Source of the DNA: Myxococcales bacterium
Lineage (GTDB): Bacteria; Myxococcota; B64-G9
Assembly (NCBI GenBank): GCA_012798435.1
Contig: JAAZNF010000042.1
Span: 1-64,000 of the forward strand
Length of the DNA: 64,000 nucleotides
Direction of reading: 5' to 3'
Part shown: in pieces, positions 1 through 64,000 of the stretch
How positions within the stretch are numbered: position 1 is the stretch's first letter
How the letters are laid out: every line of letters starts with the position of its first letter
Position numbers and translations under genes: made by a program
The notes under the pieces: model-generated
What the model was told of the DNA's origin: nothing
Seen by the model: only the letters and a program-made list of their open reading frames with translations
The model's database searches: none

Positions 1-1846
1 AGAACAGGATGTCACCACGTACGCGGTGGACCAACCAGTACTCGGGCGCGATGGCCTCGATGCGCCGCACCGCCGCCAGCGCCGCGTCGGTCTCCTGCCG
101 GGTCCACAACACCGTGGCCTCGCGCAGGTTGGAGGCGATCAAACCCGGGAAGGCCGCACTCTTTGCGCGGATGAGGTCCAGGGCGCGAGCGCTGTCCTGG
201 CGCTCCAGGGCGAACTCGATCAGGGCGTCGAACACGTCGGCTTGTAGCTGGTCCAACTCCAGCGCTCGCCGGAAGGCGTGCTCGGCCTGTGGCAGAAACC
301 CCAGGGCGCGCTGGGCCTGGGCCAGCCGACGCCAGACCTCCGGGTGGTCCGAATGGCGGGAAGACAGCTCGCGCAGCAGCCGAAGGGCATCGTTGGCGAA
401 GCCGCGATCCGAAAGCAAACGGGCCCACATCAGCTCCAGCGGCAGGGGGAGGGGACCGGCGGCTTGCGCGGGTTGCAGTTGGCGCATGGCGCGCTCGGCC
501 CGGCGCTGGGAGCGCTCGTAGCGGGCGCGCTCCAACAGCCCCGCCGGGAGTTGTGGGGCGAGGCGCAGCGCGGCCAGCAGCGACTTCAACGCCGCGTCCG
601 GCTGCTCCAGGATGAACTGCAGCCGCGCCAGCCACAGCAGCGGCAGCGCCGAGCGGGGCTGGCGCGCCGCCAGGGCGGTGCACAGGCGCAGGGCTTCCTT
701 GGCCAGGCCGCGGGCTTGGGCCCACTCGATCGAGAGCAGGTCGGCCAGCAGCGGCTCGCTGTGGCGCAGGCGCGCCAGGGGATCGACCGGCGCTGGCGAC
801 TCCCCGGTCGCCGGCGGCTCCGGCGCGGCCGCGACCGCACCCTCCGGCAGCAGGCTGCGCGCGCCCTGGAGCGGGCGGCCCTCGGGAGCGCTCAGGCGCA
901 GTCCGAAACGCCAGGGACCGGTGCGCTGGCACACCTTGGCCAGCACGCGGTTGCGCCCGGCGCGAAGCTCGCCGGCCACCAGGTGCTGGTCGAAGGCGAA
1001 GAACTCCGCGCCCTCGTCGGAGAGCAGCAGCCGGCCGTTCAGCCACAGCTTGACGCCGCGCGCGGCCCCGAGGTGGAACAGCACGGGTTGAGGACGGTCG
1101 CTCTCGATGTCCGAGGCCAGGTAGGCGCAGGCCCAGCTGGACGGGTCGAGCAGGGCCACCAGGTCCACCGCTCCTTCGGGGTGGAAGTGCTCCACCCGCC
1201 GCCAGCTTACCGGCCGCAGCTTGCCCGGGTAGCTCCTCTCCCGCTCGAAGGCCGCCTCGGGCGGGTAGGCCGTCTCGAAGCCGCTGTTCTGGTCGTTGTC
1301 GAAGGGGCCGATGAGCAGAAGCTCACGCACCCAGCCCAGCTTCTCAACCAACTGCGCGGCCTCTCCGTCCCGTCCCAGGTGGCGCAAGGTGTTCACCAGC
1401 AGCGCCGTCGCTCGCGCCGCCAACTCGGGCCGGAGGTTCGGGCGACGTAGCAGCTCGTCGAGCGTGGCCGCCAGGCGGCGCCGTTGGCTGGAGGTCTCCG
1501 CCACGTTCTGCAGGCCGGACAGGGCAAGCAGGGAGAGCTCGGAAGTCGGATCGAGCGAGAGCAGCAGGTGCTCAAAGGCCGCCGCCTCGTCGAGCATGGC
1601 CCGGTCCAGCAGAGAGGCGAGCAGCGCCGACGGCGGATCGGTGGGATCCTGCCGCAAGGCGAGCCCGATCTCCCGTCTCGCCCCATCGAGATCCCCCGCG
1701 CCCAACAACTCCTCCGCGCGCAGCCTGTGGGCCGAGGCCTCGGCCCGGTCGAGCAAAGAGGCCTCGGGGCGCACGGGCGGGCCGCTCCCCGTCAGGCAGG
1801 CGGAGACGAACAGCGCGACGGCGAAGCCCAGGGTGTGCGGCCGCAT
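1..1846 (-). CDS. TPR lipoprotein, 3' end beyond window (DUF3857/transglutaminase-type candidate)
   Basis: The open frame starts at ATG 1846 and runs off the left edge without a stop (615 codons seen). The first 17 residues form a lipoprotein signal peptide ending in the lipobox VSAC (Cys17), so it is probably an envelope lipoprotein. The body is Leu/Ala-rich helical repeats of TPR type, before and after a middle segment containing IGPFDN near residue 180 followed by a YPPE motif. That GPFDN segment is typical of large deltaproteobacterial TPR proteins that carry a DUF3857 plus transglutaminase-like domain, but any such domain would be outside the window, so this is inference. It lies 13 bases after the upstream lipoprotein gene, presumably in the same operon. 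Molecular function unknown. Confidence 0.75.
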   Translation of the reverse strand, partial: MRPHTLGFAVALFVSACLTGSGPPVRPEASLLDRAEASAHRLRAEELLGAGDLDGARREIGLALRQDPTDPPSALLASLLDRAMLDEAAAFEHLLLSLDPTSELSLLALSGLQNVAETSSQRRRLAATLDELLRRPNLRPELAARATALLVNTLRHLGRDGEAAQLVEKLGWVRELLLIGPFDNDQNSGFETAYPPEAAFERERSYPGKLRPVSWRRVEHFHPEGAVDLVALLDPSSWACAYLASDIESDRPQPVLFHLGAARGVKLWLNGRLLLSDEGAEFFAFDQHLVAGELRAGRNRVLAKVCQRTGPWRFGLRLSAPEGRPLQGARSLLPEGAVAAAPEPPATGESPAPVDPLARLRHSEPLLADLLSIEWAQARGLAKEALRLCTALAARQPRSALPLLWLARLQFILEQPDAALKSLLAALRLAPQLPAGLLERARYERSQRRAERAMRQLQPAQAAGPLPLPLELMWARLLSDRGFANDALRLLRELSSRHSDHPEVWRRLAQAQRALGFLPQAEHAFRRALELDQLQADVFDALIEFALERQDSARALDLIRAKSAAFPGLIASNLREATVLWTRQETDAALAAVRRIEAIAPEYWLVHRVRGDILF

Positions 1847-1859
1847 GAGGGCGCTTCCG

Positions 1860-2846
1860 TCAAGGAGCCGGCGCCGGCGGAGTGGCGGGCGCGGGCTCGG
1901 GCGCTTCTTTTTCCTCCACCGGCTTGAAGGCCTCCAGCAGCAACCCTACCGCTTCCTTGGCGATGGGCCGGAGATCGCCGCTATACGAGATGAAAAGGCG
2001 GTCGCCGTCCTGGCGCGAGCTCACCTTGCGCAGCAGCTCGCCCAGGCGCTGGGTGGCCTTGGCGTCGAGGCCGAGCGGGTTGTCCTTGGCCCCGCCGAAG
2101 GCCAGGCTGGTCTGGAAAGCCATCATGGCCAGGTCGAGGCCTTGCTTCATGCGGGTGACGCTGGCCGAGTCCGACAGGATCACGGCGGATACGCCACGTT
2201 CGAGGTGGAGGAACGCGCCCGCGCCCTTGAGGGAGAATTGCGGGTTCCCGGCGGCGAGCTTGCCGTTGGCGAAGTAGGCGCGGATCTGATCCTTATCGCT
2301 CTCTTGTTTGAGCAGGCTGCGCAGGATCTTACCGGGTTCGCCGTCGGTGAGGTTCTTCTGCTTGCCCGCGAAGGCGTCCACCAGTTGGCCCAACATCTCG
2401 GGATCCGGCGCGAAAGCCACCCCCAGCCCGGAGAGTTCAGCGTAGAATATGCGCTCGCCGATGGCGTGGATGGCGATGCCCGCGCGCTCCGACTTCTTCT
2501 CTCCTTTGAGGCCAGCGCTCTTCAGCCCCTCGGCGATGATGGCCATGCGGTTCTGGGAGTGGAGGTAGCCGATCAGGGTGACGCGCGAGATGGACACGAG
2601 GTCGACGCCGGCCATCTGCGAGGCTTGCTTGGCCAGCTGCTCCAGGGTCGGGATCTTGTCCCGCATCTCGGCCGGGACCGCCTGCGTCAACACCTCCTTG
2701 CTGAAGGCCAGCAGCGGCGAAAGTTCTAGCGTGACCACCACGTCGGCATCGGCGGGGATGGCCGTAAACCGAGCCGGGAGCTTTTCCGAGCAGCCTGCGG
2801 CAATAGCCACAACCAGCAGCAAAGACGAGCGGATGGCCAATTTCAT
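1860..2846 (-). CDS. Exported lipoprotein of unknown function
   Basis: A 328-residue protein with a clear lipoprotein signal: Lys/Arg N-terminus, hydrophobic core and IAAGC with Cys19. The mature part begins with an IPADADVVVTLELSPL segment, resembling secreted proteins that open with a statement-like beta strand after IPADA (DUF3352-type), but I cannot assign the family with confidence. The last 20 or so residues are Glu/Pro/Ala-rich. The gene is preceded by a promoter-like TTGACT-17-TACCAT at 2879-2907, giving a short leader, and is followed after 13 bases by the TPR lipoprotein gene, so the two probably form one transcript. Confidence 0.8.
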   Translation of the reverse strand: MKLAIRSSLLLVVAIAAGCSEKLPARFTAIPADADVVVTLELSPLLAFSKEVLTQAVPAEMRDKIPTLEQLAKQASQMAGVDLVSISRVTLIGYLHSQNRMAIIAEGLKSAGLKGEKKSERAGIAIHAIGERIFYAELSGLGVAFAPDPEMLGQLVDAFAGKQKNLTDGEPGKILRSLLKQESDKDQIRAYFANGKLAAGNPQFSLKGAGAFLHLERGVSAVILSDSASVTRMKQGLDLAMMAFQTSLAFGGAKDNPLGLDAKATQRLGELLRKVSSRQDGDRLFISYSGDLRPIAKEAVGLLLEAFKPVEEKEAPEPAPATPPAPAP

Positions 2847-2878
2847 GACGTCTCCTGGAATAGGGTTTGGTGCCGCTG

Positions 2879-2907
2879 ATGGTAGGGAGGAGGGTCACCG
2901 GAGTCAA
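2879..2907 (-). promoter_or_regulatory. Sigma-70-like promoter of the lipoprotein operon
   Basis: On the minus strand TTGACT (2902-2907) is separated by 17 bases from TACCAT (2879-2884). A transcript would start near 2872 and give a leader of about 26 bases to the ATG at 2846. Confidence 0.5.
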
Positions 2908-2930
2908 GGAGCCGGCGTCGTGCCGCCGCC

Positions 2931-3380
2931 TCAAGGGCTGGTCGGCGCCATGCGCCGCAGGAGCCCATCCAGCAGGCTGTGCAGGTCGAGCGCTTCCCGG
3001 TTTTCAGGATCCAGTGAGCGGGCCAGCGCCACGTCGCCAGCGCACTCCTCCACCAGGTCGCGCCGCCAGGCCAGAAAGCCGATTACCAGTGTGGCCCGGG
3101 CGCGCAGCAGCCGGGCCTCCAGGTGGGTCGGGCAGCGCACCACCGCCTCGGTGAGCTCCTGGCGGGCCTTGTCATAGCGGCCCTGGCGAAGATACTCCCG
3201 TCCCCGGTCCAGCACCTCCCGGCAGGCGACCTCCTCCTCGACCGGGGTGCCGGCCGTGGGATCGACAAGCTCCAGCGCGGGCGGCGAGCGGTTCACTTCC
3301 CAGGGGCGGCCGGCCCGGGCCGGCGCGGTGGCGGCCAGCGCGAGGCCGAAGAGCAGGATGCGAGACGCCAGGCGCGACAT
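2931..3380 (-). CDS. Exported TPR-like protein
   Basis: A 149-residue protein with a Sec signal peptide (hydrophobic LLFGLALAATAPA, probable cleavage after ARA). The mature part has one helical repeat of TPR type (GREYLRQGRYDKARQEL) and a second helical stretch ending in the C-terminal LLDGLLRRM segment. It is too short for more than two or three TPR units; function unknown. There is no Shine-Dalgarno sequence before ATG 3380. Instead a promoter-like TTGAGC-17-TAGGAT lies with its -10 box only six bases upstream, so the mRNA may be leaderless. Confidence 0.8.
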   Translation of the reverse strand: MSRLASRILLFGLALAATAPARAGRPWEVNRSPPALELVDPTAGTPVEEEVACREVLDRGREYLRQGRYDKARQELTEAVVRCPTHLEARLLRARATLVIGFLAWRRDLVEECAGDVALARSLDPENREALDLHSLLDGLLRRMAPTSP

Positions 3381-3386
3381 GGCGGC

Positions 3387-3415
3387 ATCCTACCCTGGTG
3401 TCCCCCCGGGCTCAA
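3387..3415 (-). promoter_or_regulatory. Promoter of a predicted leaderless mRNA
   Basis: Minus strand TTGAGC (3410-3415), 17-base spacer, TAGGAT (3387-3392), then GCCGCC and the ATG at 3380. The expected transcription start coincides with the start codon. Confidence 0.45.
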
Positions 3416-3540
3416 GTTGGCGGTTTGACTTGCTCGGGCGGGGTGGTGTAGCCAAGAGACGTTTGCCGAAGACCCCCCGGCGTTCTCCTGCGTCCATATA
3501 CGCAGGCCGCCGGGCGCACACGAAGGGTGCCGAGCCGGCC

Positions 3541-4149
3541 ATGTGGGAGCAACTCACCGATGAGGATCTCATGGCTCGTTACCTGCACGGCGAGATCCGC
3601 GCCTTCGAGACCCTGCTCCAGCGCCACCGGCGCGGGGTGTACCACTTCATCTATCGCCTCACCGGCAGCGAGGACCTGGCCCAGGACCTGTTGCAGGACG
3701 TCTTCGTCCGGCTGGTGCACTCGGCCTCGTCGTTCGAGCGCCGCTCCCGCTTCACCACTTGGCTGTACACCATCGCCCGCAACCTGTGCATCGACTACCT
3801 GCGCAAGAAGCGCCACCGCAAGGCCACCTCGCTGGACGAGCCGCTACCCGGGAGCGACGGGGAGATGAGCCTGCAACAGCAGATCCGCTCGCCGGATCCG
3901 CCGCCCGATCGCCAGGCGCACGACCGGGCGGTGCGCGAGCGGTTGCTGCGCGCCATCGCCGCTCTCAACCCCGACCAGCGGGAGGTGTTCTTGTTGCGAG
4001 AGGAGGCGGGGCTGCCGTTCGAGGAGATCGCCGAGATGGTGGGCGCCCCGCTCAACACGGTCAAGAGCCGCATGCGCTACGCCTTGCAAAACCTGCGCTC
4101 TCAGCTCGTGGCCCAGGGTCTGGAACCCTGGCTGGACTCGACGGGGTGA
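3541..4149 (+). CDS. ECF-family RNA polymerase sigma factor
   Basis: A 202-residue sigma-70-family factor of the extracytoplasmic-function type. Region 2 spans about residues 20-90, with the conserved DLLQDVFVRL and FTTWLYTIARNLCIDYLR segments. Region 4 spans about 135-190, with LNPDQREVFLLRE followed by the helix-turn-helix LPFEEIAEMVGAPLNTVKSR. There is no region 1 or 3. An in-frame open stretch extends upstream to 3247, but ATG 3541 is chosen because MWEQLTDEDLM is where ECF homology begins and GAAGG lies upstream. The anti-sigma factor gene follows four bases after the stop, so the pair is co-expressed and this factor is presumably held inactive at the membrane until an envelope signal arrives. 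Confidence 0.93.
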   Translation: MWEQLTDEDLMARYLHGEIRAFETLLQRHRRGVYHFIYRLTGSEDLAQDLLQDVFVRLVHSASSFERRSRFTTWLYTIARNLCIDYLRKKRHRKATSLDEPLPGSDGEMSLQQQIRSPDPPPDRQAHDRAVRERLLRAIAALNPDQREVFLLREEAGLPFEEIAEMVGAPLNTVKSRMRYALQNLRSQLVAQGLEPWLDSTG

Positions 4150-4153
4150 GCCC

Positions 4154-5578
4154 ATGGACTGCCGCCGCGCCGACGAGCTGCTGATCGACTTTCTGTACCA
4201 GGCGCTGGACGAGCGCACCCGGGAGGAATTTCAGCGCCACCTGGAGGAATGCCCGGCGCACCGGCGGGAGGTCGAACAGCACGGCCGCCTGTTGCGGGCC
4301 CTGCGCGCCGAACCCCGCGAGGAGCCTGACGCCGCCCTGGATCGGCGGATCCTGGAAGAGGCGAACCGGGCGCGGCCGCAGGACGCCAAGGCGGAGCGTC
4401 AACCATGGTGGGCCCTGGTGTTCCGGCCCAATTTCGCCGCCGCGGCGCTGCTTCTACTGCTGGGGGTAGGCGTGGTGGTGTTCATGCAGCGCTTCCAGGA
4501 AACTGCCCCGGCGCCCGGCGGCGCCCCCAGCCAGGCCGTTGTCCCGGACATCCCACCGCCGGCCCCGCCGACGCCCGCGCGGCCGCTCGGCGAGCGGCAC
4601 GGGGAAACGCCGGCTCCGGTGACCGATGAACCGGACGTCGACAGGGTGCAGGATTCGGCCAAGCCCGAGGATGTGGCCGGCTTCGGGACCGCGACCAGGG
4701 AGGCTGACGAGGGCGCCATGCGCGACGAGAAAGAGCAGCCGAAGGAGCCGGCGCTGCTCGCCAGGGACGACTTCGAGCGCAAGGCCCGGAGGCGGCCGGC
4801 CGCCGCGTTGCCGCCGAAGGCGCCGCGGAAAGGGCTCGCCGGGGGCATGCACGACACGGACAGGAGCATCGCCCCGGAACCGGGCGCCACCGCGGCGCTT
4901 CCACAGGGTGGAGACGCTGGCGCCCGGGGCGCAGCGGGGGCCGCGGCAGAGGCCAAGCCGGCGTCCGCGCCGCAGCCACAGCCCAAGCCGGCGGATGATG
5001 CTCGGTCCCCCGCGAGCGGCAAGATGATGGACGTCGAGGAGGAGGCTCGCTTCGCGCAGCCGCCGCCGGTGACGGTCGGCGCCGAGACGGTCAAGAAGAC
5101 AGACGCCGCCCCTGGCAAGAAGACCGAGTCTCGCCCGGAGGCGGCGCGGGTCGCATCGGCCCCCGCGGCCGAACCATCGCGGCCCGCCGAGGCCTCGCCG
5201 GCGCAACAAAAGGAGCGGGACGAGGAACAGGCCGGGCGCGCGCGCCTGAAGGCTGCCAAGGACAAGGCCGACACCGAGGCCGAGGGGCTGCGCCGCTGCG
5301 TACGGGAGGAGAGCGGGGCGCGGGCCGCGGACTGCCGCTACCGGCTCTTCGACGCCTTGTTCCGGGCGGGCCGCTGCGCCGAGGCCGTCGTGGCCGCCGA
5401 GCAGGCGGTATCGGCCGCGCCGGCGGACGCGCGTGCCGCCGACACCTTGCTCGACGCCGCCAGCTGCCTGGAAAACCTGGGGCAGCTCGAGCGCGCCCGC
5501 GCCTTGTATCGCCGGGTGGAGCAAGAGTACCCGGCGCAGGCCGCCGAGGCCCGGCGCGCGCTGCAGCGCCTGCCCTGA
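4154..5578 (+). CDS. Membrane anti-sigma factor with zinc-finger-like N-terminus and TPR ectodomain
   Basis: A 474-residue partner of the ECF sigma factor. The N-terminal domain matches the anti-sigma zinc-finger fold: Cys3, His29, Cys33, and at the place of the usual second Cys of HxxxCxxC a His (HLEECPAH, His36). A single transmembrane helix follows at about residues 94-113. The long periplasmic part is Pro/Ala/Glu-rich and low in complexity to about residue 370, and ends in a TPR-like domain of about 90 residues (LRRCVREESG to the end) with three cysteines. Binding of the sigma factor is inferred from family and gene order. The Cys-to-His change could keep zinc binding or mark a redox-insensitive variant. 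The gene begins four bases after the sigma factor stop. Confidence 0.88.
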   Translation: MDCRRADELLIDFLYQALDERTREEFQRHLEECPAHRREVEQHGRLLRALRAEPREEPDAALDRRILEEANRARPQDAKAERQPWWALVFRPNFAAAALLLLLGVGVVVFMQRFQETAPAPGGAPSQAVVPDIPPPAPPTPARPLGERHGETPAPVTDEPDVDRVQDSAKPEDVAGFGTATREADEGAMRDEKEQPKEPALLARDDFERKARRRPAAALPPKAPRKGLAGGMHDTDRSIAPEPGATAALPQGGDAGARGAAGAAAEAKPASAPQPQPKPADDARSPASGKMMDVEEEARFAQPPPVTVGAETVKKTDAAPGKKTESRPEAARVASAPAAEPSRPAEASPAQQKERDEEQAGRARLKAAKDKADTEAEGLRRCVREESGARAADCRYRLFDALFRAGRCAEAVVAAEQAVSAAPADARAADTLLDAASCLENLGQLERARALYRRVEQEYPAQAAEARRALQRLP

Positions 5579-5720
5579 GCAGAAGGAATCCTGAAAGACC
5601 CGCAGGCCCTCGACGGCGTCGGCCGAGCGGAGACTGCGCGGAGGGCTCGTCGCGTGCCAGCACGCTGGCTCCGCGGCCAGACGCTCGGTCCACTCCCCAG
5701 ACCTCATCGAGAGCTTCAGT

Positions 5721-6668
5721 TCATTCGATGACGGGGCCGTCGCCCGGCTCCTCCGGCGGCGGGGCGGGCTCAGGCGTTGGGGAGGCGGGCGGCTCCGGCT
5801 CGTCCGCGGGGAGATCCTCCTCTGGCGGTGGCGGGGTCCGGGCCGGCGGGGGCTCGAGGATTCCGGCGAAGGCGGCCAGATCACGCTCGGCCCGCTCGAA
5901 CTCCTCGCGGGTGATGTAGTCGTACTGCTGCAGCCGCTCCAGGATGGTGGCCGCCCGCCGCAGCAGGCGCGGTGCCGGGCGCAGCGGCGAAAGGCGCAGC
6001 GGCTCCGGGATCACGGCCGCGAGGCGCAGCATTTCGGCGAGGGTCAGCTGCTCGGGCGGCTTTCCGAAGAAGGTCTGGCTGGCCTGGCCGATCCCGAACA
6101 CGCCGGGGCCGAACTCGATGACGTTGAGGTACAGCTCGAGGATGCGGCGTTTGCTGAGGTGGTCCTCCAGCCGCGCCGCCAGGCGGAATTCGCGCAATTT
6201 TCGTAGCCAGCTCCGCTCGCCGGACAGAAAGAGGTTCTTGGCCAGTTGCTGGGTGATGGTGGAAGCGCCGCGCACGACCCGGCCCTGGGTCAGGTTCTGG
6301 CGGAAGGCCTCGCGTACCTCGTGCCAGTCCACTCCCGCGTGAGACCAGAACGAGGCGTCCTCGGCCACGATGACGGTCTTTTGCATGAGTTCCGGGATGC
6401 GCGCCAGTGGCACGAAGGTGGCGCGCAACGAAGGGAAGCCGGGCCGCAGGCGGCCCTGCTGCTTGCGGTGCTCGATGAGCGCGGTGGTGGCCGGGTTCTG
6501 GGTGGCGAGCTTCTCCACGGGGGGCCCGCCCAGGGAAAACCACATCCAGCCACCGAGGACGCCAAGAAGCGCAACAAACGCGAAGATCCCCCACAGGGCC
6601 AGCCGCCGGCGCCCCGGGGCAGCTTTGGGTCTCGAGACGGAGGGAGGAGTGTCAGCCGCGTCGTTCAT
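5721..6668 (-). CDS. mtgA: Monofunctional peptidoglycan transglycosylase (GT51)
   Basis: A 315-residue inner-membrane glycosyltransferase that polymerises lipid II into glycan strands. A cytoplasmic Pro/Arg-rich N-terminus is followed by one transmembrane helix near residues 27-48 and the GT51 domain. The catalytic motif EDASFWSHAGVD (first Glu catalytic) and the second motif GASTITQQLAKNLFL are intact, as is the RRILELYLNVIEFGPGVFGI block. There is no transpeptidase domain; the C-terminus is a Pro/Glu-rich tail. Start ATG 6668 is chosen because it overlaps the upstream stop as ATGA, although the frame is open to 6728. It is the third gene of an overlapping operon with an exported ADP-ribosylglycohydrolase and a small exported protein. 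Confidence 0.9.
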   Translation of the reverse strand: MNDAADTPPSVSRPKAAPGRRRLALWGIFAFVALLGVLGGWMWFSLGGPPVEKLATQNPATTALIEHRKQQGRLRPGFPSLRATFVPLARIPELMQKTVIVAEDASFWSHAGVDWHEVREAFRQNLTQGRVVRGASTITQQLAKNLFLSGERSWLRKLREFRLAARLEDHLSKRRILELYLNVIEFGPGVFGIGQASQTFFGKPPEQLTLAEMLRLAAVIPEPLRLSPLRPAPRLLRRAATILERLQQYDYITREEFERAERDLAAFAGILEPPPARTPPPPEEDLPADEPEPPASPTPEPAPPPEEPGDGPVIE

Positions 6669-8083
6669 GGGACGATCACGTCGAGGGTGCGGAACGCGCT
6701 GGTACCACGCGCGTCGGCGGCGGTGCACACTACTTGGTAGGCGCCGGGTTCGCGAAAGGCGTGTTCCACCCGCTCACCGAAACCCATGTCGAAGTCGCCG
6801 AAATTCCACTGGATCTCGGCCGGACCATGTCCGGGGGCCGGCTCGGCCACGGCGCGCAGGGTCACCCGGCGGCCCTGCTGGCGCTCGAGCCCGATCGTCA
6901 GCCCGGGCGGCGGCGGATCTTCGTCGAGCCATTGCTCCAGCACGAGTCGCGGCCTCTCCTGCACCGGAATGCGCCACAACTCGCCGTCGCTCTCGCCGCC
7001 CGCGGCTCGCACCACGCTGGCGGCCACCTGCTCGGACATCTGCAAGGCCTGCGCCAGCGTCACCTCGGTGTGGCTGAAGGTGGCGTTCTCATCGATGGGG
7101 GAACGAAATGGCTCAGGAATGCCAGAGAGCCCGACGAGGTTGCCCAGGATGGAGCCGACCGTGGAGGCGTTGCAGTCACAGTCCTGGCCGCAGCGCATGG
7201 CGATGCGCATGGAGCGTTCGAGGTCGCCACCGCCATACAGGAGCCCGATGAGCACGTAGGCGGCGTTGAGCTTGGCGTCGATGTTGAACGGCTTTCCAGC
7301 GCCGTCCGGGCAGCGGTCGGTGCCGGCCCACTTGTCCTCGAGGAGCTGCCACACCCGCGTCCAGTCGCCGGGGTTCTCGCGGCTCCAGCGCACCACGTCG
7401 TCCAGCGTCTGCCGGAACCGGCTCTCGGCGGGGATCGCCTCCAGGCCGGCCGCGATCACCTCGTCGAGGTCCCGGGCCACGAAGGCGCGCGCGTGCATGG
7501 CGGCCACCCAGGCGCCGCCGTACACGCCGTCGCCGTGGTTCATGAGGTGCCCGGCGCGCCAGGCGATGTCCAGGGCGGCGCGGGGCAGTCCCGGCGACAC
7601 GATGCCGGCGAAGTCGGTCTCGATCTGCCAGTCGATGTCGTCGGCGTGGCGGTTGTGGCGGTAGTGGCCGGCCTCGAACGGCCCGAGGCCCGCGCGCAGG
7701 TTGTCCCGGCCGGCCAGGTTGGCGTGCCACAGCGCGTACTCGGTGGCGGCGAAGGCGACGGCGAAGTCCTCCACACGGGCTGCTGTGCCGCGCTCGGCCA
7801 ACACTCGGAGGAAAGGGATCTCCACATACAGGTCGTCCTGCAAAAAGGCGGTGTCCAGCAACGCTGGGGTCCAGGCGATGACCTTGTCGTCGGGGATGAT
7901 GGCGCCCAAGTACCAGAATTCCAGCAGGGCGGCCCAGCTCACGCCGGCCATCTGTCCCACCCAGGCTCCGGCGATGCGATCGCGCAACACCTCCCGCGAC
8001 AGCTCATGGTAGCGCGGGCCGTCGGCGCAGGCTGCCGGAAGGCACAGCAGGACGGTGAGGAGATGGGAGCGGAGGCCTTGCAT
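6665..8083 (-). CDS. Exported ADP-ribosylglycohydrolase-family protein with PKD-like C-terminus
   Basis: A 472-residue protein that begins with a signal peptide (LLTVLLCLPAAC, Cys19; either a weak lipobox or a signal peptidase I site). The central domain is of the ADP-ribosylglycohydrolase (DraG/ARH) type: the early acidic pair QDDLYVE, NHGDGVYGGAW, and the late metal-binding loop CGQDCDCNASTVGSILGNLVG-like (Asp-x-Asp then Ala/Ser-rich helix). About 80 C-terminal residues (IQWNFGDFDMGFG, VEHAF, GAYQVVCTAAD) look like a PKD domain. Members of this family normally act in the cytosol, so export is notable; the substrate is unknown. ATG 8083 overlaps the upstream stop (ATGA) and the stop overlaps mtgA in the same way, indicating translational coupling of all three genes. 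Confidence 0.82.
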   Translation of the reverse strand: MQGLRSHLLTVLLCLPAACADGPRYHELSREVLRDRIAGAWVGQMAGVSWAALLEFWYLGAIIPDDKVIAWTPALLDTAFLQDDLYVEIPFLRVLAERGTAARVEDFAVAFAATEYALWHANLAGRDNLRAGLGPFEAGHYRHNRHADDIDWQIETDFAGIVSPGLPRAALDIAWRAGHLMNHGDGVYGGAWVAAMHARAFVARDLDEVIAAGLEAIPAESRFRQTLDDVVRWSRENPGDWTRVWQLLEDKWAGTDRCPDGAGKPFNIDAKLNAAYVLIGLLYGGGDLERSMRIAMRCGQDCDCNASTVGSILGNLVGLSGIPEPFRSPIDENATFSHTEVTLAQALQMSEQVAASVVRAAGGESDGELWRIPVQERPRLVLEQWLDEDPPPPGLTIGLERQQGRRVTLRAVAEPAPGHGPAEIQWNFGDFDMGFGERVEHAFREPGAYQVVCTAADARGTSAFRTLDVIVP

Positions 8084-8694
8084 CAGCGGGCGCGCACGGT
8101 GAAGCTCTGGGCCTTCTCGCCGCTGTCGGCGGCAGTCACCTTGAACTCTCCCAGCACCTCGTCGATCACCAGCTGTCCCCCCGGTTCGCCCTTGCCTTCG
8201 CCGAGCAGCACCGAGAAGGTGTCGCTGGCCAGGTTGCTCTTGGGGGTACGGCCCTGCAGGCGCACGGCGCGGAAGCTCACCGTGTTTTGCCCCTCGCGCA
8301 AATACTCGGACAGCTCGACCACGTCCTGGGGGATGTCGTCGGACAGGGCCTTGAGAAAGCGGTCGTTCACCATCACCTGGATGGTGTAGCCGGTGACGCC
8401 GGGGCGGCTGGTCTCGGTGACCACGTAGTAGTGTTTGGCCAGGGCAGCGCGCACCGGCTGAGCGGCGGCGGGGGGGCCTCCGTCGGGCTGGGAGACGCCG
8501 ATCTCCTGGACCTTGTAGTCCGGAGCCAGGATGTGGACGTTGCCGTTCTTGTCCAGCGTGACCTTGGCGTTGTCGATCACCTGGTCCTTGGCTCCGGTGA
8601 CCTGAACGCCGTTGAGGTACACCTCCACCGCGCTCGCCGAGAGCCCGAGCAGGAGCCCCGCTCCCGCCAGTAGCCAAACGCGCTGTTTTCGCAT
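8083..8694 (-). CDS. Small exported protein of unknown function
   Basis: A 203-residue protein with a typical Sec signal peptide (VWLLAGAGLLLGLSASA, cleavage before VEVYLNG). The mature part is beta-rich with the segments VEVYLNGVQVTG, NGNVHILAPDYKV and a C-terminal strand ending in FTVRAR; no catalytic motif is visible. Two in-frame ATGs lie six bases apart. The second (8694) is preferred because AGGAGG abuts the first and stands six bases from the second. The gene opens the operon with the ADP-ribosylglycohydrolase and mtgA, overlapping the former by four bases. I do not recognise the family. Confidence 0.78.
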   Translation of the reverse strand: MRKQRVWLLAGAGLLLGLSASAVEVYLNGVQVTGAKDQVIDNAKVTLDKNGNVHILAPDYKVQEIGVSQPDGGPPAAAQPVRAALAKHYYVVTETSRPGVTGYTIQVMVNDRFLKALSDDIPQDVVELSEYLREGQNTVSFRAVRLQGRTPKSNLASDTFSVLLGEGKGEPGGQLVIDEVLGEFKVTAADSGEKAQSFTVRAR

Positions 8695-8752
8695 CTTCAT
8701 CCTCCTGATTGCCGATGTTCCCTTGCTTCGACCGGACGGCGCGGGCCTGAAT

Positions 8753-10975
8753 TCAGCCGTCCTCGCGGAGTCCCGCTTTCTTTTCGGCGCGCAGCGACTC
8801 GGGGACGCCGATGCGTTCGCTGGGGATCCATTCGGCCGGGATCTGCAGCTTCCGCCGGATGGAATCGTCCGAGTCGCGGGCCGCCATACGGGTCTCGTTC
8901 ACCCGCCCCGAGGCGGGTTCGCGGCAAGTGACCTTGAGCAGGCATTCCTGGTCGAGGGCGAAGTTGACCTCGAGTTGGACTGTCCCGCGCGGGGCCGGTG
9001 TGATGTTGGAGATGACCAGCGTGCCCAGGTACTCGCAGTCGACCACCCGCTCCGCCTCGCCCTGGAACACGAGCAGTTCCTGGCTGGTCTGCCGATCGGT
9101 AAAGGTGCGGAACATGCAGATGCGGTTGGTGGGCAAGGCGGTGCCGGCCTGGAGGATCTTGGCGAACTTCCCGCCCGGCAGCCCGATGCCGATGCTCATC
9201 GGCAGCACGTCGATGAGCACCACCGAGTCCAATTTATCCAGCGAGTCGGCCAGCAAGGCGGCGCCCACCGCCACCGCCTCGTCGGGGTGGACGCCCTTGT
9301 GCGGTTGCTTGCCGAAGGTCTCGTGGATGCGGCGCCACACCAGCGGCATGCGACTCTGGCCGCCGACCAGGACGATGTTGTCGAGGTGGGTGGTGCTCAT
9401 GCGAGCCTGGCTCAGCACGCCCTGCGCCACCTTGAGGGTGCGCTCCACCAGTGGGCCCACCAGCTCCTCCAGCGTCTCGCGCGAGATCCGCACCTCGAGA
9501 TCGCGCGGTACGCGGTTGACCTTGGCGAAGCCCGGCAGGCGCACGATGGTTTCCTGCTTCTCGGAGAGGGCGCACTTGGCCTGCTCGGCGGCGTCGCGCA
9601 GTCGCTGCATGGCCACGCGGTCCAGCTTTGGCACCGTACCCAACTGTTGGATGTACTCGGCCAGGATGTAGTCCACCAGCTGGTTGTCGAAGTCCACCCC
9701 GCCGAGGAAGATGTCGCCGCCGGTGGCCACCACGCCGTAGACGTTGCCGCACAGCTCCAACACCGAGGCGTCGAAGGTCCCGCCGCCCAGGTCGTACACC
9801 ATGACCCGCTGATCCAGCCCGCGGTTGAAGCCGAAGGCCAGGGCGGCCGCGGTGGGCTCGTTGACGATGCGCTCCACCTTGAAGCCGGCCAGGGTGCCGG
9901 CCTCGCGCACCGCCTGGCGCTGGTTCTCGTTGTAGTAGGCCGGCACGGTGATCACCGCGCGGCTGACCTCCTCGCCCAGGAAGGCGCGCGCCTCGTCGCG
10001 TATCTCGCTGAGCACGAAGGCCGCCACCTGTTGCAGGCTGAACTCGCGGCCGACGATGCGCACCGCCGCCTCGCGCTTGGGGCCCTCGATGATCTCGTAC
10101 TGGAAGCGGTCCTTCATCTGCTGCACGGCGGGCGAGTCGAAGGGCCGGCCGATGAGACGCTTGGAGCCGTACACCGTGTTGCGCGGGTTGAGCTCCATCT
10201 GGGCCTTGGCGTCGTACCCCACCAGCAATCGCCCGCGCTCGTCGTAGGCCACGATGGAGGGCATGGTGCGGTAGCCCTTGCGCGAAGGGATGACCTGGGG
10301 CATCCCGTCCTTGACCACCGCGGCGCAGGAATAGGTCGTCCCCAGGTCGATGCCGATCACCTTGGAGCCTGTCTCTCCTCCCGTGGGCCGCAAGGTGAGC
10401 CGCCGCGCTCCGGGGTCGGGCTCCGACAGGTCCATGACCGGGATGTCGATCTCTCCGGCGGGCGGGCCTTTCTCGGCCACCGCGGCGAGTTCCGGGGCCA
10501 CCTCGAACTTGGGCGGGCCGTCCGATGGCTCCACGTCGATGTCCACGTCCACTTCCGGTGGCGCCGGCCGGATCGGGGGTCGAGGCGGGGTTGCCGGGGG
10601 CGCGGGCGGGCGCGGAGTGGCGGCGGAGGTGGCGCCCTTGCGCTCCAGGATGCGCCGGACCAGGGCTCGGGAGGGCTCGTCGAGATCCAGGAACTTCACC
10701 CCCATGCCCGGCACCTGGAGCGGCTGCCCGGCGACGCTGGGGGCGCGGGCCCAGGCCACCACCCCGCTGCCCTTGAGCACGGTCTGGCCCGAGCTGAGTT
10801 GTATCTCGAAGCGCAGCAGGGTCCCCTTCGGCTTGGGGTCGCGGCTCTGTAAAAAGACCCCGCCGGCGCTGATGTTGGTGGCGAAGTGATCGGCGAACTC
10901 GTCCTGCGTCGGGTACTTGACCTTGAGGACCAGGTTGACGAAGACCCGTTCGTCGTGCCGGCGTTCGTTGCTCAT
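8753..10975 (-). CDS. PilZ domain-Hsp70 (DnaK-like) fusion protein
   Basis: A 740-residue fusion. Residues 1-115 form a PilZ domain of the Myxococcus type (TIGR02266-like) that carries both hallmarks of cyclic-di-GMP binding: RHDER (RxxxR, 6-10) and NISAGG (NxSxxG, 34-39). A Pro-rich linker runs to about 205. An Hsp70 ATPase domain follows, with GIDLGTTYSC, YDLGGGTFDAS, VNEPTAAALA and VGGQSRMP, then a beta-type substrate-binding domain to about 700. The alpha-helical lid of true DnaK is missing or very short. It is therefore a specialised chaperone, not the housekeeping DnaK. No DnaJ or GrpE gene is adjacent. A promoter with a perfect TATAAT lies at 11008-11037. Confidence 0.9.
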   Translation of the reverse strand: MSNERRHDERVFVNLVLKVKYPTQDEFADHFATNISAGGVFLQSRDPKPKGTLLRFEIQLSSGQTVLKGSGVVAWARAPSVAGQPLQVPGMGVKFLDLDEPSRALVRRILERKGATSAATPRPPAPPATPPRPPIRPAPPEVDVDIDVEPSDGPPKFEVAPELAAVAEKGPPAGEIDIPVMDLSEPDPGARRLTLRPTGGETGSKVIGIDLGTTYSCAAVVKDGMPQVIPSRKGYRTMPSIVAYDERGRLLVGYDAKAQMELNPRNTVYGSKRLIGRPFDSPAVQQMKDRFQYEIIEGPKREAAVRIVGREFSLQQVAAFVLSEIRDEARAFLGEEVSRAVITVPAYYNENQRQAVREAGTLAGFKVERIVNEPTAAALAFGFNRGLDQRVMVYDLGGGTFDASVLELCGNVYGVVATGGDIFLGGVDFDNQLVDYILAEYIQQLGTVPKLDRVAMQRLRDAAEQAKCALSEKQETIVRLPGFAKVNRVPRDLEVRISRETLEELVGPLVERTLKVAQGVLSQARMSTTHLDNIVLVGGQSRMPLVWRRIHETFGKQPHKGVHPDEAVAVGAALLADSLDKLDSVVLIDVLPMSIGIGLPGGKFAKILQAGTALPTNRICMFRTFTDRQTSQELLVFQGEAERVVDCEYLGTLVISNITPAPRGTVQLEVNFALDQECLLKVTCREPASGRVNETRMAARDSDDSIRRKLQIPAEWIPSERIGVPESLRAEKKAGLREDG

Positions 10976-11007
10976 GCCGTGGGTTCTGCCTTTCCTCGCT
11001 CGGTGGG

Positions 11008-11037
11008 ATTATACGAATCGAACCCGCTGCGAAGCAA
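11008..11037 (-). promoter_or_regulatory. Promoter of the PilZ-Hsp70 gene
   Basis: Minus strand TTGCTT (11032-11037), 18-base spacer and consensus TATAAT (11008-11013), about 33 bases before the ATG at 10975. It shows no heat-shock sigma-32 pattern. Confidence 0.5.
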
Positions 11038-11072
11038 GGAAGAATCCCGGTTGTGAAAGTGGGAGATGCGGC

Positions 11073-12242
11073 TCAACGGAAGCGGTCCCACAGCCGCAGC
11101 GTGCCATCCTTGCTGGCCGAGGCCAGTGTCTTGCCGTCCGGGCTGAAGGCCACGCCCAGCACGTCGTCGCTGTGGCCCCACAGCGTCTTGTGCAAGGTCC
11201 CGTCCCCCGGTCGCCACAGGCGCACCACGTTGTCGGTGCCGCAACTGGCCAAGAGAGCGCCGTCGGGGGAGAGCGCGATGGCCTTGGTCTCCATGGGCCG
11301 GTGGCCCTGCACCAGCCGGCGCTCGTTGCCCCAGCGGAACTCGATGGCTCCACCCTCGTGGGCGATCTCCATCCCATCGGTGAGGACGAAGCGCGCGTTG
11401 CCTTTGAAGGGTTCGTCGCTCGAGGGAAAGGTGCGCGCCCGGTCCTCGGACACCGTGCCGGAGGCGATGTCGACGACGCTGGTGGCATCGCCGAATCGGT
11501 AGCGAAGCAAGATCTCCTTGCCGTCGGCGGAGAACTTCATGCCACCCAGCTCCTGCTGCGCCAAGGTGGGCACCTCGATCACCGCTCGACTGACCAGGCC
11601 CGCGCTGCCCAGGGCGCCGAGGACAATCGCGATCCACAGGACATGCAGCCCGATAGCGCCGCCGGCGGGCACGGCCAGCGCCGCGAAGCTGCGGCCGCTG
11701 CGGACTCTGTAGATCGCGACCAGGACGAACAGGCCGAGCGGCAAGGTCCAGACCAGGGCGAACAGGACCATGACCAAGGTGAAACTGAACATGACCGCCA
11801 GGCTGAGAAACATCCCCGTGCCGATCACCGTCGCGGTGAACCCGACATAGCGCCGCATAAGATCCCGGCCCGTGCTGCGCGAATGATCGGTGGTCCGGTG
11901 AAGCAGGGCGATGGCCGGCACGAGAAGCACGGCCACCACCACGGTCCAGGCAAACAACGCCAGCGGCCCGCTCAGCATGACCCCGATCTCCCAGGGCCAT
12001 TCCAGGCCGTAGACGAACAAGGTGGCGACCAGGCGGCGCAGCTTGAAGACGTCGAACACCTCGAGCGCGGCCACGAAGAACACCAGCACCAACGGGAGTG
12101 AACTGGAGAACAGGATGCCCAGGTCTCGCAAAAAGTCCTTCGCGAGCCGCGGTGCTGTGCGTGGCGCGGAGTAGCCGTGGAAAGGCCCGAGGGTGTTGGC
12201 GGTCCGGGCCCAGAAGGGCAACGAGGGTGGAGGGGGGGTCAT
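11073..12242 (-). CDS. Membrane protein with C-terminal WD40 repeats
   Basis: A 389-residue protein. After a Pro-rich start, residues 40-250 contain several hydrophobic segments (LPLVLVFFVAALEVF, GPLALFAWTVVVAVLLVPAIALL, LAVMFSFTLVMVLFALVW, GLHVLWIAIVLGAL). The rest is a soluble beta domain ending in WD40 units: AIALSPDGALLASCGTDNVV, VAFSPDGKTLASASKDG and RLWD motifs. At most three or four blades are visible, so a full propeller would need divergent repeats. ATG 12242 overlaps the ATPase stop (ATGA), so it is translationally coupled to the ion pump and may be a regulator or partner of it; that is inference. Confidence 0.82.
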   Translation of the reverse strand: MTPPPPSLPFWARTANTLGPFHGYSAPRTAPRLAKDFLRDLGILFSSSLPLVLVFFVAALEVFDVFKLRRLVATLFVYGLEWPWEIGVMLSGPLALFAWTVVVAVLLVPAIALLHRTTDHSRSTGRDLMRRYVGFTATVIGTGMFLSLAVMFSFTLVMVLFALVWTLPLGLFVLVAIYRVRSGRSFAALAVPAGGAIGLHVLWIAIVLGALGSAGLVSRAVIEVPTLAQQELGGMKFSADGKEILLRYRFGDATSVVDIASGTVSEDRARTFPSSDEPFKGNARFVLTDGMEIAHEGGAIEFRWGNERRLVQGHRPMETKAIALSPDGALLASCGTDNVVRLWRPGDGTLHKTLWGHSDDVLGVAFSPDGKTLASASKDGTLRLWDRFR

Positions 12243-14956
12243 GGATGGATGGCTCCTCGGCGCTCCGCTAGACGGTTTCGGATCCACTTGTCCGCTCCGA
12301 CGCACAAGAACACGCACAGTCCGCAGCTCAGGACGATGAGCCACGCGCCGGGCCGCACGGGCTCGGTGGCGAAGAGCCGGTTCATGAAAGGCAGGTAGGT
12401 GAAGCCGACCTGGAGCAGGGCCATCAGCGCGGCCCCGAACCAGGCCCACGGGTTGGAAAAGATTCCTACCGAAACGAGCGACTTTTTCAGCGAGCGAGAG
12501 TTGAACAGGTAAGCAAGCTGGCCGAAGACGATGGCCGACACCGCCGCGGTGCGCGCCGCCGTCTCGCTGGCGCCCTGAGACATCTCCCACTCGAACACCG
12601 CAAACACCGCCCCGCACAGCAAACTGGAGACCAGTACGATGCGCTGGAGCAGGAAGGCCGACAGGATGGGCGAGCCCGGCGGAACCGGCGGGCGGGCCAT
12701 GAGGTCGCCTTCCTTGGGCTCGAAAGCGAGCATGAGTCCCAAGCACACCGCGGTGGACAGGTTGATCCACAGGATCTGGATAGGCAGGATGGGCAGGTGG
12801 ATCCCCAATAGGACGGCGGCGATGAGCACCAGGGCTTCGCCCCCGTTGGTGGGGAGCGTCCAGGCGATGAACTTCTGCAGGTTGTCGAAGACGCCGCGGC
12901 CTTCCTCCACCGCGGCCTCGATGGTGGCGAAGTTGTCGTCGGTGAGCACCATGTCCGCGGCCTCGCGGGCGGTCTCGGTCCCGCCCAGGGCCATGGCGAT
13001 GCCGATGTCGGCGCGGCGCAGCGCGGGAGCGTCGTTCACCCCGTCGCCGGTCATGGCCACCACCTCGCCGCGGGCTTGGAGCGCCTCCACCAGGCGCAGC
13101 TTGTTCTCCGGCGTGACCCGGGCGAAGACGTCGGTGGCCCCGGCCGCCTCGATGAACTGCTCGTCCGTGAGCCCCGTCAGATCCTGGCTGGTGAGCGCGC
13201 GCGCCCCGCCTTCTCCGGCGATGCCCAGGCGACTGGCGATGGCCGCGGCCGTGACCGCGTGGTCACCGGTGATCATCTTGACCCGGATGCCGGCGCGCAG
13301 GCAGGCTGCCACGGCCGGACCTGCCTCGGGTCGTGGCGGATCGAGCATGGCCTGCAAGCCCAGGAACAGGAGTCCCTCCCGGACGTCCTCATGGCGCAGG
13401 GCGGTGGTTCCGGATGAGAACTCCTTGCGGGCCAGCGCCAGCACCCGGAGTCCTTGGGCGGCAAGTTCGGCCACCCGGCGCATTATTTCGTCCCGGTCCA
13501 GCGGCTCCGGACCATTGGGACCGAGCGCTTTTTCGCAGCGCTCCAGAACTTTCTCGGTGGAACCTTTCAGGTAGGCGATGCGGTTGGGGCTGTCTTGGAG
13601 CGGGTGGAGCGTGGCCATGTACTGGTACTGGGACTCGAAGGGAATGCTGTCGAGGCGCGGCATGCGAGCGCGCCAATCTTCAGGTGTGAGACCGGCCTTC
13701 CAGGCGGCCGAGAGCAGCGCGCCCTCCGTCGGATCGCCCTGGACTTTCCATGTGCCGTCCTTCTCGACGATTTCGGCGTCGTTGCACAGCAGGCCACCCA
13801 GCAGGCATTCGCGGAGGGCCGGGTGTGACTCCAGGGTTGCCGGGGCACCACGCAGACTGACTTCGCCGGTGGGAACGTATCCGGTTCCGGAGACCTGGTA
13901 CACCTCGCCGGCTGCCATCACCGCCTGGACCGTCATCTGGTTCTGGGTGAGGGTGCCGGTCTTGTCGGAGCAGATCACGGTGGTGCTGCCCAGCGCCTCC
14001 ACTGCCGGGAGGCGACGTATGATGGCGCTCCGCTCGGCCAGACGGGACACCCCGATGGCCATGATGATGGTGACGGCCGCGGGCAAGCCTTCCGGGATGG
14101 CAGCTACGGTGATGGCGATGGAGGCCACCAAGATGTCGATGACGGGTTGGCCCCGCAACACTCCCACCACGAACACCACCGCCGCCAGACCCAGAATGGC
14201 AAAGAGCAGAACGCGCGAGAAGGAGTGGATTTTGCGAGTGAGCGGAGTGTCCAAAGGATTGGAGGTGGCGATCAGCTCTGAAATGCGCCCGATCTCGGTG
14301 GCATCGCCGGTGGCCACGACCACCCCGCTGCCCGTGCCATAGGTGACCAGCGTCGAAGAAAAAGCCAGGTTGTGCCGGTCGCCCAGCGGCGTGCCGTGTG
14401 GTAGCACGGCGGGGTCCTTCTCGGTGGGAACCGACTCGCCGGTGAGGGCCGACTCGTCGATGCGCAGGTCGCGGGTGGCGAACAGCCGCAAGTCTGCCGG
14501 GACCCGGTCTCCGGCCTGGAGCAGCACGATGTCTCCCGGCACCAGCTCCACGGCCGGGATCTGCTGCTTCTTTCCGCCACGGATCACCGTGGCCAGGCTC
14601 TGCAGGTTGCGCGCCAGTGAGGCGATCGAACGCAACGCCTTGGCTTCCTGCGCAAAACCCACGATGGCGTTTATCAGCACCACGCCGAGGATCACCCCCG
14701 CGTCCACGGCACCCTTGAATGCCAGGGCGATGACGGCCGCGGCCAGCAGGATGTACACCAGCGGCTGGTGGAACTGGAGCAGAAAGCGCACAAGCGGCCC
14801 GCGGCCCTTGCGCTCGGTGACCTGGTTGGGGCCGAACTTCTCCCGGCGGTGCTGGATCTCGAACTGGTCGAGCCCCTTCTCGGCGTCGGTGCCCAGGATG
14901 TCCAGGCACTCGCCGGTGGTGACGTGGTAACAGTGATCGGACACGATGGTCGGCAT
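12239..14956 (-). CDS. Cation-transporting P-type ATPase (P2-type)
   Basis: A 905-residue ion pump of the inner membrane with the standard order: N-terminal cation-ATPase domain, two helices, actuator loop (LTGESVPTEKD), helices with PEGL, phosphorylation site DKTGTLTQ, nucleotide domain, hinge MTGDGVNDAPAL and six C-terminal helices. In M5 the TNGGE motif keeps the Asn/Glu pair seen in Ca pumps, but the M6 motif NxxTD of Ca pumps reads NLSTA, with Ala replacing Asp. The ion is therefore uncertain. Start ATG 14956 is chosen because a promoter (14982-15010) sits directly upstream and excludes the upstream in-frame ATGs at 14983 and 15145. The WD40 membrane protein gene overlaps its stop. Confidence 0.92.
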   Translation of the reverse strand: MPTIVSDHCYHVTTGECLDILGTDAEKGLDQFEIQHRREKFGPNQVTERKGRGPLVRFLLQFHQPLVYILLAAAVIALAFKGAVDAGVILGVVLINAIVGFAQEAKALRSIASLARNLQSLATVIRGGKKQQIPAVELVPGDIVLLQAGDRVPADLRLFATRDLRIDESALTGESVPTEKDPAVLPHGTPLGDRHNLAFSSTLVTYGTGSGVVVATGDATEIGRISELIATSNPLDTPLTRKIHSFSRVLLFAILGLAAVVFVVGVLRGQPVIDILVASIAITVAAIPEGLPAAVTIIMAIGVSRLAERSAIIRRLPAVEALGSTTVICSDKTGTLTQNQMTVQAVMAAGEVYQVSGTGYVPTGEVSLRGAPATLESHPALRECLLGGLLCNDAEIVEKDGTWKVQGDPTEGALLSAAWKAGLTPEDWRARMPRLDSIPFESQYQYMATLHPLQDSPNRIAYLKGSTEKVLERCEKALGPNGPEPLDRDEIMRRVAELAAQGLRVLALARKEFSSGTTALRHEDVREGLLFLGLQAMLDPPRPEAGPAVAACLRAGIRVKMITGDHAVTAAAIASRLGIAGEGGARALTSQDLTGLTDEQFIEAAGATDVFARVTPENKLRLVEALQARGEVVAMTGDGVNDAPALRRADIGIAMALGGTETAREAADMVLTDDNFATIEAAVEEGRGVFDNLQKFIAWTLPTNGGEALVLIAAVLLGIHLPILPIQILWINLSTAVCLGLMLAFEPKEGDLMARPPVPPGSPILSAFLLQRIVLVSSLLCGAVFAVFEWEMSQGASETAARTAAVSAIVFGQLAYLFNSRSLKKSLVSVGIFSNPWAWFGAALMALLQVGFTYLPFMNRLFATEPVRPGAWLIVLSCGLCVFLCVGADKWIRNRLAERRGAIHP

Positions 14957-14981
14957 GGATTCTCTTTGCCAGAAAAAAAGC

Positions 14982-15010
14982 ATGATATGGTAAAGCTCGC
15001 GCGGTGTCGA
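14982..15010 (-). promoter_or_regulatory. Promoter of the P-type ATPase gene
   Basis: Minus strand TCGACA (15005-15010), 17-base spacer and TATCAT (14982-14987), each 5 of 6 to consensus. The expected start near 14975 leaves a leader of about 19 bases and fixes the start codon at 14956. Confidence 0.6.
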
Positions 15011-15122
15011 GCATCGCAAAATCGTCGTGCCAGGGATTGATTGGATTCGGTGAGCCGGCTGAATTGGGGAGGGTAGCGTCCTCTCCGTCACATGTTGTAG
15101 GATTTGCCATGCAAGGTGTCTC

Positions 15123-16127
15123 ATGGTGAACGCGGTTCTCTCCATCTTTTTGTGTTGGCCGCCACTCGCGGCTCCCGGCGACGCCGCATCGCCTTCGGGC
15201 GGCGCCGGGTCGGAGATGCAGCTCCAGACCGACCTTGCCGCCGCGAACGCCGAGATCTCGCGTTTGCGACAAGAGATTTCACGAGTTGCCGGCTCGCCGG
15301 CGGAGCCCGGGTTGTGGCTACAACTTGCGAAGGTGCTTCGGGTGCGGGCGCGGCTCCAAATCGATCTGCGGGCCGAGGCAGGAGACGAAAATTGGTACGA
15401 CGACCCGGAGGGACGCCGTTCAATGGAGGAGGCGCTGGAGGCGCTTCAGCACTTCTTCGGGACAGGGGTGTTTTCGCTGCGACCTCCAGCGTTGCTGGAG
15501 AGGATCCAGATCCTGCGCGAACTGGGCCGCTTCGATCTCATGCTGAGCACCATCGCGGAGCTCGCCGAGGAAAATCCGCGTAGCGAGGAGGCTGGTTCGG
15601 GCCTGCTGATCCTGGCCAATTACCATTTCGATCGGGAGAACTTCACTGAGGCCGCCAGGCAATACCGTAAAATCATATCCGGCGCGTTCTCGGCCGAAGT
15701 GTCGAATTACGCCCGGTACCGACTGGCCTGGGTTCGTGTCAACGAGGCGGCCACCGACGGGCAGAAGACCTGGGCCGAGGCGCTGGAGCTGTTCGGGCAG
15801 GTGGCCCGCTCGCGGAAGGAAATGCCAGATGTGGTGCAGAAACGGCCCAGGATCGATCTGCGACGCCAGGCGCTGATCGACATGGCCTTGTGCTTCCCCA
15901 GGGCCCGGCCCAACGGTGATGCCTTGAAGTTCTTCGAAGGGTTCGGGATGGATCGGGAAGAGACGCTGGCCATCCTGCCGCGACTGGCCCAGAGGTACTA
16001 CATGGAGGAGCGCTTCGCCGCTGCCGGGGCCATCTACCGAAAGCTTCTTTCGCTCAACCCACCCGCGCAGGACGCCGAAGACTACCGCGCGCGTCTGGAG
16101 GACATCGAGCACCTGCCGGTAAAATGA
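15123..16127 (+). CDS. Exported TPR-repeat protein
   Basis: A 334-residue protein with an N-terminal hydrophobic signal (VLSIFLCWPPLAAPGDA). A short coiled-coil-like segment (LAAANAEISRLRQEISRV) is followed by TPR-like helical repeats across about residues 60-330, for example LLILANYHFDRENFTEAARQYRKI and RYYMEERFAAAGAIYRKLLSL. It is likely a periplasmic scaffold or part of an envelope complex, similar in style to BamD/YbgF-like TPR proteins; a specific role cannot be given. AAGGTG lies five bases before the ATG. Its stop is immediately adjacent to that of the convergent beta-helix lipoprotein, with the TGATCA palindrome spanning both stops. Confidence 0.82.
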   Translation: MVNAVLSIFLCWPPLAAPGDAASPSGGAGSEMQLQTDLAAANAEISRLRQEISRVAGSPAEPGLWLQLAKVLRVRARLQIDLRAEAGDENWYDDPEGRRSMEEALEALQHFFGTGVFSLRPPALLERIQILRELGRFDLMLSTIAELAEENPRSEEAGSGLLILANYHFDRENFTEAARQYRKIISGAFSAEVSNYARYRLAWVRVNEAATDGQKTWAEALELFGQVARSRKEMPDVVQKRPRIDLRRQALIDMALCFPRARPNGDALKFFEGFGMDREETLAILPRLAQRYYMEERFAAAGAIYRKLLSLNPPAQDAEDYRARLEDIEHLPVK

Positions 16128-17582
16128 TCAGCGAACCTCGTCGGCCCCGACGTCGGGCCGGTCATCCCGCGTCTCACGGTCGATGTCGAGATCGCAACTG
16201 CCGGGATCGAGCCGGACCCCGGCGTCCCGGGCCGCGGCCGCGCTGGCGAGGTGCAGATCGCCGGCGCCGGGCGCGACGAACCAGCCCGCCGGCGCTTGCT
16301 CGATGTTGCCGGCCAGCGTCGCCGTGCCGCCCCGCTCCCGCAGGTTGTGCGAAACCAGGTTGTTCTTCACTTCAATCTGCGTGTTGTCGAAGCGCCACTC
16401 GATCGAAGAGAACGGCGCCTGGCTGGCGAAGACGCTGTTGTGGAACACCCGAGCGCCGCGCGCCTGCTCCAGCGCGATCCCGGCGTCGAAGCCGTACTCG
16501 GAGGCGAACAGGGCGGCGGAGCTGGCCGAAACGAAGTTGTTGCGGATCACCCCGTCGTAGTGGCCGATGTAACCTGCGCCGGGGTAGGGGTCGTCCGGGT
16601 AGGCCCGGGCGGCGCCGCTCTCGCCCAGGCCGAAGCCGATGCCGCGGGCGCAGTCGACGATGACGTTCTCCTCGACCCGGGTGTCGCGGCTGCCGGTCCA
16701 GAAGTGGACAGCGTGCTCGGAGAGCCCCTGGCCACAGAAGAAGCCCCGGATGGTGTTCCGCCGCACCGTCCAGCCCCAGGCCTGGTGCCCGTCGATGCCG
16801 CCGGTGTAGCAGTTGTTGCGCACCTGAGCCCGGCCGGCGTCGGTGAGCTCGATGTGGCAACACTCCACGCTGCCGCGGTCGGCGAAGGTTCCGGCGCCGG
16901 ACGGGTTGATCTTGATGCCCTGCTCGGCCGGGTCGATGACCCGCACCCGGTAGAGACGGACGCCCTGGATGTCGGCAGCGCCGCCGGTCACGTGGATGGG
17001 ATGGTAGTACGCCCGCTGAAGCGTGACCTCGGCAATGGTCACGTCCGAGGCCGCGACGCTGACGAGCTCGCCGGTGACCCAGTTCCCGTCGAGGATCACC
17101 GCCTCGGGGTTGCCGGAGGCCGAGCGCAGGACGACCCCGGGAGTGTCGAAGGACAGCCGGCTCTGCTCGTCGCCGCCATCCAGGCGGTACAGCCCGTCTT
17201 CGAGCAGGATGGTGGTGCCGGCGGCGGCCTGGCGCACGATCTCGCGCAGCTGGCCTGCCTGGCCCGGCCCGACCCGCACGATGGTGCCGGAGGGGGCCGG
17301 CAGCCGGGCGCACGTCTCGGCGGGTGTTCCCCCGTCGTCGCCGAGAACATCTCCGCCATCGGCCCCCGCGTCCCCGGCATCGGCGCCAGCATCCGGGCCG
17401 ACGTCCCCGCCGGCGTCGGCCGAGCCGTCAGGAACGGGGTCGCCCCCGGCGTCGCTGGCATCGGCGGCGTCCTGGCCCGCGTCGGCGGCGGCGACCTCGC
17501 CTTTGCAGCCGGTCCCGCACAGAGCGGCCAGGAGCGCGAGCGAAACGAGAGGTACGCATGGGTGATGGTGTGCCTGATTCAC
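16128..17582 (-). CDS. Surface lipoprotein with Asp/Ala/Gly linker and right-handed parallel beta-helix
   Basis: A 484-residue protein starting at GTG 17582, which overlaps the kinase stop (GTGA). A hydrophobic signal (LVSLALLAALCGTGC) suggests lipidation. A low-complexity Asp/Ala/Gly tract of about 45 residues follows, as is common in myxobacterial surface lipoproteins. The remainder has the repeating pattern of a right-handed parallel beta-helix (ITIAEVTLQRA-like strands, VRRNTIRGFFCGQG, VEENVIVDCARGIG, VIRNNFVSASSAAL, VFHNSVFASQ), as in PL6/polygalacturonase-like and other carbohydrate-interacting proteins. The C-terminal VGADE motif is typical of such proteins. No lyase active site is evident. 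Co-translation with the kinase suggests a functional link, but the partner relationship is inferred. Confidence 0.85.
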   Translation of the reverse strand: MNQAHHHPCVPLVSLALLAALCGTGCKGEVAAADAGQDAADASDAGGDPVPDGSADAGGDVGPDAGADAGDAGADGGDVLGDDGGTPAETCARLPAPSGTIVRVGPGQAGQLREIVRQAAAGTTILLEDGLYRLDGGDEQSRLSFDTPGVVLRSASGNPEAVILDGNWVTGELVSVAASDVTIAEVTLQRAYYHPIHVTGGAADIQGVRLYRVRVIDPAEQGIKINPSGAGTFADRGSVECCHIELTDAGRAQVRNNCYTGGIDGHQAWGWTVRRNTIRGFFCGQGLSEHAVHFWTGSRDTRVEENVIVDCARGIGFGLGESGAARAYPDDPYPGAGYIGHYDGVIRNNFVSASSAALFASEYGFDAGIALEQARGARVFHNSVFASQAPFSSIEWRFDNTQIEVKNNLVSHNLRERGGTATLAGNIEQAPAGWFVAPGAGDLHLASAAAARDAGVRLDPGSCDLDIDRETRDDRPDVGADEVR

Positions 17583-19348
17583 TTGGCGATCTCCCGAAAC
17601 ACCGTGACCGTCCGTCCGGCCTCGACGGTCACCGCGATGGTCTTGGAAATCCCCAGCTCGGGGTTCTTCAAGGTGAGGCGGTGGACGCCGGCCGGAAGCC
17701 GCACCCCGGTGATGGGCGTGGTGCCGAGCTTGCGCTTGCCGAGGTACACGTCGGACCAGGGATCGGTGTCGAGCTTGAGGAGGCCGGGCTGCGGGGCCGA
17801 GTTCTTGACGGGTGGCGGAACCTTCGGGGGCTCTGGCTTGGCGCCTGCGCTGTCCGCGTCGGGCGAGCCGGCGCTCGCCACACCGGCGTCGAGGGGTGCC
17901 GGAGGCGCTTCTTCCGGGTTGGGGTCTGCTGGAAGGGGCGGTAGCGCGCTGGCATCCGGCCCGGCCGCGCTTGCTCCCGCGTCGGGAAGGGCGGGGTTCG
18001 GCGGCGAAAGCGGGGTGGAGTCCGGCGGCTGGGAGGCCCACAGCCCCCACCAAAGGCCCGCCCCCAGGAGCAAACCAACGATGGGCATGGCCCATAGCCA
18101 GGCCCGAATCCCGCGGCGAGCGGGCTTGGCCTGTGCGCGAGGGGAAAATGGCCTCAGGCGGCGGGTGGCGGCCTCCCCCGAATAGTCCTTTTCCTCTTCC
18201 CCGACGACGGGCCCATCCGCTTCCTCGTCCACCTCCTCGGCGATGGCGTCAGCGATGGCGGCGAGCCCCTCGCCGGTGCGGGCTCGGATGGGGCGGCCCG
18301 TCTGGCTGTCTTCCGAGCCGGGCAGCGACTCGAAGGTGTCGGGTTTCAGCACCCCCAAGGAGAGCGGCTTGCCGTCCGCCCTGCGAATCTCCTCCAGGAG
18401 CTTCTTCTTGGTCCGCGCCCGCTCCGCGAACACGCCGCTGGCGAAGACGCCGATCTCCCGCGGGCCGGCCGCAGCGCTGGTTTCGCGCAGGAAATCGTGC
18501 AGCGCCTCGCCCATCTCGCTGGCGGTGGGGTAGCGTTCGTCTGGCCTGCGCTGCAGCGCCCGCAGGGCGATGGCCTCCAATGCCTCGGGAACCTCCGGAT
18601 GGAAGGCGCGGATCGCCGGGATGGGCTCGTAGGCGATGGCGTGGATGACGCCGGCCTCGTCGGGGCGCTTGAACAGGCGGCGGTGGGCCAAGAGTTCCCA
18701 CAGCACCGCCCCCAGCGAGAAGACGTCGGAGCGGGCGTCCAGCTCCTGGGAGCGGCACTGCTCCGGCGACATGTAGGCGAGCTTTCCCTTGAGGGTGCCC
18801 ACCCGCGTCTGGTGGGCCTGGGTGGCCGCCTTGGCGATGCCGAAGTCGACCAGCTTCACCGCGCCGGAGAACAGGACGATGATGTTCTGCGGGCTCACGT
18901 CCCGATGGACGATGTGCAGCGGCTGGCCGTTCTCGTCGAGCATGTGGTGGGCGTAGCCGAGCCCGTCGCACACCTGCGCCACGATTCCCGCGGCCAGCTC
19001 GGGAGGGAGCCTCTGTCCGGTGCGCCGGGCCTCGTGGACGAGGTAGGCCAGGCTCTCGCCCTCCAGGTACTCCATGGCGATGTAGTATTGCTCCCCTTGC
19101 TGGCCGAGCTCGTAAATCTGGACGATGTTGGGGTGGTTGAGCTGGGCCGCGATCCGCGCCTCGTCGAAGAACATCTCCAGAAAGCGCTTTTCCTTGGCCA
19201 GGTGCGGCAGGATGCGTTTCACCACCGCCAGCCGCTCGAACCCCTGGATGCCGGTCTGGCGGGCCAGGTGGATCTCGGCCATCCCGCCCGTGGCGAGCAG
19301 GGCCAGCAGCCGGTACCGGCCCAGCGTCTCCTGCCCTGTCGGGTCCAT
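17579..19348 (-). CDS. Transmembrane Ser/Thr protein kinase with PEGA domain
   Basis: A 589-residue Hanks-type kinase. The kinase domain spans about residues 12-275: glycine loop LLATGGMAEIHLA, VVKRIL with the ATP-binding Lys, catalytic loop VHRDVSPQN, DFG as VDFGIA, and SPEQ in place of APE. A regulatory stretch of about 140 residues leads to one transmembrane helix at 413-437, an Ala/Pro/Asp-rich periplasmic linker, and a C-terminal PEGA domain (about 520-589). The HRDVSPQN form is the common bacterial/myxobacterial version. There is no Shine-Dalgarno sequence; a promoter -10 box ends seven bases before ATG 19348, so the message is probably leaderless. The beta-helix lipoprotein gene overlaps its stop. 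Confidence 0.93.
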   Translation of the reverse strand: MDPTGQETLGRYRLLALLATGGMAEIHLARQTGIQGFERLAVVKRILPHLAKEKRFLEMFFDEARIAAQLNHPNIVQIYELGQQGEQYYIAMEYLEGESLAYLVHEARRTGQRLPPELAAGIVAQVCDGLGYAHHMLDENGQPLHIVHRDVSPQNIIVLFSGAVKLVDFGIAKAATQAHQTRVGTLKGKLAYMSPEQCRSQELDARSDVFSLGAVLWELLAHRRLFKRPDEAGVIHAIAYEPIPAIRAFHPEVPEALEAIALRALQRRPDERYPTASEMGEALHDFLRETSAAAGPREIGVFASGVFAERARTKKKLLEEIRRADGKPLSLGVLKPDTFESLPGSEDSQTGRPIRARTGEGLAAIADAIAEEVDEEADGPVVGEEEKDYSGEAATRRLRPFSPRAQAKPARRGIRAWLWAMPIVGLLLGAGLWWGLWASQPPDSTPLSPPNPALPDAGASAAGPDASALPPLPADPNPEEAPPAPLDAGVASAGSPDADSAGAKPEPPKVPPPVKNSAPQPGLLKLDTDPWSDVYLGKRKLGTTPITGVRLPAGVHRLTLKNPELGISKTIAVTVEAGRTVTVFREIAK

Positions 19349-19355
19349 GGTGCCG

Positions 19356-19384
19356 AGTGTACAGTTTCGACCGGCTGGCCTCAA
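19356..19384 (-). promoter_or_regulatory. Promoter of a predicted leaderless kinase mRNA
   Basis: Minus strand TTGAGG (19379-19384), 17-base spacer and TACACT (19356-19361), then CGGCACC and the ATG at 19348. The expected transcription start falls at or next to the start codon. Confidence 0.45.
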
Positions 19385-19410
19385 TCTTTTATCGGCCCCA
19401 AAGCAGGTTT

Positions 19411-19440
19411 TTGCCGCGGCGCGCCCGGGCGTGGTATATT
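19411..19440 (+). promoter_or_regulatory. Promoter of the plus-strand TPR gene, divergent from the kinase
   Basis: TTGCCG (19411-19416), 18-base spacer and TATATT (19435-19440), about 30 bases before the ATG at 19471. Confidence 0.5.
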
Positions 19441-19470
19441 CCACCCGCCTCATCAGCCGAAGGGATGTCC

Positions 19471-20394
19471 ATGAGAACCGTGATGGTGGCCTGGTGCCTG
19501 ATCCTGTGCGCGGGGGCGTGGGCCGAGGACGCGCGAAAGGACTATCTTCGGTTGTTTCGCCAGCAGGCCTACCCGCGGGTGCTGCAAATGGCCGAGCGGA
19601 CGCTCCAATCGGCCGAGGCCAGGCCGGCCGAGCTGGCCGAGGCCTACCGCTGGCAGGGCCTGGCGCTGGCCGCGCAGGGCAAGACGGACGACGCGGTCCT
19701 GGCGTTCCGGCGGCTGCTGGCCATCGACCCGGCGTACCAGCTCCCCAAGGGCACCTCGCCCAAACTGGCCTCGCCCTTCTTCCAGGCTGCCGGAATGTCC
19801 CGCGGTAGCCAGGGCATCCGCTTGGGCCACGAGCTTCCCGCTCCGGCTGGCGCGGGCGGTCCCCGGGTGCTGGAAGTGGAGCTCGTCTCGGATCCGCTCA
19901 ACATGGTGCAGACGGTGCGTTTCCAGTACTGGCCCAAGGACAGGCCCGGGGCCAGGGAGAAAGTGGTACAGGCGATGCACGGGCCCGGTCGGGCGGCCTT
20001 CGCCTTGCCGCCGGAGATGACCTCGATGCCGGTGGAATACTCGTTCGAGGCGCTGAACGAGGCGGGTGGCGTCCTGGCGGTGGCCGGCGGGATCGGTCAC
20101 GTGTTTTCGTTGGCGCCGGCCGCGGGTGGCATGACCGCAGCCGTCGCGCCTCCTCCGAATCCGCCGAAGGCCCACCCACTCGACCTCGCGCTTCCGCCCC
20201 CCGATGGCGAGAGCGGGCCCCTCTCGCGCCGTGAGGCGAGCGAAGAGCGGGACGGAAGGACTCCCTGGTACAAGAGCTTCTGGTTCTGGACGGCGGTCGG
20301 GGTGGTCGTGGCCGGCGGCGTGACCGGTGGCGTGCTGGCGCTCACCATGAGCAAGGAGCCCGATCCGTTGCGCTGGAACATCCACGTCCGATAG
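19471..20394 (+). CDS. Exported TPR protein with C-terminal membrane anchor
   Basis: A 307-residue protein with a signal peptide (VMVAWCLILCAGAWA). Residues 25-100 form TPR-like helices (AEAYRWQGLALAAQGKTDDAVLAFRRLLAIDP). A beta-rich middle follows, then a Pro-rich linker and a transmembrane helix near the C-terminus (FWFWTAVGVVVAGGVTGGVLAL). This order, TPR outside with a C-terminal anchor, is common in myxobacterial envelope proteins next to Ser/Thr kinases. ATG 19471 is preferred over 19465 for its spacing from GAAGGG. The next gene starts 11 bases after the stop, so they are likely co-transcribed. Confidence 0.82.
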   Translation: MRTVMVAWCLILCAGAWAEDARKDYLRLFRQQAYPRVLQMAERTLQSAEARPAELAEAYRWQGLALAAQGKTDDAVLAFRRLLAIDPAYQLPKGTSPKLASPFFQAAGMSRGSQGIRLGHELPAPAGAGGPRVLEVELVSDPLNMVQTVRFQYWPKDRPGAREKVVQAMHGPGRAAFALPPEMTSMPVEYSFEALNEAGGVLAVAGGIGHVFSLAPAAGGMTAAVAPPPNPPKAHPLDLALPPPDGESGPLSRREASEERDGRTPWYKSFWFWTAVGVVVAGGVTGGVLALTMSKEPDPLRWNIHVR

Positions 20395-20405
20395 CGAGGG
20401 AAACG

Positions 20406-23285
20406 ATGCGCGTGACCTCCAGCGGCCGCTGGATCCTTCTGAGCCTGGTTGCCGGTTGCGGCGCGGCGGGAAGCTTCTCTTTGGAGATCGTCTTTCCCGA
20501 CGAGGCATCGCGGCAGGTGACCGCCCGCATCCGGGTTTCGGCCATCGTGCCGGCGAGCGGCGCCTCGTGCGCGGATCTGCTCTCCGGCGCCGCCGCCCCG
20601 GGCGACGCCGGCTACCCGGTCGAGGCCCAGCTCGAGTTCGCCTTCCCCTCCGGCGACGCCGGGGCGCTTGCGCTCAAGCAGGAAGGCGAAAAGCTCTTCT
20701 ATGCCGAGGCGCTGGATGGCAGCGGCGTGGCGCGGTATCACGGCTGCACCTCGGGCCGCGCGGAGGGGGGCGCGCCTCGCTCGGTGACGGTGGTTTTGCA
20801 ACGCATCCTGCGCGAGTGCTACCAGGACACCGATTGTGTCGACGATGGCCAATGGTGCACCGGCACGCCGCACTGCCAGAACTTCGTCTGCCTCGAGACG
20901 CCACCCGACTGCGACGACCAGGTCGCCTGCACGGTGGATTCCTGCAACGAGGAACTCGATCGCTGCGATCATCTTCCGGACGACGACTCCTGTGACGATC
21001 ACGACGTGTGCACCGGGTCCGAGACGTGCGATCCCGTGTCCGGCTGCCGCCCCGGCACGCCGCTCTCCTGCGACGATGGCGTATTCTGCAACGGCGTGGA
21101 GGGCTGCGATCCGGTGGCGGGCTGTGTGGACGAAGAGGATCCCGACTGCGACGATGGCGTGCCCTGCACCGCGGATTCCTGCGATCCGGTCGCGGACGAG
21201 TGCCGGCACCAGCCCAACGCCGGTGGCTGCCCGGCGTTTCACATCGGCCCGGCGCCGGACACCTGCCCGCATCGCCTGCCGGACGACACCCAGACCACCG
21301 TGTGCGACTTCAGCGGCCCGAGCGCCTTGCTGGACGCCAGCCTGGCCGCGCCGGCCGAGGGCGCGCGCTTCATCCTGTACGACAACCTGGGCGCGAGCGC
21401 GCGCTTTGCCGGGCAGGTGCACGTGCCCGGCGGCTCGTGGATCGGCGCCGCGCCGGGGATCCCTCCCGAGAACGTCGTGCTCGTCTCGGGGCGCGCTGTC
21501 GCCAATGGCGTGTTGCACCTCGCCGGGAACAACATCCATGTGGACGGGTTGTCCATCATCGCCCTGGACGGGAACGAGAACGCCCTCTCCTCTTGGCCCA
21601 CCGCCTCGAGTTCCTCCGGCGCCACCAGCGGTCACCTCGTCGAGCGCGTGATCGTTTTCATGATCGACCAAGAGGTGGTGGGCACGAACAACTTCGGTCC
21701 GCCCCTGGCCCTGGGCGACGACTGCACGGTGCGAAACTCGTACTTCCGCGGCTACCTCGAGCTGCGCATACAGGCCAAGGGACGACGCAACCTGCGCCTT
21801 TTACACAACACCTTCGTCCAGTACCAGGCGAACAACGGTGGCTTGTTGGATGCGACCGGCTCCAACGGCTTCGTGTTCGCGAACAACGTGGTGCTCACGC
21901 TGGCCCAGCCCGAACCGGTGCTCATCCAGGCGGATCTCGCCGCCACCAACCTGGTGGTGAGCGGGAACGTCTCGGAGGGATTCGGCGGGCTCGTCACCGG
22001 GTACAACCCGGGGGATCCCTTCACCAAGGTGCAGGACAACTTCGTGGGCGAGGTGGAGCTCGAGTCGCCGCTGGTGCCGCGCTTTTTGAACGACTCCACG
22101 CAGCGCATCGCGGGGCCCATTTTGGGAGAGGGGATGAGCCTGGACGGGGTCCACATCCAAGGGAAGGTCGACGTCCGCCCCGGCGCCTTCCAGACACCGA
22201 GCGCCCGGCGGCTCCCCCGACGCTTGACCTTGAAAGTGGGACGGGGGACCTGCGGCGCCGAGGCCTGCGACATCGACGCCGACGCCGTCGCGCAGGAGAT
22301 CCAGGTGGCGGTGTGGTCCTCCTGGCCGGGCGGCGAGATCCAGGTGTTCCCCTCGGCGTCACCGTACGCCGGTTGCGCCGTCATCGGCCGGCCGCTGACC
22401 CTGCGCGGCATGGGCACGGCCGAGGACCAGGTGATCTTGCAAAACGGCACCGAGGACGCGCTGCTTGCGGAGTTCAACGTCTACGATCGCCACGACGCGA
22501 CCCTCGTGGTGCTGATGAACCTGCAGCAGCCGGTCACGGTGAGGGATCTCTCCTTGCGCCTCGACACCGCCCTGAGCGGGGACAACTTCGCGGTGTACAC
22601 GGAAGACCGGGTGGCGAACATCGGCCGGCCGCTGCACCGCTTCGAACGCCTCAAGCTCTCCACCACGGGCGCTGCCGCCGGCGCCAATGTCGGATTCTAC
22701 CTGGGTTGTCGCGCGTTGGTGCAGGACAGCTTGATCTGGGGCGGTTTCCAGACCTGCGTGCGCTGGGGGACGCGCCGCGTGGACAGCTCCGCCACTCCCG
22801 CCTCCGACGCCAAGGTGGTCAACTTGAGCTGCCGTCTGGTCGGGACCGGTTCGCTCGCCCCCAAGTCGTTCTTCGACGTGGCCAAGGCCACCGGCGCGGC
22901 CATCGTCAACGTCGCCGCCGAGTCCGCCACCCCGGTCCCTCTGCTGCGCGCCCAGCGCCGCAGCAGCGGCGACACCGGCGCCGTGGCCCTCGACCCGCCC
23001 GTCTCCTTCCAGGTCCACGCCGTGAGCGCCAAGCACGTCTCCACTCAGTTCGACGGCTTCACCGAGGCCTCCGGCAGTTACACGCTGAATCTCGTCGAGA
23101 TGCTGGATCCCTCTGCGCTGCTGTTCGCCGGCCCGGCCGATAGTTTTCTCGATCCGCAGAGCAGCGCCCTGGACTCGGGCGTCGACCCGCACAACGTCGA
23201 CGAGAGTTTGGCGCTCGGCACCTCGCTGAACGGCGTGGACCGGTCCGGGACGAGCGGCGTGGATCGCGGCTGCTACGAGCAGTAA
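20406..23285 (+). CDS. Large lipoprotein with Cys-rich repeats and parallel beta-helix
   Basis: A 959-residue protein with a lipoprotein signal ending LVAGC. Residues about 135-270 are Cys/Asp-rich repeats of about 40 residues ([36 protein letters not shown]), a disulphide-rich module frequent in myxobacterial secreted proteins. The remaining two thirds are beta-helix-like, with many short strands and Asn ladders ([42 protein letters not shown]). It ends in a DRGCYEQ motif. The protein probably sits on the outer surface and may bind or process a polymer; no catalytic site is seen. The trehalose synthase gene begins 23 bases downstream. Confidence 0.85.
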
Positions 23286-23308
23286 GCCATTCCGAAAAGG
23301 AGTGTAGG

Positions 23309-26659
<3,351 letters not shown>

Positions 26660-26743
26660 GCGGGTGCCCTTGACAAGCCGCCAGGCCGTCCACACCTTGC
26701 TCTAGCACCGGATAGTTATCGTCCCGAATCAAAAAACCCAATC

Positions 26744-26766
26744 CGGGTGATGTCACCCGATGACAT
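26744..26766. promoter_or_regulatory. Overlapping inverted repeats before sodA
   Basis: Two inverted repeats share bases: CGGGTGA-TG-TCACCCG (26744-26759) and ATGTCA-CCCGA-TGACAT (26750-26766). The second abuts the Shine-Dalgarno sequence TTGGAGG of sodA. The first has only two central bases and is more likely a protein-binding operator than a hairpin. Confidence 0.4.
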
Positions 26767-26778
26767 TGGAGGTATGCC

Positions 26779-27396
26779 ATGTTCACTCTTCCCGAGCTTC
26801 CCTATTCCCATGAGGCGTTGGAGCCATATATCGACAAGCGGACCATGGAGATCCACCACGGGGCGCACCACGCGGGCTACGTGAACAACCTGAACAAGGC
26901 GCTGGAGGGGCTACCGCCGGCGCTGTCCGGCATGGTGATCGAGCAGCTCATGCGCAACCTGAGCGAGATCCCCGAGCCGAAGCGGACGGCCGTGCGCAAC
27001 AACGGCGGCGGTCATTTCAACCACTCGCTGTTCTGGACTGTGCTCGGCCCGGGAAAGGGCGGAAAGCCCTCCGGCGACCTGGCTGGCGCCATCGACAAGG
27101 CCTTCGGATCGTTCGAGAAGTTCAAGGAGACCTTCGAGGCTGCCTCGATGGGACGTTTCGGCTCCGGCTGGGCCTGGCTGTCCATAAAGGACGGGAAACT
27201 GCTGGTCCACAGCACCCCCAACCAGGACAACCCGCTCATGGACGGTTCGGGCGTGCCCATTCTCGGCCTCGACGTGTGGGAGCACGCCTACTACCTCAAG
27301 TACCAGAACAAGCGCGCCGACTACGTCAAGGCCTTCTGGAACCTGGTGAACTGGGACGAGGTGGCACGCCGCTACGCGCAAGCCGTGCGGCGCTGA
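26779..27396 (+). CDS. sodA: Superoxide dismutase, Mn type
   Basis: A 205-residue cytoplasmic Fe/Mn-family superoxide dismutase. The four metal ligands are visible: His in MEIHHGAHH, His in [13 protein letters not shown], and Asp and His in [13 protein letters not shown]. The C-terminal-domain glutamine of Mn enzymes is present in [10 protein letters not shown], which argues for manganese. Length is normal and there is no signal peptide. GGAGG lies six bases before the ATG, just after overlapping inverted repeats that could be an operator. It stands alone between the treS fusion (119 bases upstream) and a gene with its own promoter. Confidence 0.95.
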
Positions 27397-27415
27397 TGGT
27401 CTTCGAGCGTCGCTC

Positions 27416-27444
27416 TTGACCCTGGCCGGACGCCTTCCTAAGAT
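27416..27444 (+). promoter_or_regulatory. Promoter of the SRPBCC-like gene
   Basis: TTGACC (27416-27421), 17-base spacer and TAAGAT (27439-27444). The transcript would start near 27451 with a leader containing a GGCGCC repeat. Confidence 0.5.
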
Positions 27445-27470
27445 GGCGCCAGACACCTCCGGGAGGCGCC

Positions 27471-27977
27471 ATGCACTTCGAGGTCGAACACGTCATCCGC
27501 GTTCCGTTTGAAAAGTACTTCGACCTGGTGCTGAGCGTCGATTACAACGACTGGATCAAGAAGCGGCTCAACCTGCTCGAGCGAACGATCCTGCGTTCGG
27601 AGGAGATCGACGGCAAGCTGCACCGGGTGGTGCGGGCCGAGAGCCAGCTCGTGGAGGCGGCCCAGAAGTTCCTGAAGGTCGAGCGGCTCATCATCGAGGA
27701 GCGCATGGTGATCGATCGCGCCACGCACAGCTTCACCTGGGAGTACGTTCCCAACGTGGCGGTGAATCGCTTCTCGGCCACGGGCCGGGGCCGGATCGAA
27801 CCCGGTGGCGCGAACGGCGAGCACGTCCGGCGCATCATCGAGGGCGAGGTCACCATGAAACTTTTGCTCATCGGCGGCCGCATCGAGCGCCGGCTGGTCG
27901 ACTGGATCAAGGAGAACATGGGGAAGGCGGGGGATCTGCTGGAGGAGTATCACCGCTCGCTGCAAACCTCCTCCTAG
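27471..27977 (+). CDS. SRPBCC/START-like protein (DUF2505-like)
   Basis: A 168-residue soluble protein whose pattern (HFEVEHVIRVPFEKYFDLVLSVDY, a central strand series, FTWEYVPN, and the final helix VDWIKENMGKAGDLLEEYHRSL) fits the helix-grip SRPBCC fold, most like DUF2505. Such proteins bind hydrophobic ligands; none can be named. GGGAGG precedes the ATG. Its stop overlaps tail to tail with the AgmX-like gene on the other strand (CTAG). Confidence 0.75.
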   Translation: MHFEVEHVIRVPFEKYFDLVLSVDYNDWIKKRLNLLERTILRSEEIDGKLHRVVRAESQLVEAAQKFLKVERLIIEERMVIDRATHSFTWEYVPNVAVNRFSATGRGRIEPGGANGEHVRRIIEGEVTMKLLLIGGRIERRLVDWIKENMGKAGDLLEEYHRSLQTSS

Positions 27978-28669
27978 CGCGCGTCGCTTTTTCGGAAAAT
28001 GAAGGGGTAGGTCACCACCATCCGCCCGCCGCCCTCGGGGGCCTTGAGGCGCAGCGCGTACATGGTCTCGCGCACACAGGTCGAAAGGCCCTCGTCTGCG
28101 GCGCCGCCCTCGGTATCGACGATCTCGCTCTGCTCGATGAGGCCGCCCAACTCGGGATCGCCCACGATGGAAAAGCGCACCACCAGCTTGCCGGCCGTGT
28201 CCGGATGCGCAAGGAGCGCCTGTTCGTAGCACTGCTTGACCAGCGGGAGGATCTCCCGGATCTGCTCCTGGATGTACTCCTTGGATAGCGCTCCGGCGCT
28301 TGCCGTGGCTGGGGCGGCCGGTTCGCCCGCGCCTCCGCTCCCCGGGCCGCGCGCGCCGGGCGCGGCGTCGATGCGGGAGAGCAGGGCGGCGAGCAGGATG
28401 GCGCGCTCCTTCGGGTCCAGGGCGCTTCGCGGCGGGCGGGGAAGGGGAGTGGCCCCGCCGGCTCGGTTGTCATTCCCCGCCTCCAGTGTTCCGGGGAGCC
28501 GGGGTTCCGTCACCAGGCGCTCGGCGGGAAGGTGCGCGACCGGGGAGAGAGGGGGGGCGCCCGGCGGCGCAACCGGATCGGGTTCCTGCGTGAGCAGAAA
28601 GTACGCCGCGACGAGACCCGCGAGCACCGCGAGCAGGACGAGCAGCGCCAAGCGACCGCCTCGATCCAT
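27974..28669 (-). CDS. AgmX/PglI C-terminal-domain protein, membrane anchored
   Basis: A 231-residue protein with an N-terminal anchor (LALLVLLAVLAGLVAAYFLL), a Pro/Ala-rich periplasmic linker, and a C-terminal domain of about 100 residues with IREILPLVKQCYEQALLAHP, GKLVVRFSIVGDPELGGLI and CVRETMYALRLKAPEGGG. These are the marks of the AgmX/PglI C-terminal domain (TonB-like fold) found in myxobacterial gliding-motility and related envelope proteins. Two conserved Cys may form a disulphide. TTGAGA-17-TACATT lies upstream at 28696-28724 and GGAGG before the ATG. Confidence 0.85.
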   Translation of the reverse strand: MDRGGRLALLVLLAVLAGLVAAYFLLTQEPDPVAPPGAPPLSPVAHLPAERLVTEPRLPGTLEAGNDNRAGGATPLPRPPRSALDPKERAILLAALLSRIDAAPGARGPGSGGAGEPAAPATASAGALSKEYIQEQIREILPLVKQCYEQALLAHPDTAGKLVVRFSIVGDPELGGLIEQSEIVDTEGGAADEGLSTCVRETMYALRLKAPEGGGRMVVTYPFIFRKSDAR

Positions 28670-28695
28670 GACAACCTCCTCTCCCGTCCGAGAGA

Positions 28696-28724
28696 AATGT
28701 ATCCTGGAGAAATCTGGATCTCAA
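28696..28724 (-). promoter_or_regulatory. Promoter of the AgmX/PglI-type gene
   Basis: Minus strand TTGAGA (28719-28724), 17-base spacer and TACATT (28696-28701), 26 bases before the ATG at 28669. Confidence 0.5.
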
Positions 28725-28777
28725 TGACTGCTCAAGTACCTTCGGGCCGTGAGGCGGGGAGGGGGCGGCACCTCTCA

Positions 28778-29623
28778 TCAATAACTCGTGATGAGCAATT
28801 CCTTGATGGGCCCCCGTCGCTCGGCCTTGGAGTTCACGTTGCGGCGCGCCAGGACCTCGTGGATGCGGTGCCCCTGGTAGCGCCGGCGCACCCAGGGAAC
28901 CGCGGAGTTCGAGAGCATGACATGCACACCCCGATGCGTAAGTTCCTCGAAGGCCTCGGCCAGGCGCTCCTGGTACTCGAGGGAGAACCCGTCCTTGGCG
29001 TAGGACACGAAGGAGGCCGTCGGGGACAGTGGCACATAGGGGGGGTCGAAATACACCAGGTCGCCGCGCTGGGTGCGCGCGAGAACCCTCTCGAAGGGCT
29101 CTTGGCAAAGCTTGGCCTTACGAAGCGCCCGCGACACCGCCCGCAGATTGTCCTCGTCGCAGAACCTCGGGTTCTTGTACCTGCCGAACGGCACGTTGAA
29201 CCGGCCCTGGCGGTTCACCCGGTACAGGCCGTTGAAGCCGGTGCGGTTGAGGTAGATGGTGCGCGCCGCGGCCTCGGGGGGCGAGAGCGCGCGCCAGTCC
29301 TGCTCGCGCACCCGGTAGAACTCGGCCCGGTCGTGGCGGTGGCGCCGCAGGCAGGAGATCACCGCCTCGACGTCGTGTTGAATGGCGCGGTAGGCGGCGA
29401 TGAGCTCGGGGTTGGTGTCCGAGAGGAACGCCTTGTGACCGGCGAGGAGGCCAGCCCGCACCAGCGCGAAGAACAGCGCCCCGCCGCCCAGGAAGGGTTC
29501 GTGGTAGTTGCCGATACGCTCCGGCAGGTGCGCCATGAGCGCCGGGAGAAGCTGCCGCTTGCCGCCGGCCCACTTGAGGAAAGGCGCCGGACACTTTTCG
29601 GGCGAAGGCTTGCCTCGGCTCAT
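28778..29623 (-). CDS. dam: DNA adenine N6-methyltransferase, Dam/D12 class
   Basis: A 281-residue SAM-dependent methyltransferase. Motif I is FLKWAGGKRQLLP near the N-terminus, EPFLGGGALFFAL follows, and the catalytic motif DPPYVPLS is at about residue 196. Layout and length match Dam-type D12 enzymes, which usually methylate GATC, but the target is not provable from sequence. No restriction endonuclease gene is adjacent, so it looks like an orphan methylase. It starts 15 bases after osmC and appears to be the last gene of a tRNA-Arg-osmC-dam transcript. Confidence 0.92.
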   Translation of the reverse strand: MSRGKPSPEKCPAPFLKWAGGKRQLLPALMAHLPERIGNYHEPFLGGGALFFALVRAGLLAGHKAFLSDTNPELIAAYRAIQHDVEAVISCLRRHRHDRAEFYRVREQDWRALSPPEAAARTIYLNRTGFNGLYRVNRQGRFNVPFGRYKNPRFCDEDNLRAVSRALRKAKLCQEPFERVLARTQRGDLVYFDPPYVPLSPTASFVSYAKDGFSLEYQERLAEAFEELTHRGVHVMLSNSAVPWVRRRYQGHRIHEVLARRNVNSKAERRGPIKELLITSY

Positions 29624-29638
29624 CGGTCGCTCGTGGGC

Positions 29639-30040
29639 TCACACAAAACGATTTTCGATCTGGATGTCGGGATGCAGGCTGCGAAACACCGGGCACGCGG
29701 TGGCGATCTTCTCCAGGATGGCGCGCTGCGGCGGCGTGAGGGTCGCGGGCAGCCGGTACTCCACCACCAGGCGGCCGATGCGCCGCGCGGGCTGATCGGC
29801 CATGTGCTTCTCCACTCGCACCCGGGCGCCTTCGAGCGAGGCGCCCATCTTGCGGGCGGCGATGCCCATGATGGTCAGGGCGCAGGAGCCGAGCGCGGTG
29901 GCCAAGAGGTCGGTCGGCGAGAAGCGCTCGCCCAGACCCTGGTTGTCGGTGGGGGCGTCGGTCTCGAGCACCGTGCCCGAGGGGCCGTGAACGGCCCGGG
30001 TGCGCAGGTTACCCGTGTACTCGATCTGGATCTCGACCAT
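29639..30040 (-). CDS. OsmC/Ohr-family peroxiredoxin-like protein
   Basis: A 133-residue OsmC-family protein. It has the usual N-terminal beta hairpin, the FSPTDLLATALGSCALT helix with the first redox Cys, and the second Cys in TACPVF. The protein presumably reduces organic hydroperoxides in the cytoplasm. The spacing and the missing long loop fit the YhfA-like OsmC branch better than Ohr. ATG 30040 is chosen because the frame upstream of it runs through the antisense of the tRNA. It lies 47 bases after tRNA-Arg with no terminator between. Confidence 0.9.
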   Translation of the reverse strand: MVEIQIEYTGNLRTRAVHGPSGTVLETDAPTDNQGLGERFSPTDLLATALGSCALTIMGIAARKMGASLEGARVRVEKHMADQPARRIGRLVVEYRLPATLTPPQRAILEKIATACPVFRSLHPDIQIENRFV

Positions 30041-30087
30041 GGCGTCCTCGCCGGCGTCCGCGCCGTCACCTGTTCGTCCGCGGCTAC

Positions 30088-30160
30088 GCGCCTGGCAGGA
30101 TTCGAACCTGCTGCCCACGGCTTAGAAGGCCGTTGCTCTATCCAAGTGAGCTACAGGCGC
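30088..30160 (-). tRNA. tRNA-Arg (anticodon TCT)
   Basis: The minus strand folds into a complete 73-base cloverleaf: acceptor stem GCGCCTG/CAGGCGC, D stem GCTC/GAGC, anticodon stem ACGGC/GCCGT with loop CTTCTAA (anticodon TCT, reads AGA), variable loop GGGCA, and T stem GCAGG/CCTGC with loop TTCGAAT. The 3' CCA is not encoded. Confidence 0.97.
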
Positions 30161-30248
30161 AAGACCGTTCCACGCGCGCTTTCGCGTGAGGGACCGGCTC
30201 GCGGCCCCTCGCCCGGGGCGGATTCGCCGCGGCGGAACGGACGGCCCT

Positions 30249-30277
30249 TGTCTACCCGCCCGCGCGAGAACTGTCAA
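30249..30277 (-). promoter_or_regulatory. Promoter of tRNA-Arg and downstream genes
   Basis: Minus strand consensus TTGACA (30272-30277), 17-base spacer and TAGACA (30249-30254), about 80 bases upstream of the tRNA. The -35 box overlaps the end of the membrane protein gene. Confidence 0.45.
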
Positions 30278-31077
30278 CCGGAGGGACGCCCCGCCGCGCG
30301 CACGACGCGGGTCTGGGCCAGGCCGGCGCTCATGCCGAACAGGCACCCCAGGGCGCGGAAGAACTCCGAGGTGAGGCGGACCGCGTGGGGCGATGCGCCC
30401 AGGTACGGCAGCATCTCCAGCGTGGCGTCGTAGAACAGCCACCCCACCATGGAGGCGGTGAGCAGCCACCAGGGGAGGCTCAGCGAGCCGCCGCGCAGCG
30501 CCAGCGCGGTAAAGAGCAGCGGCGCGATCAAGATCAACGCGGCCACGTCGCCGATGCTGGAGGCCATGCCGACCAGGCCCTCGGGGTCCCCCCGCAGCAA
30601 GGTCTGGAAGTTGGACACGATGGCCGGGCCGGCGATGAGCAGCGTCCACACCACCGCCGCCGCGAACACCAGGTGCCGGCTGGCCCGGGTGCCGGGGAGC
30701 TCCAGGCCGGCTACCTTCCAGGCGCGCGCCAGCAGGAAGGTGCCCCACACCAGGCTGGCGTTGGCCAGCACCACCAGCATGCCGCGGATGGTGTCGATGG
30801 GGAGAGCGAGTTTCTCGAACCAGGGGATCAAGAACACGTCCCGTAGCAGTAAAAAAACCATGCACATGGCCGAGAGGATCCAGGCCCGCCGCAGGTAGTC
30901 GCCACGCCGGAACGATAACGCCGCGGCGAACATGCCCGCCGCCGAGAGCGTCTTGGCCAGCTCGATCTCGATGCGCAGGAAGACCGGATGCGCCGGCGTG
31001 CCGAACAGCCAGAGGTCGCCGAGCACCAAAAGTGCCGCCCACAGCAGCGGCACCCCCACCCACAGGCCGATTCTCAT
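30274..31077 (-). CDS. Multi-pass membrane protein of unknown function
   Basis: A 267-residue protein with about seven hydrophobic segments (LLWAALLVLGDLWLFG, TLSAAGMFAAALSF, ILSAMCMVFLLLRDVFLI, GMLVVLANASLVWGTFLLARAW, HLVFAAAVVWTLLIAGPAIV, DVAALILIAPLLFTALAL, WWLLTASMVGWLFYDATLEM). It resembles no transporter motif that I know. ATG 31077 overlaps the stop of the small upstream gene (ATGA), so the two are translationally coupled. Confidence 0.8.
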   Translation of the reverse strand: MRIGLWVGVPLLWAALLVLGDLWLFGTPAHPVFLRIEIELAKTLSAAGMFAAALSFRRGDYLRRAWILSAMCMVFLLLRDVFLIPWFEKLALPIDTIRGMLVVLANASLVWGTFLLARAWKVAGLELPGTRASRHLVFAAAVVWTLLIAGPAIVSNFQTLLRGDPEGLVGMASSIGDVAALILIAPLLFTALALRGGSLSLPWWLLTASMVGWLFYDATLEMLPYLGASPHAVRLTSEFFRALGCLFGMSAGLAQTRVVRAAGRPSG

Positions 31078-31307
31078 GCCAGGACCTTTCGCCGGATGTC
31101 GTCGAGGATGCGGCGCGCGGTGTCCTGCCCCACCAGGGTGTTCAGCATGGGCCGCAGGGCGTCGAGGAGGTGGGGCACGTCCTCCCGGGTCAGGGCTTCC
31201 GGGGCCTTGCCCACCGTGCGCTGGGAGAAGGTCTTGATGGCGTTGATGGCGTTGTGGTGCCCCAGGTACGATTCCAGCGCTTTCTGCATGTCCTCGTGGA
31301 TCGGCAT
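31074..31307 (-). CDS. Small soluble protein coupled to the membrane protein
   Basis: A 77-residue helical, charged protein (MPIHEDMQKALESYLGHHNA to DIRRKVLA) with no membrane segment. The frame is open to 31382, but ATG 31307 has GAGGTG upstream and the residues before it look unconserved. The stop overlaps the membrane protein start (ATGA). Function not recognised; perhaps a cytoplasmic partner of the membrane protein. Confidence 0.65.
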   Translation of the reverse strand: MPIHEDMQKALESYLGHHNAINAIKTFSQRTVGKAPEALTREDVPHLLDALRPMLNTLVGQDTARRILDDIRRKVLA

Positions 31308-31409
31308 CCCCAGACACCTCGCGGCGTTGGGCGCTCTCGCTTGGGGCAAGGAGAAATTAGCAAAGCGGGTCATCCGATGCAAGTCGGCGAGATGAGCGGG
31401 GACGCGCCG

Positions 31410-33155
31410 TCACACCCGCGGGAGGTAGTGCTCGCTCAGGCGGGCCCGGGGCGCGCGGCGGTCAAGCATGCGCTCCGCGAGCCCGTCGTGCTCGTCGGGT
31501 TGGCCGGCGCACACCCGCTCGTCTGGCGACAGGGGCAAGCCGAGCTGGAAGGTGAGCAGCGGGCACGGCGAGGAGGTGGCGTCGGGCCGCGGCGCGTGGG
31601 CGGCGGCGAGCGCCTGCAAGTCGTCGCGGGAGAGCTCCACCGGGCCGGACTTGATGATGGAGACGAGCCCGCGCGCGCGGGCGAGGTAGGTCATGGCCGC
31701 CACCGCCCGCCCCGCCTCGAAGAAGAGCTCCCGGCACCGCGCCGGCTCGCCGGGATCGAGGTAGCGCAGGATGCCGAGGAGCGGGTGGGTGTTCTTGAAG
31801 GAGAGGAAGTACTTGCCGAACGAGCGGGCGATCATGCGCACCAGTTTCATCAGGCGCTCGGAAGAGAGCTTCCGTCCGCGATGGTCCAGCAGAAAGCCGC
31901 CCTCCTCCCGAAACTGCCCTCCGTCGCACAGCCTGGCGGCGAGGTGCGGTGGGATCAGCCGGGCCGGCAGGGGCACGTCCTGAGCGCACTCGGCCTGCGT
32001 AGCGAAAGCGCGCACGTCCTCGGGAAGCTCGGGGTAACTGGCCAGATACCGCTTGAGGCTTTGCGCGCAGGCGGCGCCCACCAGGCCTGGCCGGGTTCCA
32101 TCGCCCTCGATGGCCCGGTGCATGGCCTGGCCCACCGCGGCCACCAGGGGATGCTCGCGCGAAAAGACCGGAAAATCCAGAGCGGACCGGGCGCCGGCGC
32201 CAAGACAAGGGAGCGAGCGCCTCCACAGGTCGAGCAGCTCCGCCTCCTCGAGCGGCGCGGCCGAGCACACGCGCTGGGTGGAGCGGGCCTCGATCAGCCG
32301 GTCGAAGTCGCTGGCCGCGATCCCCCCCGGCTGGCGCGGGTCGAGCGCGAGCGGCCGCGCGAGGCGAAGCGTAAGGAAGAACACCGGCACGTGGCGGCTG
32401 GCGCGAAGCGAATCGGCCAGGGCGCGGGCTGCCGCCTGGCTCCCTTCGGAGAGCCGCGGCCGGCGCTCCTCGATCGAGGCCAGCGCCGCCTGCGTCACGC
32501 GATCGCGTTCGGACGCGAGGATGCGGCGGCTTGCGAGCGTGGCGTGGTGGAAGCGCGCCGTCTGTTCGGCGCACAGGTGCCAGATGCCCAGGTCGATGTC
32601 CTCGGCGTGCGAGTCCTGGCATATGCCGCACAGGCGGGCCACGTCGCCCAGGATCGAGTCGTAGCGGTCTCGGCACAGCACCAGAAGCCCGCCGCCGGGC
32701 GCGGGGGAGAGGCCGGCGCGCGCCGAGTCCTCGGCCCCGAGCTCCAGGCAGCGCACGGGTTGCCAGTTGGTGCCCGAGGGCGACCACAGCCCGTTGTAGG
32801 CGCAGCGCAGAAACACCGGCCGGGCCTCCTCGATGGGCGCATCCCGCTCGCCGGCGGCGCAGGGGATGGAGCCGAACCTACGCTCGACCTCCGGAAATCG
32901 CTCGAGGACGCGCTCGACACGCCCGTCGGGGTGCACCCGGTAGGTGTCGCCGCCGTTGGTCCCCGACACCGCGTGCGCCGGGATCTCGACGAGGTGGTTC
33001 TCGGCGGCGGCGCGGGCGCGGCTCTGTGCAAGAAGCTCCTGCATGGCGCGCACCGCGGCGCGGGTGCGCGCGTCGGCCTCGGGGTACGGGATGCCGGAGA
33101 ACTCGCCCAGCACGCCGTTTCGGTGGAAGCTTTCGATGATCTCCTCGACGCTCAA
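31410..33155 (-). CDS. Nitroreductase-like flavoprotein candidate
   Basis: A 581-residue protein if started at TTG 33155 (613 if at ATG 33251). TTG is preferred: GGGAGG lies just upstream, a promoter TTGAAC-18-TATGGT sits at 33182-33211, and the ATG at 33251 would overlap a divergent promoter and has no Shine-Dalgarno sequence. One segment, YNGLWSPSGTNWQPVRCLEL, matches the FMN-binding start of nitroreductases (APSGxNxQPW pattern), and the C-terminus (FQLGLPL) is also nitroreductase-like. A second segment, FDRLIEARSTQRVCSAAP, resembles a second nitroreductase N-terminus, so a tandem arrangement is possible. Two short Cys-containing motifs (LCGIC, GAACAQ) are of unknown meaning. Substrate unknown. 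Confidence 0.6.
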   Translation of the reverse strand: MSVEEIIESFHRNGVLGEFSGIPYPEADARTRAAVRAMQELLAQSRARAAAENHLVEIPAHAVSGTNGGDTYRVHPDGRVERVLERFPEVERRFGSIPCAAGERDAPIEEARPVFLRCAYNGLWSPSGTNWQPVRCLELGAEDSARAGLSPAPGGGLLVLCRDRYDSILGDVARLCGICQDSHAEDIDLGIWHLCAEQTARFHHATLASRRILASERDRVTQAALASIEERRPRLSEGSQAAARALADSLRASRHVPVFFLTLRLARPLALDPRQPGGIAASDFDRLIEARSTQRVCSAAPLEEAELLDLWRRSLPCLGAGARSALDFPVFSREHPLVAAVGQAMHRAIEGDGTRPGLVGAACAQSLKRYLASYPELPEDVRAFATQAECAQDVPLPARLIPPHLAARLCDGGQFREEGGFLLDHRGRKLSSERLMKLVRMIARSFGKYFLSFKNTHPLLGILRYLDPGEPARCRELFFEAGRAVAAMTYLARARGLVSIIKSGPVELSRDDLQALAAAHAPRPDATSSPCPLLTFQLGLPLSPDERVCAGQPDEHDGLAERMLDRRAPRARLSEHYLPRV

Positions 33156-33181
33156 TGCGCCTCCCTGGGCAAGCGGAACGC

Positions 33182-33211
33182 ACCATACCAGGCCGGGCGA
33201 GCGCCGTTCAA
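33182..33211 (-). promoter_or_regulatory. Promoter of the nitroreductase-like gene
   Basis: Minus strand TTGAAC (33206-33211), 18-base spacer and TATGGT (33182-33187), 26 bases before the TTG start. It supports the downstream start. Confidence 0.4.
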
Positions 33212-33219
33212 GGCCCGCG

Positions 33220-33248
33220 TTGATCCGGGCGCGTTGAATACTTATAAT
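33220..33248 (+). promoter_or_regulatory. Strong sigma-70 promoter of the repeat surface protein gene
   Basis: TTGATC (33220-33225), 17-base spacer and consensus TATAAT (33243-33248). The start near 33255 gives a leader of about 28 bases with GGAGGGA before ATG 33283. Confidence 0.6.
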
Positions 33249-33282
33249 CATTCAGGCCACGAGAAGGATGGAGGGACGGCCG

Positions 33283-34158
33283 ATGAAAATCTTCTTCTCG
33301 ATCTTTGCGGTGCTGTCGTTGCTCTCGTTCACCTCGCGCTCCTCGGGCGCGGACGTCCCCGCCCGGCTGCACTACCAGGGGCGCCTGCTGGACGTGGAGG
33401 GAAAGCCTGTCCAGGGCATCGTGGTGCTGAAGATCAAGTTCTTCCGCGAGCCAAGCGGCGGCAGCGCCCTGTGGTCCGAGGACGCGCTGTCGGTGTTGGC
33501 CCGCGACGGGGTGTTCAAGGTGGAGTTGGGCCAGCGAACCACCCTCGACCCGGCCATGTTCCGCGACGGGCCGCTGTACCTGGAGGTCACCGTCGAGGGC
33601 GAAACGCTCACCCCGCGCGTCGCGGTGGCCCCGGTGCCGTACGCCTACCATAGCCAGAGCGCAGAGCGCGCCGCCGAGGCCGACCACGCCGCCCGCGCCA
33701 CCGAGGCCGATCACGCCGCCGCCGCCGACGATGCCAGCCACGCCGCGACCGCCGACAACGCCACGTACGCCGCGGCCGCCGACGCGGCCGCTCATGCCAC
33801 CGCCGCCGACAGCGCGACCCAGGCCCAGCTCGCCGCTCGCGCCGATACCCTGCTCGTCAACGGTGACTATCGCACCCTGCGGCCGGCGGGTGTGTCGGTG
33901 TATCAATTCCCGAACCAGGCCGGGAGCTACCAGGCCTGCGTCTCAAACTGCCTCGGGCAATACGGCGTGTTGGATTCGAACCCCACGCCCACCTGCCACT
34001 ACTACACCAACGGACGGCAGGCCTGCTACACCTGCAATTCCTCGACCGAAACGAACTGCGGGGTCTGTTCGGGATGCTGCGGCGAGAGGGACGGGGCGTA
34101 TTGCGCCCGGCCCAACACGCTGTCGGCCACCAAGGTGGGCGATCTGCTCACCTACTGA
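33283..34158 (+). CDS. Exported protein with nonapeptide Ala/Asp repeats and Cys-rich tail
   Basis: A 291-residue protein with a signal peptide (FFSIFAVLSLLSFTSRSSGA). Residues 27-120 are beta-rich (HYQGRLLDVEGKPVQG, LWSEDALSVLARDG, PYAYHSQSAERA), matching the N-terminal module seen before tail-fibre-like repeats. About 50 residues of degenerate nine-residue repeats follow (ADHAARATE, ADHAAAADD, ASHAATADN, ATYAAAADA), with His/Tyr recurring every nine residues. The C-terminal 90 residues contain about 12 cysteines and were probably disulphide-bonded after export. Likely a surface or fibre protein. ATG 33283 fits GGAGGGA; it has a strong promoter upstream. Confidence 0.82.
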   Translation: MKIFFSIFAVLSLLSFTSRSSGADVPARLHYQGRLLDVEGKPVQGIVVLKIKFFREPSGGSALWSEDALSVLARDGVFKVELGQRTTLDPAMFRDGPLYLEVTVEGETLTPRVAVAPVPYAYHSQSAERAAEADHAARATEADHAAAADDASHAATADNATYAAAADAAAHATAADSATQAQLAARADTLLVNGDYRTLRPAGVSVYQFPNQAGSYQACVSNCLGQYGVLDSNPTPTCHYYTNGRQACYTCNSSTETNCGVCSGCCGERDGAYCARPNTLSATKVGDLLTY

Positions 34159-34165
34159 GGGACCC

Positions 34166-34525
34166 ATGCGGATCTGGCTATCTGCCCTGTCGGCTTGCAC
34201 TGTCCTTGCGCTGGTCGGCTGCGGCTCCAGCACCACCTGCTCGGTGGACACCGATTGCCCCGGCGTCGAGGTGTGCATCGGGGGCCACTGCGTAGAGCGG
34301 CCCGCGGACGGTGGGATGGATGGCGCGGCCGACGCCGGCGACGGGGCGGGGCCCGACGGGGACGGGCCCGGCCGGCCGGCGGCGCTTCTGTTCACCTTCG
34401 AGACCGGCTCGAACGAGGCCTCCTCGGCGAGTTACCGCCTTGCGAGCGACGGACTGTGCTTCGGCGAGCCGCCATTCCCGCTCACGGGCCGGCGCTACGC
34501 CCTGGTGGACAGCTTCATCTGGTGA
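34166..34525 (+). CDS. Small Cys-rich lipoprotein
   Basis: A 119-residue protein with lipobox LVGC (Cys19), followed by a short Cys cluster (CSVDTDCPGVEVCIGGHC), an Asp/Gly/Ala linker, and a beta-rich C-terminus of about 50 residues (ALLFTFETGSNEASSASY). It looks like a short member of the myxobacterial DxDC lipoprotein class. It begins seven bases after the repeat surface protein, with GAGGGA in the gap, so both are one operon. The ending FIW is abrupt, so a recent truncation cannot be excluded. Confidence 0.7.
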   Translation: MRIWLSALSACTVLALVGCGSSTTCSVDTDCPGVEVCIGGHCVERPADGGMDGAADAGDGAGPDGDGPGRPAALLFTFETGSNEASSASYRLASDGLCFGEPPFPLTGRRYALVDSFIW

Positions 34526-34589
34526 ACGCGGGCGGGCGGTTTCGGCGGGAATTGTCCAGAACTGCCGGGTCTGTCCCCTACGGCATTCG

Positions 34590-34661
34590 CCTTACCCCTG
34601 AGCTCCCTCTCCATTGTGGAGAGGGGGATATATGTCATTGAAAATGATGTCGGGGGTGAGG
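34590..34661. repeat. Large imperfect palindromic intergenic element
   Basis: Outer arms CCTTACCCCTGA (34590-34601) and TCGGGGGTGAGG (34650-34661) pair at 10 of 12 positions. Inside is a hairpin of about 11 pairs, CTCCCTCTCCA (34603-34613), loop TTG, TGGAGAGGGGG (34617-34627). It lies between convergent genes (34525 and 34682) and has no U-tract, so it looks like a palindromic repeat element rather than a terminator. Confidence 0.45.
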
Positions 34662-34681
34662 CAGATCGCGCCTGGCCCGGC

Positions 34682-36124
34682 TCACTCTGCGTCCGGCTCG
34701 TCGGCGCCGGCCCGCTCGCGGGCGCGGATGCCGTGCCGACGCATCAGCGCGTGGAAGTTGGGCCGCTGCATGCCCACCGCCTGGGCCGCCCGGGTGACGT
34801 TGCCGCCAGCGTGCTCCAGGGCCTGCTGCACGAAGTTCTTCTCCACTTGTGCAAAAAGCGTCTCCTTGAGCCGGCGCTTGGCCTCCTTGAGCTGCTCGGT
34901 GTTCTGCGGGATGTCCCCCAGCGCCAGCGTCGGCGCGGCGGTGTTGCCGGCGATCTCCGGCGGCAGGTTTTCGGGGCGGATCAGCGGGCCGTCGCTCACC
35001 GCCACCAGGCGCTCTACGATATTCTTGAGCTCGCGCACGTTGCCGGGCCAGTGGTAGGAGATGAGCTTGGCCATGGCCTCGGTGGTGAACCCCTCGGGGG
35101 CGCGCGGGGCCTCGCGGCGGGCCTCCTCCAGAAAGTGCGTGGCCAAGAGCGGGATGTCGTCGGGGTGCTCGCGCAGCGGCGGCACCACGATGGGGATGAC
35201 GTTGAGGCGGTAGTAGAGGTCCTCGCGGAACTTGCCCGCCTCCACCAGCTCGAAGAGGTCGCGGTTGGTGGCGGTCACGATGCGCACGTCCACCTCGATC
35301 TCGCGCTCGCTGCCCACCGGGTGGACCTTGCGGGTCTCCAGCACCCTAAGGAGCTTGCCCTGTAGTTCCCAGCTTATGTTGGAGATCTCGTCGAGGAACA
35401 GCGTGCCGCCCTGGGCGATGCTAAAGTACCCCGGCCGGCTCTGGGTGGCACCGGTGAAGGCCCCGCGCACGTGGCCGAACAGCTCCGATTCCACCAGGCC
35501 AGCCGAGAGCGCCGAGAGATCCACCGCCACGAAGGGTTTCTCGGCGCGCGAGCTCGAGTCGTGGATGGCCTGGGCGATCAGCTCCTTGCCGGTGCCCGAC
35601 TCGCCGTACACGGTCACGGTGAAGTCGGTGGGCGCCACCTTGCGGATCTGCAGCAGGATCTCCTCCATGGCCTTGGAGCGGCCCAGGATGCGCGAGTCCT
35701 TCATCATGCGCGTAAGTTCCTGCTTGAGGAACTCGTTCTCCGAGAGCAGCTTGCGGTTCTCCAGCGCCTTGGAGACCGCCAGGCTGAGTTCCTCGGGGGT
35801 GAAGGGCTTGGGCACGTAGTCGAAGGCGCCCTTCTTGATGGCCTGGATGCTGGTCTGGATGGAGGCGTAGCCGGTGATGATGATGACGCTGATGTCCGGG
35901 CGATCGCGGCGCAGCATCTCCAAGGCCTCCAGGCCCGAGATGTCCGGGAGCTTGAGGTCGAGCAGCACCACCTCGTAGTCCCCTTGCAAGGCTCGCTGCA
36001 CCCCCTCTTTTCCGGACAGGCAGGTGTCCACCGCGTAGCCGGCCTCCCCCAGGATGCGCTGGCAGGTCACGCACACCGACTTCTCGTCGTCGATGGCCAG
36101 CACGCGGGCGATGGCTTGTTCCAT
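34682..36124 (-). CDS. NtrC-type sigma-54-dependent response regulator
   Basis: A 480-residue response regulator in the order receiver ([11 protein letters not shown], phospho-acceptor Asp in [10 protein letters not shown], Lys in YVPKPF), AAA+ sigma-54 interaction domain (Walker [15 protein letters not shown] loop, GTLFLDEI) and C-terminal Fis-type helix-turn-helix ([19 protein letters not shown]). It activates RNA polymerase containing sigma-54 after phosphorylation. ATG 36124 is chosen over 36160 and 36136 because GGAGGG stands at the right distance. The sensor kinase gene lies 13 bases upstream in the same transcript. Target genes are unknown; a good sigma-54 site in this window precedes the serpin gene. 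Confidence 0.93.
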
Positions 36125-36137
36125 GGTTCCCTCCATG

Positions 36138-38060
36138 TCAGCCGGCCGCGGTCTCGTCATGCCGCTCGGGGTTCTCGCGCGGCAGGATCACCCGCACCGT
36201 GGTTCCCTGGCCCTCCTGGCTCTCGATCTCGATGGTGCCGTTGTGGTGCTGCACGATGCCCAGCGACACCGACAGCCCCAGCCCGGTGCCCTTGCCCGAG
36301 CCCTTGGTGGTGAAGAAGGGCTCGAACACCCGCTGCATGAACTCCTTGGGGATGCCCTTGCCGGTGTCGCGCACCGTGATCACCACGAAGCCGCCCGAGG
36401 AGTCCTCGTCGGTGGTGACGGTGATGGTCCCGGGCGGGCGGGTGGCCTCGGCGGCGTTGATGAGCAGGTTGGCGAACACCTGCTGCAATTGCTTTGCGTC
36501 GGCGTTCACCCACAAGGGGTTGGCAGCGAGCTTGACCTCAGTGTTCATGGCCGACATGGCCTCGTAGCGCGAGATGAGCGCCAGGGTGTCCCGCAGCACG
36601 CCGTTGATGTCCAGCAGGCGCTTTTCGGGCGGGCGCTCGCGGGCGAAGTCGAGCAGGCTGCGCACGATGTCCCGGCAGCGGGTGGTCTCGGCGATGACGA
36701 TGTCCAGGTCCTCGGCACGCGGATCCTCGGCGGGGAGGTGCTTTCGCATGAGCATGGACAGCGACAGCACCGCGGTGAGCGGGTTGTTGATCTCGTGGGC
36801 CACCCCGGCGGCCAAGCGGCCCACCGACACCTGCTTCTCGACCTGGGAGAGCTTCTCGTCGGTCATCTGGCGCAGTCGCATGTCGCGCTCCATGACCGCC
36901 TTCACCATCAGGTTGAAGGCCCGGGCCAGGCGGCCCAGCTCGTCGCCCGACTCGACCCGCACCTTGAAGCCCAGGTCCCCCTGCGCCACCCGGTTCATGC
37001 CCTCGGCCAGCTCGGTCACCGGGCGCACCAGCCGGCGCGAGAACCAGAAGGAGATGATCAGCCCGAAGACCATGCCCGCCCCGATCAGCGTGGAGAACAG
37101 GGTGGTGGTGCGGCCGCGGATGAAGCCGTAGATGTCCTCGTCGGTGGCGATGCCCAACATGCCCACGATCTTGCCGCGAAAGTCCCTCAGCGGCTTGTAG
37201 GCGCTCTGCATGCGCGGGCCGCGCACCTCGGCCACGCCGGCGAACAATCCCTCCTCCGTGAGGACGGTGCGCGCCACCTGGGGATCGGCGCGGGTGCCGA
37301 GCGAGTCCGGGGTGAGGGTGGTGGCGATGCGCACGTCGCCGAGGAAGATGCTGGACTTGTAGGACACGTTGGCGTGGAAGGAGAGGAGCTTCAGGGTGGT
37401 CTCGACCAGCTCGGTGCGGCGGTTCAGGATGGCGCCGAGAACCAGGATGGAGCCGGACTTCAGCGGCGTCCCCACCAGCATGAAGAGCCCGTCGCTCGAG
37501 ATGTCGTGGTACCCCAGGTCCCCGAGCAAGGCCTGCGGGATCACCACCAGCCCCGAGACGATCTCGCCGGTGGAGGCCACATGGCCCATCAGCGCTCCCA
37601 GGTCGGACTGGCGCAGGCGGGCGGCGGTCTCGGCCTCCAGCGAGGAGATGGCGCAGGCTTCGCGGCGGATGGGCATGAGCGAGAGGGAGGTCTTGTCGGC
37701 AAGCAACACGAAGTCAAACGGCGTGTCCTCGAGCTGGTACGAGCAGAACCGCGGATCGATGGTGGTGCCCAGGACCAGGTTGGCCATGGCCGGCGCGAGG
37801 TAGCGCAGGCGCTGCAGGCGGTTTCCCATGATTTGCTCGGCCACCTTGAGGTCGAGTTCCAGACGCGCCCGGGCCATTTCGTCCGCTTTCTGGCCAAAGA
37901 CGGCGTTGCCGATGAAGATGGTGGCGGTTGCTGAGGAGACGATGAGGAACGCGAACGCGAGCGAGAGCCGGGTTCCAAATGACATCCGAAACAGGAACCG
38001 CCCGAGGCGATTCCATGGTGTATATTTTTTTATATTTTGCTGCGGATTAGAATTGTTCAT
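36138..38060 (-). CDS. Membrane sensor histidine kinase of an NtrC-type system
   Basis: A 640-residue kinase. A first transmembrane helix near residues 30-53 ([20 protein letters not shown]) and a second near 330-350 enclose a periplasmic sensor of about 270 residues of the double-Cache size. HAMP follows ([21 protein letters not shown]), then the HisKA dimerisation helix with [15 protein letters not shown] and the ATPase domain with the boxes [16 protein letters not shown] and GTGLGLS. The partner regulator gene follows after 13 bases. Its start region reaches into an AT-rich block that holds a promoter with a perfect TTGACA, and a 14-base palindrome lies in that promoter's spacer. Confidence 0.93.
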
Positions 38061-38083
38061 TATGCCCCCAGATATTTAGTGTG

Positions 38084-38113
38084 TCTATATCATATACATG
38101 TATATTTTGTCAA
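38084..38113 (-). promoter_or_regulatory. Histidine kinase promoter with operator palindrome in the spacer
   Basis: Minus strand consensus TTGACA (38108-38113), 18-base spacer and TATAGA (38084-38089), with ATG at 38060. The perfect palindrome ATATACATGTATAT (38092-38105) fills most of the spacer, where a bound regulator would block polymerase. Confidence 0.5.
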
Positions 38114-38182
38114 CATACACCGTGCGAAAACAAATTTTATTTTTATTATCAGTATTTTATATGTTTTTGCGGGTTTTTTATT

Positions 38183-38212
38183 TTGACGCGATGCGTCCAT
38201 ATGGTGTATACA
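38183..38212 (+). promoter_or_regulatory. Promoter candidate for the resolvase-fold gene
   Basis: TTGACG (38183-38188), 18-base spacer and TATACA (38207-38212). The -10 box overlaps the repeat ATGGTGTATA (38201-38210). The leader to ATG 38375 would be about 155 bases. Confidence 0.4.
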
Positions 38213-38374
38213 ACATTTATACTATTTCGAAAGTCAGCTAGGACATGGTATTGGCCACCAAAGAAAAAAGCAATATAAACTGCACAATTGTCGGTATCTC
38301 GGCTGCCGACTGCGACCTGGCACGCCTCCTGCTTTATGTGTTTTCGGATGCGGAACCTGAACAAGGAGGACGCC

Positions 38375-38857
38375 ATGTCCAAAAAAGCGATTGCCTACGT
38401 GAGCGATATCGTTCTGGGACGGACCGGAGAGATCATCGGCAGAGCGGAACAGAAGCGAGCCATCGAAGACCACGCCCGCGAGAACGGCATCGAGATCCTG
38501 GCTTGGTTCGAGGACGAGGTGTGGGCCGAGGACGTGGTGACGCGCCCCGGCATCCAGAAGCTGCTCGGCTTCGACCAGCCCTACGACCTCATCCTGGTCG
38601 AGCGGGTGTGGGCCCTGTCGCGCAACACCGGCGTCCTCCAGGGGTTCTTCGCCGAGCTCTCCTCGCGCAAGGTGAAGCTCGAGGCGGCCACCACGCTGTG
38701 GGATTGCGTCTCGCAGATGACCCGCCACTTCTTCGCCAAGGGCCGCGGCCTGAAGCCGGTAGCCGTGCCGGCGACCGCCTCCGAGGTCGTGGCCGAGCGG
38801 CCGCACATCGCCCGCCCGAAGCAGCTCCAGTTCCTGCCGCTTCTGCGCAAGGCCTGA
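38375..38857 (+). CDS. Resolvase N-terminal-fold protein lacking catalytic arginines
   Basis: A 160-residue protein consisting only of a serine-recombinase (resolvase) N-terminal domain plus a 45-residue tail. Ser10 is in the place of the catalytic serine (AIAYVSD), but the neighbouring Arg8 of active resolvases is Tyr, and the DRLxR motif reads WALSR, so Asp and the first Arg are lost while the last Arg remains. RPGIQKLL and the helix EQKRAIEDHARENG are conserved. There is no DNA-binding helix-turn-helix. A structural or regulatory role is more likely than recombination. ATG 38375 has a perfect AAGGAGG six bases upstream. A terminator follows at 38885-38926. Confidence 0.82.
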   Translation: MSKKAIAYVSDIVLGRTGEIIGRAEQKRAIEDHARENGIEILAWFEDEVWAEDVVTRPGIQKLLGFDQPYDLILVERVWALSRNTGVLQGFFAELSSRKVKLEAATTLWDCVSQMTRHFFAKGRGLKPVAVPATASEVVAERPHIARPKQLQFLPLLRKA

Positions 38858-38884
38858 GCCTCGGGCGCGTCCTCTTTGAGTTTC

Positions 38885-38926
38885 GGCCCGCCGTCACCGT
38901 TAGGGGTGGCGGCGGGTCTGGCTTTT
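38885..38926 (+). terminator. Rho-independent terminator
   Basis: A 14-pair stem, GGCCCGCCGTCACC (38885-38898) with GGTGGCGGCGGGTC (38905-38918), loop GTTAGG, followed by TGGCTTTT. It ends only 18 bases before the next start codon. Confidence 0.75.
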
Positions 38927-38944
38927 GAATCGAGGTGAGACCTT

Positions 38945-41035
38945 ATGGACCTTTCGCAAGCGTCGCGCCCCTTGATGTGGAACGTCTCCGTGTCCTGGCC
39001 CATGTACGCCATGTTCGTGGTCGCTTGCCTTTTATTCGGCTACGGCGCCTGGCGGCGCATCGCCTCCTGGCGTAAAGGCAAGGCCTCCAACGAGCGGCTC
39101 TCCGACTTTGGCAAGCGTTTCTGGATCTTGATAAAGGAGCTCTTGTTCCAGACCCGGGTGCGCAACTCGTCGTTGCCTGGCTGGTTCCACAGCTTCATTT
39201 TCTATTCGTTCATTTTTCTGGTGATCACCACCGCGGTGGTGGCCCTGGACGTGGATTTCGGCACCACCTTCTTTCGCGGCTACGTGTACGTCTTCTTCAC
39301 CGTCGGCGCCGAGCTGGCCGGGCTGCTGATCCTGGTGGGGATTTCCATCGCCGCCATCCGGCGCTACGTGGTGAAGCCGAAAACGCTGGAGAACACCTCC
39401 GCGGACGGCTGGCCGCTCCTCCTCATCGGATTCATGGTGCTCACGGGGTTTCTCACCGAGGGGCTGCGCATTGCTGTCATCGGCGATCCCTACCGCTGGC
39501 TCTCTCCCATCGGGACCGCAGCGAGCTTTTTGTTCGCCGGCATCTCGCCCGAGGCCGGGGCCGTCACCCACCAGGTCCTGTGGTGGACCCACACCGTGGC
39601 CGGCATGGCCTGGATCGCGCTCATCCCCTACACCAAGTTCGTACACATGCTGGCGTTGCCCACCAACGTCTTCTTCTCCAAGCTCAAGCCCCGAGGAGAG
39701 CTCGCCCGGGTGGACATCGAGGCCCTGATGGAGAAGGCCGACGCCGAGGACTTCAACGTCGGCGTGGCCGCGGTCAAGGACTTCACCTGGAAGCAGCGCC
39801 TGGACTTCGATGCCTGCATCTCCTGCGGCCGTTGCGACGACATCTGCCCGGCGGTCATGGCGGGACATCCCTTCTCGCCCAAACGCTTCATCCATGCCTC
39901 GCGCGATCTCACCCACGCCATCGACGGAAACGGCCAGCCGGTCCAGGCGAAGCCGGCCGAGGCGGGAGCGGAGGGCGCCGAAGCCGCCGCGGGGGCCGAC
40001 GGCAAGGACCTGGTGGTGGGCAACGCCGTCGACGAGAAGTTCATCTGGTACTGCCGCACCTGCATGGCCTGCATGGAGGTGTGTCCGGCAGCCATCGATC
40101 ACGTGGACTCCATGATGGAGGTCCGCCGCAACGAGCTCATGATCCAGGGCCGGGTGCCCACCGAGGCCTCGCGCGCGCTCAAGTCCCTGGAGACCTCCGG
40201 CAACCCCTTCGGGCCGCGCTCGTACCGATCGGAGTGGGTGGCCAAGAACCGCATCCCGGTCATCCCCGAGGGCGGGGACGTGGACGTCCTATTCTGGATC
40301 GGCTGCTGCACCACCTACGACGAGACCAAGCAGAAGATCGCTACCGACCTGCTCACCCTGCTGGATCGCTCGGGCATCAGCTATGGAGTGCTGGGCGAGG
40401 ACGAGACCTGTTGTGGAGATCCCGCGCGGGTGGTAGGTGACGAGCGGTTGTTCCAGGAGATCGCCAAGAAGCAGGTGGCGGTGCTGAACCAGCGCAAGTT
40501 CCGGGTGCTGCTCGTCAACTGCCCGCACTGCTACAACGTGCTCAAGAACGAGTACCCGCAGTTCGGGGGCAACTTCCGGGTGGCGCACCATAGCGAGTTT
40601 TTACACGAGATGCTGTGGAGCGGAGTGCTCCGGCCCAGCCGGGCCCGGGCCATGCGCATCGCCTACCACGATCCCTGCTACCTCGGCCGCTACCAGAAGA
40701 TATACCAGAGCCCGCGAGAGGTGCTGCGCGCCATCCCCGGCGCCAAGGTGCTGGAGATGGGCAATCACCACGAGCGCTCCATGTGCTGCGGTGGCGGCGG
40801 CGGGCACTACTGGATGGATCTCAAACCCGCGGCCGGCGGGGAGCGCATCAACAACCTCCGCGTGGATCAGCTGGAGAAATCCGGGGCCGACACCCTGGTC
40901 ACCGCCTGTCCCTACTGTCTGCAGATGCTCAACGACTCCTTGAAGCTTCGCAACCTGGACGAGAAGATCCGCGCCATCGATCTCGCCTCCCTGGTGCTGG
41001 AGAGCGTAGAGCCGGAGGCCAAGCCGCGCACCTGA
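38945..41035 (+). CDS. Membrane Fe-S oxidoreductase, heterodisulfide-reductase/FadF-like
   Basis: A 696-residue protein. About six transmembrane helices in residues 15-245 form a NarI-like haem b module (HSFIFYSFIFLVITT, HQVLWWTHTVAGMAWIALI). Two [4Fe-4S] motifs follow (CISCGRCDDICP and CRTCMACMEVCP), then two CCG domains (IGCCTTYDE, DETCCGDPARV, CPHCYNV; HDPCYLGRY, MCCGGGGGH, CPYC). This is the layout of the ETF-linked membrane oxidoreductase that passes electrons from acyl-CoA oxidation to quinones. No etfAB genes are in view. It begins 18 bases after a strong terminator, so it depends on read-through or on a promoter hidden in that gap. Confidence 0.9.
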   Translation: MDLSQASRPLMWNVSVSWPMYAMFVVACLLFGYGAWRRIASWRKGKASNERLSDFGKRFWILIKELLFQTRVRNSSLPGWFHSFIFYSFIFLVITTAVVALDVDFGTTFFRGYVYVFFTVGAELAGLLILVGISIAAIRRYVVKPKTLENTSADGWPLLLIGFMVLTGFLTEGLRIAVIGDPYRWLSPIGTAASFLFAGISPEAGAVTHQVLWWTHTVAGMAWIALIPYTKFVHMLALPTNVFFSKLKPRGELARVDIEALMEKADAEDFNVGVAAVKDFTWKQRLDFDACISCGRCDDICPAVMAGHPFSPKRFIHASRDLTHAIDGNGQPVQAKPAEAGAEGAEAAAGADGKDLVVGNAVDEKFIWYCRTCMACMEVCPAAIDHVDSMMEVRRNELMIQGRVPTEASRALKSLETSGNPFGPRSYRSEWVAKNRIPVIPEGGDVDVLFWIGCCTTYDETKQKIATDLLTLLDRSGISYGVLGEDETCCGDPARVVGDERLFQEIAKKQVAVLNQRKFRVLLVNCPHCYNVLKNEYPQFGGNFRVAHHSEFLHEMLWSGVLRPSRARAMRIAYHDPCYLGRYQKIYQSPREVLRAIPGAKVLEMGNHHERSMCCGGGGGHYWMDLKPAAGGERINNLRVDQLEKSGADTLVTACPYCLQMLNDSLKLRNLDEKIRAIDLASLVLESVEPEAKPRT

Positions 41036-41132
41036 CGGGGTGGCAAAAAGCCATACCGGCGCCTTTCGGTTCTCGTGGTCGGAAGACAGGCTTGAAGAAT
41101 TAGAATTTTGCCCGTTTTTCCTCAGTTTTCCC

Positions 41133-41161
41133 TTGTGGGGCGCCGATCTTGCTGGTATATT
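41133..41161 (+). promoter_or_regulatory. Promoter of the small Cys-containing gene and PilZ gene
   Basis: TTGTGG (41133-41138), 17-base spacer and TATATT (41156-41161), about 32 bases before ATG 41194. Confidence 0.45.
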
Positions 41162-41193
41162 TCTCGGCGGTGCCGGGGAGGGAGACGGAGTGC

Positions 41194-41505
41194 ATGGCCA
41201 TGAAACCTCTGCGCAAGTGTTTCTGCGAGTACCCGCGCGAGGATCTGCTGCATGCGTGCCGGGAGAAGTTCGGCCGCGGGCGCACCACCCTGGAGCTGAT
41301 GTCAGCCTGTGCCTCCGCGGGTGAGCGCGAGTGCGTCGGCGCCGCGGCGCTGTTGGGCATCGAGGAGGCCCTCTTCTGCGATCTGTTCGCCGACGATCCC
41401 GGTAGCCTGCTGCACGCGCTCTCCTGCCGCCGTAAACTCCTTGAGGAGCTGGCCCGCGAGGGGATCTCGCCGGCGCCTGCCTGCGAGGCCGCCGCCGGGA
41501 AGTGA
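41194..41505 (+). CDS. Small cytoplasmic protein, unknown
   Basis: A 103-residue Cys-containing helical protein (KCFCEYPREDLLHACREKFG, CASAGERECVG, FCDLFADDPG, CEAAAGK) with eight cysteines and no signal peptide. CxC and spaced Cys suggest metal or cluster binding, but no known motif fits. ATG 41194 is chosen for its nearby GGAG; ATG 41200 is also possible. The PilZ gene starts four bases after the stop, so they are co-translated. Confidence 0.68.
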   Translation: MAMKPLRKCFCEYPREDLLHACREKFGRGRTTLELMSACASAGERECVGAAALLGIEEALFCDLFADDPGSLLHALSCRRKLLEELAREGISPAPACEAAAGK

Positions 41506-41509
41506 GGGG

Positions 41510-42001
41510 ATGGCCTTTACTCTGAAAAAGCGGCGTCACGCGCTGCGGGCCCCGCTCACCCGCCCGGTGCGGGTGCGCCAGGGAGAGGTTGAGCGCTCGG
41601 GTCGGGGCATCGAGGTGGGCGTCGGCGGCATGTCCCTGTGGGTCCATCCCGCCCCGACCGCCGGGCAGGTGATCACGTTGATCTTCTCCCTGCCGAACTC
41701 GCTCCGGCCCATCACCGCCATGGCGGAGGTGGTGTGGGCCACCCCGGCCGCCGGCGAACGCAAGTCCGGCCGCATGGGCGTGCGCTTCGTTGCGCTACCC
41801 CGCGAGGATCGCGAGGAGATCCGGGCGTACGTCAACCGCCTGGCGAAGCACTACCGCGACCTGCACATCCTGCTGGCCATGAACCAGTGGAAGATGGACC
41901 AGATCCGGGAACTCACCACCCGCGCCCACCTGGATTCCTATCGCGACATCAAGGATCTCAAGGATAAGGTGCGGCGAGCCATGGATGGCTTCCGCCTGTA
42001 G
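41510..42001 (+). CDS. PilZ-domain protein with C-terminal helix
   Basis: A 163-residue protein. The N-terminal 100 residues are a PilZ domain (RPVRVRQGEVERSG, GIEVGVGGMSLWV, MGVRFVALPREDREEI). The RxxxR motif is present (RHALR, residues 9-13), but the second c-di-GMP motif reads EVGVGG rather than D/NxSxxG, so ligand binding is doubtful. About 45 helical residues follow (AMNQWKMDQIRELTTRAHLD). ATG 41510 lies behind GAGGGG, four bases from the upstream gene. It converges with another PilZ gene four bases away. Confidence 0.87.
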   Translation: MAFTLKKRRHALRAPLTRPVRVRQGEVERSGRGIEVGVGGMSLWVHPAPTAGQVITLIFSLPNSLRPITAMAEVVWATPAAGERKSGRMGVRFVALPREDREEIRAYVNRLAKHYRDLHILLAMNQWKMDQIRELTTRAHLDSYRDIKDLKDKVRRAMDGFRL

Positions 42002-42005
42002 TCCC

Positions 42006-42494
42006 TCACAACGCCACGCTGCCGCCGCGCTCCAGCCGGTCCATCTCCCAGGCCACGATGAGGTCCATCCAGCGGTCCTCTTCGTTGCGGAAGCGTTGGG
42101 CCCGGTTCGCCCGCCGGTACTCGTGGAGGAAGCGCTGTACCTGAGGCGCCAGGAAGTAGGTGGCCAGCGCCAGCCAGGCGCCCTCGCCGTAACGGACGAA
42201 CTGCACCGCGAAACCCGAGCGCGTCCCGCGCGGGCCCGCTTGCCGCTCCTCTCGGACCACCCGCCCGGTACACTGGATGCGCTCGGACACGCCTGGCAGT
42301 GTAAACTCGAGCTCGAGCTCCGTGCCCAATTTAAGGAAGAACTCGCTCTGCAAAAACACCCCGCCGATGCTCACGTCCAGGCTGGGCAAGGATGCCTCGA
42401 AGGCCAGGTTGCGCAGATCGCCGGCCATGACCCGCACCTTGGCCTGGGTGTCCTTGCGTGGAAAGCGGCGGCGCTCCTTGCCCTTGCCGGCCAT
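42006..42494 (-). CDS. PilZ-domain protein, predicted c-di-GMP receptor
   Basis: A 162-residue protein with both c-di-GMP-binding motifs intact: RRFPR (RxxxR) near residue 9 and DVSIGG (DxSxxG) near residue 41, then the GVFLQ strand typical of the myxobacterial TIGR02266 branch. About 50 helical residues follow. ATG 42494 is chosen over upstream in-frame starts because of the GGAGG just before it. It follows the PEGA gene after 17 bases, so it is probably the last gene of that operon. Confidence 0.87.
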   Translation of the reverse strand: MAGKGKERRRFPRKDTQAKVRVMAGDLRNLAFEASLPSLDVSIGGVFLQSEFFLKLGTELELEFTLPGVSERIQCTGRVVREERQAGPRGTRSGFAVQFVRYGEGAWLALATYFLAPQVQRFLHEYRRANRAQRFRNEEDRWMDLIVAWEMDRLERGGSVAL

Positions 42495-42511
42495 GCATCC
42501 CTCCTCGATGG

Positions 42512-43609
42512 TCAGAAACGGACCCTCATCCCCGCGCCCCCGGGAACGGCCTCGACGGACGTGGTCGGCTCGCCATCCGAGCTCCAGTCGATGATCCACA
42601 GCACGAGCGAGGTCAGGGCGGCGGCGCCCGCCAGGCCCAGGCCAACGTTGGCCAGGGTGGCGAAGGTCTGGCCCCTAGAAATGGTGTCGTCGAGCGTTGG
42701 GTCCAGGGTGTTGTTCTGCGCCGCGTGGGCGACCAGATCCTCCGCCGCCTGTGAGCGCCAGCCGAAAAACCCGGCCAGCAGACCCGTGCCGGCTGCCGCG
42801 ACCAGCGTGCCCCAGGCGGCGGCGCGAATCCGGTTGGGAGGAGGAGGCGGCAGGATGATCTCCTGCACCCTTGGCGCAGGATCCAAAGATTCGTTTTCGA
42901 AGCTGAGGCCGGTCATCACCGAGCTCACCAGATCCACCTTGACTCGGGTGGTCTGCTGAAAGCGCACCGTCACCTCGTCCGAGAACGGGGTGTAGCCCTT
43001 CTTGGCGATCTCCAGCCGGTGTGGGCCCGGTTTTAGCCCGCTCACCGGGGTGGCCAGGGGCGTCTTGCCCACGGGCTTTCCATCCACGCGAACTTCGGCC
43101 TCGGCGACGGGCACCTCGATGATGATCGAGCCGGTCACCAGCTCCGGGGCTGCCAACTTGTACAGAGCCTGGCGGATAGCGGGAATGAGCAGATCTTCTC
43201 GCCCCGACAACGCCTCGTTGATGCGCCGCTCCTCGTGCCCGGTGGCACAGTTCACCAGCTTGAGATCGAAGGTGTAATCCTCGCCAAGCGCCCCGATGAT
43301 CCCGGTGATCAAGCGGTCCGCGCCCAGGGCCGTGCCGATGCGCGTAAGGCACTCGGTCTCGCCCCCGCAGCCGCGCAGCGCCGCGTTCTCGGGTCGGGAC
43401 AGGATGGCCTCGGTCTCGGCCGCGGGCTGTAGCGCAAACCCCTTGATCCGGCTCGCCTCGGCCCGAAGCAACACCTCCAGCCGCTCGGCGGTCCGCGTGT
43501 CGAGACCCAGCGGTTTGAGGCGCCACAGGGCGAGCCGCGTCTGGGCTTCGGCCGGCGGGGCGAGGAGCCACCCCGTCGAGAGGAACGCCAGCAGGAAGGT
43601 TCGCAGCAT
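42512..43609 (-). CDS. Exported PEGA-domain protein
   Basis: A 365-residue protein with a signal peptide (LLAFLSTGWLLAPPAEA). Residues 30-150 have a fold seen in myxobacterial secreted proteins that includes a Cys pair (LRGCGGETECL) and GADRLITGIIG. A PEGA domain follows at about 165-235 (ITVEVP-like strand, VRVDGKPVGKTPLATPV, PGPHRLEIAKKGYTPF). A Pro-rich stretch leads to two hydrophobic segments (AAAWGTLVAAAGTGLLAGFF and VGLGLAGAAALTSLVLWII) that could anchor the C-terminus. GGAGG precedes the ATG. It lies 19 bases after the unknown gene upstream. Confidence 0.85.
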   Translation of the reverse strand: MLRTFLLAFLSTGWLLAPPAEAQTRLALWRLKPLGLDTRTAERLEVLLRAEASRIKGFALQPAAETEAILSRPENAALRGCGGETECLTRIGTALGADRLITGIIGALGEDYTFDLKLVNCATGHEERRINEALSGREDLLIPAIRQALYKLAAPELVTGSIIIEVPVAEAEVRVDGKPVGKTPLATPVSGLKPGPHRLEIAKKGYTPFSDEVTVRFQQTTRVKVDLVSSVMTGLSFENESLDPAPRVQEIILPPPPPNRIRAAAWGTLVAAAGTGLLAGFFGWRSQAAEDLVAHAAQNNTLDPTLDDTISRGQTFATLANVGLGLAGAAALTSLVLWIIDWSSDGEPTTSVEAVPGGAGMRVRF

Positions 43610-43628
43610 GAGCGGCCTCCGCCCCGCC

Positions 43629-44561
43629 TCACGGGCGGGAGACGTCCTCGACCTGAACCGCCACCACGAGCTGGCCCACCCGGACCTTGAGCAGTCCCTT
43701 GCGCTCCAGCGCCTCTACCCGGCCGACGCGGCCAGCGGCCACCCCGGTCTTGATGCGGACCGAGTCGCCGGCCTTGATGCCGGTGAACCCCAGCTCGGCC
43801 TTCTTTTCCTCCTGCTGCAGCGTCTTGGCCAACGCGAAGAAGTCGTTGTCCCTGCGCCAGGCGATGTACGCGCGCAGCGGCGCCAGTGATTGGAAGATCC
43901 CCGTCAACCACTCCACCGCACCCGGCCCACACAGGCGCGGGTCGGCCGCGGGCAGATCGGAGAAGAAGGCGACCTCCTCCGGAGCGTCGCGCAGCAATTC
44001 GGTCATGGCGTCCGCTCGCACGGCGCGGGCCGGCGACGGTTGGCCTGACGATCCGGAGTGGCCGAAGTGGATGTCCTCGGGCATGTTCGAGAGCAGCGCT
44101 TCGAGCTTGTCCCCCTCGTACAGCTCCTTGAGCCGGCGCTGAAGATTCTCGATGTCGGCCCAGGCGTCGCGATGGAGGAAGAGCCCACCCCGCAGGCCCC
44201 CGGAGAAGACGCGCGCGCCCAGGTAGACATGGCGGTGGCTGAGGGCCGGATCGCTCAGGTTCTCGGCGATGGAGCGGCGCCGGTCCAGGATGCCGTCCAG
44301 CACGCGGCGGGCCTTTTCGTCCCGCAAAAAGAACAAGGTCATGTCGCGCACGCACTGGCGGTTGAACACCGAAGGCCGCTCCTCGGTGATGCCCATCTCC
44401 TGGCCTGAAAGCTCGGCGGCGAGGCGCAGAAGCAAGGCCTTGCCCAGCGACTGGAGCTTGAGTTTTACCTCCAGCCGCTCACGGTTGAAGGCGTGCGAGC
44501 TCCACTTGGCCTCGTCGAAGGCCGCGAAGTCGGCGGCCGAAAACCCTTCAAATTCGCTCAT
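43629..44561 (-). CDS. Unknown protein with C-terminal KOW-like motif
   Basis: A 310-residue soluble protein. The N-terminal 230 residues are mainly helical, rich in Leu/Arg/Glu, and not recognised. The last 60 residues (GIKAGDSVRIKTGVAAGRVG, then VEALERKGLLKVRVGQLVV) form a small beta-barrel like the KOW domain that binds RNA in ribosomal and NusG proteins. ATG 44561 is chosen over 44606 and 44642 because AGGA lies seven bases upstream and the gene would otherwise run into the divergent promoter. Confidence 0.72.
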   Translation of the reverse strand: MSEFEGFSAADFAAFDEAKWSSHAFNRERLEVKLKLQSLGKALLLRLAAELSGQEMGITEERPSVFNRQCVRDMTLFFLRDEKARRVLDGILDRRRSIAENLSDPALSHRHVYLGARVFSGGLRGGLFLHRDAWADIENLQRRLKELYEGDKLEALLSNMPEDIHFGHSGSSGQPSPARAVRADAMTELLRDAPEEVAFFSDLPAADPRLCGPGAVEWLTGIFQSLAPLRAYIAWRRDNDFFALAKTLQQEEKKAELGFTGIKAGDSVRIKTGVAAGRVGRVEALERKGLLKVRVGQLVVAVQVEDVSRP

Positions 44562-44587
44562 GTCGAGTCCTGCCGGTGGATCCCATC

Positions 44588-44616
44588 TTGCCAACTCGCC
44601 GGTCATTCGATAACCT
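44588..44616 (+). promoter_or_regulatory. Promoter candidate for the small Cys-pair gene
   Basis: TTGCCA (44588-44593), 17-base spacer and TAACCT (44611-44616), about 24 bases before ATG 44641. Confidence 0.4.
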
Positions 44617-44640
44617 AAAACCAGGAGGTATCCAGAGCCC

Positions 44641-44847
44641 ATGTCGCGCGCGGAGATCTACTACCTCAAGCTTCTGGTCCGCGGAGCCCGACCCCGGCGT
44701 TTCGAGCCGCTCCGATTCGGCGAGGTGGACGATCACCGCTGCATGGACTGCCCGGCCTATAGCGACTGTCTTCACTTCGTCTCCCGTATTCCCTGGGACG
44801 GGTTCACCTGCCGCTTCTGCCCGGCTTTCCTGCGAAAGTCGGGCTAA
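44641..44847 (+). CDS. Small protein with two Cys pairs (zinc-ribbon-like)
   Basis: A 68-residue basic protein with CMDCPAYSDC and CRFCPAF, a spacing that fits a zinc ribbon or small cluster site. It has no signal peptide. A promoter candidate lies upstream, and AGGAGG is present although 13 bases from the ATG. The gene is short, so coding is likely but not certain. Confidence 0.6.
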   Translation: MSRAEIYYLKLLVRGARPRRFEPLRFGEVDDHRCMDCPAYSDCLHFVSRIPWDGFTCRFCPAFLRKSG

Positions 44848-44933
44848 AATCCCCACGAACGTACAACAGGAACGCGCTCCTGGCAATACCGGCGCAGGCT
44901 TCGCTCGCCGTGCGAGTCCTTCTCCATTCGATC

Positions 44934-45593
44934 TCAACCCGGTGGGTTGGAGCGGGCCATCCGGTACACACCGGCCCGGCGCAGATGGCTGCCTCCAAGA
45001 TCCACGTCCGCGGGGACCCGGTACTCGGCCAAAAGCTCGCCCGCTGCGCCCGGAAAGTGTCCCCGGTCCGGATCCCCCACCAAAACCTCCTTGCCTTGCC
45101 CTGCCTGTTCGCCCAGCCACCCCAACAAGCGACGGGCGAATGCCTCTTCGTAGAACAGGTCGCCGACCAACACCACCTCGACGTCGGGCCACGGGCGCTC
45201 GAGCGGATCGACGGCGAGCGTCTCCAGGACCACGCCGTTTTCGGCCGCGTTGAGGCGCGCCGTCTCGGCCGCCAGCGGGTCGGTGTCGACGGCAATCACC
45301 CGCGAGGCCCCGGCCCGCGCCGCCGCGATGGCCTCGACGCCGCCGCCGCAGCCCACGTCCAGGACCGTCCGGCCGCGTATCTGGTGCGGCCGGTCCAGGA
45401 GGTAGCGGGCCAGCGCCTGCCCGCCCGCCCAGCAGAACCCCCAGAAAGGATCGGCGAGCCCGAGCCTCTGGAGATCCGGTTCCCTCGCGCGCCATAATGG
45501 ACAGGCCTCGGTGATGAGATGCAGCCGGATCTCCGGGCAGAGAAAAGGCCGCGCGAGGACCGTGTTCTCGAGGATGAGCTGGATGGCGTCCAC
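44934..45593 (-). CDS. SAM-dependent methyltransferase, ETF-beta lysine methyltransferase-like
   Basis: A 219-residue class I methyltransferase. The SAM motif is VLDVGCGGGVEAIAAARAGA, followed by VIAVDTDPLA and the motif VGDLFYEEAF. The segment DPFWGFCWAGGQALARYLL before the SAM site is typical of METTL20/ETFB lysine methyltransferases, close to PrmA-type protein methyltransferases. Methylation of electron-transfer flavoprotein would fit the ETF-type oxidoreductase gene 4 kb away, but that is inference. The start is GTG 45593; no Shine-Dalgarno sequence is seen and TACATT lies six bases upstream, so translation may be leaderless. Confidence 0.85.
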   Translation of the reverse strand: MDAIQLILENTVLARPFLCPEIRLHLITEACPLWRAREPDLQRLGLADPFWGFCWAGGQALARYLLDRPHQIRGRTVLDVGCGGGVEAIAAARAGASRVIAVDTDPLAAETARLNAAENGVVLETLAVDPLERPWPDVEVVLVGDLFYEEAFARRLLGWLGEQAGQGKEVLVGDPDRGHFPGAAGELLAEYRVPADVDLGGSHLRRAGVYRMARSNPPG

Positions 45594-45599
45594 GGCCGG

Positions 45600-45605
45600 A
45601 ATGTA
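45600..45605 (-). promoter_or_regulatory. -10 box adjoining the methyltransferase start
   Basis: Minus strand TACATT (45600-45605) followed by CCGGCC and the GTG at 45593. The -35 region is poor (CTTCCA at 18 bases), so support rests on the recurring short spacing. Confidence 0.3.
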
Positions 45606-45726
45606 CTCGGGATCGGCCCGAGGTGGAAGAACGCCGCATTTTCACCGGCGGCGGCAGTTTTTTGAAACCCCAAGAGTCGCGAGTGTGAAGAAACGCCGAT
45701 TTGGAGCAAGAAAACACGGGTTGTCG

Positions 45727-45743
45727 CTGGCATGAGAATTGCT
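45727..45743 (+). promoter_or_regulatory. Sigma-54 (-24/-12) promoter of the serpin gene
   Basis: CTGGCATGAGAATTGCT matches the sigma-54 consensus YTGGCACGRNNNTTGCW at all defined positions but one. The GG (45755-12 element counted from 45729-45730) and GC (45741-45742) are ten bases apart as required. Transcription would start near 45754, leaving GGAGG and ATG 45782 correctly placed. Confidence 0.7.
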
Positions 45744-45781
45744 GCTTGTTTCGCGCGCAAACTACCTCCTGGAGGATGAAG

Positions 45782-47053
45782 ATGAAAAAATGCCTGCCTT
45801 GGGTTGCCTTCTCGCTCACGGCCATCTTGTGCGCCTGCGGCGGTGCCGGTCCTGCTCTCGCTCCCGGTGAGGAGGTACGCTCGGACAAACAGCGCATCAC
45901 CCAACCGCCGGACAGCGACGTGCCCGCGCTGGTGGCCGGGAACACCCAGTTCGCGCTGGACGCCTACCGCCTGCTGGCCGCGGAGCCGGGCAACCTGTTC
46001 TTTTCGCCCCACAGCATCTCGGTGGCGCTGGCCATGACCTACGCCGGCGCGCGCTCGGACACCGAGAGCGCCATGGCCGGGGCGCTGCGTTTTTCGCTCT
46101 CGCAGGCGAAGCTCCACCCGGCCTTCGACTGGCTGGATCTGGCCCTCAACTCGCGGGGGCAGGGCGCCGCCGGCAAGGACGGCAAGGCGTTCCGGCTGCA
46201 CGTGGTGAACCGGCTGTTCGGACAGACCGGGTACCACTTCCTGCCGGACTTCCTGGATACGCTGGCCCTGTACTACGGGGCGGGGATGCAGCTTCTGGAC
46301 TTCTTCAGGGATCCGGAAGGTGGGCGCAAGATCATCAACGAATGGGTGGAGAAGCAGACCGAGGATCGCATCCGGGACCTCATCCCGGCGGGCGCCATCG
46401 ACACACTCACCCGGTTGGTGCTGGTCAACGCCATCTACTTCAACGCCGCCTGGAAAGAGGTCTTTGACGACAAGCTCACCCAAAACGGAGCCTTCACCCG
46501 CCTGGACGGCACGCAGGTCCAGGTGCCCATGATGGCCCAGCCGAAGAGCATGCCGGCCGGGGCGGGCGTGGACTTTACGGCCGTAGAGCTCCCCTACGAC
46601 GGCGACGAACTCTCCATGGTGGTGATCGTGCCCACGGGCGACTTCGCGGCGTTCGAGGAGGCGCTCGACGGCGCCAAGCTCGCCTCCATCTTCGCCTCGC
46701 TGGGCAGCGACTACGCCACCCTGAGCATGCCGCGTTTCACCATCGACGGCGCCACCATCTCGCTGAAGAAGCTCCTCTTTGACCTCGGCATGGGCGTGGC
46801 CTTCGAGGTCGGGCAGGCCGATTTCTCGGGGATGGACGGCACGCGCGAGCTCTACATCGGCGATGTGCTGCACCAGGCCTTCGTGGCGGTGGACGAGTAC
46901 GGCACCGAGGCCGCCGCGGCCACCGCGGTGATCATGGAGGGCTCCGGCCTGCCGCACCACGTGGACATCAATCGGCCCTTCATCTTCCTGATCCGCGACC
47001 TGCAAACAGACGCGGTGCTCTTCATCGGCCGGGTCGTGGACCCCTCGTTCTGA
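45782..47053 (+). CDS. Serpin, predicted lipoprotein protease inhibitor
   Basis: A 423-residue serpin with a lipoprotein signal (lipobox ILCAC). The fold is full length: NLFFSPHSISVALAMTYAGA, LVLVNAIYFNAAWKEVF, VELPYDGDELSMVVIVP, and the C-terminal DINRPFIFLIRD. The reactive-centre hinge DEYGTEAAAATAV keeps the small residues needed for loop insertion, so it should be an active inhibitor. In a gapless alignment (from memory) with alpha-1-antitrypsin the loop has the same length and P1-P1' falls on Ser-Gly; nearby Met, Glu and Leu are alternatives. ATG 45782 is chosen over 45776 because of its six-base distance to GGAGG. A sigma-54 promoter lies upstream, so it is probably switched on by an activator. 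Confidence 0.93.
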   Translation: MKKCLPWVAFSLTAILCACGGAGPALAPGEEVRSDKQRITQPPDSDVPALVAGNTQFALDAYRLLAAEPGNLFFSPHSISVALAMTYAGARSDTESAMAGALRFSLSQAKLHPAFDWLDLALNSRGQGAAGKDGKAFRLHVVNRLFGQTGYHFLPDFLDTLALYYGAGMQLLDFFRDPEGGRKIINEWVEKQTEDRIRDLIPAGAIDTLTRLVLVNAIYFNAAWKEVFDDKLTQNGAFTRLDGTQVQVPMMAQPKSMPAGAGVDFTAVELPYDGDELSMVVIVPTGDFAAFEEALDGAKLASIFASLGSDYATLSMPRFTIDGATISLKKLLFDLGMGVAFEVGQADFSGMDGTRELYIGDVLHQAFVAVDEYGTEAAAATAVIMEGSGLPHHVDINRPFIFLIRDLQTDAVLFIGRVVDPSF

Positions 47054-47086
47054 CGCACCGGCGACGATTCCTCCCCAGCCGACGAT

Positions 47087-47115
47087 TTGCCAAGCGTGGC
47101 CGAAGGGTGTATGGG
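47087..47115 (+). promoter_or_regulatory. Promoter of the GNAT-fold gene
   Basis: TTGCCA (47087-47092), 17-base spacer and TATGGG (47110-47115), 21 bases before ATG 47137. Confidence 0.4.
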
Positions 47116-47136
47116 GGCCGGCGGGAGGGTCGAACC

Positions 47137-48270
47137 ATGAACATCAATATTCGTTCCGTCCAGACCAAGGCCGAGCGCAAGCAGTTCGTGATGATCCCCT
47201 GGCGCATCTACAAGGACGATCCCAAGTGGGTGCCGCCCCTCATCCAGGACCGGATGGAGACGCTCGATCCGGCCAAGAACCCCTTCTTCGAGCACGGCGA
47301 GGCGCAGCTCTTCATCGCCGAGCGCGACGGCGAGCCGGTGGGGCGCGTGACCGCGCACACCAACCGCTTGCACAACGAGTACCACAAGGACAAGACGGGG
47401 TTCTTCGGCTTCTTCGAGTCCATCGACGATCCGGCGGTGGCGCGCGCCCTGCTCGAGGCCGCCGAGGGCTGGCTCAAGCAGAAGGGTTGCGACCAGGCGC
47501 TGGGGCCGGAGAGCTTCTCCACCAACGAGGAGGTGGGCATGGTGGTGGAGGACCGCGCCGGGTCGCCCATGATCATGTGTTCCTACAACCCGCCGTACTA
47601 CCCGCGCTTGCTGGAGGCCTGCGGCTACCAGAAGGCCAAGGACCTCTACGGTTGGTACTACACCGTCGGAGAGGTGCCCGAGGCGCCGCGGCAGGTGGCC
47701 GACGCGGTGGCCCAACACCCGGGCTTGAAGCTCCGCACAGTGGACATGAAGAACGTGCTGCGCGACGTGCGCATCGTGCGCGACATCTTCAACGCCGCCT
47801 GGAGCCGCAACTGGGGCTACGTCCCCTGGACCGAGAAGGAAGTGGAGCACTCGGCCGAGATGCTGAAGCTCATCCTCATCCCGGAGTGGACCACCATCGC
47901 CGAGGTGGACGGGCAGCCCGCGGGCATGATGATCGCGCTCCCCAACATCAACGAGGTCATCAAGGACCTCAACGGACGGCTGTTCCCGACAGGCCTGCTG
48001 AAGCTCCTGTGGCGGGTGAAACTCGGCGGCTACCGCTTCAAGAGCGGGCGGCTGGCGCTGCTGGGGGTGAAGCCGGAGTACCGGGGCAGCGTGCTCGGCG
48101 GCCTGTCGGTGCTGCTCTACGTATGCGCCCACCGGGCGACCCTGAAGTACGGCCTCAAGGACGGTGAACTGGGCTGGACGCTCGAGGACAACCAGAAGAT
48201 CAACACCGGTATCCAGTTCATGGGCGGGACCATCGGCAAGGTGTACCGGGTGTACGGCAAGAGCCTCTGA
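47137..48270 (+). CDS. GNAT-fold acyltransferase-like protein
   Basis: A 377-residue cytoplasmic protein of a widespread uncharacterised family. Hallmarks are the N-terminal FVMIPWRIYKDDPKWVPPLI, NPFFEHGEAQLFIAERDG, GFFGFFESIDD, LGPESFSTNEE, and the C-terminal KPEYRGSVLGGLSVLL and GWTLEDNQKIN. The arrangement of two domains, with acetyl-CoA-site-like segments in each, fits a GNAT fold. The substrate is unknown. ATG 47137 has GGAGG upstream. It is transcribed away from the serpin gene but probably has its own promoter. Confidence 0.82.
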   Translation: MNINIRSVQTKAERKQFVMIPWRIYKDDPKWVPPLIQDRMETLDPAKNPFFEHGEAQLFIAERDGEPVGRVTAHTNRLHNEYHKDKTGFFGFFESIDDPAVARALLEAAEGWLKQKGCDQALGPESFSTNEEVGMVVEDRAGSPMIMCSYNPPYYPRLLEACGYQKAKDLYGWYYTVGEVPEAPRQVADAVAQHPGLKLRTVDMKNVLRDVRIVRDIFNAAWSRNWGYVPWTEKEVEHSAEMLKLILIPEWTTIAEVDGQPAGMMIALPNINEVIKDLNGRLFPTGLLKLLWRVKLGGYRFKSGRLALLGVKPEYRGSVLGGLSVLLYVCAHRATLKYGLKDGELGWTLEDNQKINTGIQFMGGTIGKVYRVYGKSL

Positions 48271-48417
48271 GACGAGTCGCCGCCACACCGCGGACCATCG
48301 CACCCCCACGGCGTTCTCCTGGTTGTCAGGTCTTCCTTCCGCTAAGTGAAGGAGGAGGTGGTGAAATGCGCGAGGTGGAGGTGGAGGAGATGTCGCTCGC
48401 TATTGTTCTCGTGAAAA

Positions 48418-48981
48418 TTATGCCCGGCCACGGCTGCGGCCGGTGGTGATGCCGCCGGCGATGAGGTGAGCGAGCCGCAGCGCCTCGGGGAGGTGGCCAT
48501 GGAGAGTCGTGGCCCCGAGCAGCGCCGCCGCCTCCTCGCGTCCGATGCCGACCCGCTGGACAACCACCGGGCCCAGGCGCTCGGGTTTCCCGGCCGACTC
48601 GATGAGCCGCCACTTGCGGGCGGCGCCCCGCACGCGAGAGAACAGCGCTCGCCGGATGGACGGGTAGTCAGGGGGGCGGCGGGCCACCACCAGCACCGGA
48701 ACACCAAGGGAGTCGGCGAGCGCGTGGATGTCCACCACGTTGAACCCGGCCACCGCGATACCCTGGAGCAGCACCGCCCGGATCAGGCGCGCGAACTGGG
48801 AGAAGCGGATCATCTCGGTCATGCGGGCGGTGGCGTTCTGACCGTCGCGGCGCACCCGGCCACTCAGCACCCCGTCCAGCCGGGTGCGGGCGCACACCGC
48901 GCCGACCAAGAGCACGTCTCCCCGGTACTCGCGTGAAAACGGAGCGTCGTCGAAGCCGATGACGTTGGTGATGGGGCGCAA
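48418..48981 (-). CDS. DUF99 family protein (endonuclease dU-like)
   Basis: A 187-residue protein of the DUF99 family, with VIGFDDAPFS, VGAVCARTRLDGVLSG, VRRDGQNATARM, and the ending EALRLAHLIAGGI. Archaeal members are described as deoxyuridine/inosine endonucleases or nuclease-like proteins; bacterial function is not settled. The start is TTG 48981, with GAGG of the upstream stop region serving as the Shine-Dalgarno sequence. No ATG is available in frame between it and the conserved start. It lies eight bases after the symporter stop. Confidence 0.78.
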   Translation of the reverse strand: MRPITNVIGFDDAPFSREYRGDVLLVGAVCARTRLDGVLSGRVRRDGQNATARMTEMIRFSQFARLIRAVLLQGIAVAGFNVVDIHALADSLGVPVLVVARRPPDYPSIRRALFSRVRGAARKWRLIESAGKPERLGPVVVQRVGIGREEAAALLGATTLHGHLPEALRLAHLIAGGITTGRSRGRA

Positions 48982-48989
48982 GGGCCGCC

Positions 48990-50453
48990 TCAGGCCGGGG
49001 GCGAACCGGGTGACGCGCCTGTCGCGGGTGGTGTCGCCTTGGAGGTCAGCAGGCTCACTGCCACCGACGCCAGCGCGGCCCCGAAGAACGCCGGCACCAG
49101 CTCGTAGATGAGGCGGTCGGACAGCCCGGTGAGCTTCCAGGCCACGGTGACGCCGAAGCCGGTGAGCATGCCGGCCACCACCCCGGCACGGGTCAGCAGG
49201 CGGGTGCTGAGCGAGAGCAGCAGCACCGGCCCGAACGCCGCGCCCAGGCCGGACCAGGCGAACAGCACGAACCAGAAGACCACCCGCACCTCGCCGAGCG
49301 CCACGCCGATGGCCAAGAGTCCCAGCGCCGCCACGGTGACGCGGCCGGCCAGCACCGCCAGCCGATCGTCCTGGGCCTTCTTGAAGATCTTGCCGATGAC
49401 GTCCCGGCTCACCGCCGAGGCGCACACCAAAAGCTGCGAGCTGACCGTGGACATGATGGCGGAGAGGATGGCCGCCAGCATCACCCCAGCGACCAGCGGG
49501 TGCAGCATCTGGCGCGAGAGAAGCGGGAAGAGTTTCTCGGGATCCGCCAGCTCGGGCATGAGCAGCCGGCCGCCCAATCCCAGAAAGCCCGCCCCGTAGA
49601 ACACCAGCACGCCCCAGCACATGGCGATGAGCTGGGTCTGGCGGATCTTCTCGTCCGAAGCCGCGGCCATGTAGCGAGTGATGACGTGGGGCTGGCCGGG
49701 GTAGCCGAGTCCGATGCCGAGAAGCCCGGTGACGAGCCCGAACAGGGCGAAACCTTGCTTCCCGCCGCTGAGATCAACCAGGTTGGGATCGATGGCCGCC
49801 AGGCGCGCCAGCAGAGCGTCGTAGCCACCCACCTCGGCCAGCACCAGGATGGGCATGAGCAGCAGCGCGATCACCATGATGAGGCCCTGGAGGAAGTCGG
49901 TGAAGCTCACCGCAGTGAAACCGCCGAGCAGGGTGTAGACGATGATGATGACGCCGCCGATGAGGATGCCCGGGACGTAGCCCACGTTGAGGATGGCGTC
50001 CATGGCCTTGCCGGTGGCGGTCATCTGCGCCGCCAGGTATCCACCCAGCGAAAGCAGGATGATAGTCACGCCCACGATGCGGATGAGGTGGCGCGGATCG
50101 CCGAAGCGATCGGCCAAAAAGTCCGGCACGGTGAGCGATCCCTGACGCGCCGCCTCACGCCGCAGCCTCGGCGCCAACCAGTACAGGTTGATGAGGTAGC
50201 CGATGAGGCACCCTGGGGCGAACCACAGGGCGCTCACCCCGCCGCTGTACACCATGCCCACCGCCCCCAGCACCACCCAGCCGCTCTCCGAGGATGCGGT
50301 CGAGGAGATGGCGGTGATCCAGCTCCCCAGTGAGCGGCCGGCGAGGTAGAAGTCCTCGCAGGTCCTGGTGCGGCGGCAGGCCAACCAGCCCAGGTACAAA
50401 AGTGCACCCATGTAGAGGCACACCACCATCAGGATCGTGGGATCAAGGCTCAC
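48990..50453 (-). CDS. Sodium:solute symporter (SSF family)
   Basis: A 487-residue inner-membrane transporter with about 13 helices. The SSF signature is clear: SSTASSESGWVVLGAVGMVYSGG-like TM2, GYVPGILIGG, YTLLGGFTAVSFTDFLQG, GLGYPGQPHVITRYM and AAILSAIMSTVSSQLL. It is close to PutP-type proline symporters (GYPGQPHVITRYMA), but the substrate is not certain. GTG 50453 is chosen over 50501, with GGGGAGG five bases before it. The start overlaps the 3' end of the 41-residue membrane protein gene. Confidence 0.9.
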   Translation of the reverse strand: MSLDPTILMVVCLYMGALLYLGWLACRRTRTCEDFYLAGRSLGSWITAISSTASSESGWVVLGAVGMVYSGGVSALWFAPGCLIGYLINLYWLAPRLRREAARQGSLTVPDFLADRFGDPRHLIRIVGVTIILLSLGGYLAAQMTATGKAMDAILNVGYVPGILIGGVIIIVYTLLGGFTAVSFTDFLQGLIMVIALLLMPILVLAEVGGYDALLARLAAIDPNLVDLSGGKQGFALFGLVTGLLGIGLGYPGQPHVITRYMAAASDEKIRQTQLIAMCWGVLVFYGAGFLGLGGRLLMPELADPEKLFPLLSRQMLHPLVAGVMLAAILSAIMSTVSSQLLVCASAVSRDVIGKIFKKAQDDRLAVLAGRVTVAALGLLAIGVALGEVRVVFWFVLFAWSGLGAAFGPVLLLSLSTRLLTRAGVVAGMLTGFGVTVAWKLTGLSDRLIYELVPAFFGAALASVAVSLLTSKATPPATGASPGSPPA

Positions 50454-50568
50454 GGCGGCCTCCCCGGCCAAGCACGAAGGCCAGCACGGCGGCGGCGACA
50501 AAGGCGAGTGGAATCGCGAGCAAGAAGAGGTGTGTCTCCCAGGGAATGGGCACTGGCGTAGGGTTCAT
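50443..50568 (-). CDS. 41-residue single-pass membrane protein, symporter partner
   Basis: The frame from ATG 50568 to TGA 50443 encodes 41 residues, with the helix HLFLLAIPLAFVAAAVLAFV and an Arg/Gly-rich C-terminus. GGGAGG lies five bases before the ATG. The last 11 bases overlap the GTG of the symporter, so translation is coupled. Small one-helix partners next to SSF symporters are known in other bacteria; this one resembles them in size and place. Confidence 0.7.
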   Translation of the reverse strand: MNPTPVPIPWETHLFLLAIPLAFVAAAVLAFVLGRGGRREP

Positions 50569-50693
50569 GCGAACCTCCCGGGTGATTTCTCTCCAGAAAG
50601 CCGATCCGCTCGCCGCTTGTCAAGGACAGCGCATCACCTGGAAATGCGAAATGGTTCTGCTACACTGCTCTTCGGAAATTTCATGGAGGCGGC

Positions 50694-51491
50694 ATGGAGA
50701 AGCGTGAAGGCACCATGACGGCCATCGTCACCGGGGCTTCCGGCGGCCTGGGCGCGGCGTTCTGCGAGGAGCTGGCCGGAATGGGATTTTCGCTCGTCCT
50801 CACCGGTCGGGATGAAAATAAACTGAGCGAACTTGCGACGCGCCTCTCCTCTTCTTACCGTGTCGAAGTCAACGTCGTTGCGGTCGACCTCGCGGACCCC
50901 GGCGCCGTTCGAACCCTGGTCGAGAGGACCGAGGGCGCAGGCCGGCCGGTGGACGTGCTGGTGAACAACGCCGGCTTCGCCTCCTACGGAGACTTCCTCT
51001 CGCTCCCCGAGGCCGCTCTGGACGTGCAGCTTTCGGTGCTGATCCGCGCTCCCACGGCGCTGTGCCGCGCCTTCGCCCTGGTCATGCGCGAGCGGCGGCT
51101 CGGCTTCATCCTCAACGTATCCTCGTTCACCGCCTTCGTGCCCACGCCCCGCTACGCGGTGTACGCTGCCGCCAAGGCCTACCTGCGACACTTCAGCGAG
51201 GCGCTGGCCGAGGAGCTTTTTCGCGACGGGGTGGTGGTGAGCTGTCTGTGTCCGGGGAGCATGCTCACCCCGTTCTTCGAGCGCGCCGGGCACCGCCCGG
51301 ACCCGCTGATCACCGCCACCATGATGATGCCGCGGGAGGTGGCGCGGCGGGGGCTGCGCGGCCTGTTCAAGCGCAAGCGGCTCATTGTCCCCGGCGCGTG
51401 GAACAAGCTCGGCCGCCTGGGCCTGGCGCTGCTCAGCCGCCGCCGGGCGGTCCGCTTGGCCGAGCGCTTCTCCCGGCAATACACCGGGTGA
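50694..51491 (+). CDS. Short-chain dehydrogenase/reductase
   Basis: A 265-residue classical SDR. The NAD(P) site TGASGGLG is near the N-terminus, followed by DLADPG, VNNAGFASYG, the catalytic Ser in NVSS and YAVYAAAK (Tyr-xxx-Lys). GRDENK after strand 2 favours NADP(H). The C-terminus is basic and hydrophobic (KRKRLIVPGAWNKLGRLGLALL), as in ketoreductase-like members that bind membranes. The substrate is unknown. GGAGG lies four bases before ATG 50694; ATG 50715 is a possible alternative. It faces the symporter divergently and converges with the Nudix gene. Confidence 0.9.
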   Translation: MEKREGTMTAIVTGASGGLGAAFCEELAGMGFSLVLTGRDENKLSELATRLSSSYRVEVNVVAVDLADPGAVRTLVERTEGAGRPVDVLVNNAGFASYGDFLSLPEAALDVQLSVLIRAPTALCRAFALVMRERRLGFILNVSSFTAFVPTPRYAVYAAAKAYLRHFSEALAEELFRDGVVVSCLCPGSMLTPFFERAGHRPDPLITATMMMPREVARRGLRGLFKRKRLIVPGAWNKLGRLGLALLSRRRAVRLAERFSRQYTG

Positions 51492-51497
51492 CGGAAC

Positions 51498-52070
51498 TCA
51501 GGGGCGGCGGGCCGAGAGCTCGAGTCCGCCGGCAAGCGCCAGGTGCGCGAAGGCGCACACGACGAGCGCGTGACGGATCTCCCCCTTACGGATCATCTCG
51601 GGGATGTCGGCGAGGGGGGCCTCGAAGGTTTCAATGTGCTCGTCCTCGTCGGGGTGCTGCGATTCGGCGGGGTAGGCGTTCTGTGCCAGGTACGAGTAGG
51701 TGAGGTTGTTCTGGAAGGCGGGGTTGGGGGCCACCACCCCGAGCGGCTCGATGCGCTCGGCGCGGTAGCCGGTCTCCTCGGTGAGTTCGCGCCGGGCGGC
51801 CTCGAGCGGTTCCTCGCCCGGGTCCACCATGCCGCCGGGGACCTCGACGCAGATCTCGTGCGTACCGGGGCGATACTGGCGGATGAGCACCACCTTCCCC
51901 TCGCGGGTGAGAGGAATGACGTTGATCCAGTGCGGGGCGCGGACCAGGTCGTAGTCCCGCTCGCGTTGATCGTGGGGCGAACGGAACCGGCCTTTCCACA
52001 CCGAGAAGATGCGGGCGCGATACTGCTCTTTCTCGGACAGGCGCTGCCACAGCTGCAAGGACGTCGGCAT
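51498..52070 (-). CDS. Nudix hydrolase, ADP-ribose pyrophosphatase-like
   Basis: A 190-residue Nudix protein with a complete Nudix box beginning GGMVDPGEEPLEAARREL and ending TEETGY. The preceding IRQYRPGTHEICVEVPGG is typical of the ADP-sugar pyrophosphatase branch, which splits ADP-ribose to AMP and ribose-5-phosphate. ATG 52070 is chosen over 52124, with GGAGG six bases before it. Confidence 0.9.
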   Translation of the reverse strand: MPTSLQLWQRLSEKEQYRARIFSVWKGRFRSPHDQRERDYDLVRAPHWINVIPLTREGKVVLIRQYRPGTHEICVEVPGGMVDPGEEPLEAARRELTEETGYRAERIEPLGVVAPNPAFQNNLTYSYLAQNAYPAESQHPDEDEHIETFEAPLADIPEMIRKGEIRHALVVCAFAHLALAGGLELSARRP

Positions 52071-52226
52071 GGACACCTCCGGGTTGCTCGCTGGGCAGAT
52101 ACTCCGCGCGGAGGGCGAATGCAACAGTCGGTTTGCCAGAACCTGAGATCGTCGGGGCGGGGTTTAGGCCTGGTGCGGCGAGGAGGTTCGTACTACGCTC
52201 GGGCGCGGGAGGAGGATGGTGACGAC

Positions 52227-52709
52227 ATGAGTGACATGAACGACACGACGAACCCGCTGGTGGAGCTGTTTCGCGCCTCGATCGGCAAGAAGCTCGAGGG
52301 CGCGCCGCCGTTCACCGCCTGGCTCGACGGGCGCATCCTCTCGGCCGGGGTGGGCGAGATCGAGATGCAATTTGTCGTGCGCCCGGAGATGGCCAACCCC
52401 ACCGGGTTGCTGCACGGCGGGGTGCAGGCGGCCATCATCGACGACGTCTTCGGCATGACCGCGGCCACCCTGGGCGACGAGGGGTTCCGCATCTCCGTCG
52501 ACCTGCACGTGAACTTCATCGACAAGGTGAAGGTGGGCGACACGGTGACGGCCCGGGCCAAGGTGCTGCGAAACGGCCGGCGCATCACCTACGCGGTGTG
52601 CGAGCTGCGAGACTCCTTCGGCAACCTGGTGGCGCGGGGCGACACCAACCAGCTCAAGACCACCTTCGTCCCCGACTACCAGAAGCAACTCAAGAACGAC
52701 CCGGCTTGA
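52227..52709 (+). CDS. PaaI-type hotdog thioesterase
   Basis: A 160-residue protein with the hotdog-fold motif NPTGLLHGGVQAAIIDDVFG; the Gly-Gly-rich helix and the Asp are typical of PaaI/YbgC-like acyl-CoA thioesterases. VKVGDTVTARAKVLRNGRR and VARGDTNQLKT complete the fold. The acyl substrate is unknown. The frame is open far upstream, but ATG 52227 marks the start of homology. A terminator follows at 52782-52807. Confidence 0.88.
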   Translation: MSDMNDTTNPLVELFRASIGKKLEGAPPFTAWLDGRILSAGVGEIEMQFVVRPEMANPTGLLHGGVQAAIIDDVFGMTAATLGDEGFRISVDLHVNFIDKVKVGDTVTARAKVLRNGRRITYAVCELRDSFGNLVARGDTNQLKTTFVPDYQKQLKNDPA

Positions 52710-52781
52710 TCAAACCATCACAATCGGGATTCCAGTTTGAAAGGCCCGTTGTCATCAATCCTGTGTTCATCTATCGAGAAG

Positions 52782-52807
52782 AAAGGGAATGCAGGCCTTC
52801 CCTTTTT
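52782..52807. terminator. Terminator between convergent genes
   Basis: Perfect eight-base inverted repeat AAAGGGAA (52782-52789) and TTCCCTTT (52798-52805), loop TGCAGGCC, followed by further T residues. It serves the thioesterase gene and possibly the opposite strand as well. Confidence 0.65.
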
Positions 52808-52866
52808 CGACGTTGCGTTGGACTGCGCCTGCTCTTTCGGCATCGCGGCCAGACGCCCGACGGGGC

Positions 52867-54690
52867 TCATTTCCGGCGGTAGATGAAGAAGTCGCCCTTG
52901 GTGCGGTCGCGGATGTGGAAGGCCGGCTCGAAGTTCTCTTCCAGAAAGCGGCGGAACTCGGGCATGGAGGCGAAGCCGTCGAAGCGCCGCACCGCCCGCC
53001 CGTCCTTGCCCCGCTGTTCCCGTCCCGACACCACCACCAGGCCCAGCCGCGGGTCGTCCACGCGCCGGATGAAGTCCTGGACCGGGGTGATCCCGGATCG
53101 AAAGCGCATCACGTTGGTGTCGGCCTCGTCGGCGGCCAGGCGCCGGCCGGCGAGCAGCGCGATCAGGCCGGCGCTGGAGGAGTCGCCGAAGATGGTCTGC
53201 GCCGGGTGGGTGTTCTGGCGCACGAAGTCGGCGAGCTTCTCCACCGCCTCGAAGTACTGGCTCTCGTGGAACAGCGCCTCGGTGCAGGTGCCGTAATCCT
53301 GGTAAGCGCGGGCCACGTCCACAAAGCACAACGCGCGCATGATCTTGTTTGCGAATTCCGGCACGGGCGCGTCGACCCACACCATGGGGCGGTCGCCGGT
53401 GCGGACGTAGTTGGGGAGCAAGGAGCGCTGTAGCGGCAGGCGCACCATGCCGAACGCGATTACGCCGACGAGCACGACCAGGGCCACCGAAAGCGCCTCG
53501 AAGAAGGCCCGGTCCCGCTGCTGGCGCCTGCGCCACAGCGCCGCCACCCGCTCGGCGAAACTCTGCACGGCGTATCCTCCCATGTGCGCCAGAAAAAGAA
53601 ACAACAGCAGGAAGTAGAAAGGGAAGAGCCGGGACAGCATGGCCAGAAAGACGAGATTTGCCAGGGCGAAGATCCCGAGCGCGAAGATCCAACCCTGGCG
53701 GCCCCCGGTGTCCAGCAGGCCGCACAGCGCGCGCAAGAGGCGCCGCAAGAAAGAAGGTACCGCCGGGTTCTCCTCGAATGGTGTTGCGAATCCGGACGCC
53801 TCGCGCGGCAGGCGGCGGTCCAGCCACCCCTGCAAGGAGGCGAAGACCAGGCCGCACGCCGCGCTGATCAGCAGGGCGAAGTTGTCGGTGAGCACCCGGG
53901 CGAACATGGCGCCGGTGCCGCCCGCCGCCCCGGGTTTCGCCAGATGGTAGCGGTACACCGCGTCGATGTAGCCGCTGCCGCCGAGCGCAAGGCCGATGAG
54001 CTGCACAGCCGCCCAGGGAAGGAGAAATCCCCCGGCGAAGCGGGCGCCGTGCCGCCATGAGCGTAGGAAGCACAACGCCATGGCGGTCATGGCCGAGGGC
54101 AGCACGTAGTTGCCCGTCCCCACGCCCAGCGCCATGAGCGCCCCGGCCAGCGCCGTGCGGTGGGCCCCCAGGGCCCACATGCCGGCGGAGAGCCACATCA
54201 TGGACAGGTTGATGCCCGTCCAGTGGGAGGAGGCCCGCAACACGTCGAAGGAGAAGAGTTACAACGCCGCCGCCGCCACCGCCGCCAGCCGGCCGGTGCG
54301 GCGACGGGCGAGCAGGAAGATGAAGAAGGCGCCGAGGGCGGTGGCCCCCACCGGGATGAGGCGCGCGGTGAACGGGGTGGTCTCCGAGAATTTCGCCAGC
54401 AGGACGCCGGGCAAGAGGTGGAGCGGCGGGTGGGCGAAGAAGAAGTCGCGGTAAAACCACACGCCGTGGTCGGCGCTGGCCCGGGCCATGTAGAGGTAGA
54501 TGTTCTCGTCGCCGACCTCCCAGTGGAGAGAGTAACTCTTGATGATCAGATAGCCGAGCAAGACGAGGAAGAACCCGACCCAGGCCATCGCCTCGGGGAG
54601 ACGGGGTGGACGTTCGGCAGGCGCCGGGGGCGATGGCGGCGCTTCATTCTCCTGGGCCTCGGCGATGTTGGTCACGATCCGCTCATCCAT
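52867..54690 (-). pseudogene. GT39-type membrane glycosyltransferase broken by an in-frame stop
   Basis: One continuous frame of 608 codons from ATG 54690 to the stop at 52867 is interrupted only by a TAA at 54261-54259 (codon 144). The front part has the marks of a GT-C/ArnT-like mannosyltransferase: LLGYLIIKSYSLHW, then EVGDENIYLYMARAS with the catalytic acidic residues, and FYRDFFFAHPPLHLL. The second part continues the multi-helix protein (ASSHWTGINLSMMWL) and ends in a soluble domain. Both fragments lie in the same frame, so a single base change (for example TAC to TAA) explains the break. The downstream piece has no Shine-Dalgarno sequence before its GTG at 54243. It overlaps nth by eight bases. 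Confidence 0.78.
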
Positions 54691-55366
54691 GGCGCGACCC
54701 CCGGTCGTTGTCCGTGGTTTTCGTAAATCCATTCAACATGGCGAAGTCGCAATGGCGCCGCACCGGACACTGCGCGCAGCGCGGGCGCTGCGGCAGGCAC
54801 ACCGTCTTGCCGTGGTGGACGAAGAGGTCGTTCACCCAGGGGACGTAGCGGCGGGGCACGATCTCGAGCAGCGCCTGCTCGGTCTGCTCGGGGGTGCGGG
54901 TGTGGACGACGCCGAGGCGGTTCGAGATGCGGTGGACGTGAGTGTCCACCGGCAGCGCCGATTTGCCGAAGGCGTACACCAGCACGCAGCCGGCCGTCTT
55001 GCGGCCGACGCCGGAGAGCGCCGTCAGATCCTGCATGCGGTCGGGCACCTTGCCCCCGTGGCGCGAAAGCAGCTCGCGGGACATGGCGACCAGGTTGCGG
55101 CTCTTGGCGCGGTACAGGCCGACCCGCCGGAGCAGGGGCCACAGCCGCTCCGGCCGGGCCGCTGCCAACGTGCCGGGGTCGGGGTACTGCCGCAAGAGCT
55201 CGGCCGCCACCGTCTCGGTCACCTCGTCGCGGGTCCGGGCGGAGAGCATGGTGGCCACCAGGGTGTGGAAAGGCTTGCCTTGCCCCAGCCGGGCCAGCAT
55301 GGTGCTGCCGCGCGTCCTGGAGAGCGCCCGGAGCACCGCTGTCATCCTCTGTCGCTCAGCGTTCAT
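54683..55366 (-). CDS. nth: Endonuclease III
   Basis: A 227-residue DNA glycosylase/AP lyase. The helix-hairpin-helix LSGVGRKTAGCVLV carries the catalytic Lys, and VDTHVHRISNRLG the catalytic Asp. The iron-sulphur loop is complete, with Cys spacing C-x6-C-x2-C-x5-C at the C-terminus (CLPQRPRCAQCPVRRHC). It removes oxidised pyrimidines. ATG 55366 is chosen over 55459 and overlaps the preceding gene by 11 bases. The broken glycosyltransferase gene starts inside its end. Confidence 0.93.
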   Translation of the reverse strand: MNAERQRMTAVLRALSRTRGSTMLARLGQGKPFHTLVATMLSARTRDEVTETVAAELLRQYPDPGTLAAARPERLWPLLRRVGLYRAKSRNLVAMSRELLSRHGGKVPDRMQDLTALSGVGRKTAGCVLVYAFGKSALPVDTHVHRISNRLGVVHTRTPEQTEQALLEIVPRRYVPWVNDLFVHHGKTVCLPQRPRCAQCPVRRHCDFAMLNGFTKTTDNDRGSRHG

Positions 55367-56876
55367 TCGCCACCTCCCAGAGCCGTCCCAGGTCTCCGTC
55401 GTCCACGAGCACGGAGAAGCCGCCCCTGCGCTGCAATGCCTCGGGGACCCTGGGGCCATCCACCAGCGTGCTCCACAGAACGTAGCGCGGCGAGAAACGC
55501 GCGATCACGTCCTCCCAGCCGGGCTCGAGCAGAACCAGGCGCCGGTAAGCCTCATGGACTGCGGGCGGGTAGGGGTCGTTGCGCCCGTCGATGAAGACCG
55601 CGAACTCGGGTCCCGCCAGGTACGACACCGCGCCTCCCAGGTGGTAGCTATTGAGCACCCGGCCCGGCGGCTTCTGGGCCAGGGCCTTGAGGGCGCGAGC
55701 CGGAAAGACGCGCTCGTCGAGGCGGTCAATGAGTGGCGCGGGAGAGAGCGCGGCGTGAATCACCAGCGCGATCAGCCCGGCCCCCAGCCAGGCATGGCCG
55801 CCGCAGCGCTGCGACCAGGCGAACACTTGGTGGTCCGCGCGCCACAGGGCCCGCGCCGCCGGAGTCATGGGAACGGTCCGGGTTTCACCGGGCCTCGGGA
55901 GCAGATCCGCGAGCAGCACCCACAGACACGCCACCGCCAGGAGCGAGAACCGCTCGTGGCGAAAAGCCAGGGCGGAGAAAAAGACCGCCGGGAGCAGACG
56001 CGAGAACGACACCCGCCGGGCCCACAGCGTCGCGCCGAGCGCCAGCAGGATTGCCACCAGCCAGGCCTGCCCCTCGGGTGTGTCCAGCGTGAGCGAACGC
56101 CATTCCTGGATGTCGGCGCTCGAGCCCCTCACCCAGAAGCCCAGCGGGTAGAGGCAGGTGCGCCACCCCTCCGGCGAGGCCGCCGCCGCCAGGAAGGACA
56201 AAGCGGTGCAGGCCAGCCCGGCGAGGTTGCCACGAGCCAGGCGGCGCTCATCGAGGATCTTTCCGGTCACCGATAGCCCCAGCAGCGCCACCCCGGCGAT
56301 CCAACTGGCGTGAAGGTTCGCCCAGACCGCGCAGAGCGGGGGGGCCCACCACAGCGCACGCCCCCGGCCGGCGAGGTGCTGGCGAACGAGCAGGAGGGAG
56401 AGCAGGAACAGGAGGTTGCCAAAATGGTAGGCGCGTTCGAAGAGCAGCACGTCCGCCTGGGACCAGATGACCATCGAGGTTCCCAAAAGCGGCAGCAGGC
56501 CGCCACCGCCTTGCGGGCTCGCCGACAGGCGCCAGGCGAGGAGCACCTCGAGGGCGAGCGCCAGCGCGAGGAGCAGCTTCACCCCCACCGCGCCCAGGGT
56601 CGAAGCCATCGCTTCGGCCGCCACCCCGAAGCCCCACTCGTGCGGGAACCAGGGCCGATCGGCGTTGGGGCTGAAGGGCTCGGCGGCATGGAAACCCTGG
56701 GACAGGATGTGGCGCCCCTGGGAGAGGTTGAAGAAGATGTCGAAGTCCTGTACGTGCGAGAGCGCCGCCGGGAACAACAGCAGCAGCGCCAGGCACACCG
56801 CCGGGCCGGGGAGCAGCAGGCGTCGCCAGCGGCAAGGCTGCGGCAGAAGAGGCGGTTTCGCGGTCGCAAACGTCAT
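55356..56876 (-). CDS. Multi-pass membrane protein, possibly GT-C-like
   Basis: A 506-residue protein with about ten hydrophobic helices, a first loop FDIFFNLSQGRHILSQGFH and PWFPHEWGFG after TM1, and a soluble C-terminal domain of about 120 residues with FIDGRNDPYP. The architecture and the acidic/His first loop are those of GT-C-type enzymes or polysaccharide ligase relatives, but no diagnostic motif is certain. ATG 56876 is used; GTG 56894 is an alternative. Its end overlaps nth, and the broken GT39 gene follows, so the three form one transcript. Confidence 0.78.
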   Translation of the reverse strand: MTFATAKPPLLPQPCRWRRLLLPGPAVCLALLLLFPAALSHVQDFDIFFNLSQGRHILSQGFHAAEPFSPNADRPWFPHEWGFGVAAEAMASTLGAVGVKLLLALALALEVLLAWRLSASPQGGGGLLPLLGTSMVIWSQADVLLFERAYHFGNLLFLLSLLLVRQHLAGRGRALWWAPPLCAVWANLHASWIAGVALLGLSVTGKILDERRLARGNLAGLACTALSFLAAAASPEGWRTCLYPLGFWVRGSSADIQEWRSLTLDTPEGQAWLVAILLALGATLWARRVSFSRLLPAVFFSALAFRHERFSLLAVACLWVLLADLLPRPGETRTVPMTPAARALWRADHQVFAWSQRCGGHAWLGAGLIALVIHAALSPAPLIDRLDERVFPARALKALAQKPPGRVLNSYHLGGAVSYLAGPEFAVFIDGRNDPYPPAVHEAYRRLVLLEPGWEDVIARFSPRYVLWSTLVDGPRVPEALQRRGGFSVLVDDGDLGRLWEVANER

Positions 56877-56977
56877 CGGCGGATACGTTGACACCCGCGC
56901 GCTTCCGGGTCAACCTGAACGACACACCTGGCGCGCCGCGCATGGCCTCCGCCCGGGCTTCGCTGTCAATGGTCTTT

Positions 56978-57017
56978 GATCGCTGTGCGGCTCGCTTCGC
57001 TCGCCATCACAGCGGTC
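56978..57017. repeat. Hairpin in a 259-base gene-poor gap
   Basis: GATCGCTGTG (56978-56987) pairs with CACAGCGGTC (57008-57017), nine Watson-Crick pairs plus one wobble, and the loop can fold again. No U-tract follows. I see no convincing gene in 56877-57135. Confidence 0.35.
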
Positions 57018-57135
57018 GGGCTTCGGCTCGTTTCCCGCCATGAGGAGCGTGCTGGTGTGCTCCTCTTCGTTGAAGAGAGCCCACGGTCTTTCAGGGCCTT
57101 TCCTTGTCGGCGGGTTTTCTTCGGGCTGCGGGCGG

Positions 57136-57624
57136 CTAGTCGTCGAGGTAGGCGGCGAGCAGCTGGGCTTGATCGAAGACCTTGGAGCGGTGGCAGCCCC
57201 ACACGTCGCACAGGGCCACCACGTTTCCATCATCCAGGGCTTCCGTCAGGTACAGCATGATCAGGTTCCCCTTGCCGCAGGTGCAGGGAGAGAGGATCGG
57301 TAGTTGGGCGCGGCACACCGGGCAGTAGACCTCGAGCTGGGTCCCGGCTTCGAAGCAGGCCTTTCCCTTCCGAGCATGGTCGCCATGGAAGGGGCTGAGG
57401 ATCACGTCCTGGCAATCCTTCCCGTCGGAGACGAGCAGCGAGATCCCCGGAGAACCATCGAAGAGCTGGCGGCGGTTGCGGACCAGGTTGTGCCCGTTGG
57501 GGCAGAAGGCCTGGGTCACCTGGATGATGACCTCCTCGACCTCGCGCGCTCGCGTGGCGGGGGAAGGCGGTGGCAGCCCGAACGGGCGATGAATTTTCGT
57601 TTTATCGATATTTTCCTTGGGCAC
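57136..57624 (-). CDS. Cys-rich protein with zinc-ribbon-like motifs
   Basis: A 162-residue protein of unknown function. Cysteine motifs occur in FCPNGHNL, VYCPVCRAQ and PCTCGKGN, suggesting one or two zinc ribbons, and another pair in LCDVWGCH. It has no signal peptide. It starts at GTG 57624 with GGAG six bases upstream. The promoter TTGCCA-17-TATATT at 57663-57691 is among the best in the window. Confidence 0.75.
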   Translation of the reverse strand: MPKENIDKTKIHRPFGLPPPSPATRAREVEEVIIQVTQAFCPNGHNLVRNRRQLFDGSPGISLLVSDGKDCQDVILSPFHGDHARKGKACFEAGTQLEVYCPVCRAQLPILSPCTCGKGNLIMLYLTEALDDGNVVALCDVWGCHRSKVFDQAQLLAAYLDD

Positions 57625-57662
57625 TGAAAACTCCAGTCACCCCCACGAATGGTGACGGATAG

Positions 57663-57691
57663 AATATACCTTCCGCCCTCTGTCCTGGCAA
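57663..57691 (-). promoter_or_regulatory. Promoter of the Cys-rich gene
   Basis: Minus strand TTGCCA (57686-57691), 17-base spacer and TATATT (57663-57668), both 5 of 6. The leader to GTG 57624 is about 32 bases. Confidence 0.6.
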
Positions 57692-57717
57692 GATCGGGTA
57701 ATGTACTGAAATAGAAT

Positions 57718-58215
57718 CTATTTTTTTTCTTTAGCCAGGAAATCCTGGACTGCGGCCATGGCCTCGGCGGGGGTTTTCACGCATACTGCAATTCCCTCGC
57801 GAATTGCAGAATTCTTCACAGGCCCAGGGTCGAACCGCAGGAGCACCAGGGGCTTTCTGTTCTTGAGCGCCATCCCCACCTCGGTCAAGGTGCCAGCGCC
57901 GCCGGGACAGGCCACCACCACGTCGCACGAAAGAACGTTGGCCAGGTTGCGGGCGTCCTGGAGGTTCGTGGCGATGGCGATGTCCACGAACTTCGAGGCC
58001 TCGTCGGGGTCGGGGCCTGGCAGGATGCCTACCACGAGCCCCTGGGCTTGCTTCGCCCCGCGGCTCGCCGCCTCCATGACTCCCGCGGGCCGGCCTCCGG
58101 TGAGAAGGGTGAAACCGGCCTCGGCGATACGGCGTCCGAGTTCCTCGGCCAAGGCCTCCACCTCGGGTGTGGCTTCGGCCCCGCCCATGACCCCGATGAT
58201 CTTTCTTCTGGCCAT
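57718..58215 (-). CDS. TIGR00725-family SLOG/Rossmann protein
   Basis: A 165-residue protein related to LOG-type cytokinin-activating phosphoribohydrolases and the SLOG superfamily: IIGVMGGAEATPEVEALAEELG, LTGGRPAGVMEAASRGA, and the nucleotide motif PGGAGTLTEVGMAL. The PGGxGTxxE motif is intact. It is the shorter TIGR00725 branch, whose ligand is unknown. ATG 58215 has AGGAGAG upstream. The last codons are a run of A. Confidence 0.87.
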   Translation of the reverse strand: MARRKIIGVMGGAEATPEVEALAEELGRRIAEAGFTLLTGGRPAGVMEAASRGAKQAQGLVVGILPGPDPDEASKFVDIAIATNLQDARNLANVLSCDVVVACPGGAGTLTEVGMALKNRKPLVLLRFDPGPVKNSAIREGIAVCVKTPAEAMAAVQDFLAKEKK

Positions 58216-58424
58216 CCGCTCTCCTCCTCTCATGGCCGTGTCCGTTCCGCGCGCCTCCGGCCCCCGTCCTTCCCTGCCGCAGGCGGCGGACCGCAGTCAC
58301 CGGGCGCATGATCCGGTGGAGCGCGGCTTCGCGCAAGGAAATAGTTGACCCCGGGCTCGTCTGGTAGCATGGATCTTACGCTGAGAAGCAGGGGGCGGAC
58401 GCGGAGGGCTGGAGTGCGCCGCAG

Positions 58425-60092
58425 ATGATCCGGATGTCCGCCGTATCTTGGTTGGTGGTTCTCGTGCTTGTCGGGCCTCGGCTCCCGACTTGGGCGGCGG
58501 AAGATCCCATCCGCTTGACCGTGATCTCGACCTCGGATTTCCACGGCGCGCTCGAACCCCGTACCCTCAGGTCCAAGCCCGACGAATCCCTCGGGGGAAT
58601 CGACATGTTGGCGGCGTACTTTGCCGCCCTGCGCCGGGCGAACCCCGGCGGGGTGATCCTGGTGGACGCGGGAGATTCCTACCAGGGGACCCTGCTGTCG
58701 GCGGCCAACGAGGGGAAGGCGGTCATCGAGTTCTTCAACGACCTCGGATACGACGCGATGACGGTGGGAAACCACGACTTCGACTTCGGCCCCGAGGGTT
58801 ACCACAGCACGCCGGTTTCCCCGAAGGACGATCCGCTGGGTGTCATCAAGAAGCGCATCGCCGAGGCCCGCTTCCCGTTCCTGGGCGCCAACATCTTCGA
58901 TCGTGCCACCGGCAAGCCACCCGAGTGGCGCAACTTTCAAGCGTACCGGATAATCAAAAGGAAGGGAGTCAATGTTGCCGTCATCGGCATGACCGCGGTG
59001 GACGTGCCGCTGACCACCCACCCGGCCAATGTCCACTCGCTGGAATTTCGGCCGTTGCTAACCACGTTGCGGCGATTGATTCCCGAGGTGCGCTCGCGCG
59101 GGGCCACGGTGATCATCGTGCTGGTCCACAGTGGCTTCGAACTCGTCGAACCGGGTGGCGAGGCGCGAGGGCCCCTGGCCGAACTGGCCGCCGCGCTCGA
59201 GGCGGAGGAGGTGGACCTCCTGGTGGGCGGCCACATGCACCACCCCCTGGCGGCGAAGGTGAACGGCATCCCCATCATGCAGGCGGGCGCCTACGGGACG
59301 AACTTCGCGCGGGCCGAGCTCTGGGTGGACACCAAGACGCGCCGGGTGCTTCGGGAGCGGACGCAGCTCGCGCCGGACAACCCGGTGTTGCGCCCGAGTC
59401 TTACCGGCCAGGCGCCCGTCTTTTCAGGACAGGCGCTGCTGCCCGAGAAGCGCTTCGTCCGGCGCTTGCAGGCGTACCGCCGCGGCGTGCAGCACCTCGA
59501 GAACATCCGCCTGGGCCGGGCCGAGCGGGCCCTGGCCAACCAGTGTGCTCTCGACTCGCCGCTGGGGGGGCTGGTGACCGATGCCATCCGGGCCTCCGAC
59601 CCGGGCATCCAGATCGCCATGTTCAATTCGGGCGGGCTGCGCGCCTCGATCCCCGAAGGGAACATCACCTTCGGGAAGATCTACGAGGTGCTACCCTTCG
59701 ACAACACCCTGGTGGTGCTGTCGCTCACCGGCGCCCAGATCCGAGAGATCCTCGAACACGGCCTGGCGGGCCGTTACGGCGCCATGGAGATCTCCGGCCT
59801 CCGGGTGTACGTGGACATGGGGGCAAAGAGCGGGGAGCGCTGCCGCCACATCTGTTTGGCGGGGGGAGGGGAGATCGACCCCGAACAGAGCTACGTGGTC
59901 GGGACCAACGACTTCGTCTTTACCGGCGGGGACGGGTACTTCACCTTCGCCCGGGGCCAGGAGGTGCGTCAAACGCATTCCTTGATCCGGGAGCTCGTCG
60001 CGGCCTACATTAAGCAGAAGGGCACGGTGGTCCTGCCCGAGGGGCCGCGCTACCTGCCCACTCCGAGCGACGGTGAGAGCACACCTCCATAA
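58425..60092 (+). CDS. Exported 5'-nucleotidase (UshA family)
   Basis: A 555-residue periplasmic metallophosphatase. A signal peptide (VSWLVVLVLVGPRLPTWAA) precedes the calcineurin-like domain: TSDFHGALEP, VDAGDSYQGT, TVGNHDFDFGP, VHSGFE and VGGHMHHP, all metal ligands in place. The C-terminal substrate domain has the NSGGLRASIPEGNITFGKIY segment and the GTNDFVFTGGDGYF motif that stacks the base. It would hydrolyse nucleotides and nucleotide sugars. ATG 58434 is an alternative start. The haem-motif lipoprotein gene overlaps its 3' end by 20 bases. Confidence 0.92.
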   Translation: MIRMSAVSWLVVLVLVGPRLPTWAAEDPIRLTVISTSDFHGALEPRTLRSKPDESLGGIDMLAAYFAALRRANPGGVILVDAGDSYQGTLLSAANEGKAVIEFFNDLGYDAMTVGNHDFDFGPEGYHSTPVSPKDDPLGVIKKRIAEARFPFLGANIFDRATGKPPEWRNFQAYRIIKRKGVNVAVIGMTAVDVPLTTHPANVHSLEFRPLLTTLRRLIPEVRSRGATVIIVLVHSGFELVEPGGEARGPLAELAAALEAEEVDLLVGGHMHHPLAAKVNGIPIMQAGAYGTNFARAELWVDTKTRRVLRERTQLAPDNPVLRPSLTGQAPVFSGQALLPEKRFVRRLQAYRRGVQHLENIRLGRAERALANQCALDSPLGGLVTDAIRASDPGIQIAMFNSGGLRASIPEGNITFGKIYEVLPFDNTLVVLSLTGAQIREILEHGLAGRYGAMEISGLRVYVDMGAKSGERCRHICLAGGGEIDPEQSYVVGTNDFVFTGGDGYFTFARGQEVRQTHSLIRELVAAYIKQKGTVVLPEGPRYLPTPSDGESTPP

Positions 60093-62160
60093 GCGCGGCC
60101 GACGCGCGCTGTCCTGGGCGTCCTGTTGCGCCCTCCTGGCCCTGGTGGCCTGCGGGGACGAGCTTCCTCCCGGTCTGGGCACCGATCTGGGGTTCTCGGC
60201 CATCGTGTTCGCCCAGCGGGCGGCGCCAACGCACGCCGGAGATCTCAGCGGCGCGGTGCGCTTTTTTCCCGGCGGCAACGTGGTGCTCCTCGACCCAGCC
60301 GCCCCGGCGGGCCGCAAGATCTCGCTCACCGGCATGACGGCGGGCGACGTACAGGGGCTGTCCGTCGCACCCGACGGCGCTTCGGTGATCGCCGCGGTTC
60401 GCACCTCCCCCGACGATCGGTTCCACCTCATCGAGGTTCGTCTGGAGGAAGAGGCCGGCCCGTGCTTCCTCGAGAATGGCGATCTCGGGCCGGCCTGCCG
60501 GCAGTTGAGTTTCGGCCCGGCCGACGACGTCGAGCCGTTCTTCTTGCCCGATGGAAGGGTCGCCTTCACGCGGCTGGATCCCGACGGGCCGATGGACGCA
60601 CGCGGGCGAGGGTTGGCACGCCGGTTGTGGGCAGTGGAGCTCGACGGTACCGGAGCCGCACTTTTAGACGTCGAGCCCAGCCACGTCCTGGGCGCTTCCC
60701 AGCTCCCCGATGGGCGGGTGTTCGCGGTGCGCTGGATGGAGGCGGGCACCGGCATGGTGTATCGCCCCGTCTTGCTCGATCCCATGGGCGTGGCGGGGGT
60801 CGTCGCCGACGGGCCCGCGGCCTCGGAGGACAGCGTGCCGCTCGGCCCCACCCAGGCCGATGACGGACGGCGGGTCGCCGCGTGCATTCCAGCCTTCCTG
60901 GCCTTCGGGGCCGGGACCGCCTGCCAGCGGACCTCGGAAGGGGTATGGCGTGGTGTCGTGGCCGGCCTGCCCGAGGGGTATGGCTGCTCGCCCGAAGGGC
61001 GGCTGCGGGATCCGGTGCCCATCAAGGACGGCCGCTTGCTGGCGGCGTATGCGCGGGTCCCCAACGGGTGCATGAACGCCACCGACGAGGCGCTGGCGAA
61101 GCCGGTGGATTTCTCGCTGGCGGTGATCGATCCCGCCTCGGGCGAGCGGGTCCCGTTGGGAAACACGCCTGGCCTCGCCGACGTCGTTCCCTGGCCGGTG
61201 GCGCCGCGCTCGTTGCTCGGCCCCGGCGTCTCCCTGCCGCCCAGGCCGGAAGGAAGCTGCGCCGAGGGCGGGGTGCTGTTCGAGGGGTTCGTCGGTGCCA
61301 AGGCGCTCACCCAGGGCGCCGTGCGCCTGCGGGTCCTGGCGGCGCTGTCGGGCGGAGACGCCCCCTGGCGGGTGGAGCTGGGCGCCGCCTCCGGCGCGGC
61401 CATCTGCGCCGGGGACAGCGACGGCAACGGCGCACCGGACACCTACGAGGTGCCGGTGTACGCCGACGGCTCGTTCCGGTTCCGGGCGCCGGCGGATACT
61501 CCGCTGCGGCTCCAGATCCTGGACCGCTACGGCGCCGCCCTGGCCGCCGACCCGTGGTGGCGAGGCGGGCCCGCCTGCTCGGTGCGCCAGTGCGCCGGTT
61601 GCCACGCCAACGATGGCCAACCTTCGGGATTGGATGGTTCGCAGGCGTATGCCGCGCCGGAAGGCCGCCTGGATGCGCCCGCCGCGGGACGGCGGAGCTT
61701 CGATTACGTCCGTGACATCCAGCCGATCCTCAACCGCTCCTGCGTCGCCTCCGGGTGCCATGACAGCGCCACCCGGGCCGGGGCCTACGTGGATCTCTCC
61801 GGCAACCTCACCGGCCTCGATTTGACCGGCGTGGCGGCGGGGATCTCCAGCCGGTCCTACCAGACCCTGCTGTGGGTCGATGCGCTGCGCGATCCCCAGA
61901 GCGGGCGCGTGCGGCAGTCCCGGGCGGCCTTCGTGGTCCCTGGCTGGGCGGCCCGGAGCCGACTCATGCAGAAGCTGGGCGCTCCCTGTCGCTTCGACTG
62001 CGCCGGGCAGTCGGCCTGGGCCCCCTGGGGCATGGCGGGGGCCTCGCGGCACCCCGAGGACCGAGGCGGCGCGTTTTCCTTGAGTGACGACGAGAGGCAG
62101 CGCATCCTGGAGTGGCTGGAAACCGGGGCTCCTTTCGTGAAGCCGGGGGCGGCGCCGTGA
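60073..62160 (+). CDS. Lipoprotein with beta-propeller-like domain and c-type haem motifs
   Basis: A 695-residue protein with a lipoprotein signal (WASCCALLALVAC). Residues 40-330 contain repeated GLSVAPDGASVIAAV and VFAVRWMEAGTG-like blades. The C-terminal third has a CAGCH haem-binding motif, a second atypical CVASGCH (C-x4-CH), and FDYVRDIQPILNRSC, typical of cytochrome-like proteins that carry a hydrazine-synthase-alpha-like (HzsA) domain. Electron transfer on the cell surface is plausible but unproven. The start is GTG 60073 inside the nucleotidase gene. Its TGA overlaps the GTG of ispG. Confidence 0.82.
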   Translation: MRAHLHKRGRRALSWASCCALLALVACGDELPPGLGTDLGFSAIVFAQRAAPTHAGDLSGAVRFFPGGNVVLLDPAAPAGRKISLTGMTAGDVQGLSVAPDGASVIAAVRTSPDDRFHLIEVRLEEEAGPCFLENGDLGPACRQLSFGPADDVEPFFLPDGRVAFTRLDPDGPMDARGRGLARRLWAVELDGTGAALLDVEPSHVLGASQLPDGRVFAVRWMEAGTGMVYRPVLLDPMGVAGVVADGPAASEDSVPLGPTQADDGRRVAACIPAFLAFGAGTACQRTSEGVWRGVVAGLPEGYGCSPEGRLRDPVPIKDGRLLAAYARVPNGCMNATDEALAKPVDFSLAVIDPASGERVPLGNTPGLADVVPWPVAPRSLLGPGVSLPPRPEGSCAEGGVLFEGFVGAKALTQGAVRLRVLAALSGGDAPWRVELGAASGAAICAGDSDGNGAPDTYEVPVYADGSFRFRAPADTPLRLQILDRYGAALAADPWWRGGPACSVRQCAGCHANDGQPSGLDGSQAYAAPEGRLDAPAAGRRSFDYVRDIQPILNRSCVASGCHDSATRAGAYVDLSGNLTGLDLTGVAAGISSRSYQTLLWVDALRDPQSGRVRQSRAAFVVPGWAARSRLMQKLGAPCRFDCAGQSAWAPWGMAGASRHPEDRGGAFSLSDDERQRILEWLETGAPFVKPGAAP

Positions 62161-63254
62161 GACGCCCCGGGGCCCGAACCGGCGCCGGGGATGGCCCCCG
62201 GTGCAGCAGAGCGGTCCGCATTGGCGCGGTGCGGGTGGGAGGGGGAGCGCCGGTGTCCATCCAGACCATGGCCAAGGCCGATCCGCGGGACACCGAGCGG
62301 ATCGTGCGGCAGCTCCGCGCGGCGCGCGCGGCGGGCTGCGACATCGCCCGCGTGGCGGTGCCCGATCTTACGGCGGCGCGCAGTATCTCCCGCATTCGGG
62401 AGCGGACGGGGCTCCCCATCGTGGCGGACGTTCACTTCGACCACCGGTTGGCCATCGAGGCCGCGCGCTGCGGCGCGGACGGGCTGCGGGTCAACCCCGG
62501 CAACCTGGGTGGCCCGCGCGCGGTGCGGGCGGTCGCTGAGGCTGCCCGCGCGGCCGGCATCCCCATCCGGGTGGGCGTCAACGCCGGCTCTCTGCCCAAG
62601 CGGGCCGGCCGGCCGGTGGCGGCCTCGGTGAGCGCCGTGGTCCGCGCCGCGCTCGACATGGCCAACGAGTTCTTCCGCTGCGAGTTTTTCGAACTCAAGG
62701 TCTCGCTCAAGGCCTTCGACGTGCCTCTCACCATCGCGGCCAACCGCGCCTTTGCCGCGGCCTCGGATCTCCCCATCCACCTGGGCCTCACCGAGGCCGG
62801 GCCGCCGCTCTCCGGCGCGGTGCGCTCGGCGGCCGCCCTGGCGCCGTTGTTGCTCGAGGGGATCGGTGACACCGTGCGCATCTCGCTGTCCGGATCGCCC
62901 GCGGAGGAGGTGCGCGCGGCGCGTACCTTGCTGGTGTGTCTGGGGTTGCGGAAGGGGGGCGCGGTCGTCTCCTGCCCCACCTGCGGCCGGACCTCGGCCG
63001 AGGTCGTGCCGGTGGCCCGAAGGGTGGAGCATTTCCTGGAAGAGAGCGGTCTTTCGCTGGTGGTGGCGGTGATGGGGTGCGAGGTCAACGGGCCCGGCGA
63101 GGCGCGCGCGGCGGACGTGGGGATCGCCTTCGGGCCGCGCGGGCGGGGGCTGCTGTTCGAAGGCGGGGTGGTGGTCGAGTCGGCCCCCAACCGCGAGCTG
63201 GAGAGACTCCTGATGTGCCGCTTGCGGCAGGCGGCGGAGGCGCGCCATGGATAG
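62157..63254 (+). CDS. ispG: 4-Hydroxy-3-methylbut-2-enyl diphosphate synthase
   Basis: A 365-residue IspG/GcpE, the penultimate enzyme of the MEP isoprenoid pathway. The TIM-barrel part has VGGGAPVSIQTMAKADPRD, ARVAVPD, PIVADVHFDHRLA and RVNPGNLG. The C-terminal iron-sulphur part has SCPTCGRT and VMGCEVNGPGEA with the three cluster cysteines. The start is GTG 62157, overlapping the stop of the lipoprotein gene (GTGA); the in-frame ATG at 62112 would lie far inside it. The DUF4388 gene starts inside its last codons. Confidence 0.95.
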   Translation: MRRPGARTGAGDGPRCSRAVRIGAVRVGGGAPVSIQTMAKADPRDTERIVRQLRAARAAGCDIARVAVPDLTAARSISRIRERTGLPIVADVHFDHRLAIEAARCGADGLRVNPGNLGGPRAVRAVAEAARAAGIPIRVGVNAGSLPKRAGRPVAASVSAVVRAALDMANEFFRCEFFELKVSLKAFDVPLTIAANRAFAAASDLPIHLGLTEAGPPLSGAVRSAAALAPLLLEGIGDTVRISLSGSPAEEVRAARTLLVCLGLRKGGAVVSCPTCGRTSAEVVPVARRVEHFLEESGLSLVVAVMGCEVNGPGEARAADVGIAFGPRGRGLLFEGGVVVESAPNRELERLLMCRLRQAAEARHG

Positions 63255-64000
63255 GCCACATGTCACCGCGGACGGCGACGTGATCGTTCCGCGCGGCTGC
63301 GCGGGGAAACTCGGTGCCGCGACGGGACCGCTGCAATCCCGGGAGCTCGGCGACGATGTGCTGCTCTCGGCCCACCCGCAACCCGGGGAGCGCGAGAAGC
63401 CCATCCTGTACGGCGATCTGCGCCTGTTCCACGTGGCGGAACTCCTGGCGCTGATCTCCACCATGCAGCGGGACGGCGTGCTGCACATCCTGGTTCCGGA
63501 CGCGAAGAAGAGCATCTTCTTCGCCGGCGGCGAGGTGGTGTTCGCCACCTCCACCGTGGAGGACGATCGCCTGGGCGAGATCCTGTGGCGCCAGGGGCGG
63601 ATCACCCTGGAGCAACTCAGTGCGGTGCAGGACCTGGTCACGCCGAAAAAGCGCCTCGGGGCGCTGCTGGTGGAACGGCGCCTGATCTCGCCGCGGGACC
63701 TCTACCGGGGCATCCAGGGACAGGTCACCGAGATCCTGTACAGCACCTTCCACTTCACCCGCGGGGAGTTCCTGTTCGTGGAGGACGCCACCGCACCGAA
63801 GAACGCCGTCCGCCTGGAGCAGTCCACGCGCGATCTCATCGCCGAGGGCATCCGGCGGGTCGAGGTCATGAACCGGCTGGAGGAGATCTTCCCCGACCGG
63901 GAGCTGGTCCCCGTCCCGCGTCCTTTGGCGGTGGAGGTGCGCCTGGGCGAGACCGAGCGTTACGTGCGCCACCTGGTGGACGGCAAGAGGACGGTCGCCC
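63247..64000 (+). CDS. DUF4388 (PATAN) domain protein, cut by the window edge
   Basis: A partial protein of at least 251 residues starting at ATG 63247, which overlaps the ispG end by eight bases. The DUF4388/PATAN domain is recognisable: YGDLRLFHVAELLALISTMQ, GVLHILVPDAKKSIFFAGGE, ATSTVEDDRLGEILWRQGRI and the GALLVERRLIS repeat. These domains occur in deltaproteobacterial gliding and signalling proteins. No stop is reached before 64000, so the C-terminus is unknown. Confidence 0.85.
   Translation, partial: MDRPHVTADGDVIVPRGCAGKLGAATGPLQSRELGDDVLLSAHPQPGEREKPILYGDLRLFHVAELLALISTMQRDGVLHILVPDAKKSIFFAGGEVVFATSTVEDDRLGEILWRQGRITLEQLSAVQDLVTPKKRLGALLVERRLISPRDLYRGIQGQVTEILYSTFHFTRGEFLFVEDATAPKNAVRLEQSTRDLIAEGIRRVEVMNRLEEIFPDRELVPVPRPLAVEVRLGETERYVRHLVDGKRTVA

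Follow-up and report, generated by a model that had tools for sequence, protein, structure and literature searches.

A probably exported ADP-ribosylglycohydrolase-fold protein encoded ahead of mtgA in a Myxococcales genome: a candidate ribosyl hydrolase

Introduction

Among described enzymes, the protein considered here finds its closest structural counterparts in ARH3 (PDB 6g1p, 2foz) and in DraG, the dinitrogenase reductase activating glycohydrolase (PDB 2woc), both with the ADP-ribosylglycohydrolase (ARH) fold. In human ARH3, according to the review of Rack et al. (PMC7050489), the adenine of ADP-ribose is stacked between Phe143 and Tyr149. By the same account, ARHs cannot place a substrate without both metals and the cis 2'',3'' diol of its distal ribose, and ARH1 and ARH3 act selectively on alpha-1'' linkages. 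Exported proteins of the family are found in Bacteroidota and Planctomycetota (for example WP_005858072.1, from Parabacteroides). They belong to the same subfamily as the protein described here, mostly with 38-46% identity, and a limited literature search brought no enzyme assay of this exported subfamily to our notice. Metabolism offers another term of comparison: the rus clusters of Bacteroides are said to comprise a ribokinase, a nucleoside hydrolase and a sugar transporter. The ribose-utilization systems of B. thetaiotaomicron concern nucleotides and nucleosides as carbon sources, as another article puts it (PMC11699363, citing Glowacki et al. 2020).

The gene that we analyse lies just ahead of mtgA in a stretch of 64,000 nucleotides, henceforth the window, from a Myxococcales bacterium. 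Its product is real but fairly ordinary, the exported ARH-fold subfamily being already known, and the interest of the window locus alone is modest. That of the subfamily lies in a missing ADP-recognising loop, a cysteine in a metal motif and ribose-type neighbours at about one third of its loci. Hundreds of genomes encode exported proteins of the ADP-ribosylglycohydrolase family devoid of the ADP-ribose-recognising loop; should these prove to be ribosidases, the family name would mislead, and a source of external ribose or alpha-linked ribosides that is easy to test would have been missed.

The gene run and the fold of the ARH protein

Four genes follow one another on the same strand (Table 1). 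The earlier note on this DNA, made from the letters alone, had described four-base overlaps on both sides of the ARH gene. This is correct on the MtgA side, where the ARH stop and the MtgA start share ATGA, but upstream the stop of the small-protein gene and the ARH start overlap by one base only (TGATG). The note had also treated 6665-8694 as one feature, a span that comprises the ARH gene (6665-8083) but also takes in a second one (8083-8700). The MtgA neighbour is genuine, with 189.6 bits against TIGR02070 (cut-off 182.65).

Table 1. Genes of the run in the window, from the first to the last.
Product	Position	Strand	Remarks
PilZ-HSP70 (DnaK-like) fusion	8753..10975	-	first of the 4-gene run
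Small exported protein, 205 aa	8083..8700	-	no Pfam match
Probably exported ARH-fold protein, 472 aa	6665..8083	-	PF03747 + PKD
MtgA, monofunctional peptidoglycan glycosyltransferase, 315 aa	5721..6668	-	TIGR02070

The fusion protein that opens the run matches PilZ (42.4 bits), HSP70 (530.4 bits, profile positions 1-499 of 599) and TIGR02266 (88.1 bits). The small exported protein gave no match of note in the PDB; it is present in all nine genomes of the family, each of which yields two matches, the second being a distant copy of about 30% identity. Several origins were considered for the ARH gene and dismissed. Its composition is not foreign (GC3 of 0.89, with its companions in the run at 0.87-0.92), a phage collection and PHROGs both failed to give a match that would indicate a phage, and PADLOC returned no defence system. 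Nor is it a recent copy of the other PF03747 gene of the genome, since the local match between the two reaches just 20.8 bits.

Membership of the ADP-ribosylglycohydrolase family, for which the note had advised a profile search, is confirmed by PF03747, with 126.9 bits (cut-off 26.2) over residues 39-324, corresponding to profile positions 1-286 of 287. The PKD-like tail, also seen at first reading, follows at residues 402-467 (PKD_4, 40.1 bits, cut-off 27), and would probably act as a spacer or a binding module. An AlphaFold2 model built on 45 sequences (mean pLDDT 93.1, pTM 0.92, with a pLDDT of about 54 over the first 20 residues) predicts the all-helical fold that defines ARH proteins. Foldseek places ARH3, DraG and related chains at the top of its matches to the model, and PKD domains lower. 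Superposition by VIA-align gives a Z of 30.7 with ARH3 (2.8 A over 298 residues, about 14% identity), and of 12.8 with a PKD domain (1.7 A over 82 residues). Searching the PDB with the single protein sequence retrieved PKD domains and one ARH chain, weakly matched; a profile search retrieved two ARH chains. Among the fold matches there are also ARH-like subunits from motor complexes of the chloroplast, of the Orf2971/Ycf2-FtsHi type (8xks, Z 27.8; 8xqw, Z 26.9).

Active site and substrate loop

The active site was placed by profile alignment with three canonical ARHs from the same bacterial family. Conservation was counted over 94 proteins (the window protein, 89 from the best 80 of at least 535 subfamily loci, and four others), a set chosen for closeness to the query and containing paralogues from single loci. 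E55 aligns with the canonical glutamate, which we equate with Glu41, the Glu flap of ARH3, D83-D84 with the DD of TDDT, and D301 and D303 with GGDxDT; a profile comparison with MJ1187 gives a similar pairing of acidic residues. The putative metal-binding residues of the earlier note are indeed kept, E55, D83, D301 and D303 in 94 of the 94 proteins and D84 in 93. The window protein possesses in this way the Glu flap and both Asp pairs expected of a catalytically competent ARH. The Thr or Ser of TDDT and DxD[TS], expected likewise, are absent: Q82 and L85 stand in the first motif and C304 in the second, the last position of which is Cys in 89 of 94 sequences, as against Thr or Ser in ARH3 and the canonical proteins. 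With a metal site that departs from that of canonical ARHs (C304 for Thr/Ser, Q82 for Thr), activity is not assured.

The loop that reads GSYGNGGAMR in ARH3-type enzymes, and in which we take Tyr149 of ARH3 to be located, is N.HADDIDWQIE in the window protein and N.HADDIDxQIE across the subfamily (H146 in 92 of the 94 proteins, D148 and D149 in 87 each, D151 in 93, Q153 in 94, E155 in 88). The stretch aligned with the GNGxxMR-type loop of ARH1, ARH3 and DraG is NRHADDIDWQIE, which departs from that pattern. Likeness to ARH3 resides in the overall fold, the equivalent glutamate of the Glu flap and the Asp pairs; the window protein differs from it by the replaced SYGNGGAMR loop, by Q82 and C304 at Thr positions, by its probable export and by its PKD tail. 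DraG resembles it in fold (Z 27.9), but has another loop and other metal motifs; furthermore, the window protein is probably exported and no nitrogenase genes were found among the neighbours tested. Comparison of these sequences suggests that the subfamily would have kept ribose binding and not ADP recognition.

Loss of the SYGNGGAMR loop makes removal of ADP-ribose as such less likely. The earlier note had envisaged ADP-ribose or a similar glycosidic bond, and the second half of this alternative, most likely in the form of a ribosyl bond, would be the better one. We consider it unlikely that the protein is a genuine ADP-ribosyl-acceptor hydrolase active outside the cytoplasm, where it would clear envelope or extracellular proteins or counter ADP-ribosylating toxins. 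Conservation of the ARH fold and of the acidic set would fit such a role, and ARH-type immunity proteins exist (6dre and 8za7 are among the fold matches), but the expected site of the adenine-stacking tyrosine has been replaced, no PADLOC match accompanies the gene and the neighbours tested showed no transferase gene. Just as unlikely, in our judgement, is a binding or otherwise non-catalytic protein with a retained ARH fold. The two motif positions unlike canonical ARH (Q82, C304) would suit it, as would the ARH-like chains of the chloroplast motor (8xks, 8xqw); against it, the carboxylates are invariant or nearly so in 94 sequences from several phyla, which would be unusual after loss of catalysis.

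Probable export

The N-terminus of the ARH protein contains a hydrophobic stretch (Kyte-Doolittle mean of 2.46 in the best 12-residue segment) and is signal-like over residues 1 to about 21, with a lipobox-like LPAAC. Likely export, claimed at the outset, is consistent with these features, and the protein would be periplasmic or a lipoprotein. Its export had been presented as surprising for an ARH; to judge from N-termini it is the norm in this subfamily, and thus no surprise. By a crude rule, 83 of the 94 subfamily proteins have signal- or lipoprotein-like N-termini (43 lipobox-like, 40 with a hydrophobic core only), and 11 have neither. The homologue from a Chloroflexi MAG (L038) counts among these 11 owing to a start assigned too late, the longer ORF displaying a twin-arginine N-terminus and then a Cys; the starts of two others, L049 and L071, lie near a contig edge. 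Export routes vary among relatives, which argues for work outside the cytoplasm. The exported proteins of Bacteroidota and Planctomycetota share with the window protein this type of N-terminus as well as QDxDCN and DDIDxQIE.

The pairing with mtgA

A functional coupling to MtgA, another proposal of the earlier reading, did not survive comparison with other genomes. In all eight family relatives the PilZ-HSP70 gene adjoins the gene for the small exported protein, and in none of the eight is ARH or MtgA found beside the latter in the stretch fetched. In six of them the small-protein gene is followed, in the same orientation, by an ornithine-aminotransferase-like gene, a name that we assign on the strength of its sequence; this gene is on the opposite side in L022, and was found neither in L023 nor in the 64-kb window. 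Proteins that match MtgA, whether monofunctional or PBP-type, occur widely in the phylum (in 126 of 193 genomes at E 1e-40), and the nearest, 57% identical, belongs to a genome, G001, without a close ARH homologue. Another genome, G020, has an ARH homologue, a small-protein homologue and an MtgA match on three separate contigs (C279, C43 and C307). A conserved MtgA-ARH operon is rejected on these grounds, with none in the eight family relatives and none at the best 80 of at least 535 homologue loci. The two genes look as if they had been joined in this lineage, the compared genomes including none of the same genus, and they may be co-translated in the window genome. As the pairing is unique to this genome among those compared, it says little on function. 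The position ahead of mtgA would be particular to this lineage, perhaps with the two genes coupled in translation, and without a conserved functional tie.

Peptidoglycan is devoid of a ribose diol. That the protein is a cell-wall enzyme tied to MtgA, cutting a bond of peptidoglycan or wall glycan at a level matched by the overlap to that of the polymerase, is the least probable of the readings and indeed very improbable: the ATGA overlap, the common strand and the likely export favour it, but the pairing exists in this genome only, neither gene occupying the site in the eight relatives, where the ornithine-aminotransferase-like gene follows instead in six, MtgA is at none of the best 80 of at least 535 homologue loci, the ARH homologue and the MtgA match of G020 are apart, and it is a ribose diol that the ARH fold binds, according to PMC7050489.

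Ribose genes near the homologues

Neighbours of the ARH homologues were surveyed with Parabacteroides genes as queries. Over the best 80 of at least 535 homologue loci, a GRP-family sugar transporter was found near the ARH gene in 27 cases, a ribokinase in 22 and a nucleoside hydrolase in 4; MtgA, the small exported protein and PilZ-HSP70 were each found in none of these 80. The transporter is absent from the other 53 of these best 80 loci, many of whose contigs are short. When neighbouring ORFs were clustered, transporter (27) and kinase (21) ranked behind the ARH itself and one opposite-strand cluster. The best Pfam match of the transporter is Ureide_permease, the second Sugar_transport. On an annotated Parabacteroides plasmid the order is rbsK, ARH, nucleoside hydrolase and GRP transporter, the same gene types as in the rus clusters of Bacteroides. 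On a Spirosoma plasmid it is rbsK, a broken ARH gene and GRP transporter. This broken gene (L008:5995-7553), which carries no annotation, consists of two ORFs that overlap and lie in different frames; its first part alone entered the analysis.

The window differs from the loci of Bacteroidota and Planctomycetota, and from rus, in that its ARH gene has no such cluster alongside: its neighbours are PilZ-HSP70, the small exported protein and MtgA, and neither ribokinase nor ribose transporter is beside it. No ribose genes were seen beside its three nearest homologues either (L004, L037 and L038, the last two on short contigs). Elsewhere in the window genome, a search for the GRP transporter, run without a positive control, gave no match, and that for ribokinase gave nothing better than a match of 27% identity. 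With ribose genes missing beside the window gene and its nearest homologues, and a weak match at best in the genome, a ribose role is extrapolated from relatives of about 40% identity.

Proposed function

The reading that we place first, and in which our belief and our doubt weigh about the same, is that of an exported di-metal ARH-fold hydrolase, acting on an alpha-ribosyl bond of an external ribose-bearing molecule. In the two-metal site, which would grip a ribose by its cis 2,3-diol, an N- or O-glycosidic ribosyl bond in alpha linkage would be hydrolysed, and the ribose would be freed for salvage. Export, metal binding, the class of substrate and catalysis itself are all deduced for the window protein, in part from its likeness to described ARHs. 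Because relatives are often encoded within gene clusters for ribose salvage, freeing of ribose is likelier than action with MtgA; by analogy with them, the role is probably in ribose salvage rather than in work on peptidoglycan or ADP-ribosylated proteins.

A broader proposal, towards which we are somewhat more reserved, would set the whole exported subfamily apart as a catalytic class of its own within the ARH fold, with two metals, the Cys of QDxDCN and an acidic DDIDxQIE loop. It would cleave alpha-ribosides other than ADP-ribosyl proteins, and so supply ribose salvage in Bacteroidota and Planctomycetota as well as in the present lineage, where a PKD tail is added.

Relatives of the protein

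Close ARH homologues are rare in the phylum of the window, being found in two of 195 genomes, its own included. A scan of genome contigs yielded at least 535 confirmed loci of the subfamily, the best 80 of which are mostly from Bacteroidota and Planctomycetota. A quick tree unites the window protein with L004, from the same phylum, L037, from a deltaproteobacterial MAG, L038 and three planctomycetes (seven rows, SH-aLRT 99). A PKD domain is carried by the window protein and its three nearest homologues, L004, L037 and L038; scanning three proteins outside the nearest group (L040, L007 and L066) gave no PKD match. The quick tree leaves open the fork of the four PKD-bearing proteins, which form no supported clade. 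Four loci of Bacteroidota (L076, L109, L112 and L116) each hold an array of three consecutive ARH-family paralogues, with a GRP-type transporter farther along; every array begins with a paralogue that is longer and divergent.
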